Shown: one piece after another, positions 1-39,348 of the stretch | How positions within the stretch are numbered: the first letter of the stretch is position 1 | Layout: every line of letters begins with the position of its first letter | Origin: a virus | DNA: 39,348 nt | Reading direction: 5' to 3' (one strand) | Virus record (IMG/VR): IMGVR_UViG_3300002143_000005 | Span: 1 to 39,348 of that record | The notes under the pieces: generated by a model | The model's input: the letters and a program-made list of their open reading frames with translations, nothing else | Database searches by the model: none | Told to the model about the DNA's origin: nothing | Made by a program: the position numbers and the translations under genes

Positions 1-12
1 TAAGTTAGCCAT
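1..12 (-). CDS. Start of next gene (4 codons only)
   Basis: An ATG at 12-10 begins M-A-N-L and runs off the window edge. A strong ribosome binding site (AGGAGG, minus strand, about 19-24) sits seven bases upstream, which is why this is taken as a real start. It follows the glycosyltransferase-like gene by 26 bases and is probably co-transcribed with the modification operon. No function can be read from four residues. Confidence 0.6.
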
Positions 13-38
13 TCAAATTCCTCCTAATACTATATTTA

Positions 39-845
39 TTAAAAGAAGTCCTCCAAGGAGTTACCCCCACTCTTAAATGCTTCAGACCATGATATAATCG
101 CTTCCCATCTAAACTTATCACCTTTACCAGTAACCCATGAAGGATCTTCCTTCTTTACCAGTTTAACATAACCAGGGAACTCTGATGCGAGTGCTTCCAA
201 ACATTTTCTTTGTAAATCGGTTGTTCGGAACACCGAGTTGCCGCCAGGCTTACCATGAGGATGATTAAAAGCATATTTGAAAATAACGGCATTCTTTACT
301 CCCTTTGTAAGTAGTGCGAGAGTCGCATAGAAATCTTCATACAACTTAATTTCTTTATTCTTTTGATACATTCCGTCAAAGCGTACACCATGTTGTCGCA
401 TAGTGACGGGATTGATACCATAACAAGAGTACGAACGTGCCACTTCTTTAAAGTCCTCTGGAACTCGATTGTTCCCACCTCGGTCGCTGATACCTACCCA
501 AGGATAATCATCCAACATTGTCTCAACCATGTTGAGCATTTCTTTCCAACCTTCTTCTGTGATTTCAGATAACTTCAGGTCAGAATCACGTTGCATGAAT
601 ACGCAACTGTCGTCTACAATAAGAACCTTTTCATCCTTAGCGTAGTCTACAACACGTTGGCGCACATCTGCGATACCATCAGTTTCACCGATATCAATAA
701 TACATGCTGATGGATTATATTTAGTTAATTCTGCGACTCGATCAGAACGTGCCGCAAGTACAGTCATGTTCTTAACGAACTGCGGCATGTTGTTGTAACA
801 CTTCTGGTTCTGCTCACGCATGTGAGTGGGGATAATTATGATCAT
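39..845 (-). CDS. TET-associated-type glycosyltransferase (GT-A-like), probable DNA base glycosyltransferase
   Basis: 268 aa. It opens with a beta-strand/loop (IIIIPTHMRE) typical of GT-A nucleotide-sugar transferases. An Asp pair follows a hydrophobic strand at residues 73-79 (VLIVDD), in the place of the DxD metal/nucleotide-sugar motif. A conserved-looking middle part (IADVRQRVVDYA, about 58-69) precedes it. The start codon overlaps the stop of the TET-like gene (TAATG), so the two are translationally coupled. That pairing with an oxygenase and a C5-methyltransferase is the reason for assigning it to the phage TET-associated glycosyltransferases, which transfer a sugar to 5-hydroxymethylcytosine in DNA. 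The protein ends NSLEDFF, like the TET protein beside it and close to the polymerase tail, so a sliding-clamp-binding tail is inferred. Family assignment is by pattern and context; donor and acceptor are not known. Confidence 0.65.
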   Translation of the reverse strand: MIIIIPTHMREQNQKCYNNMPQFVKNMTVLAARSDRVAELTKYNPSACIIDIGETDGIADVRQRVVDYAKDEKVLIVDDSCVFMQRDSDLKLSEITEEGWKEMLNMVETMLDDYPWVGISDRGGNNRVPEDFKEVARSYSCYGINPVTMRQHGVRFDGMYQKNKEIKLYEDFYATLALLTKGVKNAVIFKYAFNHPHGKPGGNSVFRTTDLQRKCLEALASEFPGYVKLVKKEDPSWVTGKGDKFRWEAIISWSEAFKSGGNSLEDFF

Positions 846-2182
846 TAGAAAAAGTCCTCAAGTGATGACGCAACTGCATTCGCTTCTGGATGATACTTAT
901 TAAGCATGTCAGATCCACCCTTTTCGGTACAGAAGTCATACCATTCACGGGATGTCCACATTCCAGGAGACACACCATTCCAACCAGCACGCCAGTCGGC
1001 ATGTTCTTTGTTCAATCTACGAGACTCGACAAAGTCTTTACGAGTGTTCTCATATTCCCACGAACCTAACTCCATCATGTTCTCACGGAAATAACATACC
1101 AATGTGCAACGGTCAGATTCCTCGATGGGTGATGTGATCGCAGAGTTGCCGTGGATACCTTCGTGGTTGTTTACCAAGAGCAGATCTCCTGGACGAACAT
1201 TAACTGCGACACGATACTCTGGGAATGTCAAGTATGCACCAGTCCATCCTTTACCATCAGGACCAGTCAGAGCGGCGAGGTTTGAGAACCCCTCAGACAG
1301 ATCACCAGCATCACGGTGTGCCGCAGTACGAAAGTTCTTATTGACTGTGATCGTAGTGAATACGCTGTCAGGAACTAGAAAACGAGGATCTAACTTATCT
1401 GCAGCACGTTTCTGTGCAGCATACTTTCCAGGAACCAAATCGCGGAAGTATCCATTCAATCGCTTCAGGTAAGGAAATGCCAGTTCCCACTTGATATTCG
1501 CCGCAGAGTAAGATGTTACGCGACCATACGGAAACCGAGGATAGCGATCATAGAAACCCGCAACTCCAGAGTTGACTGCGGCAGCATAAGAAGTGTCTGA
1601 AATAAATTTTTCATAAATTTCCTTTGTACGTTCCAACTGAACTTCTTTAGATAGAGTACACATTTGAGTGACCCACTGATCGAACCAGTTACCATATTCC
1701 AGACCAGCTTCTTCAACTGCGCCACGACGCCACACTACACCACGAGTCTCGTCTTTAACTTGACCTGCTGCATGTGTAGCACGGATATGTTCAATGTGCT
1801 GAGAGTCACTAGTGTCGTCTTCGTATAGAGTAGAAGTTTTATCAGTCATAAAATGACGCAGGATATCGAACTCTATTGCCTTAACGAAGTCGCGAGCACC
1901 AGTAGTTTCACCACGAGGACCAGCAGCAAGACCACGATTAGTCTGAGGTTGAGCTGCATCTACCAGACCAAGATATGCTTCAACATACTCTTTCTCAGTA
2001 AATGCATTCTTACGAAATTTGAATATCAACCGACTTTCATCATACGGATCTTCCCCATATGGGGTTGGGGCATAGAAGTCACAGTCTTCACTAATAACCT
2101 CATCATAGTGAGATTCATCAATGAACGTACCAATAACATGTTCAGCATCAAACTTAGCCTGAGCAACTATTACTTTAACCAT
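845..2182 (-). CDS. TET/JBP-family 2-oxoglutarate/Fe(II) dioxygenase (5-methylcytosine oxidase)
   Basis: 445 aa. The C-terminal half carries the double-stranded beta-helix signature: H289-R-D291 (AAHRDAGD) as the HxD iron ligands, a distal His in NNHEGIHGN (H344 likely, H340 possible) and a following Arg (DRCTLVCYFR, R358 or R366) suited to 2-oxoglutarate binding. The HRDxGD spacing and the wider context resemble TET/JBP base oxygenases, which oxidise 5-methylpyrimidines in DNA. The N-terminal 200 residues include a Gly/Arg-rich loop (TNRGLAAGPRG, 81-91) that I cannot assign. It lies in one operon with a C5-cytosine methyltransferase upstream and a glycosyltransferase-like gene downstream (overlapping start). 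The last residues are SSLEDFF, shared with the glycosyltransferase-like protein. Expected reaction: 5mC to 5hmC in phage DNA. Confidence is good for a 2OG oxygenase, lower for exact substrate. Confidence 0.8.
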   Translation of the reverse strand: MVKVIVAQAKFDAEHVIGTFIDESHYDEVISEDCDFYAPTPYGEDPYDESRLIFKFRKNAFTEKEYVEAYLGLVDAAQPQTNRGLAAGPRGETTGARDFVKAIEFDILRHFMTDKTSTLYEDDTSDSQHIEHIRATHAAGQVKDETRGVVWRRGAVEEAGLEYGNWFDQWVTQMCTLSKEVQLERTKEIYEKFISDTSYAAAVNSGVAGFYDRYPRFPYGRVTSYSAANIKWELAFPYLKRLNGYFRDLVPGKYAAQKRAADKLDPRFLVPDSVFTTITVNKNFRTAAHRDAGDLSEGFSNLAALTGPDGKGWTGAYLTFPEYRVAVNVRPGDLLLVNNHEGIHGNSAITSPIEESDRCTLVCYFRENMMELGSWEYENTRKDFVESRRLNKEHADWRAGWNGVSPGMWTSREWYDFCTEKGGSDMLNKYHPEANAVASSLEDFF

Positions 2183-2381
2183 TATTACTTTCCAAATCTA
2201 ATACAATGTCTGTTCCGTCAATGTGACAACCGATCACCCTTCGTTTACCATTATCATCCATTATAACACAAGTATTGATTTCTGGATATGTTTTATTTAT
2301 CGATCCTGTATCTTGAGATGCTATCATAGTTTCACGCCATGCATCAAGCAACTTATGTGAAAGGTTATATGCATCCATCAT
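2175..2381 (-). CDS. Small hypothetical protein in the modification operon
   Basis: 68 aa, starting with two Met codons. It overlaps the TET-like gene by eight bases downstream, and its start overlaps the stop of the mazG-like gene (TAATG), so it sits in a fully coupled string. The second half is beta-rich (TCVIMDDNGKRRVIGCHIDG). No signal peptide, membrane segment or known motif is seen. Function unknown; the coupling suggests it is expressed in step with the modification enzymes. Confidence 0.7.
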   Translation of the reverse strand: MMDAYNLSHKLLDAWRETMIASQDTGSINKTYPEINTCVIMDDNGKRRVIGCHIDGTDIVLDLESNNG

Positions 2382-2800
2382 TATAGGTCGCCGTCTTTAC
2401 GATTTTCTGATTTATAAACATCGAACGTGCCACCTGGATATCTAGATTCTAACTTACGAACATTCTCTGCAATAACCTCATTAGGGTCTAGGTTCAATGC
2501 ACGACAAGCATTAATCCAATACCAAATAATATCACCAAGTTCACGTTTCATGTGAAATACATTCTCATCATTGAAATGCTTCCCCTGAAATAGTATCTTT
2601 TTAATAATTTCATTAAACTCACCGCCTTCACTAGCAATACCTATACCAGAAGTCATTAATAGGGAAAAGTTATATCCATCATTATTATTAGATAAATCAC
2701 TTAGTCTCCTGTGAAAGTAATCAATATTATTACTCTCATTAGATGTAACTGCATCTACGAATTTGGTATATTCGTTTAAATCAACTTGTTTTTTTGTCAT
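2381..2800 (-). CDS. mazG: MazG-like nucleotide pyrophosphohydrolase
   Basis: 139 aa. It shows the helical MazG metal-binding pattern ExxE...ExxD: E58-G-G-E61 and E87-L-G-D90 (RELGDIIWYW), followed by the C-terminal NVRKLESRYPGGTF element common in phage MazG proteins. The family hydrolyses (d)NTPs or alarmones to monophosphates. Many T4-like marine phages carry one, proposed to tune host nucleotide or (p)ppGpp pools. Here it lies between the methyltransferases and the TET-like gene, which would also fit removal of unwanted nucleotides. It is coupled to the genes on both sides. Confidence 0.85.
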   Translation of the reverse strand: MTKKQVDLNEYTKFVDAVTSNESNNIDYFHRRLSDLSNNNDGYNFSLLMTSGIGIASEGGEFNEIIKKILFQGKHFNDENVFHMKRELGDIIWYWINACRALNLDPNEVIAENVRKLESRYPGGTFDVYKSENRKDGDL

Positions 2801-2951
2801 TTTGTTCTTCCCTAACTATTGGTACATATTTCCATTCTGTCCATTGATGTCTGGTCAATGGCTGACCAGTCCTTGGATTATAAGAAGCATAGTCATCATA
2901 TTCATTTAAAGTTCTATATTGTAGGACATTATTTAACCATCGTAATTCCAT
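2781..2951 (-). CDS. Hypothetical protein, 56 aa
   Basis: Begins MELRWLNNVLQYRT and ends in a charged tail (REEQNDKKTS). A near-perfect ribosome binding site (GGAGG, six bases before the ATG) supports the start, and the 3' end overlaps the mazG-like start by 20 bases in another frame. It fills what would otherwise be an unexplained gap of about 160 bases in the operon. The middle (NPRTGQPLTRHQWTEW followed by VP) resembles short conserved marine-phage proteins with a Trp-x-Glu-Trp patch. Function unknown. Confidence 0.7.
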   Translation of the reverse strand: MELRWLNNVLQYRTLNEYDDYASYNPRTGQPLTRHQWTEWKYVPIVREEQNDKKTS

Positions 2952-2962
2952 TTAAACCTCCA

Positions 2963-3658
2963 TTATTTTATTGCTATTGCGCCTACAAACATATAGTTTC
3001 TCCAGAACGGTTGAATTTCTGTAAATCCAGCAATGTTTAACATAGATATTATCTCTTTCCATGTATTAGGTTTCATCATATTTCGTAAAGTTTTTTCTTT
3101 ATCCATGATATCTTCCGTCGTGAAGGTCTTCCTTTTATAATCATAATAATTGAATGTAAGCATATCTTGAAACTTAGCATTTTCACAAAGTGTTTTTTCT
3201 GAAAATATATACGCACCGCCATCATTTAAACCATCGTAGATTTTATTAATAACGTCTTGTCTATGACGTTTAGACATAAATTGTAATGTAAAAATAGAAG
3301 TCACTAGGGACGCATTAGTAATTTCTACATCACGAATATCCTTTGTAATAAACTCTACGTTGGCCCAAGGATATGCTTTAGATATATCATTCTTTCTGTT
3401 TATTAAGTTATCAAAAAAACCTTCTGCGATTTCAACCCCAATGTAATTAGCATCCTGACAAAATGCTTGATTTGAATCAAGCATACGTTCAGTGAGTTTT
3501 CCTGTAGAACATCCTATATCAAATATATTGGTGCCGTCTTCAACGTAATAACGTGATAGATCGATCACATCATCTAATAAGTTACTATAACCACGAATAC
3601 TAGTTTCAATGTGTTCATCAAAACCTTCTTCCCTATGTGCGAATGTAAAATCAGCCAT
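2963..3658 (-). CDS. CmoA-like SAM-dependent methyltransferase (carboxy-SAM synthase family)
   Basis: 231 aa from the ATG at 3658, chosen because GGAG lies seven bases upstream; an ATG at 3676 is in frame but has no such site. Rossmann-fold motif I is IFDIGCSTGK. Compared by eye with E. coli CmoA (from memory), full-length similarity is clear: DFTF at the N terminus, IRGYSNL (CmoA VPGYSNI), FTLQFMSKRHRQ (FTLQFLEPSERQ), KIYDGLNDGGAYIFSEK (KIYQGLNPGGALVLSEK), YDYKR and AGF near the end. CmoA makes carboxy-S-adenosylmethionine from SAM and prephenate. Caution: the diagnostic CmoA Arg199 (QKRS) aligns here with Glu, flanked by Lys (DKEKT), so carboxy-SAM synthesis is not assured. It overlaps the C5-methyltransferase gene by eight bases, so the two are coupled. 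Alternatively it could be an ordinary small-molecule or tRNA methyltransferase. Confidence 0.75.
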   Translation of the reverse strand: MADFTFAHREEGFDEHIETSIRGYSNLLDDVIDLSRYYVEDGTNIFDIGCSTGKLTERMLDSNQAFCQDANYIGVEIAEGFFDNLINRKNDISKAYPWANVEFITKDIRDVEITNASLVTSIFTLQFMSKRHRQDVINKIYDGLNDGGAYIFSEKTLCENAKFQDMLTFNYYDYKRKTFTTEDIMDKEKTLRNMMKPNTWKEIISMLNIAGFTEIQPFWRNYMFVGAIAIK

Positions 3659-4850
3659 TATATATCTCCAATACATGTTTATAAACAGAATCTGCCACCG
3701 ACTTCATAAGTAACGGTGGCACCATTCTTCCAATACGTTCTGCTTTTTGATTCCACTTTCCAGTAAGTTTAAAATCATCGGGCAAAGACATAATCCTTTT
3801 CAATTCACCAAGTGTAAGTTTTCTAGGTTCAATCCAATGAAAAGCACCAGCAGTACCATCGCCACTACCCATAGCAGTAATTGTTGGTGCTGGGGCATAC
3901 TGCGATACTCTTTTTAAATTAAAGTGATGACCTTTAGGATGGTAGTCCATACCAGTTAAAACTTTCGGTGGATCAATTTCCATCTTACTACCAGTCTGTT
4001 TCCAGTATGCAGTCTCCAAGAATTTATCTGTTAGGTATTTCACTTCATCAGTGTCATATTGTAAATCAACCATTGCTTCTTTTACAGTAACAATATCAGA
4101 CATTGGTACTGGAAATATACTTTGAAGATTCATAAAGTTTATTCCAACTTTATCAGCAACATCTTCTCGAACCCCAATGAATATAACCCTCTGCCTAGTT
4201 TGGGCAATTCCATAGTAACGACTATCTAGTACTTGGGCAGATACATGATAACCGATTTTTTCAAATGTGTTAAGAATCTTATTGAAATATGACTTGGCCT
4301 CACCTATAGTTAGTCCTTTAACATTTTCTGCAATTATAACTTTAGGTTTGATATCATCAGCGACTCTTAAAAATTCGAAGAATAAGTCTTCAATATTTTC
4401 CACTATCATACCGTCAGAATAATTTTTAGTCTTACCCCAACCATCTGAATGTTTACCACTGACTTTTTGAACAGTAACATCACCGTACAAATCAACGAAC
4501 TTTTCTTCATGTATATTATGAGAAAGTTTCCCTGAAACCGAAAATGCAGAGCATGGTGGGGAACCATCTAGAATATCTAATTCACCAACAGCAAGACCAG
4601 TTATGTCTAAGAAGTCTTTTCCGGTTAATTGTTTAATATCTCCAGGGAATATATATGTCTCTGGGTAATTTTCAGCATAAGTCTTCTGGGCTTCTTCAAC
4701 AAATTCATTGACGCATAATACTTTAGCACCAGCAAGCCTATATCCTGTTGAAGACCCACCTCCTCCAGCAAAAGTGGAGATAACTTTAAATTTATTTTGC
4801 AAAGATGCAGTATGAACATCTTTTAAATTATATGGAGTGTATTTCATCAT
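3651..4850 (-). CDS. DNA cytosine-C5 methyltransferase with Arg in motif X
   Basis: 399 aa with C5-MTase motifs in canonical order: I (STFAGGGGSSTGYRLAGA, 25-42), IV with catalytic Cys100 (DGSPPCSAFSVSG), VI (AENVKGL, 174-180), VIII (QTRQRVIFIGVR, 217-228), a target-recognition region ending in APTITAMG (320-327), IX (RKLTLGELKRIMSLP) and X (ERIGRMVPPLLMKSVADS, 371-388). In motif X the usual Asn of IGNAVPP is Arg375, a residue near the cofactor methyl end. The enzyme should methylate (or carboxymethylate, see findings) cytosine at C5 in phage DNA, giving the TET-like enzyme its substrate. First gene after the promoter at 4874-4902. Met1 and Met2 are adjacent; the AGGA spacing favours Met2 at 4847. 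Confidence 0.93.
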   Translation of the reverse strand: MMKYTPYNLKDVHTASLQNKFKVISTFAGGGGSSTGYRLAGAKVLCVNEFVEEAQKTYAENYPETYIFPGDIKQLTGKDFLDITGLAVGELDILDGSPPCSAFSVSGKLSHNIHEEKFVDLYGDVTVQKVSGKHSDGWGKTKNYSDGMIVENIEDLFFEFLRVADDIKPKVIIAENVKGLTIGEAKSYFNKILNTFEKIGYHVSAQVLDSRYYGIAQTRQRVIFIGVREDVADKVGINFMNLQSIFPVPMSDIVTVKEAMVDLQYDTDEVKYLTDKFLETAYWKQTGSKMEIDPPKVLTGMDYHPKGHHFNLKRVSQYAPAPTITAMGSGDGTAGAFHWIEPRKLTLGELKRIMSLPDDFKLTGKWNQKAERIGRMVPPLLMKSVADSVYKHVLEIYNG

Positions 4851-4873
4851 AATCCTATATCTAATACAAGTAT

Positions 4874-4902
4874 ATTATAACACAAACTAGCAGATTTTGC
4901 AA
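4874..4902 (-). promoter_or_regulatory. Sigma70-type promoter of the DNA-modification operon
   Basis: Minus strand: -35 TTGCAA (4902-4897), 17-nt spacer, -10 TATAAT (4879-4874) preceded by TGT, an extended -10. Expected start about 4867, roughly 17 bases before the methyltransferase ATG. It is the same module found before gp43, gp44, gp45 and gp55, so the modification genes belong to the early/replication regulon. Confidence 0.8.
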
Positions 4903-4917
4903 GGGCTTTTGTATCAT

Positions 4918-7458
4918 TTAAGTAAAAAACTGTTCAAGGGTATTCCTATCTTCCAATGTCCACCCAATAGCATCTAAAATAAGAGTTAATGGGTCGGTAA
5001 AAGATTTCTCGAATTGTTTATCATAATCAATATATGTTTTCAATCCGAGTTCTTCTGGGAACTTTTCTGGAAAAGATAATATGTTTTCTTTAATAGGATT
5101 AGGTACTCGTAGATAACAGAATTTTATACGTTCACCATCTTTAATTAATTCCAAGTTTTTGTCTAACCCTTTGTCTTTAACATAATGATTATATAACAAA
5201 GACCCCCTAACATGAATTGGGGTAGATTTCTTATATATGGTTTTGCGATCAGTCCAAGATGTAATATCACTTACCCCACGAGGGAAAGATACTTGTTCCG
5301 GTTCAAGTTTGCGGAATTCATTCTTAAAGTTAGTTACAAACTCACGTACATCATTGTTATCACCATTGATCAATATTTTAAATAATTCCATAAATTTATT
5401 TCGACATACTTCTGGTGTAGATGATTTAACTGCTTCTATACCCATAACTTTAGTTTGGGCCTCTTTGTACTGTACACCTTCATTATTCCATACATTTAAG
5501 ATGTAACGTTTTTTAGCAACCCAAATTGCTTTATCAGAGATACCCTCACGTTTCATTACCATGCGGTTTTCATATCCACCCATTTTTTCGTATAGTTTAG
5601 CATAAGCATCATCCAGGATGGATGTAAATTTATCATCACATACTTTATCCAAGAATCTAACTGTCTTTTGGGTTTCAGGTTTACTACCCAAGAACTTTTC
5701 AACAAATGGACCAAAGTTTAAATACAATGAGTCAGTGTCCATTGCAATAACATAATCAACATCTTTTGTGTTCATCGACTTATTCATAAAGTCATTGACT
5801 GCACGTTCTGCCCAACGAATAGTTAATTGACCAGATAACGTGATAGATTCTGCAATCCTGTTATCATAATATCTAAACCATTGGTTGCCCATCGCACCAT
5901 AAAGTGAGTTCAATAAAATCTTAATTGCCATTTGTTTAACATTACATTGAACAACTTCCATCTCAAGTTTATATTTCTCAATCTTATTAGCAGGATCTAT
6001 ATTTTCTTTATCCTGTTTTGCACGTAACATTTGTGTCTTAATGACCACACGTTCATTATAAAAAGAATCGATGATGTTAGGTAACGAACCCTGAAACGAT
6101 GTGTTAAAATGTATACCTGCCGCAGACATAGCAGAGTTTGGTATATTGTTAGGTGTATTAGTATCAGCAAGACAACTATCTACATTAACCCCATTAGTAA
6201 CACCATTTATAATAGTATCTGGGCCCATATTCAATTGAATGATCAAGGAAGGGTATAGTGCGTTCAAGTCAAAGGATACAACCCAATCATATTTTCCAGG
6301 AATAGGTTCCTTGACGTAAGCGCCTGGGTATTCTAGTTTAGGGGTATCTTTCTTGGGGGGTATTGCGATCTTCTGTTCTGATAATCTACGATAGATAATT
6401 GAATCCCATATTGCAGTCGTACCCAATGTATCAGAGTAGTTAACACCACCCTTATATGCAAGGGTATAAATCAAATTCATGAATGTAGTAGTAGCATCGA
6501 TACGATCAACCAACCATACATCTCGAATATTATAATCTAAAAATTTTTGGTAATTAGTTTTATACAATGTAAATAGATTACCATCGAATTGGAGTTTACG
6601 TTCCCCGAGTACAACCATGCTTATATGATCAAGACGATAAGTTTCCTGATTACCATAAGTCTGATATCCGAACTTGAGAAACAAGTCCATGTAATCCATT
6701 TGATTGATACCCATTAATTCATATGTTATATGAGTTTTACCCTTGAAGGTTTCTTCCCTAGGCTTAACCATCTTCCACGGTGATAATTTCTTAACCCATT
6801 CTTCACCCAACATAATATTAATACGATTAACCAGATAAGGAATATCAAACCCTCTTGTATTCCATCCAGTAACTACGTCAGGGGTTAAATGAGGGGTTGA
6901 CCAATGTTGAACAAATAGTTTTAAGAGACTAGTTTCATCAATGCATTTTGTGTACTTAACTGAACTATCACATAGTTCATCTTTCATCTCAGATTTATCT
7001 ATGCTCCAATCACCAAGACCCCAAACATAATATGTATTACGAATACTATCTTTTATTGTGATAGCAGTTACTGGATGTTTTGCTTGATCGGGTTCTGGGA
7101 AACCATCGTCGGACTCAACCTCAATATCAAGGTTTGCGACACTGATTAAAGATGGATCAAAATTTATCTCACGGCCAGGAAACCTGTCATGAATAAATTG
7201 TGCAATATAGTTTGTATTGCCGTAGATTTTAAAGTTCTCGACTTCACCATACTGCCCTATGAATTCTCTTGCACCTTTCATATCCTCAAATTGCATTGGG
7301 GATACTTTAGTACCATCCATAGTATTCCAATCGCCTTTATTGTTAGGAACATAAAGTGTTGGTTGAAATGGAACACGTTGACTTACTCGCCTACCGTCTT
7401 GATAACCTCGATATAAAATCGAATTGCCATAGCGGTTTACTGATGTATAAAATTCCAA
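4918..7458 (-). CDS. 43: DNA polymerase, family B (gp43)
   Basis: 846 aa (T4 about 898). Exonuclease motifs: ExoI NLDIEVESDD, ExoII TGWNTRGFDIPYL, ExoIII YNIRDVWLVDRID. Polymerase motifs: A SFDLNALYPSLI, B KQMAIKILLNSLYGAMGN, C AMDTDSLYLNFG. All catalytic Asp/Glu are present, so both proofreading and synthesis should be active. The tail NTLEQFFT is the clamp-binding peptide position of T4-type polymerases. The start appears to be TTG at 7458, giving MEFYTSV as expected for the family; GGAG lies nine bases upstream, and the only nearby in-frame ATG (7473) is followed after one codon by a stop. Its promoter is at 7485-7513. Confidence 0.97.
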   Translation of the reverse strand: MEFYTSVNRYGNSILYRGYQDGRRVSQRVPFQPTLYVPNNKGDWNTMDGTKVSPMQFEDMKGAREFIGQYGEVENFKIYGNTNYIAQFIHDRFPGREINFDPSLISVANLDIEVESDDGFPEPDQAKHPVTAITIKDSIRNTYYVWGLGDWSIDKSEMKDELCDSSVKYTKCIDETSLLKLFVQHWSTPHLTPDVVTGWNTRGFDIPYLVNRINIMLGEEWVKKLSPWKMVKPREETFKGKTHITYELMGINQMDYMDLFLKFGYQTYGNQETYRLDHISMVVLGERKLQFDGNLFTLYKTNYQKFLDYNIRDVWLVDRIDATTTFMNLIYTLAYKGGVNYSDTLGTTAIWDSIIYRRLSEQKIAIPPKKDTPKLEYPGAYVKEPIPGKYDWVVSFDLNALYPSLIIQLNMGPDTIINGVTNGVNVDSCLADTNTPNNIPNSAMSAAGIHFNTSFQGSLPNIIDSFYNERVVIKTQMLRAKQDKENIDPANKIEKYKLEMEVVQCNVKQMAIKILLNSLYGAMGNQWFRYYDNRIAESITLSGQLTIRWAERAVNDFMNKSMNTKDVDYVIAMDTDSLYLNFGPFVEKFLGSKPETQKTVRFLDKVCDDKFTSILDDAYAKLYEKMGGYENRMVMKREGISDKAIWVAKKRYILNVWNNEGVQYKEAQTKVMGIEAVKSSTPEVCRNKFMELFKILINGDNNDVREFVTNFKNEFRKLEPEQVSFPRGVSDITSWTDRKTIYKKSTPIHVRGSLLYNHYVKDKGLDKNLELIKDGERIKFCYLRVPNPIKENILSFPEKFPEELGLKTYIDYDKQFEKSFTDPLTLILDAIGWTLEDRNTLEQFFT

Positions 7459-7484
7459 ACTAAACTACTCCATAACAATTAACC

Positions 7485-7513
7485 ATTATAACACAAAATG
7501 CATTAATATGCAA
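7485..7513 (-). promoter_or_regulatory. Sigma70-type promoter of gp43
   Basis: Minus strand: -35 TTGCAT (7513-7508), 17-nt spacer, -10 TATAAT (7490-7485) with TGT in front. Expected start about 7478, giving a leader of about 20 bases before the TTG start. The same stretch can fold on the minus strand (TGCAT/ATGCA stem with a 4-base loop, plus AACAC/GTGTT outside it, then TTTTGTGTT), a weaker version of the terminator-promoter overlaps seen elsewhere. Confidence 0.8.
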
Positions 7514-7527
7514 GTGTTTATTTCACG

Positions 7528-7737
7528 TCACTCGTAATCTCCGCCCTCTTTCAATAAATGCTTAAACATAACATATTCAATGAATAGGTTAGCGTTGAGT
7601 TCGTCTGCAAAGGCTCTTATAAGCGTTTCAAATGTTTGCTCGTTATGCATACACACGAGGACATTATCTGTTCCAAGTACAGATACTCGTAACATCCAAT
7701 CCCCTCGTCGTAAAGTTTCAAAAGATAGTAATTTCAT
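7528..7737 (-). CDS. Small hypothetical protein, 69 aa
   Basis: MKLLSFETLRRGDWML at the N terminus, acidic C terminus. An ATG at 7752 is in frame, but its codon overlaps the -10 of the promoter at 7751-7779, so transcripts from that promoter cannot contain it. The ATG at 7737 is therefore preferred. The leader would be very short and the ribosome binding site is weak. No known domain is seen; it looks like a compact alpha/beta protein. Lies just upstream of gp43. Confidence 0.6.
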   Translation of the reverse strand: MKLLSFETLRRGDWMLRVSVLGTDNVLVCMHNEQTFETLIRAFADELNANLFIEYVMFKHLLKEGGDYE

Positions 7738-7750
7738 AATAGATTCTTTC

Positions 7751-7779
7751 ATTATAACATACTATCTTATTTATGTAAA
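7751..7779 (-). promoter_or_regulatory. Sigma70-type promoter before the 69-aa gene
   Basis: Minus strand: -35 TTTACA (7779-7774), 17-nt spacer, -10 TATAAT (7756-7751) with TGT in front. Start expected about 7744, leaving only a few bases before the ATG at 7737. Confidence 0.65.
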
Positions 7780-7786
7780 GGGATAT

Positions 7787-7906
7787 TTACCTATAAAGTG
7801 CAGAAGCTTCTTTATATTTTCCAGACCTGGACAATTCAGTTGCAGTTCTTGCTATAGCGATCAACTCGATATATACCCAAAATTTAGAAATTAAACGAGT
7901 TACCAT
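7787..7906 (-). CDS. Tiny hypothetical protein, 39 aa
   Basis: Starts MVTRLISKFWVYIELIAIAR and ends in a basic/polar helix (SGKYKEASALYR). Its ATG overlaps the stop of the 41-aa gene upstream (TAATG), which supports real coupled translation. The N-terminal half is hydrophobic and amphipathic and could contact membrane; this is inference only. Too short for a family call. Confidence 0.55.
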   Translation of the reverse strand: MVTRLISKFWVYIELIAIARTATELSRSGKYKEASALYR

Positions 7907-8031
7907 TACCATTCTACCTTATAACCACGTTGCTTTAAATGCAATCTTGCACGATCCATACCAGACTTCTCTATACCTTTGTATATAGAAAGCAGTATTT
8001 GTTTTACCTTTGATTTGATTTTAGCGGCCAT
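7906..8031 (-). CDS. Tiny basic hypothetical protein, 41 aa
   Basis: Begins MAAKIKSKVKQILLSIYKGI and is rich in Lys/Arg throughout, ending GYKVEW. A perfect GGAGG lies five bases before the ATG, inside the end of the preceding 49-aa gene, which it overlaps by 11 bases. Strong initiation signals and a tight overlap on both sides argue for a real gene. The basic helical character would suit nucleic-acid or inhibitor-type binding; function unknown. Confidence 0.65.
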   Translation of the reverse strand: MAAKIKSKVKQILLSIYKGIEKSGMDRARLHLKQRGYKVEW

Positions 8032-8170
8032 AGAAACCTCCATATGTGTTTTGTCCGTAATGACGTAACCAATATTCTACTTCTGCGGCATTTTGTGGGT
8101 TTTTACTATTGATGAATCGTTCGACTGGACTTTTCCTATCGAACAATGCTTTGATTAATTTTTTAAACAT
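8021..8170 (-). CDS. Small hypothetical protein, 49 aa (DUF3563-like pattern)
   Basis: MFKKLIKALFDRKSPVERF at the N terminus, then a stretch with an A-E-V-E-x-W-L-R pattern. The layout (MFxxL, a KSPxER step, then a D/E-x-E-x-x-L-R helix) is reminiscent of the short DUF3563 proteins, but this is only pattern similarity. AAGGA lies about a dozen bases upstream of the ATG. First of three overlapping tiny genes. Confidence 0.6.
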   Translation of the reverse strand: MFKKLIKALFDRKSPVERFINSKNPQNAAEVEYWLRHYGQNTYGGFYGR

Positions 8171-8204
8171 TTTTTGTTTTATCCTTTTGAGATGTTTTGA
8201 TAAA

Positions 8205-8233
8205 TCTTCAGAGTAGGATCACCACTCTGAAGA
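8205..8233 (-). terminator. Hairpin between tiny genes (possible terminator or RNA-processing element)
   Basis: A 10-bp perfect inverted repeat (TCTTCAGAGT at 8205-8214 and ACTCTGAAGA at 8224-8233) with a 9-base loop. On the minus strand it is followed by ATTTATCAAAAC, a poor U-run, so termination may be weak. It separates the 15-codon ORF at 8247-8294 from the 49-aa gene. Confidence 0.55.
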
Positions 8234-8246
8234 ACCTAAAATAAGA

Positions 8247-8294
8247 TTACTGGTTAAACCATTCTTCCCATTCTTCGTCTGAAACTGGCCACAT
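8247..8294 (-). CDS. Possible 15-aa peptide
   Basis: Reads MWPVSDEEWEEWFNQ, a strikingly acidic and Trp-rich peptide. It begins six bases after the stop of the 78-aa gene and ends before the hairpin at 8205-8233. The upstream GAAAGA is a mediocre ribosome binding site. Composition is non-random but the length gives little statistical weight; it could be chance. Confidence 0.3.
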   Translation of the reverse strand: MWPVSDEEWEEWFNQ

Positions 8295-8299
8295 AGTGA

Positions 8300-8536
8300 T
8301 CAGTCTTTCTTAGAAACAAATGAATACAACTCTGAAGCCTTCTCCATTAGTTCTATTATATCATATTGCTTTGGTACAAATTGTTCCCATTGTTCATAAG
8401 AAACTTTTTGCGAGTCAAGCGCCTGTTGAAACGCTTGTGAAGCAAAATTCATATTGAAATTATATTGTTTATCCATATAATCCTTAGCCATACTAAGTAT
8501 ATCTGAACGGATTTCGAAAGGGTTTTTGTTGGACAT
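8300..8536 (-). CDS. Conserved-type hypothetical protein, 78 aa
   Basis: The start at 8536 (MSNKNPFEIRSDIL) is chosen over an in-frame ATG at 8596 because AGGAG lies six bases before it, and because the 8596 start would lie at or before the transcription start of the TATAAATA element. The protein is helical, with a Gln/Asn/Phe-rich middle (YNFNMNFASQAFQQALDSQ) and ends ELYSFVSKKD. It is the first gene after a late promoter, so probably made late or abundantly. Helical, phasin-like in appearance; no function assigned. Confidence 0.75.
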   Translation of the reverse strand: MSNKNPFEIRSDILSMAKDYMDKQYNFNMNFASQAFQQALDSQKVSYEQWEQFVPKQYDIIELMEKASELYSFVSKKD

Positions 8537-8600
8537 AATAGTCTCCTGTGTGTAGTGTGTTGGGACTGAATTGGGGAGCAGTCCCATCTCCCTCATAATG

Positions 8601-8608
8601 TATTTATA
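8601..8608 (-). promoter_or_regulatory. Late promoter TATAAATA
   Basis: Exact T4-type late element on the minus strand in the short gap after hsp20, about 65 bases before the ATG at 8536. Expected start about 8595. Confidence 0.65.
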
Positions 8609-8614
8609 CTAGGG

Positions 8615-9136
8615 TTAACCATTATTAGATGAGTCTTCAGATAATAGTTCAGGTTTTTTTGTATTTCTTTTAGTTAAAATATTTTTACCCAAACCAATTT
8701 CAATTTTGCGAGGTTTTTTCTCCTCTGGTATAATATGTTCTAAATGAATAGTTAACATACCATTAGCAAGATTTGCACCACGAACAACCACATCATCTGA
8801 TATTACAAATGATCTAGTAAATTCACGAGCGGCTATACCACGATGTATAAAATTAGGACTTTCTTCAGGGGTTTGATTATTAATCTTTCCTTGTATGGTA
8901 AGATGTGAGTCTTTGACTTCGATATCGAGGTCTTCTTCCCTGAATCCAGCCACAGCAATTTCAACATAATAGTTTTCACCATCTCGAATGATATTGTATG
9001 GGGGGTAGTTATTTGTTAATGTTCCTTGAGCCGCATTATGGGTTGCCCACATACGGTTAAATTGGTCATCGAAACCGACGTGTAATTTCCTGGAACGATC
9101 AAATAGAGTTGCCAAATCGGCAGATGTAAAAGTCAT
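8615..9136 (-). CDS. hsp20: Small heat-shock protein Hsp20 / alpha-crystallin family
   Basis: 173 aa. The alpha-crystallin domain covers about residues 45-145: NIIRDGENYYVEIAVAGFREEDLDIEV, then LTIQGK, a GIAAREFTRSFVI segment and ANLANGMLTIHLEHIIPEEKKPRKIEI, where GMLTIHL corresponds to the family GxLxIxL core. Members are ATP-independent holdases that keep misfolded proteins soluble; T4-like marine phages often carry one, perhaps for virion assembly. A good ribosome binding site (AAGGAG) precedes the ATG. The C-terminal tail (TKRNTKKPELLSEDSSNNG) is disordered. Confidence 0.93.
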   Translation of the reverse strand: MTFTSADLATLFDRSRKLHVGFDDQFNRMWATHNAAQGTLTNNYPPYNIIRDGENYYVEIAVAGFREEDLDIEVKDSHLTIQGKINNQTPEESPNFIHRGIAAREFTRSFVISDDVVVRGANLANGMLTIHLEHIIPEEKKPRKIEIGLGKNILTKRNTKKPELLSEDSSNNG

Positions 9137-9199
9137 GCTTTAGTCTCCTTAAAAAGCGAGTTTAAAATTAGAATACCTCGAAAGCGTACTCTGGTTAAT

Positions 9200-9232
9200 G
9201 TTGAGGGTTTTTTAAAATGAGATACCCTCAAC
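9200..9232. terminator. Hairpin between regA and hsp20
   Basis: A 9-bp perfect inverted repeat (GTTGAGGGT at 9200-9208 and ACCCTCAAC at 9224-9232) with a 15-base A/T-rich loop. There is no clear U-run on the minus strand, so it may be an RNA-stability or processing element rather than a terminator; the plus-strand flank (TCATTTATTTAG) is more U-rich. Confidence 0.5.
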
Positions 9233-9244
9233 TCATTTATTTAG

Positions 9245-9685
9245 TCACGATTCAACACTTTTTCGTGTATTACCGATATTATATTTTGGACATAATTCCC
9301 ATTCATGTTTTTCTTTATGGGAGATGACCTTAATTTGCCTCAAGGGCGCTTTATCTTTTACTACTTCAGCGGAGGAAATGTTAACCAATCCCCAATCACT
9401 TAGTAGTGTAGCAATCGCATTTCTACGTTGGATATCATTCAACATTAAGTTGGATGGTTTACAATCTAGTAAAAACAATTCTTTAAAGTGTACGATAAAA
9501 TATCGTCCTTGCTTATGAAGAATGTGACACGACTGATATAATTTATTCTCTTTATGTGATGCAACACCAATTCTGGTTAATGTCTCACGCACCTTTAAAA
9601 AATCGTCAGGTTCATTCAGAGTAATTTCTAACATTGATGCTGCAGTCCATCCCTGAATTTCATAATTCTCGTTTTGTAGTTCCAT
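9245..9685 (-). CDS. regA: RegA translational repressor
   Basis: 146 aa. From residue 18 it follows T4 RegA closely: MLEITLNEPDDFLKVRETLTRIG, YQSCHILHKQGRYFIVHFKELF, then LLSDWGLVNI, ISHKEKHEWELCPKYNIGN. RegA binds initiation regions of early mRNAs and blocks ribosomes. An extra 17 residues precede the usual N terminus; GAGG ten bases before the first ATG supports the longer form, while the inner ATG at 9634 has a poorer site. It lies between gp62 and gp43, as in T4, but separated from gp43 by hsp20 and small genes. Confidence 0.93.
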   Translation of the reverse strand: MELQNENYEIQGWTAASMLEITLNEPDDFLKVRETLTRIGVASHKENKLYQSCHILHKQGRYFIVHFKELFLLDCKPSNLMLNDIQRRNAIATLLSDWGLVNISSAEVVKDKAPLRQIKVISHKEKHEWELCPKYNIGNTRKSVES

Positions 9686-9733
9686 ATCCGTATAACCTCA
9701 TAGTATGAATAGTAAAATTATAATATCTACTCA

Positions 9734-9741
9734 TATTTATA
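9734..9741 (-). promoter_or_regulatory. Possible TATAAATA late element upstream of regA
   Basis: An exact TATAAATA on the minus strand in the 145-base gap between gp62 and regA (9686-9830). A TATAAT (9722-9717) lies just downstream with a poor -35 (TTTATA), so which element is used is unclear. The gap also holds a 6-bp hairpin (ATCCTT/AAGGAT, 9770-9788) and no credible minus-strand gene. Confidence 0.4.
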
Positions 9742-9830
9742 TAAATTCAATTCTTAAGTCTGTGTCAGCATCCTTAAAAGGTAAGGATAAAACACTTTTA
9801 CATAAGAAAATCTATCTAGATATCATGGAA

Positions 9831-10217
9831 TCAACGGTTAGAAGTACCACCTTTCAGAATCTTAACTTTAATTTCATCGATTTGTTCTTGGGATAGTATC
9901 CCCATCACATTTTTAGCTTTCTCATTATTGTATCCATAATATTCTTTCACCGCTTCAAGGTCTTTTGGATATTCTGGTTTCATCCATTTGGAGAAACGTT
10001 TTCCTTTACGAATAGTGTGCCTAAGAAAGTCGAATTTCAATCTGCTATCTAATTGATGATGTATGTTCATCTCATTAGCTAACAATGCAGTATCTGGAAA
10101 ATAAGACAGTGTTCTATTTACCATGTAAGATGAATAACTATTTTCTTCAAAGTCATCCACCATTATATCAATCTTAGTAAAATTAATAGCCTTTACGAAT
10201 TCATAGGGTGAACTCAT
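9831..10217 (-). CDS. 62: Clamp loader small subunit (gp62)
   Basis: 128 aa, shorter than T4 gp62 (187) as in other marine T4-like phages. The recognisable core is NRTLSYFPDTALLANEMN and RKGKRFSKWMKP, matching the T4 SQFPECMPAVYAMN and PRGKRYGKWAK region. With gp44 it forms the ATP-driven loader that opens gp45 and places it on primed DNA. Start overlaps the stop of the 65-aa gene upstream (ATGA), so synthesis is coupled. Confidence 0.88.
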   Translation of the reverse strand: MSSPYEFVKAINFTKIDIMVDDFEENSYSSYMVNRTLSYFPDTALLANEMNIHHQLDSRLKFDFLRHTIRKGKRFSKWMKPEYPKDLEAVKEYYGYNNEKAKNVMGILSQEQIDEIKVKILKGGTSNR

Positions 10218-10411
10218 ACTTCAAAACCAACCCAACAATTGCCAGCATATCTAGCCTGTTCAATTAGTTTAAACATTCCAACTGGGGGTTCTTCTTTTAA
10301 AACGTTTTTATCATAGAAATGTAATTCATACCAACCAGTATCTTCATTATCATATAATACTGCAAACAGATTTGGTTGTAGTGGATTATCGTATCGTTCT
10401 AGTAACTTCAT
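10214..10411 (-). CDS. Small hypothetical protein between gp44 and gp62
   Basis: 65 aa, beginning MKLLERYDNPLQPNLFAVLY, alternating hydrophobic/charged residues suggesting a beta-sheet fold, ending NCWVGFEV. Start overlaps the gp44 stop (TAATG) and its stop overlaps the gp62 start (ATGA), so all three are translated as a chain. In T4 gp44 and gp62 are adjacent. Function unknown; the location suggests a clamp-loader accessory or stoichiometry role, which is inference only. Confidence 0.75.
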   Translation of the reverse strand: MKLLERYDNPLQPNLFAVLYDNEDTGWYELHFYDKNVLKEEPPVGMFKLIEQARYAGNCWVGFEV

Positions 10412-11349
10412 TATTTAAACTCCGCAGAAGCCATAATCTCAATCATACACGCAACGGTATTTAACTCATGGTCTGCTACAAATGCATTTTTATATTGATA
10501 CTCTGCAAGTATTAATATAATTTCTGGAATTGATTTAGCAACGACACTATCATTAAGATCGTCATAAACTTTACGATAGATGAATGATGGATCTGATGAC
10601 ATGTTATCAGCAACCCATTGACGCATTTTTCTAAAGTCTTTATCTTTCAAAGAAGAAATAAGTGGTGCTATCTCACTGGTATTTAACCATGATAACATCC
10701 CTGTGTCAATTGAACCTGATGCACCATACCGTTGACATTCGTTTATAACACGTCGCCAGTCTGGAGCAAACTTCATGATTACTTCTGCTAAAACTTTGTC
10801 ATCATATTTAACAGTTTCACCATCAAGAATAACCTTCAATCGCTTCATAAACTTACCACACAATGATGGGGTATCTTTTTTAGCGATATTGAATTCTATA
10901 ACTGCACATCTACTATGTAATGGTTCAATAATACGATTCTTGAAATTACAAGTCATAATGAATCTGCAATTATTTGCAAACTCTTCAATGAAACCACGTA
11001 GTGCCGGTTGAGTAGATTGAGCATTAAGATAATCAGCCTCATCTAGGATGACCACTTTATATCCACCTTGAAATGATACAGTAGAAGCGAATTGTTTAAT
11101 ACGTCCACGTAGGGTATCAATGTTACCATCCTCAGATGCATTGATTGTTATAAAATCTAAATCTAATTCATTACATAAAGATTTAGCGACTGTAGTCTTA
11201 CCAAGTCCAGCCGTACCACATAATAACATATTATGCATTTCGCCAGACTCTACTATCTGTTGAAATGTTTTCTTTATATGTTCAGGTAATACACAATCCT
11301 CAATTTTGCGAGGTCTATATTTTTCTACCCATAAGAAATCATCTTGCAT
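10411..11349 (-). CDS. 44: Clamp loader large subunit, AAA+ ATPase (gp44)
   Basis: 312 aa (T4 319). WVEKYRPRKIEDCVLPE is the family N terminus. Walker A is GTAGLGKTT (45-53), Walker B VVILDEADYL, and the SRC arginine-finger motif is LHSRCAV. The C-terminal collar is helical. It loads gp45 with gp62. First gene after the terminator-promoter element at 11381-11421. Confidence 0.96.
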   Translation of the reverse strand: MQDDFLWVEKYRPRKIEDCVLPEHIKKTFQQIVESGEMHNMLLCGTAGLGKTTVAKSLCNELDLDFITINASEDGNIDTLRGRIKQFASTVSFQGGYKVVILDEADYLNAQSTQPALRGFIEEFANNCRFIMTCNFKNRIIEPLHSRCAVIEFNIAKKDTPSLCGKFMKRLKVILDGETVKYDDKVLAEVIMKFAPDWRRVINECQRYGASGSIDTGMLSWLNTSEIAPLISSLKDKDFRKMRQWVADNMSSDPSFIYRKVYDDLNDSVVAKSIPEIILILAEYQYKNAFVADHELNTVACMIEIMASAEFK

Positions 11350-11380
11350 CTATCATCACTCCATCATCATAAAATATAAA

Positions 11381-11410
11381 AGGGGAACGGTTATTATAAC
11401 ACATTCCCCT
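11381..11410 (-). terminator. Terminator hairpin enclosing the gp44 promoter
   Basis: Perfect 7-bp stem AGGGGAA (11381-11387) / TTCCCCT (11404-11410) with a 16-base loop; on the minus strand it is followed by TTTTATATTTTAT. It lies 40 bases after the 85-aa gene and should end that transcript. The loop contains the -10 of the gp44 promoter. Confidence 0.7.
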
Positions 11411-11421
11411 ATTTTTGTAAA
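11393..11421 (-). promoter_or_regulatory. Sigma70-type promoter of gp44
   Basis: Minus strand: -35 TTTACA (11421-11416), 17-nt spacer, -10 TATAAT (11398-11393) with TGT in front. Start about 11386-11387, that is at the downstream arm of the terminator hairpin, so the new RNA lacks the upstream arm. Confidence 0.78.
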
Positions 11422-11449
11422 CCCATAATTAGATTTACTTGTTTACATA

Positions 11450-11707
11450 TTATGCAAACAACTCACTACCAGAAGCAGCGTAGGCAGCAGCAACCATCGC
11501 TTTAGTTGGGCGACCAACACGATACTTAGTCGTCTTACCACCTTTGGCAAGGGTTGCTTCGTTAGCATAAATACATACACCATCTTGGCGCAACTGGCGA
11601 ATCGCTTCACGGGGATTCTTCAAACCGAATTGGCTTGTGATCTGTTTACCTGTAAGAGAATTGCCAGTAGATTGCAAGAATGTACCGAGTTTTGCTGTTT
11701 GAGACAT
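11450..11707 (-). CDS. Small helix-turn-helix-like DNA-binding protein
   Basis: 85 aa. The arrangement GTFLQSTGNSLTGKQITSQF, then NPREAIRQLRQDG, then VCIYANEATL...TTKYRVGRP reads as helix - helix-turn-helix - beta wing, a winged-helix pattern. The end, GRPTKAMVAAAYAASGSELFA, is Ala-rich. Similar short proteins are common in T4-like marine phages. It may regulate transcription or bind replicating DNA; no target is evident. Lies between dsbA and gp44. Confidence 0.65.
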   Translation of the reverse strand: MSQTAKLGTFLQSTGNSLTGKQITSQFGLKNPREAIRQLRQDGVCIYANEATLAKGGKTTKYRVGRPTKAMVAAAYAASGSELFA

Positions 11708-11750
11708 GTTTAAATTTCCTTAATTAATAATATAAATTTGTTGAATAGAA

Positions 11751-12026
11751 TTATCCAACGATTGTTTCGTATAGAGTTTCAAGTTCTTCCTGTTCTGCCT
11801 GTACCTCTGTGAAGTTCTGTTTGTGGTAGATCTTCGCAAGTTTACGTGCAGGTTTTTTAGGAATTTCAAACTCTTCTTCCATACGTTCTAGGATAGATTT
11901 TACCAAATCTCGTTCAGCTTCCATCCTAGTCATAGATGCACTAATTTCCATCAATGCGTCCATAACTTTTTTGCGTTCCGCAGGATCTTGCGGAATTTTA
12001 GCAATATTAGTAGTAACTACTGTCAT
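11751..12026 (-). CDS. dsbA: DsbA-like double-stranded DNA-binding protein
   Basis: 91 aa. The second half, IYHKQNFTEVQAEQEELETLYETIV, matches the end of T4 DsbA (LYHKDNRDVFEAETEEVVELYDTV, by memory) and the length is the same (T4 89). T4 DsbA binds dsDNA near late promoters and stimulates late transcription. The N-terminal half is helical and charged (SMTRMEAERDLVKSILERME). It follows the 86-aa gene by only five bases. Confidence 0.8.
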   Translation of the reverse strand: MTVVTTNIAKIPQDPAERKKVMDALMEISASMTRMEAERDLVKSILERMEEEFEIPKKPARKLAKIYHKQNFTEVQAEQEELETLYETIVG

Positions 12027-12031
12027 TTTTA

Positions 12032-12292
12032 TTAAACAGGAGGTTGTTCTGTTGCAGTCTTAGCGGCAATATTCTTAGCATTTTGTATCTCTACAAATTT
12101 AGCAAGACGATCTCGTACTGAACCTACTGTCGTGGCCTCATTACCTTTGATCCCACCACGTTCTACTGATAGATCAATAATGCGGACTGCAAGTGCCAGG
12201 TCGTTTAAAGAGATAGAAGCATCTTGTTCTTCCAATGGAACTGTTTCTGTCATTGGACTTGCTTCTGGCATTGGCGGTGTTTCGTTTGTCAT
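12032..12292 (-). CDS. Conserved-type hypothetical protein, 86 aa
   Basis: A disordered, Pro/Glu-rich N terminus (TNETPPMPEASPMTETV) is followed by a compact helical part with ISLNDLALAVRIIDLSVERG and VGSVRDRLAKFVE. Short proteins with the same SLNDL...AVxIIDxxxxRGxxxG pattern occur in marine T4-like phages next to replication genes. No enzymatic motif. Probably co-transcribed with gp45 and dsbA. Confidence 0.75.
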   Translation of the reverse strand: MTNETPPMPEASPMTETVPLEEQDASISLNDLALAVRIIDLSVERGGIKGNEATTVGSVRDRLAKFVEIQNAKNIAAKTATEQPPV

Positions 12293-12307
12293 TTTAGTTT
12301 CCTATAA

Positions 12308-13006
12308 TTAAGATGTAAAGGTTGTAGATTTCTCAAGAGCAACAAAGTACTCAATTGGGAGCGTAGTATGTTTAAATTGTGATATTAGTTTTGAACTAAT
12401 TTTCACACGATAACTTCCAGCAACGAACTTGAAATTACCTAAAGTGTACACCATACTAAATGTACCTCTATCTGGTATAATTATATCAGTATTATCAATT
12501 GTTAATGAATATAAATTTGATGTACGGTTAGTTTTTTCCTTATCCTTAACAACTATTTCTAATTCCCCAGACTCAGATTTTTGAACAATCACATCTGTTA
12601 CACCAAGAGTAGTCCCAGCCTTACGTAATTGGTTTAATTCATTCTCACTTATAGTAAACTCAATTTCCCAAGTTGGTAAATTTAAATCTCTACTTGGAAT
12701 AGTAAGGTTTCCAAGTGGGCTAAAGAAATAGTCCACCACCTGTTTACCAGCAGGATCCTTAAATTTTAATGACTTGTCGTCTGAAAATTCTAGAGTAGGA
12801 TTGTCAAACATACCCACGACACTTAAAAATTCATTCAAATCATAAATACCAAACTCTTGGGGAATTGTCTCCGCTATAGTCGCCATAGCTAAAATATTCT
12901 TTCCTGAGGATATAGTTTTAATTTGATTTCCAGGTCGGAATACCAAATTAGGATTTATCAGAGAAAAGTTTTTCAGGATAAAAAGTGTATTGTCAGATAA
13001 TTGCAT
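12308..13006 (-). CDS. 45: Sliding clamp (gp45)
   Basis: 232 aa (T4 228). N terminus MQLSDNTLFILKNFSLINPNL, then GNQIKTIS and IYDLNEFLSVVGMFDNPTLEFSD are typical of T4 gp45; the two-domain beta fold continues to the C terminus. The trimer encircles DNA, holds the polymerase, and in T4 also activates late transcription with gp55 and gp33. In this genome it is the likely docking partner for proteins ending TLEQFFT (gp43), LELFMGK (gp55) and SLEDFF (TET-like and glycosyltransferase-like proteins). Confidence 0.93.
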   Translation of the reverse strand: MQLSDNTLFILKNFSLINPNLVFRPGNQIKTISSGKNILAMATIAETIPQEFGIYDLNEFLSVVGMFDNPTLEFSDDKSLKFKDPAGKQVVDYFFSPLGNLTIPSRDLNLPTWEIEFTISENELNQLRKAGTTLGVTDVIVQKSESGELEIVVKDKEKTNRTSNLYSLTIDNTDIIIPDRGTFSMVYTLGNFKFVAGSYRVKISSKLISQFKHTTLPIEYFVALEKSTTFTS

Positions 13007-13043
13007 AATTTAAAACTCCAGTATCGTTTCCGTTGATATAATC

Positions 13044-13072
13044 ATTATAACATAGTTTTTGCAGAATTGCAA
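13044..13072 (-). promoter_or_regulatory. Sigma70-type promoter of gp45
   Basis: Minus strand: -35 TTGCAA (13072-13067), 17-nt spacer, -10 TATAAT (13049-13044) with TGT in front. Start about 13037, a leader of about 30 bases. A short TTGCA/TGCAA hairpin (13059-13072) overlaps the -35. Confidence 0.8.
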
Positions 13073-13081
13073 GTGTTTTTT

Positions 13082-13444
13082 TCATTTATTTTCATTTATT
13101 TTTGTAATGGCTAATTCAGCGAGAAACATTAAACAGCAACCAGCATGAGCAAGGTGATGTAGACCAGATTCGGGGTCTAATTCTTCACCACGTTTCCAAG
13201 CCCATACATGTCTTTGAAATGCATCAAAGTATCTGCGTTTACCATCATCTACATATTTCCAATTATCACGATCGTATTTAATCGCACCAAAAGTCATAAC
13301 CTTTGCAATTTCTTCTAATATGATTGGCGGTAATAAACCATATTCTGTTTTACCAGAATCAAATTTACGCCCAAGGGTACAAGATGATTGAATCTCTCCA
13401 GCAGTTTGGATATCATAATCAAAGTTTAACTGTTCTGGATTCAT
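13082..13444 (-). CDS. dATP/dGTP diphosphohydrolase-like protein (DUF5664 type)
   Basis: 120 aa. The pattern GRKFDSGKTEYGLLPPIILEE, then VMTFGAIKYDRDNW, RRYFDAFQRHVWAW, and ESGLHHLAHAGCCLMFLAEL is the signature of the phage dATP/dGTP diphosphohydrolase N-terminal domain, an all-helical relative of MazG with a His/Glu/Asp metal site. Such enzymes adjust dNTP pools. Start overlaps the stop of the MoxR-type ATPase gene (ATGA). It is the second nucleotide pyrophosphohydrolase-type gene in the window. Confidence 0.8.
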   Translation of the reverse strand: MNPEQLNFDYDIQTAGEIQSSCTLGRKFDSGKTEYGLLPPIILEEIAKVMTFGAIKYDRDNWKYVDDGKRRYFDAFQRHVWAWKRGEELDPESGLHHLAHAGCCLMFLAELAITKINENK

Positions 13445-14619
13445 TCTTGGTTATCACTCTCATTAGTAATTACTACAGAATTATCAGGGAGAATAACCTT
13501 AGCATCCACTTTAGTGTATAGATCAGCGAATGCCATTTTAGTATCTTCATCGAAACGAGCGATACCTCGACTAATTGCTTTTAATTTATCAGGAAAAATT
13601 GAATAGATTTGTATGATATGGCAAAGGCGACGAGTTGAAATAACTTCATCAATTCCACCAGATACGTAAGTCTTCCGAATAATTTCAGCCCAAGTAATAA
13701 GATTAGAAGCAAATTCTTCGTCAAGGTTATTAAACTTTTCCATATGTTTAATAACAATTCGTTTTTCAACTTTAGGGGACGGATAATCCTGTTCGATAGT
13801 GTCAACAAATCGTTCTAGGAAAGCGTCATCTAAAATTGTAGCGGCAGTAAAACGCCCATCTTCAGAACCTTTACCCTTAGTATTCGCAGTAGCTATGATA
13901 TTAAACCCAGCGGCAGGAACCACGATTTCGCCTGTTTTCTTAAGTAATAAAGATTTTCCCTCAAGTACAGACTGTAGACACATTAATTTATTTGAACCAC
14001 GATCAATTTCATCGATACATAACAATGCACCACGTTTCATCGCTTTAACTACTGGGCCATAAGCAAAAACAGTTTCGCCATTCACCAATCGGAATCCACC
14101 AAGTAAATCGTCTTCATCAGTTTCAGGGGTAATTTGAACACGAACATATTCACGTTTCAATTTAGCACAGGCCTGTTCTACCATCATAGTTTTACCATTA
14201 CCAGATAGCCCAGTTATAAAAGTAGGGTAGAATTGACCAGACTCAACTATCTGAACTACATCGGTAGAATACCCCCATGCAATATAGCAAGAATCTTTCT
14301 CTGGTACGTATACATCTCCATCATCTATTACTTGTAAAGGCTTATGCATAGACCTATCTATAATTTTATTTTTGGTAGCAACTTGAGTTACTTTAATTTT
14401 AGCATCTTTTAATATTGGGAAATCAAAATTTAATATTGGGAAATCAAAAGAATATTGCCCACGAGCAATTCTATAACTATCATTAAAAAGTTCTTTGAAT
14501 TTCCTCTCCGAAAAACCCATTTTCTTTCCAGTATAATAAATATCACTGCGAGAGTAAACTTCTTTCCCTGGAAAACTCTTACGAACTTTATTTAAAACTT
14601 TTAGCGCAATTTCATTCAT
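13441..14619 (-). CDS. MoxR-type AAA+ ATPase ('CobS'-like)
   Basis: 392 aa from the ATG at 14619 (GAAAGAG about ten bases upstream); a GTG four codons earlier (14631) is possible. Walker A TGLSGNGKT, Walker B ALLCIDEIDRGS, sensor region IIATANTKGKG and an arginine-finger segment LERFVDTIEQDYPSP identify a MoxR/CobS-family ATPase. It is often labelled CobS (cobaltochelatase subunit) in marine phages, but the partner upstream is a HEIGH/VWA protein, and no CobN-like chelatase subunit or other cobalamin gene is visible here. A MoxR-VWA remodelling pair is the safer reading. The N-terminal part contains a perfect 21-bp tandem duplication (FDFPILN repeated). Confidence 0.88.
   Translation of the reverse strand: MNEIALKVLNKVRKSFPGKEVYSRSDIYYTGKKMGFSERKFKELFNDSYRIARGQYSFDFPILNFDFPILKDAKIKVTQVATKNKIIDRSMHKPLQVIDDGDVYVPEKDSCYIAWGYSTDVVQIVESGQFYPTFITGLSGNGKTMMVEQACAKLKREYVRVQITPETDEDDLLGGFRLVNGETVFAYGPVVKAMKRGALLCIDEIDRGSNKLMCLQSVLEGKSLLLKKTGEIVVPAAGFNIIATANTKGKGSEDGRFTAATILDDAFLERFVDTIEQDYPSPKVEKRIVIKHMEKFNNLDEEFASNLITWAEIIRKTYVSGGIDEVISTRRLCHIIQIYSIFPDKLKAISRGIARFDEDTKMAFADLYTKVDAKVILPDNSVVITNESDNQE
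14408..14449. repeat. Perfect 21-bp tandem duplication inside the MoxR-type gene
   Basis: Two identical 21-base units (14408-14428 and 14429-14449) abut without mismatch and keep frame, inserting a second copy of seven residues (FDFPILN-FDFPILK). The lack of any divergence points to a recent duplication. Confidence 0.9.
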
Positions 14620-14648
14620 ATATCTAAACACTCTTTCATAATATAAAT

Positions 14649-14664
14649 AGAGGTTTTATCCTCT
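14649..14664 (-). promoter_or_regulatory. Leader hairpin before the MoxR-type gene
   Basis: AGAGG (14649-14653) / CCTCT (14660-14664) with a 6-base loop, followed on the minus strand by ATTTATATTAT. It sits at the very 5' end of the RNA expected from the promoter at 14675-14702 and could be a stabilising cap or weak attenuator. Confidence 0.4.
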
Positions 14665-14674
14665 CAATATAGCT

Positions 14675-14702
14675 ATTATACATTAATTTTATAATTTTGC
14701 AA
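14675..14702 (-). promoter_or_regulatory. Sigma70-type promoter of the MoxR-type gene
   Basis: Minus strand: -35 TTGCAA (14702-14697), 16-nt spacer, -10 TATAAT (14680-14675). Start about 14668, roughly 50 bases before the ATG at 14619. Confidence 0.72.
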
Positions 14703-14744
14703 GGCTTATTTTTGACACCGTTGTTTTTCTGCAACATGTTGTTT

Positions 14745-16928
14745 TTAAACAACAATTTGGACAAGTCGGTCAAGCAATACTCTACTAGATAACCTACCCT
14801 TAGTAAACTTGACAAATTCTCTCGTTAGCGTCGCTTTAGAGGCATCCTCGTCTACTTCAAAGTCATCCTCTTGTATTTTTAGGTTATTAATATTTAAAAC
14901 AATATAGCGATCGTACCCGAAGATATTATCAGTAACATATCCACCATTTTTACGACATTCAGTTTGGGCCTTTTTAAATGCGTAATGATCATTATTAGTG
15001 GTATTATATAAAGTTCTACGCAAGATACCGGCATCACCTAAAAAGTATCCCAAATTAATTGTCCCACACTCTTCACGGATGTGATTCAACAATACTTCAG
15101 ATAAGTGACGAGATGTATTATTTAATCTTATAACTTTGTTATTACTAATTTGTAACATATTACCATTATATGCATAATCATGTTTAAAATTCGTAACCTT
15201 ACCCGCCTCGCCATCAGTTAACAATACATTAATAATTTTCTGGACTCCACTGTCTTTCTTAAATTTCTTAATTAAATATTTAAATGCTATTAAAGCCTCA
15301 TTAGTTGGAGTAGAATTTAAATTATCAAACTTGTTAGCGATTCCACATCCAAACATATACGTAGATTTAACTGCATTTTCAAAATTGCGTTTACTCATTT
15401 TTGTAGTAAAGAATTGGATTAACTTTAAACCGACTGGAACGATAGTCCCCTCAGGCCATATTTCAGCACGTGGCCATACTGGTTCAAGTGGATTTTTTAC
15501 ATATCCATCAGTGTAGCCATACATTTCAAATGGGATAGCAACTCTACGGCAGAATAATGCGAGGTTCAAAGCTTGTCTAATTGTATCAAATATAACCTTT
15601 CCACCCATTGATCCAGACATATCAATGCCAATAAACATACCATGAGATTTAGCATCAGCCAAAGTAGTGATACGTTTAAATATATCTTCACTAAATTTAT
15701 ATTTATGTAATGCGGAAGTATTTAAAACTCCAGAGTTACTAACCTTTGCACGAGTATACTGGTATGCAGCTTTCTTTTGTTCAAATTGTTTTGCAAGGTA
15801 TCCAACAATTTTATTAGTATCATACGTAAATTTTTTATAACTCTCAAGACAATATTCTTTATATTTATTAATATCAACATCACGTGGATAACCATGAGTA
15901 TATCCAGGGCATTGGTAACTGCAATACTCATCACGAGGGGCATCATGATAAACTTTATAATCTACGACACAATGTTCCAACTCAGATTCAGGGAAGAATT
16001 TTAAAATTGAACCCTTTTCATTGCTAACCATTTTAAGTTCATTTGAACGAAATGCCATATCTGTCTCAGAATCTTCAGTTTCTATTGGATCGGTATACTC
16101 AAAATCTCCAACTGGCGAATCTATAAAAGGATTTTTTAGCCTTTGGGATTCCACATTAGATTCAATATGATCAGGTATATTGTCTCCATAATCTAATTTC
16201 CCATCGGTGTTTTCTGCATAGCTTTCGGTAACTTTACCAGACTCTTCTTCTTCATCATCAGAATCACCATAATAATCGGATGAATTAGCGTTTTCTTTAA
16301 TAGCATCATCTTGTATTTTTTTAAATAAATTTTCTAATGCTTCTTGGAAATCATCTTTATTTTCATCAGTGAATTTTTTGATCTGTTCACAAACTTCAAT
16401 AACTTCTTCAAAAGTTTCACATTCGCCTACCATATTAACGAATTTAATTTCTTCAGGTAAGAATGGGACAGTTATACAATGACCGAGTTTGAAGTGAATG
16501 TTAATACGATCAATTAATTTAAAAGTATCTAAACCCCTGCCATTAATTTTAAAGAAATCGTTATCGTTCATCCATTGATATGCACGACTGAATGTATAAA
16601 CTATTCCAGGATATTTCCGTTTAGTATTTTTTTCGATACGAGCATCTTCTACTACGTTAATGTATGAACGTGGAATTTCTAACTCAATAACAGAATCATG
16701 CCATCCAGTAGCAGGAGTGAATAACGCATGACCAATTTCATGGGCAACAAGCATGTCATAAACATATAACGGCACGTCCCAAAGTGGTAGATTGAGTACT
16801 CTAGTATCAATATTAAAATATGCCGTACTTGAATTTGTTTGATTGACTTGAATATTCTCTTGAGCCAAGAGTCTTGCAACGGCAGACTTTACCCCTAAAT
16901 TTATATGATTATTTTGCGTTTGTGACAT
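14745..16928 (-). CDS. Large HEXXH/VWA-domain protein ('CobT'-like), partner of the MoxR ATPase
   Basis: 727 aa. N-terminal metallopeptidase-like site HEIGH (63-67) inside YDMLVAHEIGHALFTP, with VVEDARIEK (92-100) downstream where E94 could be the third zinc ligand. A long acidic linker (about 215-290, DSDDEEEESG) follows, then a Cys-containing segment (CSYQCPGYTHGYP, 336-348) and a C-terminal von Willebrand A domain with MIDAS DMSGS (436-440). Phage homologues are annotated CobT or VWA/peptidase. With the adjacent ATPase this resembles MoxR-VWA chaperone pairs. Whether the zinc site is catalytic is untested. A hairpin (14738-14753) overlaps the stop codon. Confidence 0.82.
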   Translation of the reverse strand: MSQTQNNHINLGVKSAVARLLAQENIQVNQTNSSTAYFNIDTRVLNLPLWDVPLYVYDMLVAHEIGHALFTPATGWHDSVIELEIPRSYINVVEDARIEKNTKRKYPGIVYTFSRAYQWMNDNDFFKINGRGLDTFKLIDRINIHFKLGHCITVPFLPEEIKFVNMVGECETFEEVIEVCEQIKKFTDENKDDFQEALENLFKKIQDDAIKENANSSDYYGDSDDEEEESGKVTESYAENTDGKLDYGDNIPDHIESNVESQRLKNPFIDSPVGDFEYTDPIETEDSETDMAFRSNELKMVSNEKGSILKFFPESELEHCVVDYKVYHDAPRDEYCSYQCPGYTHGYPRDVDINKYKEYCLESYKKFTYDTNKIVGYLAKQFEQKKAAYQYTRAKVSNSGVLNTSALHKYKFSEDIFKRITTLADAKSHGMFIGIDMSGSMGGKVIFDTIRQALNLALFCRRVAIPFEMYGYTDGYVKNPLEPVWPRAEIWPEGTIVPVGLKLIQFFTTKMSKRNFENAVKSTYMFGCGIANKFDNLNSTPTNEALIAFKYLIKKFKKDSGVQKIINVLLTDGEAGKVTNFKHDYAYNGNMLQISNNKVIRLNNTSRHLSEVLLNHIREECGTINLGYFLGDAGILRRTLYNTTNNDHYAFKKAQTECRKNGGYVTDNIFGYDRYIVLNINNLKIQEDDFEVDEDASKATLTREFVKFTKGRLSSRVLLDRLVQIVV

Positions 16929-16957
16929 TAGTATTAAATTTTTTACTGATACGACCT

Positions 16958-16985
16958 ATTATACACATATTTTAGGAATTAGCAA
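16958..16985 (-). promoter_or_regulatory. Proximal promoter of the HEIGH/VWA gene
   Basis: Minus strand: -10 TATAAT (16963-16958) with TTGCTA (16985-16980) at a 16-nt spacing. Start about 16951, about 20 bases before the ATG at 16928. It is second in tandem after the promoter at 17060-17088. Confidence 0.55.
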
Positions 16986-17059
16986 GGATTACTTTAGTAA
17001 ATGTTGTCAAAAAACAACAAAGATTAACGAAACCTAACGAATTTCCCACTGAAAAGACA

Positions 17060-17088
17060 AGTATAACACAAAATAATAACCTTTGCAA
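17060..17088 (-). promoter_or_regulatory. Distal promoter of the HEIGH/VWA gene, overlapping a terminator
   Basis: Minus strand: -35 TTGCAA (17088-17083), 17-nt spacer, -10 TATACT (17065-17060). The -35 is inside the loop of the terminator hairpin 17067-17109 and the start (about 17053) is beyond it, so RNA begun here carries no hairpin. Confidence 0.65.
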
Positions 17089-17109
17089 GTGTAGGGTTAT
17101 TATTTTGTG
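17067..17109 (-). terminator. Strong terminator hairpin after the gp46 operon
   Basis: A 15-bp perfect inverted repeat (CACAAAATAATAACC at 17067-17081 and its complement at 17095-17109) with a 13-base loop. On the minus strand the descending arm ends TTATTATTTTGTG. It includes the stop codon of the 43-aa gene and closes the gp55-gp47-gp46 operon. Confidence 0.75.
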
Positions 17110-17231
17110 CTGTGTCTGAATAACTTAACATAATACTCAAATAATTTAGGAAAAACCAATGGGTCTGGCCAGTTTCCATTGTAATACTCTGCAAACTTTG
17201 CAAATTTTACTTTAAATTCTTCGTCTGTCAT
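17100..17231 (-). CDS. Small hypothetical protein after gp46, 43 aa
   Basis: Begins MTDEEFKVKFAKFAEYYNGN and ends FRHSTK; rich in Phe/Tyr/Lys and probably helical. The ATG overlaps the gp46 stop (ATGA), so it is translated by coupling, and its stop lies in the terminator stem. Its tight placement makes it a convincing gene although very short. Function unknown. Confidence 0.72.
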   Translation of the reverse strand: MTDEEFKVKFAKFAEYYNGNWPDPLVFPKLFEYYVKLFRHSTK

Positions 17232-18949
17232 TTTATTTTTATTACACTAAAGTTATGTTCTTTTACGAACTCTATTTTTGATCTAAATTTATTTTCAAGA
17301 ATCTCGCCCTTATGTGAGATTACGAATAGGTTTGTATCTGATCCTAAAGCATCAATGATTTTCATAAAATTGTCTAACCCATCTTGGTCTAACGAAGAAT
17401 CCATAACTTCATCCATAACTAATAGATTAGTCGAAGCACTATTCTTCATCTTTGCAATTTGACGCCAAGTAAATAGTAATGCCAAATCAATTTTCATTTT
17501 CTCACCTTCAGAGAATGAACTATATGTAAAGTCATCACGATGTCGTGAGGAAATAGTTTCCTCAAAGTTTTCGTTAAGATTAAATGATACAAAAAAATCT
17601 AACACTTGTAAATAATGGTTAATTAACTTGTTCATTACAGGCAAGTATTGTTTAATTACCTTTGTCTTAATACCAGTATCTTTTAACATTTCTGAAATTA
17701 CTTCATGATATGTACGTAAATCTACTAGATTAAGTTTCTTATCATTTAACATATCTTTATTAACAGATAACTCTTCAAGTTCAGATTTTGCTTCAGATAA
17801 ATCACCAGAATTGATAGACAGTGATGCAACTTCTTTTGATAACTTATCGATATCAGATTGCAGTAACTTGATTTGAGAATTATTGCTGTTAATTGTAGAT
17901 TGACTATTGAAGATTTGTGTCTGTAATACTTCTACCTCAAGAATGTCTGCGGTAACCTGATTCATAGTGGTATTTAGTTCAGTTTGACCAGCCTGTAGTT
18001 CTACTGCACGAGCTTTCGCCTCTGCGATCTTAGTTGTCTTAATATCATCACCGATATCCTGAGTACATGTAGGGCATGTGTCGTGATTGGTATAGAATTT
18101 TGCATCAGTGACAATTTTCTTGATGTTTGAGGTAATCTGGAAACTAAAGTTATTCAACTGCATTTTCTTATCTGACAACTTAGTCATCTTTGCAGTAGTT
18201 TCTGTTATATGAGTATCAATGAATTTACTCAGTGAACTATTTGTCGCTTGTAATTCAGTGATGATATCCATCTTATCACGTGCAGTACTTTGCTTTGAGG
18301 TGACCTGCTCTGCGTTAATGCTTTCTATGTTTTTGATATGCCTACGCTGCAATTCTATCTTTTCTTTGGTCGTATCTAACTGATGGTTGATGTTGACCAT
18401 GTCTTCTTTAATCTTAGAAGACCGTTCACGTAGCAACCCATTCATCTTGGTAAACACTTGAATGTCCAAAAAATCCTCGATCACCTCACGACGGTGATTG
18501 GTGGGCAACTGCATAAAAGGGATGAATGATGAAGAACCAAGAACCACGATCTGGTGAAAAGATTTGTGATTTAATTTTAATACGTTCTGTTCCAGAAACT
18601 TTTGATAATCCCTAGAATTAGCATCCTGGTTTATCATAATACCATTCTGCCAGATCTCGAACTTATTAGGTTTGATACCTCGCACAATATTGAAGTTAAC
18701 TCCGCCAACTTCAAATACTACCTGGACCTCACAATTTTTACCGTTGATAGAATTTATCAACTGTGGCTTATTAATATTGCGATGAGGTTTTCCAAATAAT
18801 CCAAATGATAATGCATCAAGCATGGTAGATTTACCAGCACCGTTCTGCCCAACAATCAAAGTGGATGATGAACGAGTCAAGTCAATTTCAGTAAACTTAT
18901 CACCAGTCGATAGAAAATTAATCCATTTTACATTCTTAAATTTTATCAT
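17228..18949 (-). CDS. 46: Recombination nuclease SbcC/Rad50-like subunit (gp46)
   Basis: 573 aa. Walker A GQNGAGKST near residue 34, a central coiled coil with zinc-hook CPTC (DTCPTCTQD), ABC signature FSEGEKMKIDLALLF and Walker B LLVMDEVMDSSLD. With gp47 it resects DNA ends for recombination-dependent replication and host DNA breakdown. The start is the ATG at 18949, which overlaps the gp47 stop (TGATG); the preceding TTG is not needed. Confidence 0.96.
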   Translation of the reverse strand: MIKFKNVKWINFLSTGDKFTEIDLTRSSSTLIVGQNGAGKSTMLDALSFGLFGKPHRNINKPQLINSINGKNCEVQVVFEVGGVNFNIVRGIKPNKFEIWQNGIMINQDANSRDYQKFLEQNVLKLNHKSFHQIVVLGSSSFIPFMQLPTNHRREVIEDFLDIQVFTKMNGLLRERSSKIKEDMVNINHQLDTTKEKIELQRRHIKNIESINAEQVTSKQSTARDKMDIITELQATNSSLSKFIDTHITETTAKMTKLSDKKMQLNNFSFQITSNIKKIVTDAKFYTNHDTCPTCTQDIGDDIKTTKIAEAKARAVELQAGQTELNTTMNQVTADILEVEVLQTQIFNSQSTINSNNSQIKLLQSDIDKLSKEVASLSINSGDLSEAKSELEELSVNKDMLNDKKLNLVDLRTYHEVISEMLKDTGIKTKVIKQYLPVMNKLINHYLQVLDFFVSFNLNENFEETISSRHRDDFTYSSFSEGEKMKIDLALLFTWRQIAKMKNSASTNLLVMDEVMDSSLDQDGLDNFMKIIDALGSDTNLFVISHKGEILENKFRSKIEFVKEHNFSVIKIK

Positions 18950-20010
18950 CAAACTATATCAAGGTTACTTGCTTCTACGTATAACCCACGCATAAGGTTT
19001 TTCAATCTATCTTTATCTAGGTCAGTTTCCACCGCCTCGATATATGTATCAAGTAACTGAGTGGTATCCTCAACAGACACCTTAGAGTCATCAACTGCAT
19101 CACCCATAAACCCAGCGAAGTCTTCCGCAATCTTTAGTTCATGAGTCTTGACTTGCTGGATACGGTCGATAAACCGATCAAACATGTATAGGTCGGTCTT
19201 CTTAATGACAACCACCTTCACGAATGTATTGACCATCTCTTCGACAGAATAATTATTATAATCCATTTTCTCATCGTTGTAAAGTACTTTATGGAATATG
19301 GTCAACGGATTCAATACTGGTGTCAGTGAACGGTCTGCGGTATCGATAACGTGGAAGTATTTCTTATCACCTTCATCACCCCAATTGAACTCTATCTGCG
19401 AACCCAGATAGTGAATGTTACCCTTGTGCGACTTGGTGTGAAAGTGTCCAGACATAACCAACTCGAATCGGTTAAACTCTGTCGTAGACATGCCATGTGT
19501 ATTCATAGCACCCTTATGCATCTCAAAGCCTTCAAACTCAAAGTGACCACCGACCATGTCAGCTGTACAGTTCTTAACGAACTTCATGGATTCTACATGA
19601 TTCTCTGCGTTAATCCAAGGTATCAATGCGAACTTCAAACCATCGTAGTCCATGACACGAGGTTCCATTACGATATTAACGTTGTTCATGTAGTGGCCCA
19701 TCAACTCTTTTAACGAGCAGAGTCTGTTAGTATCCTTAAAAAATACGTCGTGATTTCCAGGGATGATATCCATAGTCATCTTATATTCAACGAGTTTATC
19801 TAAGAAATGTTCTCTGTTAGCATTAAGGGCTTTGAAGTTTACAAACTTACGATGTTCATAATAATCACCTAAATGAACGATATGTGAAATACCGTTCTCG
19901 ATGCAATATGGGAAAAACACTTCGTTATAAAACTTCGCTTGATAGTTAATAAATATCTCAGAATTATTTCTGGCACCAGAATGGGTATCCGACAATATGA
20001 CAAATTTCAT
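18949..20010 (-). CDS. 47: Recombination nuclease Mre11/SbcD-like subunit (gp47)
   Basis: 353 aa (T4 339). Metallophosphoesterase motifs are all present: SDTHSGARN, HLGDYYEHR, IPGNHDVFF, GGHFEFEG and SGHFHTKS, the Mn-binding His/Asp/Asn set of Mre11. It forms the nuclease half of the gp46-gp47 complex. It lies 11 bases after the epimerase gene, in the operon begun by gp55. Confidence 0.96.
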   Translation of the reverse strand: MKFVILSDTHSGARNNSEIFINYQAKFYNEVFFPYCIENGISHIVHLGDYYEHRKFVNFKALNANREHFLDKLVEYKMTMDIIPGNHDVFFKDTNRLCSLKELMGHYMNNVNIVMEPRVMDYDGLKFALIPWINAENHVESMKFVKNCTADMVGGHFEFEGFEMHKGAMNTHGMSTTEFNRFELVMSGHFHTKSHKGNIHYLGSQIEFNWGDEGDKKYFHVIDTADRSLTPVLNPLTIFHKVLYNDEKMDYNNYSVEEMVNTFVKVVVIKKTDLYMFDRFIDRIQQVKTHELKIAEDFAGFMGDAVDDSKVSVEDTTQLLDTYIEAVETDLDKDRLKNLMRGLYVEASNLDIV

Positions 20011-20021
20011 AATGTAATTAC

Positions 20022-20744
20022 CTATAAGATTCTATGTTCATCTAAAATATTTCTTTCTGGTTTCCACCCAAGACTACTCAGTTCAGATATATCTGCACTA
20101 GTCTTTACACGTTCATTTGGAGTTGGATCGTATTTAACATCACCGTTCCAACCCATCGCATTTGCAACTTCTAAAACAGAAACCGATATACCAGTTCCTA
20201 TGTCTACAACTTTACCAACCATTATACCATAATTATCTATTAATGTAAATATGGCTGAGCATAAATCATCAATGTGTGTGAAATCTCTATAATGGGCCCC
20301 ATTAATATATTTAACATCACCACGCAAAATTGATTGATATAACATATCATCTCTTCCAGGAAATACAGTATGGGGTCTAACTCCTAAAGAATTTTTAATT
20401 CTATCAATCTCATTAATAAGTTTAGTTTCAGCATATGGATTATTAACTTCTTTAGCATTTGATGAAGATGCGAATATTAGTGGAATATCTAATATATCAC
20501 AAACTAGGAAAACTTCTCTAGTTCCCAATACATTAACTTTAAAATATTCATCTGGCATTTCAATAGATTTCCTAACTCCAGTAAGTGCCGCCAAATGTAT
20601 AACCATATCAGGGATATCTTCTTCTGAAATATCAAAATTTAAAATATTTCCAATGTAAGGTATTACTGTATACCCTCTATTAGAAAGATATATAGAAAGA
20701 TGGGAACCAATATACCCATCATACCCTGTCATTAATATTTTCAT
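20022..20744 (-). CDS. NAD-dependent sugar-nucleotide epimerase/dehydratase (extended SDR)
   Basis: 240 aa. N-terminal NAD site GYDGYIG (G7xxG10xxG13), HLAALTGVRKS, catalytic Ser in FASSSN (92-96) and Y104-x-x-x-K108 (NPYAETK). C-terminal parts read HYRDFTHIDDLCSAI and WNGDVKYDPTPNERVKTSADIS. The family interconverts or decarboxylates UDP-sugars; the length is short (usual 300-340). Start overlaps the stop of the dehydrogenase gene (ATGA), so the two likely act in sequence, for example on UDP-glucuronate. Exact product unknown. Confidence 0.85.
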   Translation of the reverse strand: MKILMTGYDGYIGSHLSIYLSNRGYTVIPYIGNILNFDISEEDIPDMVIHLAALTGVRKSIEMPDEYFKVNVLGTREVFLVCDILDIPLIFASSSNAKEVNNPYAETKLINEIDRIKNSLGVRPHTVFPGRDDMLYQSILRGDVKYINGAHYRDFTHIDDLCSAIFTLIDNYGIMVGKVVDIGTGISVSVLEVANAMGWNGDVKYDPTPNERVKTSADISELSSLGWKPERNILDEHRIL

Positions 20745-21547
20745 TTTAATTTATGTCTTTCATTCAATTCAATTGCGGTTTCTAATAACAATAGTGGGGT
20801 ATCGGCACTTCTAGCTAATGTTGTTAATTCAGCATTATCTTTTGGAAAACAAGCACCACTCCAACCATATTTACCATCATTACCAGGAACCATCATATGA
20901 CTTATACCCATACGAGAGTCTAACCCAACTAGTTTAATAAATTTATTAAAATCATCACCAATACCCAATTCATCATATAATTCTTTTATCTCATTGAAGT
21001 ATGTAACTTTAGTCGAAAGGAAACTATTTATCGTATACTTTATCAAACCAGCCTCTTCCATTGTATCAGTATAATAAAATTTAACCAAATAATTCTTAAA
21101 ACAATTGCTCAGTATATATGACCATGTAGCAGAAGCATCATTTCTAGGAGACATAATTATATAATTAGAATTTTTTAAATCAGATATAGCATTTTTTGCA
21201 GTTAAAAATTCAGGGGAGAACACAAGATGATTGTCTTTGATATTACCAAGTAATCGTAATGTATCTAATGAAGTTGTTGATTTAATAAGTATTGGTATTG
21301 TTTTGTTTAATTCACGAATCCTATAGTATTCATTTACAACTAGAGAGTCATCACATTTACCTGATGGTGTTGTTGGTGTAGGTACGCAAATAATTACGCC
21401 ATCTAAATGTTCATTAGAAATAACTGAATCAGGTACAATCATACTCTTTGGTGGATCTTGTACTAATATCTGATAAGTGTTTTTAAGTAATGATGCATAA
21501 GCAGTACCTACAAATCCAAACCCAATTATTACAATTTGGTTTAACAT
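20741..21547 (-). CDS. UDP-glucose/GDP-mannose dehydrogenase-like protein, C-terminally short
   Basis: 268 aa. Rossmann site IIGFGFVGTAYA (8-19), CVPTPTTPSGKCDDS, KSTTSLDT and SPEFLTAKNA follow the UDP-glucose 6-dehydrogenase pattern. Catalytic Cys233 lies in SGACFPKDN. The protein stops soon after the central domain and lacks the C-terminal UDP-binding domain present in the usual proteins of about 390-450 residues. The gene ends cleanly in an ATGA overlap with the epimerase, so the short form looks native rather than broken. Expected chemistry: oxidation of UDP-hexose to UDP-hexuronate. Confidence 0.85.
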   Translation of the reverse strand: MLNQIVIIGFGFVGTAYASLLKNTYQILVQDPPKSMIVPDSVISNEHLDGVIICVPTPTTPSGKCDDSLVVNEYYRIRELNKTIPILIKSTTSLDTLRLLGNIKDNHLVFSPEFLTAKNAISDLKNSNYIIMSPRNDASATWSYILSNCFKNYLVKFYYTDTMEEAGLIKYTINSFLSTKVTYFNEIKELYDELGIGDDFNKFIKLVGLDSRMGISHMMVPGNDGKYGWSGACFPKDNAELTTLARSADTPLLLLETAIELNERHKLK

Positions 21548-21548
21548 G

Positions 21549-22139
21549 TTATTTACCCATAAACAACTCTAGACCAGACATTTTCTTAATACGTTTTTCT
21601 TTTTTAACAAAGTCTTTAACCTTAGTGTCTTGAGTACGAACCTTGTCAATACGTTCACGTAAGTAATCTATGAACTGGCGTTCTGAGTCATGCATCTCAC
21701 CTAATTGTGAAGTATCATAATGCATAAGTTGTTCAACATCAGCATTATCTAAATATTTCCATTTGATGTCTTGTTGTTTCTTTTCTTTTGCAATACGACG
21801 TAAGAACGCATAAAAGGCAATCTGAGTAAAATATGCGAAAGCGTTTGGTAACCCTGTTCTGGTTGTTGTATCGATATCGTAGTTCATAATTGCTTTTAAA
21901 CAATTCTCAACTGCATCCATCACCATCTCTTCACGATATGTGTATCTGTTAAAGTTTATCTTAGTAGATAATCCATCACATATTTTTAAAAACGCACCAC
22001 CAATGTAATTGGGTACGATTGGCGAATCCCTACCCTCTGCTTGGGCTAATCTAAATTCTCGTACATAATCTACACATGCTTGCGAAAATTCTTTATTATT
22101 AACATAATGTGGTCTTTTTCTAATGCTATCTTGGGACAT
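21549..22139 (-). CDS. 55: Late-transcription sigma factor (gp55)
   Basis: 196 aa (T4 185). It shares with T4 gp55 the VNNKEF start, the IG...ICDGLSTKINFNRYT segment, REEMVMDAVENCLKAIMNYD (sigma region 2-like core) and NAFAYFTQIAFYAFLRRIAKEKK. It directs host RNA polymerase to TATAAATA promoters, and its clamp-binding tail would be GLELFMGK (T4 gp55 has an SLDFLYE-type tail). It is the first gene after an early-type promoter at 22176-22204, giving an early-to-late switch. Confidence 0.92.
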   Translation of the reverse strand: MSQDSIRKRPHYVNNKEFSQACVDYVREFRLAQAEGRDSPIVPNYIGGAFLKICDGLSTKINFNRYTYREEMVMDAVENCLKAIMNYDIDTTTRTGLPNAFAYFTQIAFYAFLRRIAKEKKQQDIKWKYLDNADVEQLMHYDTSQLGEMHDSERQFIDYLRERIDKVRTQDTKVKDFVKKEKRIKKMSGLELFMGK

Positions 22140-22175
22140 ATATGTAACCCTTTCATTTCAAATGTTTGAATATAC

Positions 22176-22204
22176 ATTATACCATAATTATAATAAAAAT
22201 GCAA
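22176..22204 (-). promoter_or_regulatory. Sigma70-type promoter of the gp55 operon
   Basis: Minus strand: -35 TTGCAT (22204-22199), 17-nt spacer, -10 TATAAT (22181-22176). Start about 22169; AAAGGG precedes the gp55 ATG. The near-late element CATAAATA (22237-22230) lies farther upstream. Confidence 0.75.
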
Positions 22205-22218
22205 TTGTTATTTAACAC

Positions 22219-22247
22219 TTGCCAGAATTCTATTTATGTGGTATAAT
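22219..22247 (+). promoter_or_regulatory. Possible plus-strand sigma70 promoter
   Basis: Plus strand: TTGCCA (22219-22224), 17-nt spacer, TATAAT (22242-22247) preceded by TGG, an extended -10. All supported genes here lie on the minus strand, so a transcript starting about 22254 would be antisense to the LSm-like gene and uvsW. No convincing plus-strand gene follows. Could be coincidence in AT-rich DNA. Confidence 0.45.
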
Positions 22248-22278
22248 AACATAGTGCTCCAGCAGGGTAGTAGCTACA

Positions 22279-22746
22279 TTAATGTTTATAACCACTAATA
22301 TCATTTATAAACGATGTGATCAATTCTGATTCGTTAAGTTCATCTTCAACATGATTAACTGTACCTTGATTAGCAATTGCAGATAACTTTACAATGTTTG
22401 CTAACATTTCTAAATCATTATTATCAGCAGTTTTACCATTAGCCTCCGACTTCTTGACATTGTTAGCGGTAACTAATCTACAGAAGAATACCTTAGCATC
22501 GAATGTAATTCCAGAAGATGTTAGTATATGTGATTTAGATAAACTAAAGTATTGTTGTTCAGACAAAGGAAACCATTCAGAGTATGCATTACCCATAGAT
22601 TGAGTCTTTTCAATTATTAATGGATCTTTAATAGCATATTCATCATCATACTCTTGTAGTATTTCTGCTATGATATGTTCACCAGATATTAATCTAAACT
22701 CTTGAATGTCTAGTTCTGCTATGTATTGTTTTAAATCATCACTCAT
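22279..22746 (-). CDS. Conserved-type hypothetical protein, LSm-like N-terminal half
   Basis: 155 aa. Residues 15-45 (FRLISGEHIIAEILQEYDDEYAIKDPLII) read as the strongly bent five-strand pattern of Sm-like folds: F/V-x-L-x-(S/T)-G-E-x-I-x-A-E-V. Phage proteins of this type sit near uvsW in marine T4-like genomes. The second half is a polar helical region (about 110-150). It may bind RNA, but that is inference; no catalytic motif. Overlaps the end of uvsW by eight bases. Confidence 0.7.
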   Translation of the reverse strand: MSDDLKQYIAELDIQEFRLISGEHIIAEILQEYDDEYAIKDPLIIEKTQSMGNAYSEWFPLSEQQYFSLSKSHILTSSGITFDAKVFFCRLVTANNVKKSEANGKTADNNDLEMLANIVKLSAIANQGTVNHVEDELNESELITSFINDISGYKH

Positions 22747-24265
22747 TATCTAACTTTACCTCTATTATTTTATAGTCAAACTTCTCTTTAGTATATATTT
22801 TAATACGTTCAGCAGCATGTTCTAATGTAAAGTTCTTTTTACTTTTCCAATGAAGATCATCGGCTAGATCAAATACCTTTGTCCCTATACCATTATCAGA
22901 TTTACGTAGACCCCTTCCAATAGATTGTAGAATTTTTATTTGGGATTTAGATGGAGATGCAAATATAATATTGTGTAGGTTACGAATATTTATACCAGTT
23001 GAGAATGTCCCTGAAGATGCAACTATAATTGCATCAGTCTCATTCTCAGTTAATGCACGAATGTTTTCCCTACTCTCAACATCAGTTGCACCAGATACAA
23101 AAAATATCTTACGAGTAGATTTTGGATTCTCTGCAACTTTCTCTTGAATATCCCTGAATAACGGAACACCATGTTTCTCAACAAATTGAAACAATACCAA
23201 AGTGTTACCATCTTGTGCTAGTGCAAGGTTCTTTATAAACCTATTACGTGCTGGATTAGTTACAATATACTCTAATTCTTTTTGATATTCTAGTTTATGA
23301 TTTGCTTTACAAATCTCATCACTATATTTCATTAATAGAATTGTTACATGTAGATCAGACAATGATTGTTGGTCAATTAATTCTCTTGTTGTAGTTACTT
23401 TAAATACTTTACCAAATAATCCTTCTAGTACTAATTTATGTGTTTGAGTACCATCTAAAGTACCAGTTGTACCGTATCGATATTTACAGTCACGCAATTT
23501 CTCAAGTATAGATGTTAATGACTTTGCTTTAAATGTATGAGCTTCATCACCAACTACAAAACCAAATTGTTCGAACCAAGCGCCTGGAAGTTTATAGATA
23601 GATTGCCAAGTAGTTATGATGACCTTTGCATCGGTAATCTTTTCTTTTCCAGAGTATATCTTATGCATATCAGTATCACCAAAACTATCATCGTATGAAC
23701 TGTAATCAAGAAAATCAGATTTCATTTGTTCTACTAATGAAGTAGTAGGTACAATGATTAATGCTTTTTGTTTTGGATCTGTCTCTAAGAATAATCTCAT
23801 TAAGATGTATATGATAAGAGATTTACCAGATGCAGTTGGGCTTAACAATACTGCACGATTTTGTTCCATTGCATATTTAACTGCAAGTACTTGATATTCT
23901 CTTGGTGTGATTGGTTGATTTTTTGAATGAAGATTTAAAGAAGTTATAAACTCATTTAGAAAATCACCATTAACGTGTTCAGTGACATCGGGTAATCCAT
24001 ATTGATCATTCATATCATATTGGATTTCAATTTCTCTTACTTCGGCATACTCTTTTACATAAGGTAATAAGCCAATGTACAACTCTTTAGTTAGTTGATT
24101 ATATAACCGAATCTTACCATCCCAAATCTTGTTACGAAATGCTGGCATAAATTTATAACCTGGAACATAGAATTCAAAGAACTGCGATAGTTCCATTGCA
24201 GTTCCAGGATCTGTATAGACTTGGAGAAATACTTCATTCTTCTTTTTTATTATTAATTTATCCAT
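22739..24265 (-). CDS. uvsW: UvsW RNA-DNA / recombination helicase
   Basis: 508 aa (T4 503). Superfamily 2 motifs: Q-like PREYQVLAVKYA, I LLSPTASGKSLIIY, II VVGDEAHTF, III YGTTGTLDGT, V ASSGTFSTGINIRNL and VI QSIGRGLRKSDNG. The N-terminal 80 residues match the UvsW DNA-binding domain (YVPGYKFMPAFRNKIWDGKIRLYN). It unwinds R-loops and branched DNA, switching T4 from origin to recombination-dependent replication. Confidence 0.96.
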   Translation of the reverse strand: MDKLIIKKKNEVFLQVYTDPGTAMELSQFFEFYVPGYKFMPAFRNKIWDGKIRLYNQLTKELYIGLLPYVKEYAEVREIEIQYDMNDQYGLPDVTEHVNGDFLNEFITSLNLHSKNQPITPREYQVLAVKYAMEQNRAVLLSPTASGKSLIIYILMRLFLETDPKQKALIIVPTTSLVEQMKSDFLDYSSYDDSFGDTDMHKIYSGKEKITDAKVIITTWQSIYKLPGAWFEQFGFVVGDEAHTFKAKSLTSILEKLRDCKYRYGTTGTLDGTQTHKLVLEGLFGKVFKVTTTRELIDQQSLSDLHVTILLMKYSDEICKANHKLEYQKELEYIVTNPARNRFIKNLALAQDGNTLVLFQFVEKHGVPLFRDIQEKVAENPKSTRKIFFVSGATDVESRENIRALTENETDAIIVASSGTFSTGINIRNLHNIIFASPSKSQIKILQSIGRGLRKSDNGIGTKVFDLADDLHWKSKKNFTLEHAAERIKIYTKEKFDYKIIEVKLDNE

Positions 24266-24274
24266 TATATAATA

Positions 24275-24727
24275 TTATGCACCAGAAGTGAATTGTCTCC
24301 ATTTAATCATATTACCTATTGTCTGGTGACGCCAAGTGATGTTGGTCATAATAGATTCTAAAGTTTCTATTGTTGATTGTATGTAATCAATTCCAGCTTG
24401 TGACTTTTGCAAATCAGGGTCTGAATCATAGAAATACCCTAGATCGCTTTTCAATGGTTTTCTTGCACCTTTAAATGGGTTATAGTCCCATCCACGTTCA
24501 TCCATCTCACTTTTTTCCATCACCCCAGTATAATATAACCACTTATCACGTAATAATATTTTTTGCTGCATATCCTTACGTTTCAACTGTAGTTTAGATA
24601 CAGTTAGAAGTTCTAAGTATTTTGCGTGTAGTTTGGGGGTTAGTCTTGAGGATTCGTCAAGATTCATTTCTTCAATCTCTGCGTCTCGTTTCCACATCTC
24701 AATGATGTCATCTATCGTCATGCTCAT
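24275..24727 (-). CDS. uvsY: UvsY recombination mediator
   Basis: 150 aa (T4 137). It shares the small helical layout of UvsY: an acidic N terminus (IDDIIEMWKRDAEIEE), HAKYLELLTVSKLQLKRKDMQQKILLRDKWLYYTG and a C terminus QTIGNMIKWRQFTSGA corresponding to the T4 IKHIQDMRAFEAGK end. UvsY helps UvsX load onto gp32-coated ssDNA. Placement just upstream of uvsW, as in T4, supports the call. Confidence 0.85.
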   Translation of the reverse strand: MSMTIDDIIEMWKRDAEIEEMNLDESSRLTPKLHAKYLELLTVSKLQLKRKDMQQKILLRDKWLYYTGVMEKSEMDERGWDYNPFKGARKPLKSDLGYFYDSDPDLQKSQAGIDYIQSTIETLESIMTNITWRHQTIGNMIKWRQFTSGA

Positions 24728-24756
24728 AATAAAAACTCCAATTCAATAAATTAGCT

Positions 24757-24785
24757 ATTATACACTATATATTAATTATGTACAA
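24757..24785 (-). promoter_or_regulatory. Probable promoter of uvsY-uvsW
   Basis: Minus strand: -10 TATAAT (24762-24757), 17-nt spacer, weak -35 TTGTAC (24785-24780) that overlaps the end of the tube-like gene. This is the boundary between structural genes and the recombination operon. Confidence 0.5.
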
Positions 24786-25299
24786 CTGGTAAACTCAATG
24801 GTATTTGTTGGAACCCAGCAGTATCAAACCCTGGAGTTACTATATAGTAATCATATCTAAATGTTACTGTAAACGATGCATATTGAATTTCGGTTGCACC
24901 AACGTCAAATGCAATTCCAGACATACTATTAGGATAACAGTTTTTAAAATCAATAGACCTTGTTTCATTGTTAGAACTGTTTAATATAATTAATGATGCA
25001 TCACATATTAAATTTGAATTTTGATTTTTATCAACTGTCTCGTTTAACCATTTATATATTGCGGCAAAATTATCCATCTTTTCATCGCAAAGAATGTTTG
25101 TAGTAAATGGATCATACATTAACTTATCACCACCCATCATAAGATTTAATTTAGGTGTAGCATATTGCGCCTCACCAACTGATACAGTAGGTAAATCAAC
25201 CGATTGTAGGAAAAACTCTAAACCTTTTAATTCTGGTTTAGCAAATATCATCTTAAACCCAGTCGGACTTAAAAGGTTAATGTTTACATCTATTGCCAT
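24772..25299 (-). CDS. Tail-tube-like (gp19-type) structural paralogue
   Basis: 175 aa, the same length as gp19 further upstream. It shares its order of features: an N-terminal segment contacting a hydrophobic patch (PTGFKMIFAKPELKGLEFFLQSVDLP), a central FTTNILCDEKMDNFAAIYKWLNETV that parallels the tube WTVTIVND...RNAMERWMNG, and a late NCYPNSMSGIAFDV...IQYASFTVTFRYDYY that parallels GVWPSMISSIELSY...EEFTVEFQIAYW. This fits a second tube-fold protein, such as a tube initiator, baseplate or capsid-proximal component. It follows gp23 across a terminator and has its own late promoter. Confidence 0.7.
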   Translation of the reverse strand: MAIDVNINLLSPTGFKMIFAKPELKGLEFFLQSVDLPTVSVGEAQYATPKLNLMMGGDKLMYDPFTTNILCDEKMDNFAAIYKWLNETVDKNQNSNLICDASLIILNSSNNETRSIDFKNCYPNSMSGIAFDVGATEIQYASFTVTFRYDYYIVTPGFDTAGFQQIPLSLPVVHN

Positions 25300-25330
25300 T
25301 TTGGATAATCTCCATGTTCATATGTAATAG

Positions 25331-25338
25331 TATTTATA
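25331..25338 (-). promoter_or_regulatory. Late promoter TATAAATA of the tube-like gene
   Basis: Exact minus-strand element directly after the gp23 terminator and about 30 bases before the ATG at 25299. Confidence 0.7.
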
Positions 25339-25342
25339 CAAT

Positions 25343-25372
25343 AAAAAAGGGGAACCGAAGTCCCCCTTTTTA
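25343..25372 (-). terminator. Major-capsid-gene terminator with cUUCGg tetraloop
   Basis: On the minus strand: A-run, GGGG, a G-U wobble, A-U and C-G pairs, the loop UUCG closed by C-G, then CCCC and a six-base U-run. cUUCGg is an exceptionally stable RNA tetraloop. It lies about 25 bases after the gp23 stop and should end the abundant capsid message. Confidence 0.85.
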
Positions 25373-25381
25373 GTTTACTTA

Positions 25382-25403
25382 GTTTAATCTTTTTAGATTA
25401 AAC
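25382..25403 (-). terminator. Second hairpin spanning the gp23 stop codon
   Basis: Perfect 9-bp stem GTTTAATCT (25382-25390) / AGATTAAAC (25395-25403) with a 4-base loop. It contains the gp23 stop codon (25398-25400). It precedes the cUUCGg terminator and may protect the 3' end. Confidence 0.6.
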
Positions 25404-26690
25404 GCTTGCCATCAATCCGTCTACACGGAAAATGCGATAGTAAGAGTTAGCACGATTTGTTCCAGCATTGTCAACCGCAGATGCCCCAGCAAATGGGTTA
25501 GCAACCATACCGTAGCGAGTCTTGAAACCAATTTTAGGTTGGAATGAATTCTCACCAACAGCACGAACCATTGTCAATGGAACGTATGGGCAATAGAAAA
25601 TACCAGCATCATATGCTGAAGTACCACGATAGCCAACAGTAACATAGTCAACTGATGCATATGGATCAATATAGACCTTTGTGCGACCATTCAATACACC
25701 GGCAAAAGTATTACCTGTATCATCAACATTCAAAGAAGTTGACAAAGCAGGAGTGTAATCCAACATACCAGCAGCGGCTAAAGCAGAAGCAACATCTGAA
25801 GAACAGACGATGAAATTACCTTTACCACGACGTGTCTCTTTAGCGATTACGTTTGCTTCACGTTCTATTTGCATCAACATACCTTTGAATTTCTCAACAG
25901 ACCAACGACCATCGGCATCAGTAGTTAGATCAAATACACCAGCAGTGGCCACATTTGATTGTTGAGCACCAGCTTTAGCTTTAACGTTGATAGTACGGAT
26001 AACTTCACGGTTGATTTCAGAAAGAATTTCTGCGGACAGAATGTTTGCCAATTCAGACTCAGCGTCTAAACCATGAACAGCTTTTAAGTCTTGTGCGAGT
26101 TCCATAGTATACTCAGCTTTCAAAGCACGTGTCTTTGCAGTCACAGTTGCTTTTTCGATTGAGAATGCCATTTCACCAAATGTAAGATCTTCACCAGCAG
26201 CAGTAGACATACCTCCACCAACACCGAAAGCGTCATTAACGCCATCAGCAGGAGTAGTATCAGTACCACCTAATGAAGAAGAATCTTCAGCGTGAGTACC
26301 AGTACCAGAGAAAGCAGTATTTGCTTCGTTGTACAAAGCTTCAGTACCACCTTGTGTGGAGTACTTGCTCTTCATTGCGAAAATCAAACCTGTTGGGCCA
26401 GACATAGGTTGTACACCGGCGATATCATAAGCGATAAGGTTAGGCATAGAACGGCGGACCAAAGAGATCAAGATTGGATCCCAGTTATCAACACCGGAAC
26501 CAGTAGAGTTAGCAGGTGCTGCTTCGTTTAGACTATAAGATTGTTGACCACGCTCTTCACGCATAGCTTTTTCTTGGTTTTCCAAGACTACAGCTAAAAC
26601 AGATTTACGGTATCCATCTTTGATTGGGGAAAGATCAGCGTGCTCGATTACTGGAGCCCATTTTTCTTGTAATTTTTCTGCATTGAACAT
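25398..26690 (-). CDS. 23: Major capsid protein (gp23)
   Basis: 430 aa. HK97-fold T4-type capsid protein: NWDPILISLVRRSMPNLIAYDIAGVQPMSGPTGLIFAMKS is the typical segment, followed by LKAEYTMELAQDLKAVHGLDAE, NVIAKETRRGKGNFIV and the end TRYGMVANPFA...ANSYYRIFRV. The N-terminal propeptide probably ends at SLNE56 before AAPA, matching the (L/I)xE cleavage rule of the gp21 protease. It is the penultimate gene of the head operon before the tandem hairpins. Confidence 0.97.
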   Translation of the reverse strand: MFNAEKLQEKWAPVIEHADLSPIKDGYRKSVLAVVLENQEKAMREERGQQSYSLNEAAPANSTGSGVDNWDPILISLVRRSMPNLIAYDIAGVQPMSGPTGLIFAMKSKYSTQGGTEALYNEANTAFSGTGTHAEDSSSLGGTDTTPADGVNDAFGVGGGMSTAAGEDLTFGEMAFSIEKATVTAKTRALKAEYTMELAQDLKAVHGLDAESELANILSAEILSEINREVIRTINVKAKAGAQQSNVATAGVFDLTTDADGRWSVEKFKGMLMQIEREANVIAKETRRGKGNFIVCSSDVASALAAAGMLDYTPALSTSLNVDDTGNTFAGVLNGRTKVYIDPYASVDYVTVGYRGTSAYDAGIFYCPYVPLTMVRAVGENSFQPKIGFKTRYGMVANPFAGASAVDNAGTNRANSYYRIFRVDGLMASV

Positions 26691-26709
26691 TTATTGTTCT
26701 CCTATTGGG

Positions 26710-27855
26710 TTATTTGGTAGTTCTAGAGATAGCATTAGTATAAAGAGACATTATTGGGCTATTAATTCCAATTTCAGTACCCTTTTCATCTGTTGCTAGG
26801 TCAGTTGTTTCATCAACGACTGAAGTTTTCTTTGTCTTAAAATAAGATTCTTTAATAACAGTAACTTTCTTAACGAAAGTTTCTTCTGATTCAAAATCGA
26901 TATCTTCGACAAGTGACTTCAATTTAGCGGCATCAATCTCAACCATTCCAGAAGTTGCTTCCACAACAATCTGTTCACGGCGTAAGTCTGTGACCTGCTC
27001 TGACAATTTAATATTGTTTTCAGTTGACTTGTTTAATTGATCTTCAAGTTCGTTTACCTTTGTAGCAAGGTCATCAACTAAGTTATACTTAGTTTCTGGC
27101 ACATCTACATAGTGTTGTTCAAACAAGCCTTTTAAACCATTGATGAACGATTCTGCAATCTCAGCACGGAGGCCGGTTTCAACTGCAAGTTTGTTTTCTT
27201 CCATCCACGATTCTACAACATATGACAAGTATCCATCAACCTTTTCGACCAAATCAGTTTTGATTTGTTCTATTTCTTCAGAAAGTTCAGTAGTATACTG
27301 TTCTTCTAAACGGCTAATCTCAGCAGACAACTTAGATTTGACGGCAGTTTCAAATATGATACTAGCCTTCTCTTTAAAATCTTCAGATAAATCAGCATCT
27401 TCAGATACAAGTGCGTTTAGATCTTCTTGGAAGTCGATCTTTACTTCTACTTGCAGTTCTTCTGATACTATTTCTTCTGATACTATTTCTTCGGTTGTTT
27501 CTACAGAGGTTTCTTGGACACTAACCAATTTGTCGTAAGCTGAAGATAATTCTTCTTTAGTCATCTTAGACATTTGCTGATAAGCTGCGTTGATTAGACC
27601 AGCCTTAGTTTTTGGTTGTACTGCCTTTTTAGATGCGGACTTTTTAATTGTGTCTGCAACTTCATCGGCGGCCATAGCACCATTAACTTCTTTTTCAGCG
27701 TCTGCGGCTTCTTCTACAGTATCAGCACTTTGTTCGGCGATTACAGTTTCCTCATCAGAAACTTCAACTACCGTATCAATTTGCTCATCCTGGAGTTCTT
27801 CCACAAGAATGTCTTGCTCTTGATCAATTACTTGATCTAACTGCGTTTTCGACAT
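26710..27855 (-). CDS. 22: Prohead scaffold core protein (gp22)
   Basis: 381 aa from the ATG at 27855; the ATG two codons earlier (27861) is only one base from AGGAG, whereas the inner one has ideal spacing. Very acidic, Glu/Val-rich and helical (DQVIDQEQDILVEELQDEQ; LKSLVEDIDFESEETFVKKV). Position between the gp21 protease and gp23, as in T4, identifies the scaffold. It is assembled inside the prohead and degraded by gp21. A 15-bp tandem repeat (27457-27486) encodes EIVSE twice. Confidence 0.9.
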   Translation of the reverse strand: MSKTQLDQVIDQEQDILVEELQDEQIDTVVEVSDEETVIAEQSADTVEEAADAEKEVNGAMAADEVADTIKKSASKKAVQPKTKAGLINAAYQQMSKMTKEELSSAYDKLVSVQETSVETTEEIVSEEIVSEELQVEVKIDFQEDLNALVSEDADLSEDFKEKASIIFETAVKSKLSAEISRLEEQYTTELSEEIEQIKTDLVEKVDGYLSYVVESWMEENKLAVETGLRAEIAESFINGLKGLFEQHYVDVPETKYNLVDDLATKVNELEDQLNKSTENNIKLSEQVTDLRREQIVVEATSGMVEIDAAKLKSLVEDIDFESEETFVKKVTVIKESYFKTKKTSVVDETTDLATDEKGTEIGINSPIMSLYTNAISRTTK

Positions 27856-27873
27856 TAGCATACTCCTATAAGG

Positions 27874-28524
27874 TTAAAGTTTTGAGAGGAAATCTTGAAA
27901 GATCTGTAACTTCGCTTCTGCAAGCTTGTTTAAAGGAGCCCTTTTAATTTCTGTCTCATATTTCTCAATTTGCTGAGGTTTTAGCATACCGTTTTCCCAT
28001 ATCCATTCGACACCTTCCATGATTCCATTTACGAAAGCTTCAGGTGCGGAAGGATCTTGCACAATATCTACGGTTGATAACATAAAGTCTGGTTGTACAT
28101 ACATTACGCCATCTCTGCCTTTCTCAAGACTACCCATACCACGACTAGAGACTCCCAATTGCACACCACCTTCGAGTAGACCTTGAACGATCTTTCCCAT
28201 AGGGGTATTCAATATGGTAGCCTTTCCTATTACATCATTGCCCTCAAATTTGAGTTTAGTGATGCGATGCGAAACTTTATCTAAGTTAATTGTTGGGCCT
28301 TCTGGATGATTCAATTCACCTACTGCACGACCTTTATTAACTTGTTCTGTGACATATTTGTTCACAGCTGATTCCATTATTTCTTTTTTATATACACGCC
28401 CATTACGATTAGGTGCTTCTGCTTGCATGAATACACCTTCAATGATGTAACCTTTAGTTCCATCTTTTTTTGATTCGGTGATAACATTAATGTCACCGTC
28501 AATGTGTTCTGTAATGAGTTTCAT
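27874..28524 (-). CDS. 21: Prohead maturation protease (gp21)
   Basis: 216 aa (T4 212). Serine-protease features of the gp21/U9-like family: IEGVFMQAEAPNRNGRVYKKEIM at the N terminus, catalytic His73 in GELNHPEG and catalytic Ser in GVSSRGMGS (126-127). It cleaves scaffold and capsid proteins at (L/I)xE sites. Lies between the 65-aa core gene and gp22. Confidence 0.95.
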   Translation of the reverse strand: MKLITEHIDGDINVITESKKDGTKGYIIEGVFMQAEAPNRNGRVYKKEIMESAVNKYVTEQVNKGRAVGELNHPEGPTINLDKVSHRITKLKFEGNDVIGKATILNTPMGKIVQGLLEGGVQLGVSSRGMGSLEKGRDGVMYVQPDFMLSTVDIVQDPSAPEAFVNGIMEGVEWIWENGMLKPQQIEKYETEIKRAPLNKLAEAKLQIFQDFLSKL

Positions 28525-28551
28525 TTATTTCCAATAAATTTAAGTTTATTT

Positions 28552-28749
28552 TTATTCTTCTTCTGAAGAAACTTTTTCTTCATCGGAAGGTACTACATCA
28601 TTATAAATTTTACTTGCAATCTCAATTCTACGAGAATCCATTTCACTACTTAATCTGTCCTGTAGAGCTGCATTAAATGAAACTGCCGCTGATGTAAAAT
28701 CTTTTTCACCAACTGAATCTATCATTGCTCTAATATGTGTATTACTCAT
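28552..28749 (-). CDS. Small prohead core protein (gp67/gp68-like)
   Basis: 65 aa, with MSNTHIRAMIDSVGEKDF at the start and an acidic end (PSDEEKVSSEEE). In T4 two small core genes (67 and 68) occupy the interval between gp20 and gp21; here one gene does. Helical and charged like core proteins; sequence is too short for a firm choice between gp67 and gp68. Preceded by a late promoter at 28786-28793. Confidence 0.7.
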   Translation of the reverse strand: MSNTHIRAMIDSVGEKDFTSAAVSFNAALQDRLSSEMDSRRIEIASKIYNDVVPSDEEKVSSEEE

Positions 28750-28785
28750 TCATTTACTCCAAAATATATTTTACACTAGTTAATC

Positions 28786-28793
28786 TATTTATA
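28786..28793 (-). promoter_or_regulatory. Late promoter TATAAATA of the core-protease-scaffold-capsid operon
   Basis: Exact minus-strand element between gp20 and the 65-aa core gene, about 37 bases before its ATG. It gives gp21, gp22 and gp23 transcription independent of gp20. Confidence 0.72.
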
Positions 28794-28806
28794 CAAAATA
28801 GATTCT

Positions 28807-30363
28807 TCACTTTTGATTTAGGTCCACTTCCTCTTCTGGTGGTTCTTCTTCACCTTGAACTGACATATCTTGCCCAGGAGAAATGTTCACATTTTCTGGC
28901 GATTCTTCTTTTTCTTCTTCCATCTCTTCTTCCATCTGTTCAACATCTTCATCATTCATTCGTAATACGTTACGACGTATCCATGCACGAGAAAAATACT
29001 GCCCAACATAATTTTCCATCAACTGAACTGTGTTTAACCTTTCACGCAACATCTCAGAGTCTTTCAACTCAGAAAAATGATTATCTTTTAAGAAATCTAT
29101 ATTAATATTATCTCTGAGTTCAGCCCAGTCATCATTATTGATAATACCCTTTAATATTAATTGGGTTTTTAATAATTCCATGAATAAATTAGAAAACCGT
29201 TTACGTAAACGATTAATAAATTTTTGGAATTTTAATTCATCACGAGTAATTTCTGAAGATCTCCCGAGGGAAAACCCGCCTTCAGTTTCTAAACGACCTA
29301 CAGGAACATTTAGTGATCTATATACTTTCTTTTGGAAGAATACTACGTCATCAATTTGACCTAAATTTTCTCCACCAGGCAATGAGGTAATTTCTGTACC
29401 ACGGCCACCTTCACGCCTTGGTAGCCAAAAATCTTCCAACATAGACATATGTTTACGGTCATCTTTAATCTCACCAGTATTTGCATCGTATACTAACTTG
29501 TTACGATATTGAGACATGACAGAACGTAAATATTCTTCTGCTTTACCTCTTGGTAGATTACCTACGTCAATATAAAAAATACGACGTTCTGGGGCACGAG
29601 CCAAACGATAGATAACTAATGAGTCTTCCATCATCCGTAATTGGTTAATAGGCTTCATCGCTTTCTGTAAATACGAAAGGACTCGTTTTCTACTAGAATC
29701 CAACAAACCAGATGTTACATAACATATAGCATCTTTACTGATTTTCAAACCAGAACCACTCTTGCCCATACTTTGGTCTTGATATATAAAATATTCATCT
29801 GTACTTGTAATTAATGCTGAACCTGTCGCCATATCACGTTTGTCTTTTTTGACTTCACGTACTTTTCGAATTTTAGTTGGATCTATTGGACGTAATTCTA
29901 GGATACCTTTTTTAATATTTTTTTCATCTACAATAATATGATAGAATAGTCGCCCATCTACATACCATTTACGAAAAGTATCATGCCCAGTTTGATTAAA
30001 ATTTAACAATGAAGTTACTTCATCAAAAGATTCTTTGATTAGTTTTTTAACTTTATCTGGTTGTTCTAAGTCATCCATGATGATATCAACAGGAGATGAG
30101 TCCTCATCAGAAACGATAGATTCGTTGACAATATCTTCAATCGCAGCATCACACTCTGGTTGTTCTGCAAGTTGTCTATACTTTAAAATTAAATCTGCAT
30201 CACTTTTGGCAGTTGTGCCGTCAAGATCTACATAGGATCCAAAATGACCACCGGCAGCAATAGCACCACTGCCATCTTCATCTTCTTTAGGAACAAAAGA
30301 TATTTTTTTATTATCTTCCGTTTCTTGATATTTTCGTTTTAATTCAAATCCAAATAATTCCAT
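28807..30363 (-). CDS. 20: Portal protein (gp20)
   Basis: 518 aa (T4 524). Typical segments include ILKYRQLAEQPECDAAIEDIVNE, FHILLN-type core FRKWYVDGRLFYHIIVDEKN, ELRPIDPTKIRKVREV, LSYLQKAMKPINQLRMMEDSLVIYRL, APERRIFYIDVGNLPRGKAEEYL and LPGGENLGQIDDVVFFQKKVY. It forms the dodecameric portal vertex through which gp17 packages DNA. The C-terminal tail is acidic and disordered (EEMEEEKEESPENV). Confidence 0.97.
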   Translation of the reverse strand: MELFGFELKRKYQETEDNKKISFVPKEDEDGSGAIAAGGHFGSYVDLDGTTAKSDADLILKYRQLAEQPECDAAIEDIVNESIVSDEDSSPVDIIMDDLEQPDKVKKLIKESFDEVTSLLNFNQTGHDTFRKWYVDGRLFYHIIVDEKNIKKGILELRPIDPTKIRKVREVKKDKRDMATGSALITSTDEYFIYQDQSMGKSGSGLKISKDAICYVTSGLLDSSRKRVLSYLQKAMKPINQLRMMEDSLVIYRLARAPERRIFYIDVGNLPRGKAEEYLRSVMSQYRNKLVYDANTGEIKDDRKHMSMLEDFWLPRREGGRGTEITSLPGGENLGQIDDVVFFQKKVYRSLNVPVGRLETEGGFSLGRSSEITRDELKFQKFINRLRKRFSNLFMELLKTQLILKGIINNDDWAELRDNINIDFLKDNHFSELKDSEMLRERLNTVQLMENYVGQYFSRAWIRRNVLRMNDEDVEQMEEEMEEEKEESPENVNISPGQDMSVQGEEEPPEEEVDLNQK

Positions 30364-30393
30364 TTTAATCCCTATACTTTATAATATAATAGA

Positions 30394-30428
30394 GGGGATA
30401 GTTTTACCAATCCCCACTATTACTTATA
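30394..30428 (-). terminator. Hairpin and near-late element between gp19 and gp20
   Basis: GGGGAT (30394-30399) / ATCCCC (30410-30415) stem with a 10-base loop and partial outer pairing; weak U-run (TCTATTATATT) on the minus strand. TATAAGTA (30428-30421), one base off the late consensus, lies directly upstream. May end gp18-gp19 transcripts and restart before gp20. Confidence 0.45.
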
Positions 30429-30435
30429 CAAGTTT

Positions 30436-30963
30436 TTAACTAGTAGTATTTGATTCCCAATATGCAATTTGGAACTCAACTGTAAACTCTTCGATTTGAT
30501 CATTACTTTCATAAGATAATTCAATCGATGAAATCATTGATGGCCATACACCACGCATATCATAGCGTTTAGTAACATTTCCAGCTTTGTCATATTGTTC
30601 TACAACCATGTCTGCAATGTAATCAATAGGGTTTGAAAGGCCAGTATTTTCTGTATGAGAGTTAATACCGTTCATCCATCTTTCCATTGCATTACGAATT
30701 TCCATGCCGGTATCATTTACAATTGTAACTGTCCAAGGTTCGAATGTACGATCCCCTGCAAGTTGCAGTTGACGACCACGAAACGGAACAGGTATTGGAG
30801 AGATTGTACTGCCTGGTAATTGTGCGCCTTTACACATAAACGCAGCAAGTTCAACATTTCCAGCTGCATAACCAGGGAAATTTAAAGTTGCTTGGAATAG
30901 GTTTGGACGAGCACCACCACCGATAAGTTTTGCTTTGAAATCATCTACGCTTAAAGTTGCCAT
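30436..30963 (-). CDS. 19: Tail tube protein (gp19)
   Basis: 175 aa (T4 163). It has ARPNLFQATLNFPG near the N terminus, CKGAQLPGSTISPIPVPFRGR, AGDRTFEPWTVTIVND, RNAMERWMNGI and RGVWPSMISSIELSYES...EEFTVEFQIAYWE, matching the T4 gp19 order (AGDRTFDDWTVTIYND). Stacked hexamers form the inner tube. It follows the sheath gene by 19 bases. Confidence 0.95.
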   Translation of the reverse strand: MATLSVDDFKAKLIGGGARPNLFQATLNFPGYAAGNVELAAFMCKGAQLPGSTISPIPVPFRGRQLQLAGDRTFEPWTVTIVNDTGMEIRNAMERWMNGINSHTENTGLSNPIDYIADMVVEQYDKAGNVTKRYDMRGVWPSMISSIELSYESNDQIEEFTVEFQIAYWESNTTS

Positions 30964-30982
30964 TTTAGTTATCCTTTATTAA

Positions 30983-32695
30983 TTAAGCAGCAGTTAAACC
31001 AACAATCTCAGAGAACTCTACACCAGTACGAGTGGCAATAAAGTTAAGAGAGATAAAGTTAATTGAACGAGCTGGTTTGATGTAGATATCTGCAACGAAT
31101 TCATTCTTGTCAATAACTTCGCCGGTATTGTTTGTAGTATCACAAACGACCAAGAAATCCGTAACTCCACGACGACCTTTTATGTCACGTAGGAATGGTT
31201 CGACCATGTTTTTAAACATTGCACGAGTAAACTGATCGTTAAATTCAAACAGTTGATATCTAGATGCGGTTGAAATTGATTTTTCAAGGATGATAAACAA
31301 ACGGCGTACATTGATACGATCAAATGCACTTGGTTTAGAAAGCATAGTCTTGTCACCAAACAACACTATACCATCGCCTGGAAAGGAAACAATTGGGTTA
31401 ATACGAGCTTTGTACAATGTATCACGATCTGATTTAGATGGATTATGTGCCAACTTGGTAATACCAAGTAATTGACCACGATTGTAACCAGCAGGAGAGA
31501 ACCAAGGATCATTAGTAGAATCAGTCTTAGCACATAAACCAGCAGTATGGCCACAACCAGGAATCCAACGGAAAACGTCAGAATACTTGTCGTAAACTTT
31601 CAATGCGGTTGAATCCATTACTGCATATGAACTTGATGTTAATTGGTCGACATGGGTTTTTACATCTGAAACTGGAGTACTTGTTCCTACGGTTGCATCG
31701 ATTGGGGGTGATAGAAATACTACCACATCTTTGCGAGCTTCTGCAAGGCTAATTAAATCATTAGATAAAGATATACCAGTAGCACCACTTGGGATTGGAC
31801 CAGAAATTAATAGATTTACATCTACTGTATCTGGGTCAGCAAATAATCCAAAACCAGTAAATATTTCTCCGGTTGTAGGGGCGTTATCATCTGTACCACC
31901 AGATAAGATAGATGTTATTATACTTGTACCAGTAGCAAAATCACCAACTTGAACACATGTATCACCAGAGTCGGTTAAAGATACTGCATGGTCTAACCAC
32001 CAAATATATTGGGAGCTACCATTCACTACATCGACATAATAATTACTTGTACCATCAGTTTTTTTAGCATCAGAACCTTGAGAGACACCAACAAATTTTT
32101 CTAGTACAGTTCCAGGAGTTCCTGTCCATGCACCATTGCTATCAACTATTACGATATGCATCTCATCTTTACTTGAACCAACACCATCAGCATAAGTTGA
32201 AGTGCCTGGGATAGAATCAAATCCAGAAGAATAGTCATACGATACACCGTTGTATGAATTATTAAATGCTGCCCATGCAGTTGCATCAGCTGGACATATT
32301 ATAACGTCAATAGAGTTACCTAAAATGCCAGGATATTTTGCACCAAATGTACCAGAACCACTTGTTGTAATTGATTCGTAGTCGTCACGGTTTTTAATCA
32401 ATAAGCCTGCGCCACCGGCAGTAGCATTTGTATGCCCTGAGGCCGCACGAACTACTTTTAGAGTGCTTCCATATTTCAAGAATGCAGCAGCAGACATAAA
32501 ATATGGGAATGTGTTAGAGTCCGGTTTACCAAATATAGATGCTAATTCTTTTTCAGAACTAAGAGTTGTAATTTGGTCAACGGGGCCCCAATTGAACGAA
32601 CCAGCGATACCACCAATAGAGGTAGATATTGCCGGAACGACGTTTGTCAAGTCAACTTCTTTGACTTCGACGCCTGGAGATACTTGAAAAGCCAT
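30983..32695 (-). CDS. 18: Contractile tail sheath protein (gp18)
   Basis: 570 aa from the ATG at 32695, with AGGA eight bases upstream; the in-frame TTG at 32713 is not favoured. N terminus MAFQVSPGVEVKEVDLTNVVPA and IGGIAGSFNWGPV are typical. The C-terminal domain includes FGDKTMLSKPSAFDRINVRRLFIILEKSI, RAMFKNMVEPFLRDIKGRRGV and PARSINFISLNFIATRTG, the conserved sheath core. Sheath subunits wrap the tube and contract on infection. Two late promoters lie upstream. Confidence 0.97.
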   Translation of the reverse strand: MAFQVSPGVEVKEVDLTNVVPAISTSIGGIAGSFNWGPVDQITTLSSEKELASIFGKPDSNTFPYFMSAAAFLKYGSTLKVVRAASGHTNATAGGAGLLIKNRDDYESITTSGSGTFGAKYPGILGNSIDVIICPADATAWAAFNNSYNGVSYDYSSGFDSIPGTSTYADGVGSSKDEMHIVIVDSNGAWTGTPGTVLEKFVGVSQGSDAKKTDGTSNYYVDVVNGSSQYIWWLDHAVSLTDSGDTCVQVGDFATGTSIITSILSGGTDDNAPTTGEIFTGFGLFADPDTVDVNLLISGPIPSGATGISLSNDLISLAEARKDVVVFLSPPIDATVGTSTPVSDVKTHVDQLTSSSYAVMDSTALKVYDKYSDVFRWIPGCGHTAGLCAKTDSTNDPWFSPAGYNRGQLLGITKLAHNPSKSDRDTLYKARINPIVSFPGDGIVLFGDKTMLSKPSAFDRINVRRLFIILEKSISTASRYQLFEFNDQFTRAMFKNMVEPFLRDIKGRRGVTDFLVVCDTTNNTGEVIDKNEFVADIYIKPARSINFISLNFIATRTGVEFSEIVGLTAA

Positions 32696-32758
32696 AATCG
32701 GTTTCCTTTGCAATGGGTTTATAAGAGTAATACATAATACGGTTTAAATCACTACTTA

Positions 32759-32782
32759 TATTTATACTTTTCTATATTTATA
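32759..32782 (-). promoter_or_regulatory. Tandem late promoters of gp18
   Basis: Two exact TATAAATA elements on the minus strand at 32782-32775 and 32766-32759, 16 bases apart, in the gap between gp17 and gp18. Duplicate late promoters suit the high copy number of sheath and tube. Confidence 0.75.
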
Positions 32783-32788
32783 CATTTA

Positions 32789-34390
32789 TTAAGTATTTTC
32801 TACAGTTATCCATCTATCCCCGGCATAATATTCTCCAATTGGTTCAATTATTTGCGGGTTTGATACTATACCGAATGGTAATACCTCATCCTCAATGGCT
32901 CTTGACCTCTCATCAAATAGCAATTTCCGGACATTAATATCAGTTTCATTAATAAACATTTGAGTTGTTGCATACCAACCAAATAAAACAAAGTTCATCA
33001 TTAAGTCATCGTGACTATTATCGTTTGCTTCATATGACGCACCTTTAGCAATAAAAGTAGACATTTCTATAATAGTATCTGCATCAACAATTTCTATTTT
33101 ATGTTGTTCAATTAAATCTTTAATATTGGAACATCCAATTCGTTTAACTTTTTTAGTCATGGTCACACCGATACCACCAGATTTAACTACAGACTCTAAA
33201 AACATTTCTTCATATTCAAGGTCATAGTATAACCCATTGCATACTACTACTCCAGCATCATTATTTTCTATGATAACATATGCCTTATTGAAATAATTTG
33301 CCCATTTGTATATAATATCTGGGAATAACAATGGAGATATCATATTATCTCTAAACACACAAACTTGTTTAAATGGCCGAGAACTAATGTCAATTATGTT
33401 AAATGTAGAATAATCTTGCCCACGACCCTTTGCAACATCAACAAACATTAAATATTGACAATCTTGATTTGGTTTATCATATACTTTAACATTATTTTGT
33501 TCAAGTATGGGTGCATGGGCCTTCAACGATAATAAAACATTAGCAGAGATTAATGTATTACCAGACCCATGAAACGTATTGCCAAATTCTTGCTGAAATT
33601 GTAGTTCTGAAGTATTTGATATGGTTAACCTTTTCCACTCTGCATCTCTTCCTGGAACATCCCACCAATCTACCCTGAACGGTTTATAATCATTTGTATT
33701 TTGTACTGAACCTTCCCATAATTTATGAAATACATTACCTATACCATTTGCAGTAGAAGTAATAATAACTCTGGTTGATTTACCAGATGTAACTACTGGA
33801 TATGTAGAAGTATAAAATTTGGCATCGTTATCAACAAATGCAAACTCATCAAGGAAAAGCAAATTAACAGATAACCCTCGAATAGAAGATCCAGATGTAC
33901 CAGATGAAATTATCCTAGAATTATTTGAGAAATCAATATTACGCCTATTTAAAGATTTAGTTCCTGGCTGTAAAAAGAAAGGGAGATTTTCAAGTGCAAG
34001 TGTCACCCTTGATAACATTTCTTGAGATGTTGCACCTTTGTTTGCAAGGATAACGATTGTTTGGTCGGGTTTAAATATAGCATACCATAACAAATATATT
34101 ACAGATGAAATTGATTTACCAGATTGCCTACACGCAAGAACAATTGAAAACCGATTATTAATAAAATGGTCAAACATCTGTTCTTGATATGGATATAAAT
34201 TGAATGGTACTAAACCTTCATCAAGATTAATAACTTTAACATACTTTCTTGCAAAGTACGGTAGATCAGACATACATTTTACATATTCTTGAAACTCTTC
34301 GTTTGTGAATACTTGCTGTACGCCATCACGTTTAACGTTTGGATTGCCAAGATACCCATAGTCATTATTGACTAAATTCATTTTAGACAT
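32789..34390 (-). CDS. 17: Terminase large subunit (gp17)
   Basis: 533 aa (T4 610). ATPase: Walker A ACRQSGKS (about 86-93), Walker B LLFLDEFAF (D181-E182), motif III ITSTANG. Nuclease: FVDVAKGRGQDYS, with an Asp pattern continuing in VIIENNDAG and SHDDLMMNFVLFGW. It cuts concatemers and drives ATP-powered packaging through gp20. Start overlaps the gp16 stop (TAATG). Confidence 0.97.
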   Translation of the reverse strand: MSKMNLVNNDYGYLGNPNVKRDGVQQVFTNEEFQEYVKCMSDLPYFARKYVKVINLDEGLVPFNLYPYQEQMFDHFINNRFSIVLACRQSGKSISSVIYLLWYAIFKPDQTIVILANKGATSQEMLSRVTLALENLPFFLQPGTKSLNRRNIDFSNNSRIISSGTSGSSIRGLSVNLLFLDEFAFVDNDAKFYTSTYPVVTSGKSTRVIITSTANGIGNVFHKLWEGSVQNTNDYKPFRVDWWDVPGRDAEWKRLTISNTSELQFQQEFGNTFHGSGNTLISANVLLSLKAHAPILEQNNVKVYDKPNQDCQYLMFVDVAKGRGQDYSTFNIIDISSRPFKQVCVFRDNMISPLLFPDIIYKWANYFNKAYVIIENNDAGVVVCNGLYYDLEYEEMFLESVVKSGGIGVTMTKKVKRIGCSNIKDLIEQHKIEIVDADTIIEMSTFIAKGASYEANDNSHDDLMMNFVLFGWYATTQMFINETDINVRKLLFDERSRAIEDEVLPFGIVSNPQIIEPIGEYYAGDRWITVENT

Positions 34391-34854
34391 TATTTGTCCT
34401 CAGAATCTTTTATATCTACGGTAATTGGTTTTTGTTGTTGAGATATAATAAATTTTTGCAGATCGGTTGTAGATCCGACAAAGACATTGTTGTTAGTTAC
34501 AGAAAGTCCATCTGCCGATGGACCCTTGTTTTTACCAGTGCCTTTAATAGCATCAGTAGTTTTATGTAACACCATAATTTTATCAGTCATATCAGAAACA
34601 TTTTTCATCATATTACCAAGAACTTCAAATGCACGAGGGTGATCACTTTGAAGTGCAAGTTCCATCATGCTGTCAATTGCAATTTGCCCTTTATCTACTA
34701 ATGTTTTGTATGTATTCCTTGAGTATTCGTAATCTGAATCTACATCTTGTTCTACAAGATTTTGTTTTGTTGATAATTTATTATCCCTAGAATCTTTTAC
34801 TGGGAGGTGTTGAACCATTTTGTCTAGCAATTCTGCTGACTTTATTGTACTCAT
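34390..34854 (-). CDS. 16: Terminase small subunit (gp16)
   Basis: 154 aa (T4 164). The centre, DSDYEYSRNTYKTLVDKGQIAIDSMMELALQSDHPRAFEVLGNMMKNVSDM, is the conserved coiled-coil oligomerisation core of gp16. Charged, flexible ends. It regulates gp17 and starts packaging. It is overlapped by the gp17 start. Confidence 0.93.
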   Translation of the reverse strand: MSTIKSAELLDKMVQHLPVKDSRDNKLSTKQNLVEQDVDSDYEYSRNTYKTLVDKGQIAIDSMMELALQSDHPRAFEVLGNMMKNVSDMTDKIMVLHKTTDAIKGTGKNKGPSADGLSVTNNNVFVGSTTDLQKFIISQQQKPITVDIKDSEDK

Positions 34855-34860
34855 AATATA

Positions 34861-35844
34861 TTAATACCCTTTAGCTAAAGTAAAATCTTTTGATACCCAT
34901 TGTGCTCCAGATATAGAACCAACAACCAATTCATTTGGAATAAAATTAATATCACTTGTAACGGCAATAACTAATTGAGAACCAACAGTATATTCTTGTA
35001 CTACACCAATTGCTCCTGAAGTTGTACCTATAACTTGTTCAACCAAAACATATGTTTGACCATTACCACCATATTCATAAGACTGAAGGTTTATCACAGC
35101 ACGTTTAGGATCATCTAAAAAATTTATCTCTTGTATAATAGTATACTCTTCTGAAGATTTTGATTGTGTTGGATTGATACTATTAGTTTGTTGTTCATAT
35201 CCTTTTAATACATTATCTGTATCGAACGTGTTGACAATAACAGTTTTAATTTGTTTAGAGTTACGTTCGGGGCCATAGAACCTAACCTTTGCATCAAATG
35301 ATAATGTATATATTATTGCACGACGACTCATAAAATCGCCTTCATAATCTTCTTGCATATCAATTGTAGATAATGTGATTGGTATATCTGTTTTCAATGT
35401 ATCTGATACACCTTCTTTAATTGTCACAGTATATTCTGGTTGAAAATATGGGATAATCTGTTCAATGATTTGCAATGCATCATCTTGATTCTTTGCTATA
35501 ATAGAAAGGTTAATACTTATATTATATGGTGCAAATGTATAATATAATTTATCTCCAATTTGAATTTTATTATTACGATTTAACTTACTTTGAGTATCAT
35601 ATGAAATGTTAAGAATTTCAAAAGACATCCTTGGAAGTTTAATAGCACTTCGGATGCTTAAATCTGGTTCTTCGTCCATTCTGGCAAGGAATTTTTCTTT
35701 TGGGCCATATGCTAAAGGAACTCGTATAATAGATTTAACTGCACCTGTAGAATCTTTTCTAATAATAGAAATATCATTAAACAATGTGCCAAATACAGCA
35801 ACGAATCTTCGTACTGTGGCATGATAGAAGTGATCACCAAACAT
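34861..35844 (-). CDS. 15: Tail terminator / sheath stabiliser (gp15)
   Basis: 327 aa from the ATG at 35844, chosen because AAGGA lies at good spacing; an ATG at 35868 falls inside the preceding gene. The T4 gp15 core is recognisable: MFGDHFYHATVRRFVAVFGTLFNDI, IRVPLAYGPKEKFLARM, LPRMSFEIL, IIEQIIPYFQPEYTVTI and DFMSRRAIIYTLSFDAKV. The C-terminal 90 residues (YEYGGNGQTYVLVEQVIG onward) form an extra beta-rich domain absent from T4 gp15. Caps the tail and joins it to the neck. Confidence 0.92.
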   Translation of the reverse strand: MFGDHFYHATVRRFVAVFGTLFNDISIIRKDSTGAVKSIIRVPLAYGPKEKFLARMDEEPDLSIRSAIKLPRMSFEILNISYDTQSKLNRNNKIQIGDKLYYTFAPYNISINLSIIAKNQDDALQIIEQIIPYFQPEYTVTIKEGVSDTLKTDIPITLSTIDMQEDYEGDFMSRRAIIYTLSFDAKVRFYGPERNSKQIKTVIVNTFDTDNVLKGYEQQTNSINPTQSKSSEEYTIIQEINFLDDPKRAVINLQSYEYGGNGQTYVLVEQVIGTTSGAIGVVQEYTVGSQLVIAVTSDINFIPNELVVGSISGAQWVSKDFTLAKGY

Positions 35845-35854
35845 TAAATATTCC

Positions 35855-36058
35855 TTATAATGCAGCAATTCTAGACTGGAAGTCTACAAAATCAGTGGAA
35901 TTTGCAACAATTGATTTTAACTCTACGATATTTACTGTAGCACCAACCGTTGTATATATTTCAGTGAAATTAGTATTGATTTTAATTGCAGCACCACGGA
36001 GAGTGTCCCCTGTACCATCATTTGCAATTGTACCTGTATTAACTATTAATTGTGCCAT
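35855..36058 (-). CDS. Small structural-type protein with GTGDTLRxAxxKINxNF motif
   Basis: 67 aa. Residues 8-33 carry NDGTGDTLRGAAIKINTNFTEIY, a short module found repeatedly in marine T4-like fibre and neck-associated proteins, often at the N terminus of longer fibres. Here it stands alone between gp14 and gp15. Probably a virion or attachment element; exact position unknown. Confidence 0.75.
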   Translation of the reverse strand: MAQLIVNTGTIANDGTGDTLRGAAIKINTNFTEIYTTVGATVNIVELKSIVANSTDFVDFQSRIAAL

Positions 36059-36071
36059 TTATTATGTATCC

Positions 36072-37091
36072 TTAAAGTTGATCCATCGTAGTTATAGAAT
36101 CTACTGTGTGAGTTGAACTATCCATTCGTTTTAATGCTGTTGGTATATTTGAAGAATACGACACAAGCCCAAATGTTTGACTTGGATCCCCAAATGGGTT
36201 ATTCTCACTAAAGTCTACATAATCATTTGCCAACAATTCAAATTCTCTGTTCTGTGCTTGTCCACTATCAATAAATGTATTATCAACATATTGGTTTGAT
36301 ATGTCATATATTGTCACAGCATTCCAACTAGCTTCAGACTCTGTTCCGACTATTCTAGATCCAGATAAAAATTCATGATATTGGCCGTCAGAAGTCTGTA
36401 TGTTAGATACCGAAATCTTTCTTTGTAAAACATTTATATATTCTATATTAAGTAATTCAGCAGTTATTGAGAACTCTGAAAATTCTTGAGTTATAGTTTC
36501 ACCTATAATATATTCTATACCATTATTAATTCCACTATCTACTAATATGATAGTGGAATTAGCATCTACCCTTTGCAAATTATCAATATCTGGATCACCA
36601 GTATTAATAACTTCATTACTATATTCAAATAATTCACACTGTAATTTATATACAGTTAAATTAGACAGTTGATAAAATGGTTGTTCATGTTCAACAAATT
36701 TTATTTCGAAGAACGATTGTGTTAATGGGTGATATAATAAATCTCCTTCCATTGGCCTTCGATGAGATATATTATTATTAAAAAGTCCAATTAAATTTTC
36801 CCAACTACGTCGAGCAACAATAAATGTAGCCTGATCACGCATCTCTAAACCAAACTTAGACATCAATGCACCATCACCACCAAAACCTTGTACGTCTTCA
36901 ATATACATTTCAATACTGTATGCATCAGTGAAACGACTTTCAATTACTTCATTTAATAATCTATCCCTGGTCATCTCTCTTGGCATGTACATAACATCTT
37001 GCCCGTACATCTTTAAAGACTCAATAACAATGTCTTCGTATAAGAATTGCTCTGATTTTACATTTTGGGAAAAATATACACTAGTTGCCAT
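36072..37091 (-). CDS. 14: Neck protein (gp14)
   Basis: 339 aa (T4 256). N terminus VYFSQNVKSEQFLYEDIVIESLKMYGQDVMYMPREM and IEDVQGFGGDGALMSKFGLEMRDQATFIVARRSW are the T4-family gp14 features; LLYHPLTQSFFEIKFVEHEQPFYQL also fits. The end (DPSQTFGLV...MDSSTHTVDSITTMDQL) is extended. Joins head and tail with gp13. Confidence 0.92.
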   Translation of the reverse strand: MATSVYFSQNVKSEQFLYEDIVIESLKMYGQDVMYMPREMTRDRLLNEVIESRFTDAYSIEMYIEDVQGFGGDGALMSKFGLEMRDQATFIVARRSWENLIGLFNNNISHRRPMEGDLLYHPLTQSFFEIKFVEHEQPFYQLSNLTVYKLQCELFEYSNEVINTGDPDIDNLQRVDANSTIILVDSGINNGIEYIIGETITQEFSEFSITAELLNIEYINVLQRKISVSNIQTSDGQYHEFLSGSRIVGTESEASWNAVTIYDISNQYVDNTFIDSGQAQNREFELLANDYVDFSENNPFGDPSQTFGLVSYSSNIPTALKRMDSSTHTVDSITTMDQL

Positions 37092-37097
37092 TTTTTA

Positions 37098-37847
37098 TTA
37101 TCCCACCATCATCATTGGAGGCATCTCATATGCAAGTTGCATGGCTTCTCGTATTTGTGCGATCTCAACATTTGAATCATCAAACATTTGACGACCATTT
37201 AATGTTACACCACCAGGAAGTACCATACCTTCAAATTTAATTAAGTTTGCACCCCATTGGTTTTTAATCAATGCAGTTGCGTACTGTTTGAGAAACATAT
37301 CATTGTACACATCTGTGTATGTTTCAGGATCGATAATTTGATAACCTTCAACAATAATATATTGCCCTGATATAACATTAGACCAATCCATTCTAAGATG
37401 TAATTTATTTGTATGGCGATTGAATTGTACAATCTCAGTGCCGGAACCACTAATGATAGTATCTATCAGTGACATGTATTGCATTGTTTGAACGTAATTT
37501 GTAAGTGATCCCATATAATTTAAATTATATAAGTCATTTAAATACATTTGATATTTTGCACTGAACATACTACTTGATGACAGTGAACTAGAAATTGGTA
37601 ATACTCTACTCACAGATATAGTTGCATCTGTTACTGGAATGTATTGGTTTACTATATCGGTAGGTGTTAGTAAATGTTTTAAATAAACTTTTTGTACAGC
37701 ATCGGAATGATATTCTTGATAAAACTGTAATGCATCATCTATACGATCTGATACTTGTTCTTCGTCAACATTAATTTCGATAACTGGGGCCCCAAGTCTT
37801 CGTAAGCAATATTCTATTAATGTATCTCTTGATATTGGGTTTGCCAT
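37098..37847 (-). CDS. 13: Neck protein (gp13)
   Basis: 249 aa (T4 309). Recognisable parts are LIEYCLRRLGAPVIEINVDEEQVSDRIDDALQFYQEYHSDA, YQMYLNDLYNL and IDPETYTDVYNDMFLKQYATALIKNQWGANLIKFEGM. Forms the neck ring under the portal. It begins one base after the stop of the 43-aa gene and is transcribed from the late promoter at 38032-38039. Confidence 0.93.
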   Translation of the reverse strand: MANPISRDTLIEYCLRRLGAPVIEINVDEEQVSDRIDDALQFYQEYHSDAVQKVYLKHLLTPTDIVNQYIPVTDATISVSRVLPISSSLSSSSMFSAKYQMYLNDLYNLNYMGSLTNYVQTMQYMSLIDTIISGSGTEIVQFNRHTNKLHLRMDWSNVISGQYIIVEGYQIIDPETYTDVYNDMFLKQYATALIKNQWGANLIKFEGMVLPGGVTLNGRQMFDDSNVEIAQIREAMQLAYEMPPMMMVG

Positions 37848-37848
37848 T

Positions 37849-37980
37849 TTATTCCGCCGATTTGTTTAAGAATGAACTTAACACCCATTCATATTTACGA
37901 TGTGATACAATTCTTTTTTCAAGGATATTACTGATATGAAAAGTTGAAGCAAGAACAACTTTTAGGTTCTGAACAATCAT
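37849..37980 (-). CDS. Small hypothetical protein before gp13, 43 aa
   Basis: The ATG at 37980 (MIVQNLKVVLASTFHISNIL) has GGAG five bases upstream; an in-frame start at 38031 would overlap the late promoter and hairpin and is rejected. The end is KYEWVLSSFLNKSAE. First gene of the neck/tail operon, directly abutting gp13. No motif recognised. Confidence 0.65.
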   Translation of the reverse strand: MIVQNLKVVLASTFHISNILEKRIVSHRKYEWVLSSFLNKSAE

Positions 37981-38000
37981 AAATTCTCCACAAATAAAAA

Positions 38001-38036
38001 AAATAGTGATAAGGATATAACCCTCTATCACTATTT
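38001..38036 (-). terminator. Strong terminator hairpin before the neck operon
   Basis: Perfect 11-bp inverted repeat (38001-38011 and 38026-38036) with a further AGG/CCT pairing inside. On the minus strand it is followed by a T-run (TTTTTTTT then ATTT). It closes transcripts coming from the unknown genes upstream. The upstream arm overlaps the late promoter at 38032-38039. Confidence 0.85.
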
Positions 38037-38039
38037 ATA
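38032..38039 (-). promoter_or_regulatory. Late promoter TATAAATA embedded in a terminator
   Basis: Exact minus-strand element whose last five bases are the first bases of the terminator's upstream arm. With the usual T4 spacing the start is about 38026, at the end of that arm, so new RNA cannot form the full hairpin. Confidence 0.75.
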
Positions 38040-38078
38040 CATTTTTAAATGTGTTATTTATGAAATAGTATTAAGTTT

Positions 38079-38225
38079 TCAAGATACTACGTCTTCATCC
38101 CACGTTAATTCTGATAAAATTTTACCTTCTGATATATTATCAATGTCTATGCCAGGGAATACATTTCTAAAATTATCCACTAAGCTTCTGGTTAACATAA
38201 AAATTAGTTGATTTCGCCCACGCAT
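38079..38225 (-). CDS. Small hypothetical protein, 48 aa
   Basis: Begins MRGRNQLIFMLTRSLVDNF and ends in an acidic run (SELTWDEDVVS). It accounts for most of an otherwise empty 275-base interval. The in-frame codon two places upstream is a stop, so 38225 is the earliest ATG. AAAGG touches the ATG, so the ribosome site is poorly spaced. Amino-acid composition is protein-like; function unknown. Confidence 0.5.
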   Translation of the reverse strand: MRGRNQLIFMLTRSLVDNFRNVFPGIDIDNISEGKILSELTWDEDVVS

Positions 38226-38306
38226 CCTTTACCGAACTATATTTAATACCTCGAATAAAAACTTGTTAATTATTTTATGGTCATGTTGGGAATGCCATAT
38301 TAATAT

Positions 38307-38945
38307 TTATTGTAAGGCCAAAGTCTCATCGGTAATTTTTGTAGTAGTAGATTCATTAGTAATTTGAATGGTAACATCATCTTTAGTTAATAGTTTTGTA
38401 CCTTGTGGCACAATACCAATTTGCATAAGTGTTTCAAGTGTTTGAGGGTTACTCATAGCATTAAGTAACTTTGCTGGACTTGGTCTACCCATAGCAATAA
38501 TTTCAGATTGAATTTCACGCCCAACTGTAACTGTAAATTCATAGTTTGCATTTACTTCAAACATTTCATCATCAGTGTATGGAGTACCATCTTCGTGTCT
38601 TAAACGAGTTGGTTCTACTTCCATATAAAGTTCATTCATTAACTTTTCTAGTATCACAATCTCTTTTCGATTAAGTTCAAATGCATGAGCTTGATCTGCT
38701 AAATGAGATTGTGTTTCTAAAAGATCTGCTTGTAAATTAAGAAGAATATGTGGTAATGCTGGAACAGTTTTTAAATGTTTTATCTCCTCAAGTTTTGCTT
38801 GGTATTTTAATTCCGCACATTCCTCTAAGACTGCTGCACGTTTCCGCCCAACTAAAAACCCTTGTAGAGTTTTTATCTTTTCCCACGGAGTACTTCCGAT
38901 AACTTGATATCGATAGTTAAATTCTGAATTTAGATTTGAAGCCAT
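38307..38945 (-). CDS. Hypothetical helical protein, 212 aa
   Basis: N terminus FNYRYQVIGSTPWEKIKTLQGFLVGRKRAA, then a long alpha-helical/coiled region (about 38-110: EECAELKYQAKLEEIKHLK; LETQSHLADQAHAFELNRKE), a beta-like segment (about 115-145) and a polar end (ITNESTTTKITDETLALQ). No catalytic motif. Proteins of this appearance occur near fibre genes of marine T4-like phages; it may be an assembly factor or structural part, which is inference. Confidence 0.72.
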   Translation of the reverse strand: MASNLNSEFNYRYQVIGSTPWEKIKTLQGFLVGRKRAAVLEECAELKYQAKLEEIKHLKTVPALPHILLNLQADLLETQSHLADQAHAFELNRKEIVILEKLMNELYMEVEPTRLRHEDGTPYTDDEMFEVNANYEFTVTVGREIQSEIIAMGRPSPAKLLNAMSNPQTLETLMQIGIVPQGTKLLTKDDVTIQITNESTTTKITDETLALQ

Positions 38946-38978
38946 AATAATATTCCTATAATGTAATAATAATAAATG

Positions 38979-39200
38979 TTAATTTCTTGGAAACCCTGGA
39001 AATGCAGTCCAATTCCCAACAGTCTCATCCCACAAATACGGATATCCGTCAGTTGGAATAGGTATCGGTGCTACATATGATACCACAGATTCGTCCCACA
39101 CCCAAGATGCTGGACGCCCTGCCGCCAAAGCATTTTCCCTTGCTTGTGCAATTTCTTCTGCTGTGGGTTCCGTTTGTTCTATATCGTCTGGTAAAGCCAT
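38979..39200 (-). CDS. WDE-repeat small protein, 73 aa
   Basis: An acidic N terminus (TEPTAEEIAQARENALAAGR) followed by two copies of a short Trp motif: WVWDESVVSYVAPIPIPTDG and YLWDETVGNWTAF. This W-x-W-(D/N)-E...W...P-x-P module recurs in marine phage genomes beside fibre genes and may be a fibre-associated or adhesion module. AAGGAG precedes the ATG. The leader contains a 7-base repeat (TATATAG-type, 39224-39240). Confidence 0.72.
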   Translation of the reverse strand: MALPDDIEQTEPTAEEIAQARENALAAGRPASWVWDESVVSYVAPIPIPTDGYPYLWDETVGNWTAFPGFPRN

Positions 39201-39243
39201 ATTAATCTCCTTTTTAAATATGTATATAGTATATAGTATAATT

Positions 39244-39348
39244 TTAACTTAATGAAAATCCTGCTGCTGCTAATTGATACCTTGCAGTGCCAACACCAGT
39301 AGTATCAGTTGCAACTGCACCAGTATTAGATACTAGGTTGGTCATTGA
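39244..39348 (-). CDS. C-terminal end of a structural/fibre-type protein (5' part outside window)
   Basis: 34 codons before a TAA at 39246-39244, reading SMTNLVSNTGAVATDT then TGVGTARYQLAAAGFSLS. The small-residue, Gly/Ala/Thr-rich end with GVGTARYxLAAAGF resembles the C termini of marine T4-like virion proteins. The start lies beyond the window edge. Confidence 0.6.
   Translation of the reverse strand, partial: SMTNLVSNTGAVATDTTGVGTARYQLAAAGFSLS

Follow-up and report, generated by a model that had tools for sequence, protein, structure and literature searches.

Does a cytosine C5-methyltransferase with arginine in place of the conserved motif X asparagine, encoded beside a relative of the carboxy-SAM synthase CmoA, place a carboxymethyl group on phage DNA? 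The question is raised by IMG/VR virus record IMGVR_UViG_3300002143_000005, whose full 39,348 nucleotides are called the window here, and an earlier note on this DNA had proposed a natural carboxymethylation of this kind. The features of the gene pair are as follows.

3651..4850, minus strand: CmoX, DNA cytosine C5-carboxymethyltransferase (PF00145), 399 aa, predicted from homology
3726..3728, minus strand: codon of Arg375 in motif X of CmoX, read from the DNA, with 22 C5-methyltransferases aligned
4551..4553, minus strand: codon of Cys100 of CmoX, the predicted catalytic nucleophile in SPPC, aligned to SpCmoX Cys98
2963..3676, minus strand: CmoA, predicted from homology to be a carboxy-SAM synthase; 237 aa, or 231 aa if translation begins at Met7 (position 3658)
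3651..3658, minus strand: overlap of the cmoX end with the cmoA start, 8 bp from the Met7 start
3095..3097, minus strand: codon of Glu194 of CmoA, at the position of E. coli Arg199 (phmmer alignment to 4GEK)

Natural carboxymethylation by CmoA and CmoX is already published for Synechococcus phage S-B43, and the window pair is a further example of it, not a new system. Yang et al. (Nat Commun, 7 Dec 2025; PMC12783734) showed by biochemical and structural work, and in DNA from the phage itself, that the two S-B43 enzymes make 5-carboxymethylcytosine at GC. SpCmoA forms carboxy-SAM with a kcat of 2.33 s-1 versus 0.23 for E. coli CmoA, Arg350 of SpCmoX contacts the carboxylate in the 1.9 Å structure 8YF3, and the wild-type enzyme takes Cx-SAM only, with the R350N mutant taking neither SAM nor Cx-SAM (PMC12783734). 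CmoY ligates glycine, the glycine adduct has been found in native S-B43 DNA, and the published survey lists 5,615 candidate CmoX proteins with SPPC and R350 (PMC12783734). The window pair resembles that of S-B43 in sequence (60% identity for CmoA, 58% for CmoX), in the same Arg, in the cited cofactor contacts and in a Glu of CmoA discussed below. It differs in gene order, which is CmoA-CmoY-CmoX in S-B43 but CmoX-CmoA in the window, in CmoY, for which we found no counterpart in the window, and in a stretch of about 17 additional residues following the catalytic loop that the window CmoX has and the S-B43 enzyme lacks. The proposal that pairs of this type carboxymethylate DNA in nature is hence well supported, since the S-B43 pair is homologous and every cited CmoX contact is conserved.

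The window CmoX matches 8YF3 with E = 5.9e-144 (phmmer) and PF00145 with E = 1.4e-55. In its motif X, IGRMVPP, residue 375 is Arg, which pairs with Arg350 of SpCmoX (8YF3) and with Asn304 in the FGNSV motif of M.HhaI (phmmer), so that the codon and both alignments confirm the reported replacement of the motif X Asn. The SPPC motif occupies residues 97-100, and F25, E47, F48, D69 and C98 of SpCmoX correspond to F27, E49, F50, D71 and C100; together with R375 these residues are invariant in 109/109 aligned CmoX rows (340-459 residues). PMC12783734 also describes M.MpeI N374K, in which a basic residue in place of the conserved Asn led to the use of carboxy-SAM. The same kind of exchange is present in the window CmoX, but M.MpeI N374K is engineered and CG-specific, whereas the window CmoX is a natural enzyme of the phage type.

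The neighbouring protein matches phrog_4752 with E = 4.7e-64 and, over residues 7-237, E. coli CmoA (4GEK) with E = 6e-31 (phmmer), which shows that the homology is not due to chance and bears out the description of a full-length CmoA relative beside the methyltransferase. As an adjacent and overlapping gene, it would provide a source of carboxy-SAM directly next to CmoX. Its Met7 start (MADFTFAH...) yields 231 aa, the length found in S-B43, S-CRM01 and contig L006, and the latter has the same overlap arrangement from the same start. The two genes had been described as fused by an overlap of 8 bases: the 8 bp hold for the Met7 start (with the first ATG, at 3676, it would be 26 bp), but the genes overlap and are not fused. 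A similar qualification applies to the doubt that had been raised over Arg199. The alignment is real, as QKRS of E. coli CmoA aligns with DKEK of the window CmoA and Arg199 is replaced by Glu194, but it is no evidence against carboxy-SAM synthesis, because the active S-B43 CmoA has DKEK with the same Glu. Glu is likewise found in the CmoA of S-CRM01 and at this position in all 119 readable loci among the 123 with CmoA. The comparison with S-B43 shows that Arg199 of E. coli CmoA is neither needed in nor defining for the phage branch.

The conservation of the pair was traced in 125 viral-contig loci (L004-L128), which were chosen by similarity to the window proteins and thus document conservation and pairing but provide no unbiased rate; three of them (L004, L009 and L089) are one contig. 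Motif X has Arg in 115/115 readable loci, and CmoA is present at every one of these 115. The ten loci with unreadable motif X comprise the TET-only fragments L005 and L008, seven loci truncated within CmoA or immediately ahead of it, and L109, where CmoA occurs without a C5-methyltransferase on a 7.2-kb contig (1 of the 123 CmoA loci), so the pairing is not absolute. In L109 the cmoA gene adjoins a D12 gene between two copies of the uvsX start; the D12 adenine methyltransferase was rejected as a CmoA partner, as 0/30 other loci with this D12 gene show CmoA.

A panel of 16 phage records, PF00145 being present in 14 of them, gives a second view; it is small and partly selected, with seven records chosen by CmoA match, eight by methyltransferase match and one by TET match. 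All five Arg-type records (PaBG, Erwinia Y3, Yersinia fHe-Yen9-02, TurkishDelight and Moraxella Mcat8) have a CmoA match, which is weak in Mcat8 (2.2e-7, 21%), compared with 0/7 of the Asn/Leu/Met-type records. The suspicion that IGR is a common variant in the absence of cmoA is not borne out by these five records, within the limits of a small and partly selected panel. The co-occurrence survey that had been suggested accordingly separates the Arg type from the Asn/Leu/Met type, but both Gly-type records (2/2) also have a CmoA match. Afa-NA1 and MT835562 show a CmoA match and no PF00145. Direct observation covers the two genes and their homology, the conservation of the contact residues and the steady pairing.

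Our preferred reading, to which we assign a probability of about 90%, is that the window genes represent a CmoA-CmoX system making 5-carboxymethylcytosine, accompanied by what appears to be an independent TET/TAGT module. By analogy with S-B43, the gene pair very probably carboxymethylates cytosines of its own phage DNA. CmoA would convert SAM and prephenate to carboxy-SAM, Cys100 of CmoX would attack C6 of cytosine, and the carboxymethyl group would be transferred to C5 while Arg375 holds the carboxylate of carboxy-SAM. The expected product in the phage DNA is 5-carboxymethylcytosine; GC is the probable site, and protection from restriction the probable function. The activity, the GC specificity and the rejection of plain SAM are all projected from S-B43, and the GC specificity may not carry over because of the about 17 extra residues after the catalytic loop of the window CmoX.

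What then becomes of the carboxymethyl group? A CmoY-type amide ligase (PF00733) was found neither in the 39-kb window record, which is a fragment, nor in the overlapping 49-kb contig L004 (IMGVR_UViG_3300002142_000006, 49,233 bp), in which CmoX, CmoA, TET and TAGT are identical to those of the window. That contig adds about 11 kb to the known genome; it encodes a nucleotidyltransferase-family protein at 15093-16616 and shows weak matches to HAD phosphatases at 16591-16956. Among 19 records PF00733 occurs in one (S-B43), and it is absent from the window, L004-L008, the whole S-CRM01 genome and the 200-kb contig of L059. Of the 84 CmoX-CmoA loci whose upstream sequence extends for 1.5 kb or more, 54 show CmoY on the examined stretch; the other 30 show none there, and some of these will be cut off. 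CmoY-less loci are common. No nearby gene family consistently marks them across the 84 loci (54 with, 30 without CmoY), which led us to reject an alternative partner in place of CmoY; the best candidate, an IMP dehydrogenase / GMP reductase family, occurs at 5/30 versus 0/54. The carboxymethyl group may stay unmodified, or an enzyme encoded beyond the known 50 kb may cap it. That this enzyme is a CmoY-type ligase acting as in S-B43 is possible but doubtful: the frequency of CmoY at the 84 loci, its position apart and beyond CmoA in L055 and L056, and the fact that just about 50 kb of this genome are known all leave room for it, yet both overlapping records lack PF00733, and the whole genome of S-CRM01, whose CmoA and CmoX are 59% and 58% identical to the window proteins and whose CmoA precedes CmoX, has the pair without a PF00733 ligase. 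With no CmoY found, the window lineage lends itself well to studying the fate of the carboxymethyl handle where the known ligase is missing.

Downstream of CmoA, three further genes have to be considered, TET and TAGT both being less than 3 kb away.

2381..2800, minus strand: MazG-type pyrophosphohydrolase between CmoA and TET (PF03819, E = 4.2e-9)
845..2182, minus strand: TET/JBP-type 2OG dioxygenase (PF12851, E = 5.6e-19), within 3 kb downstream of CmoA
39..845, minus strand: TAGT glycosyltransferase adjoining TET (PF20691, E = 1.7e-7, 31.8 bits versus a cut-off of 27.5)

The MazG-type gene is a common phage neighbour and not part of the mechanism. A sequence search with the single window TET found no solved structure, and its family profile reaches TET2 weakly (E 0.0004). 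The AlphaFold model (pLDDT 82, 30 sequences) superimposes on TET2 with Z 19.1 and rmsd 4.3 over 259 aligned residues and on NgTET1 with Z 18.4 (VIA-align), and the metal triad HxD...H (H289, D291 and H344) is invariant in 30 rows. The same holds for Asp294 and Arg366, the window residues aligned with the base-contacting motifs HRDLHN and YQH of TET2. If four whole-genome phages are added, Arg366 is the same in 7/7 and Asp294 in 5/7 TETs, with and without CmoX, and we see no sign of an adaptation of TET to CmoX.

The distribution of TET relatives is indicative of a module of its own. Stenotrophomonas phage DLP6 encodes a TET and a TAGT that are 48% and 55% identical to the window proteins, but, unlike the window virus, it has no C5-methyltransferase and no CmoA, which is why we read TET as independent of CmoX. 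Full-length TET homologues, each covering at least 92% of the query, are present in four whole genomes (DLP6, 48%; C48C1, 45%; Cr30, 42%; S-CBWM1, 27%), and PF00145 and CmoA are absent from all four, as judged by the same search that detects PF00145 in S-B43, S-CRM01 and Melnitz-3. The best 80 of more than 500 viral-contig TET relatives comprise 75 new loci (49-53% identity) without a C5-methyltransferase or CmoA on the examined stretches, and PF00145 occurs in 0/43 of the TET contigs searched whole. One counter-case is Melnitz-3: it lacks CmoA, and its C5-methyltransferase, with Leu in motif X, is encoded immediately ahead of a partial TET match (27% over 122 residues). Further partial TET matches are present in HTVC112P and Nonlabens P12024L. 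As full-length relatives of TET can be present where there is no C5-methyltransferase, TET more likely belongs to a second module; TET and TAGT probably form a separate module that modifies a base for which no C5-methyltransferase is required, perhaps thymine as our best guess. The idea that the later enzymes receive a different substrate is accordingly not supported for TET and TAGT. Against a separate module speaks the co-occurrence of CmoX and TET in the window virus, L006 and L007. For the specific combination of 5cxmC at GC with an independent second hypermodification, a base-J-like glycosylated hydroxymethyluracil derived from thymine, we consider the odds to be about even. Nucleotide-level methylation feeding TET was rejected, as PF00303 is present in 1/13 records only (Cr30). 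The DLP6 and Cr30 literature consulted contains nothing clear on DNA modification, and our limited literature search found no publication on TET together with CmoX.

Alternatively, TET could hydroxylate the CH2 of 5-carboxymethylcytosine and TAGT could glycosylate the new hydroxyl, thereby replacing the glycine ligation by CmoY. The joint presence of CmoX, CmoA, TET and TAGT in the window virus, L006 and L007 would fit such a pathway, as would the finding that CmoX is there the sole C5-methyltransferase and that no PF00733 ligase was found; this applies to the records of the window, L004, L006 and L007, all from incomplete genomes, and the equally incomplete records L005 and L008 have no C5-methyltransferase. 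A precedent exists in tRNA, where the 2OG oxygenase ALKBH8 hydroxylates a 5-carboxymethyl-type uridine. We nevertheless regard this pathway as quite improbable, given the full-length TET relatives in genomes without a C5-methyltransferase or CmoA, including DLP6 with its TAGT, the similarity of Arg366 and Asp294 in TETs with and without CmoX, and CmoX pairs that lack CmoY and TET alike, namely in the 200-kb contig of L059 and in S-CRM01, where the 31 kb read contain no TET or TAGT of the window kind. If true, it would make glycosylated 5-(carboxyhydroxymethyl)cytosine a third elaboration of the 5cxmC handle, beside amide ligation. Least likely is a scenario in which CmoX makes 5mC from plain SAM for oxidation by TET to 5hmC and subsequent glycosylation, with CmoA serving tRNA modification or another purpose: phage TETs reportedly act on 5mC made by a co-encoded methyltransferase, many database records label CmoA a tRNA methyltransferase, and in Melnitz phages a non-Arg C5-methyltransferase directly precedes a partial TET match without CmoA, but SpCmoX takes Cx-SAM only, its R350N mutant takes neither cofactor, and CmoA accompanies Arg-type CmoX at all 115 loci.

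For the preferred CmoA-CmoX system with a separate TET/TAGT module, one further gene group of the window may be of relevance.

20022..21547, minus strand: NAD-dependent epimerase-family and UDP-sugar dehydrogenase-family genes (PF01370, E = 3.1e-19; PF00984, E = 6.4e-18)

A role of these genes in sugar supply is possible. With the window, the system is located in a T4-like phage that has a TET-TAGT module besides and in which no CmoY was found. Its DNA polymerase is 78% identical to that of L005, 70% to those of L006 and L007, and at most 45% to those of other loci showing most of the polymerase; for CmoX, by contrast, identity is 82% with L010 and 73% with L006. In L005, whose TET is 92% identical, the polymerase and mazG are separated not by the pair but by a DruA-like gene plus one more ORF. 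The CmoX-CmoA pair appears to be mobile among phage backbones. TET phages may have acquired CmoX once or twice: a quick tree splits the CmoX proteins of the window and L006, but joining them is not rejected (p-AU 0.205).

A related type of C5-methyltransferase was noticed in the Staphylococcus phages SPbeta-like and vB-SscS-F1, in which CmoA lies beside the sole C5-methyltransferase. Both enzymes have Gly at the Arg/Asn column and GSPC for SPPC, and a PF00733 gene is located between CmoA and the methyltransferase in vB-SscS-F1. Searches with the two enzymes found 17 viral-contig loci, five of which are unreadable at the Arg/Asn column. The Perkons enzyme (49% identity) has Asn at this column and no CmoA in the genome, and eight loci at about 33% identity likewise combine Asn (GNGW) with a lack of CmoA on the contig; an apparent His or Tyr at motif X in these eight distant relatives was rejected as a misaligned column, since their own sequence GNGW contains Asn. 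The four loci that are 62-65% identical to the Staphylococcus enzymes all have Gly and CmoA; selecting for SPPC plus R350, as in the published survey, would pass over this Gly type and thus seems to miss part of the CmoA-linked family. Locus L261 also encodes a CmoY homologue and a second C5-methyltransferase with Arg and GFPC.

A motif comparison of C5-methyltransferases revealed a group that adjoins a homologue of the carboxy-SAM synthase CmoA and has Gly at the motif X position that is Arg375 in the window's carboxymethyltransferase CmoX and Asn in M.HhaI.

Gly-type C5-methyltransferase with adjoining CmoA: SPbeta-like phage (L147/L172), vB-SscS-F1 (L148/L173) and viral loci L261-L264
L261, 3098-3985: second C5-methyltransferase, adjoining the Gly-type one

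All these Gly-type enzymes read VVGGVIN in motif X and GSPC instead of SPPC in motif IV, and vB-SscS-F1 and L261 additionally harbor a homologue of CmoY, the PF00733-type ligase of Synechococcus phage S-B43. They are candidates for a second type of carboxymethyltransferase, which is not caught by the published filter of SPPC plus R350 (PMC12783734). The second enzyme of L261 exhibits an Arg-containing motif X (ERAGRTV) and GFPC in motif IV. In Melnitz-3 (L140) and Flavobacterium phage Fpv5 (L156/L174), the Asn position of the C5-methyltransferases is occupied by Leu (IGLMV) or Met (IGMSV), and no CmoA was found in either genome.

The 78-kb genome of Alcaligenes phage Afa-NA1 (L149/L259) encodes a CmoA homologue and two D12-class adenine methyltransferases, while a C5-methyltransferase was not found in it. 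CmoA stands without a C5-methyltransferase in a further locus as well:

L109, 3545-5237: CmoA without C5-methyltransferase

Here, CmoA is located behind a D12 methyltransferase, and a copy of the 5' portion of uvsX stands on each side of it, an arrangement that reflects either an insertion or an assembly artefact.

The phage family of TET/JBP-type dioxygenases to which the window's TET (845-2182, minus strand) belongs is large (L135-L138, L184-L258). Its occurrence without any C5-methyltransferase (none in 4 whole genomes and none in 43 contigs searched) suggests that these enzymes oxidise thymine or another base.

Within the window's CmoX (3651-4850), the stretch of residues about 109-130 directly follows the catalytic loop, varies in length between relatives, is absent from S-B43, L006 and L079, and might affect sequence specificity. 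Immediately 3' of the SPPC motif, the Arg-type CmoX genes of Erwinia phage Y3 (L162, 1501-3630) and Yersinia phage fHe-Yen9-02 (L177) contain an intein-like insert, which in Y3 matches the Pfam intein and Hint models with scores under their cut-offs.

The site of CmoX and CmoA in the window is occupied in L005, the contig with a 92% identical TET, by a gene for a DruA-like protein (PF14236; 7835-8956) behind the polymerase gene. In L006 (5642-9325), and likewise in L007, host-like metabolic genes separate CmoA from mazG; among those of L006, Pfam assigns a class II aldolase as well as an oxidoreductase of the DAO family, and others were judged by eye to be DoxX- and IscA-like. Erwinia phage Y3 harbors an oxygenase:

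L151, 4888-5526: 2OG-Fe(II) oxygenase (PF13640)

It follows CmoA and a gene annotated as asparagine synthase at a short distance and could act on the modified base.
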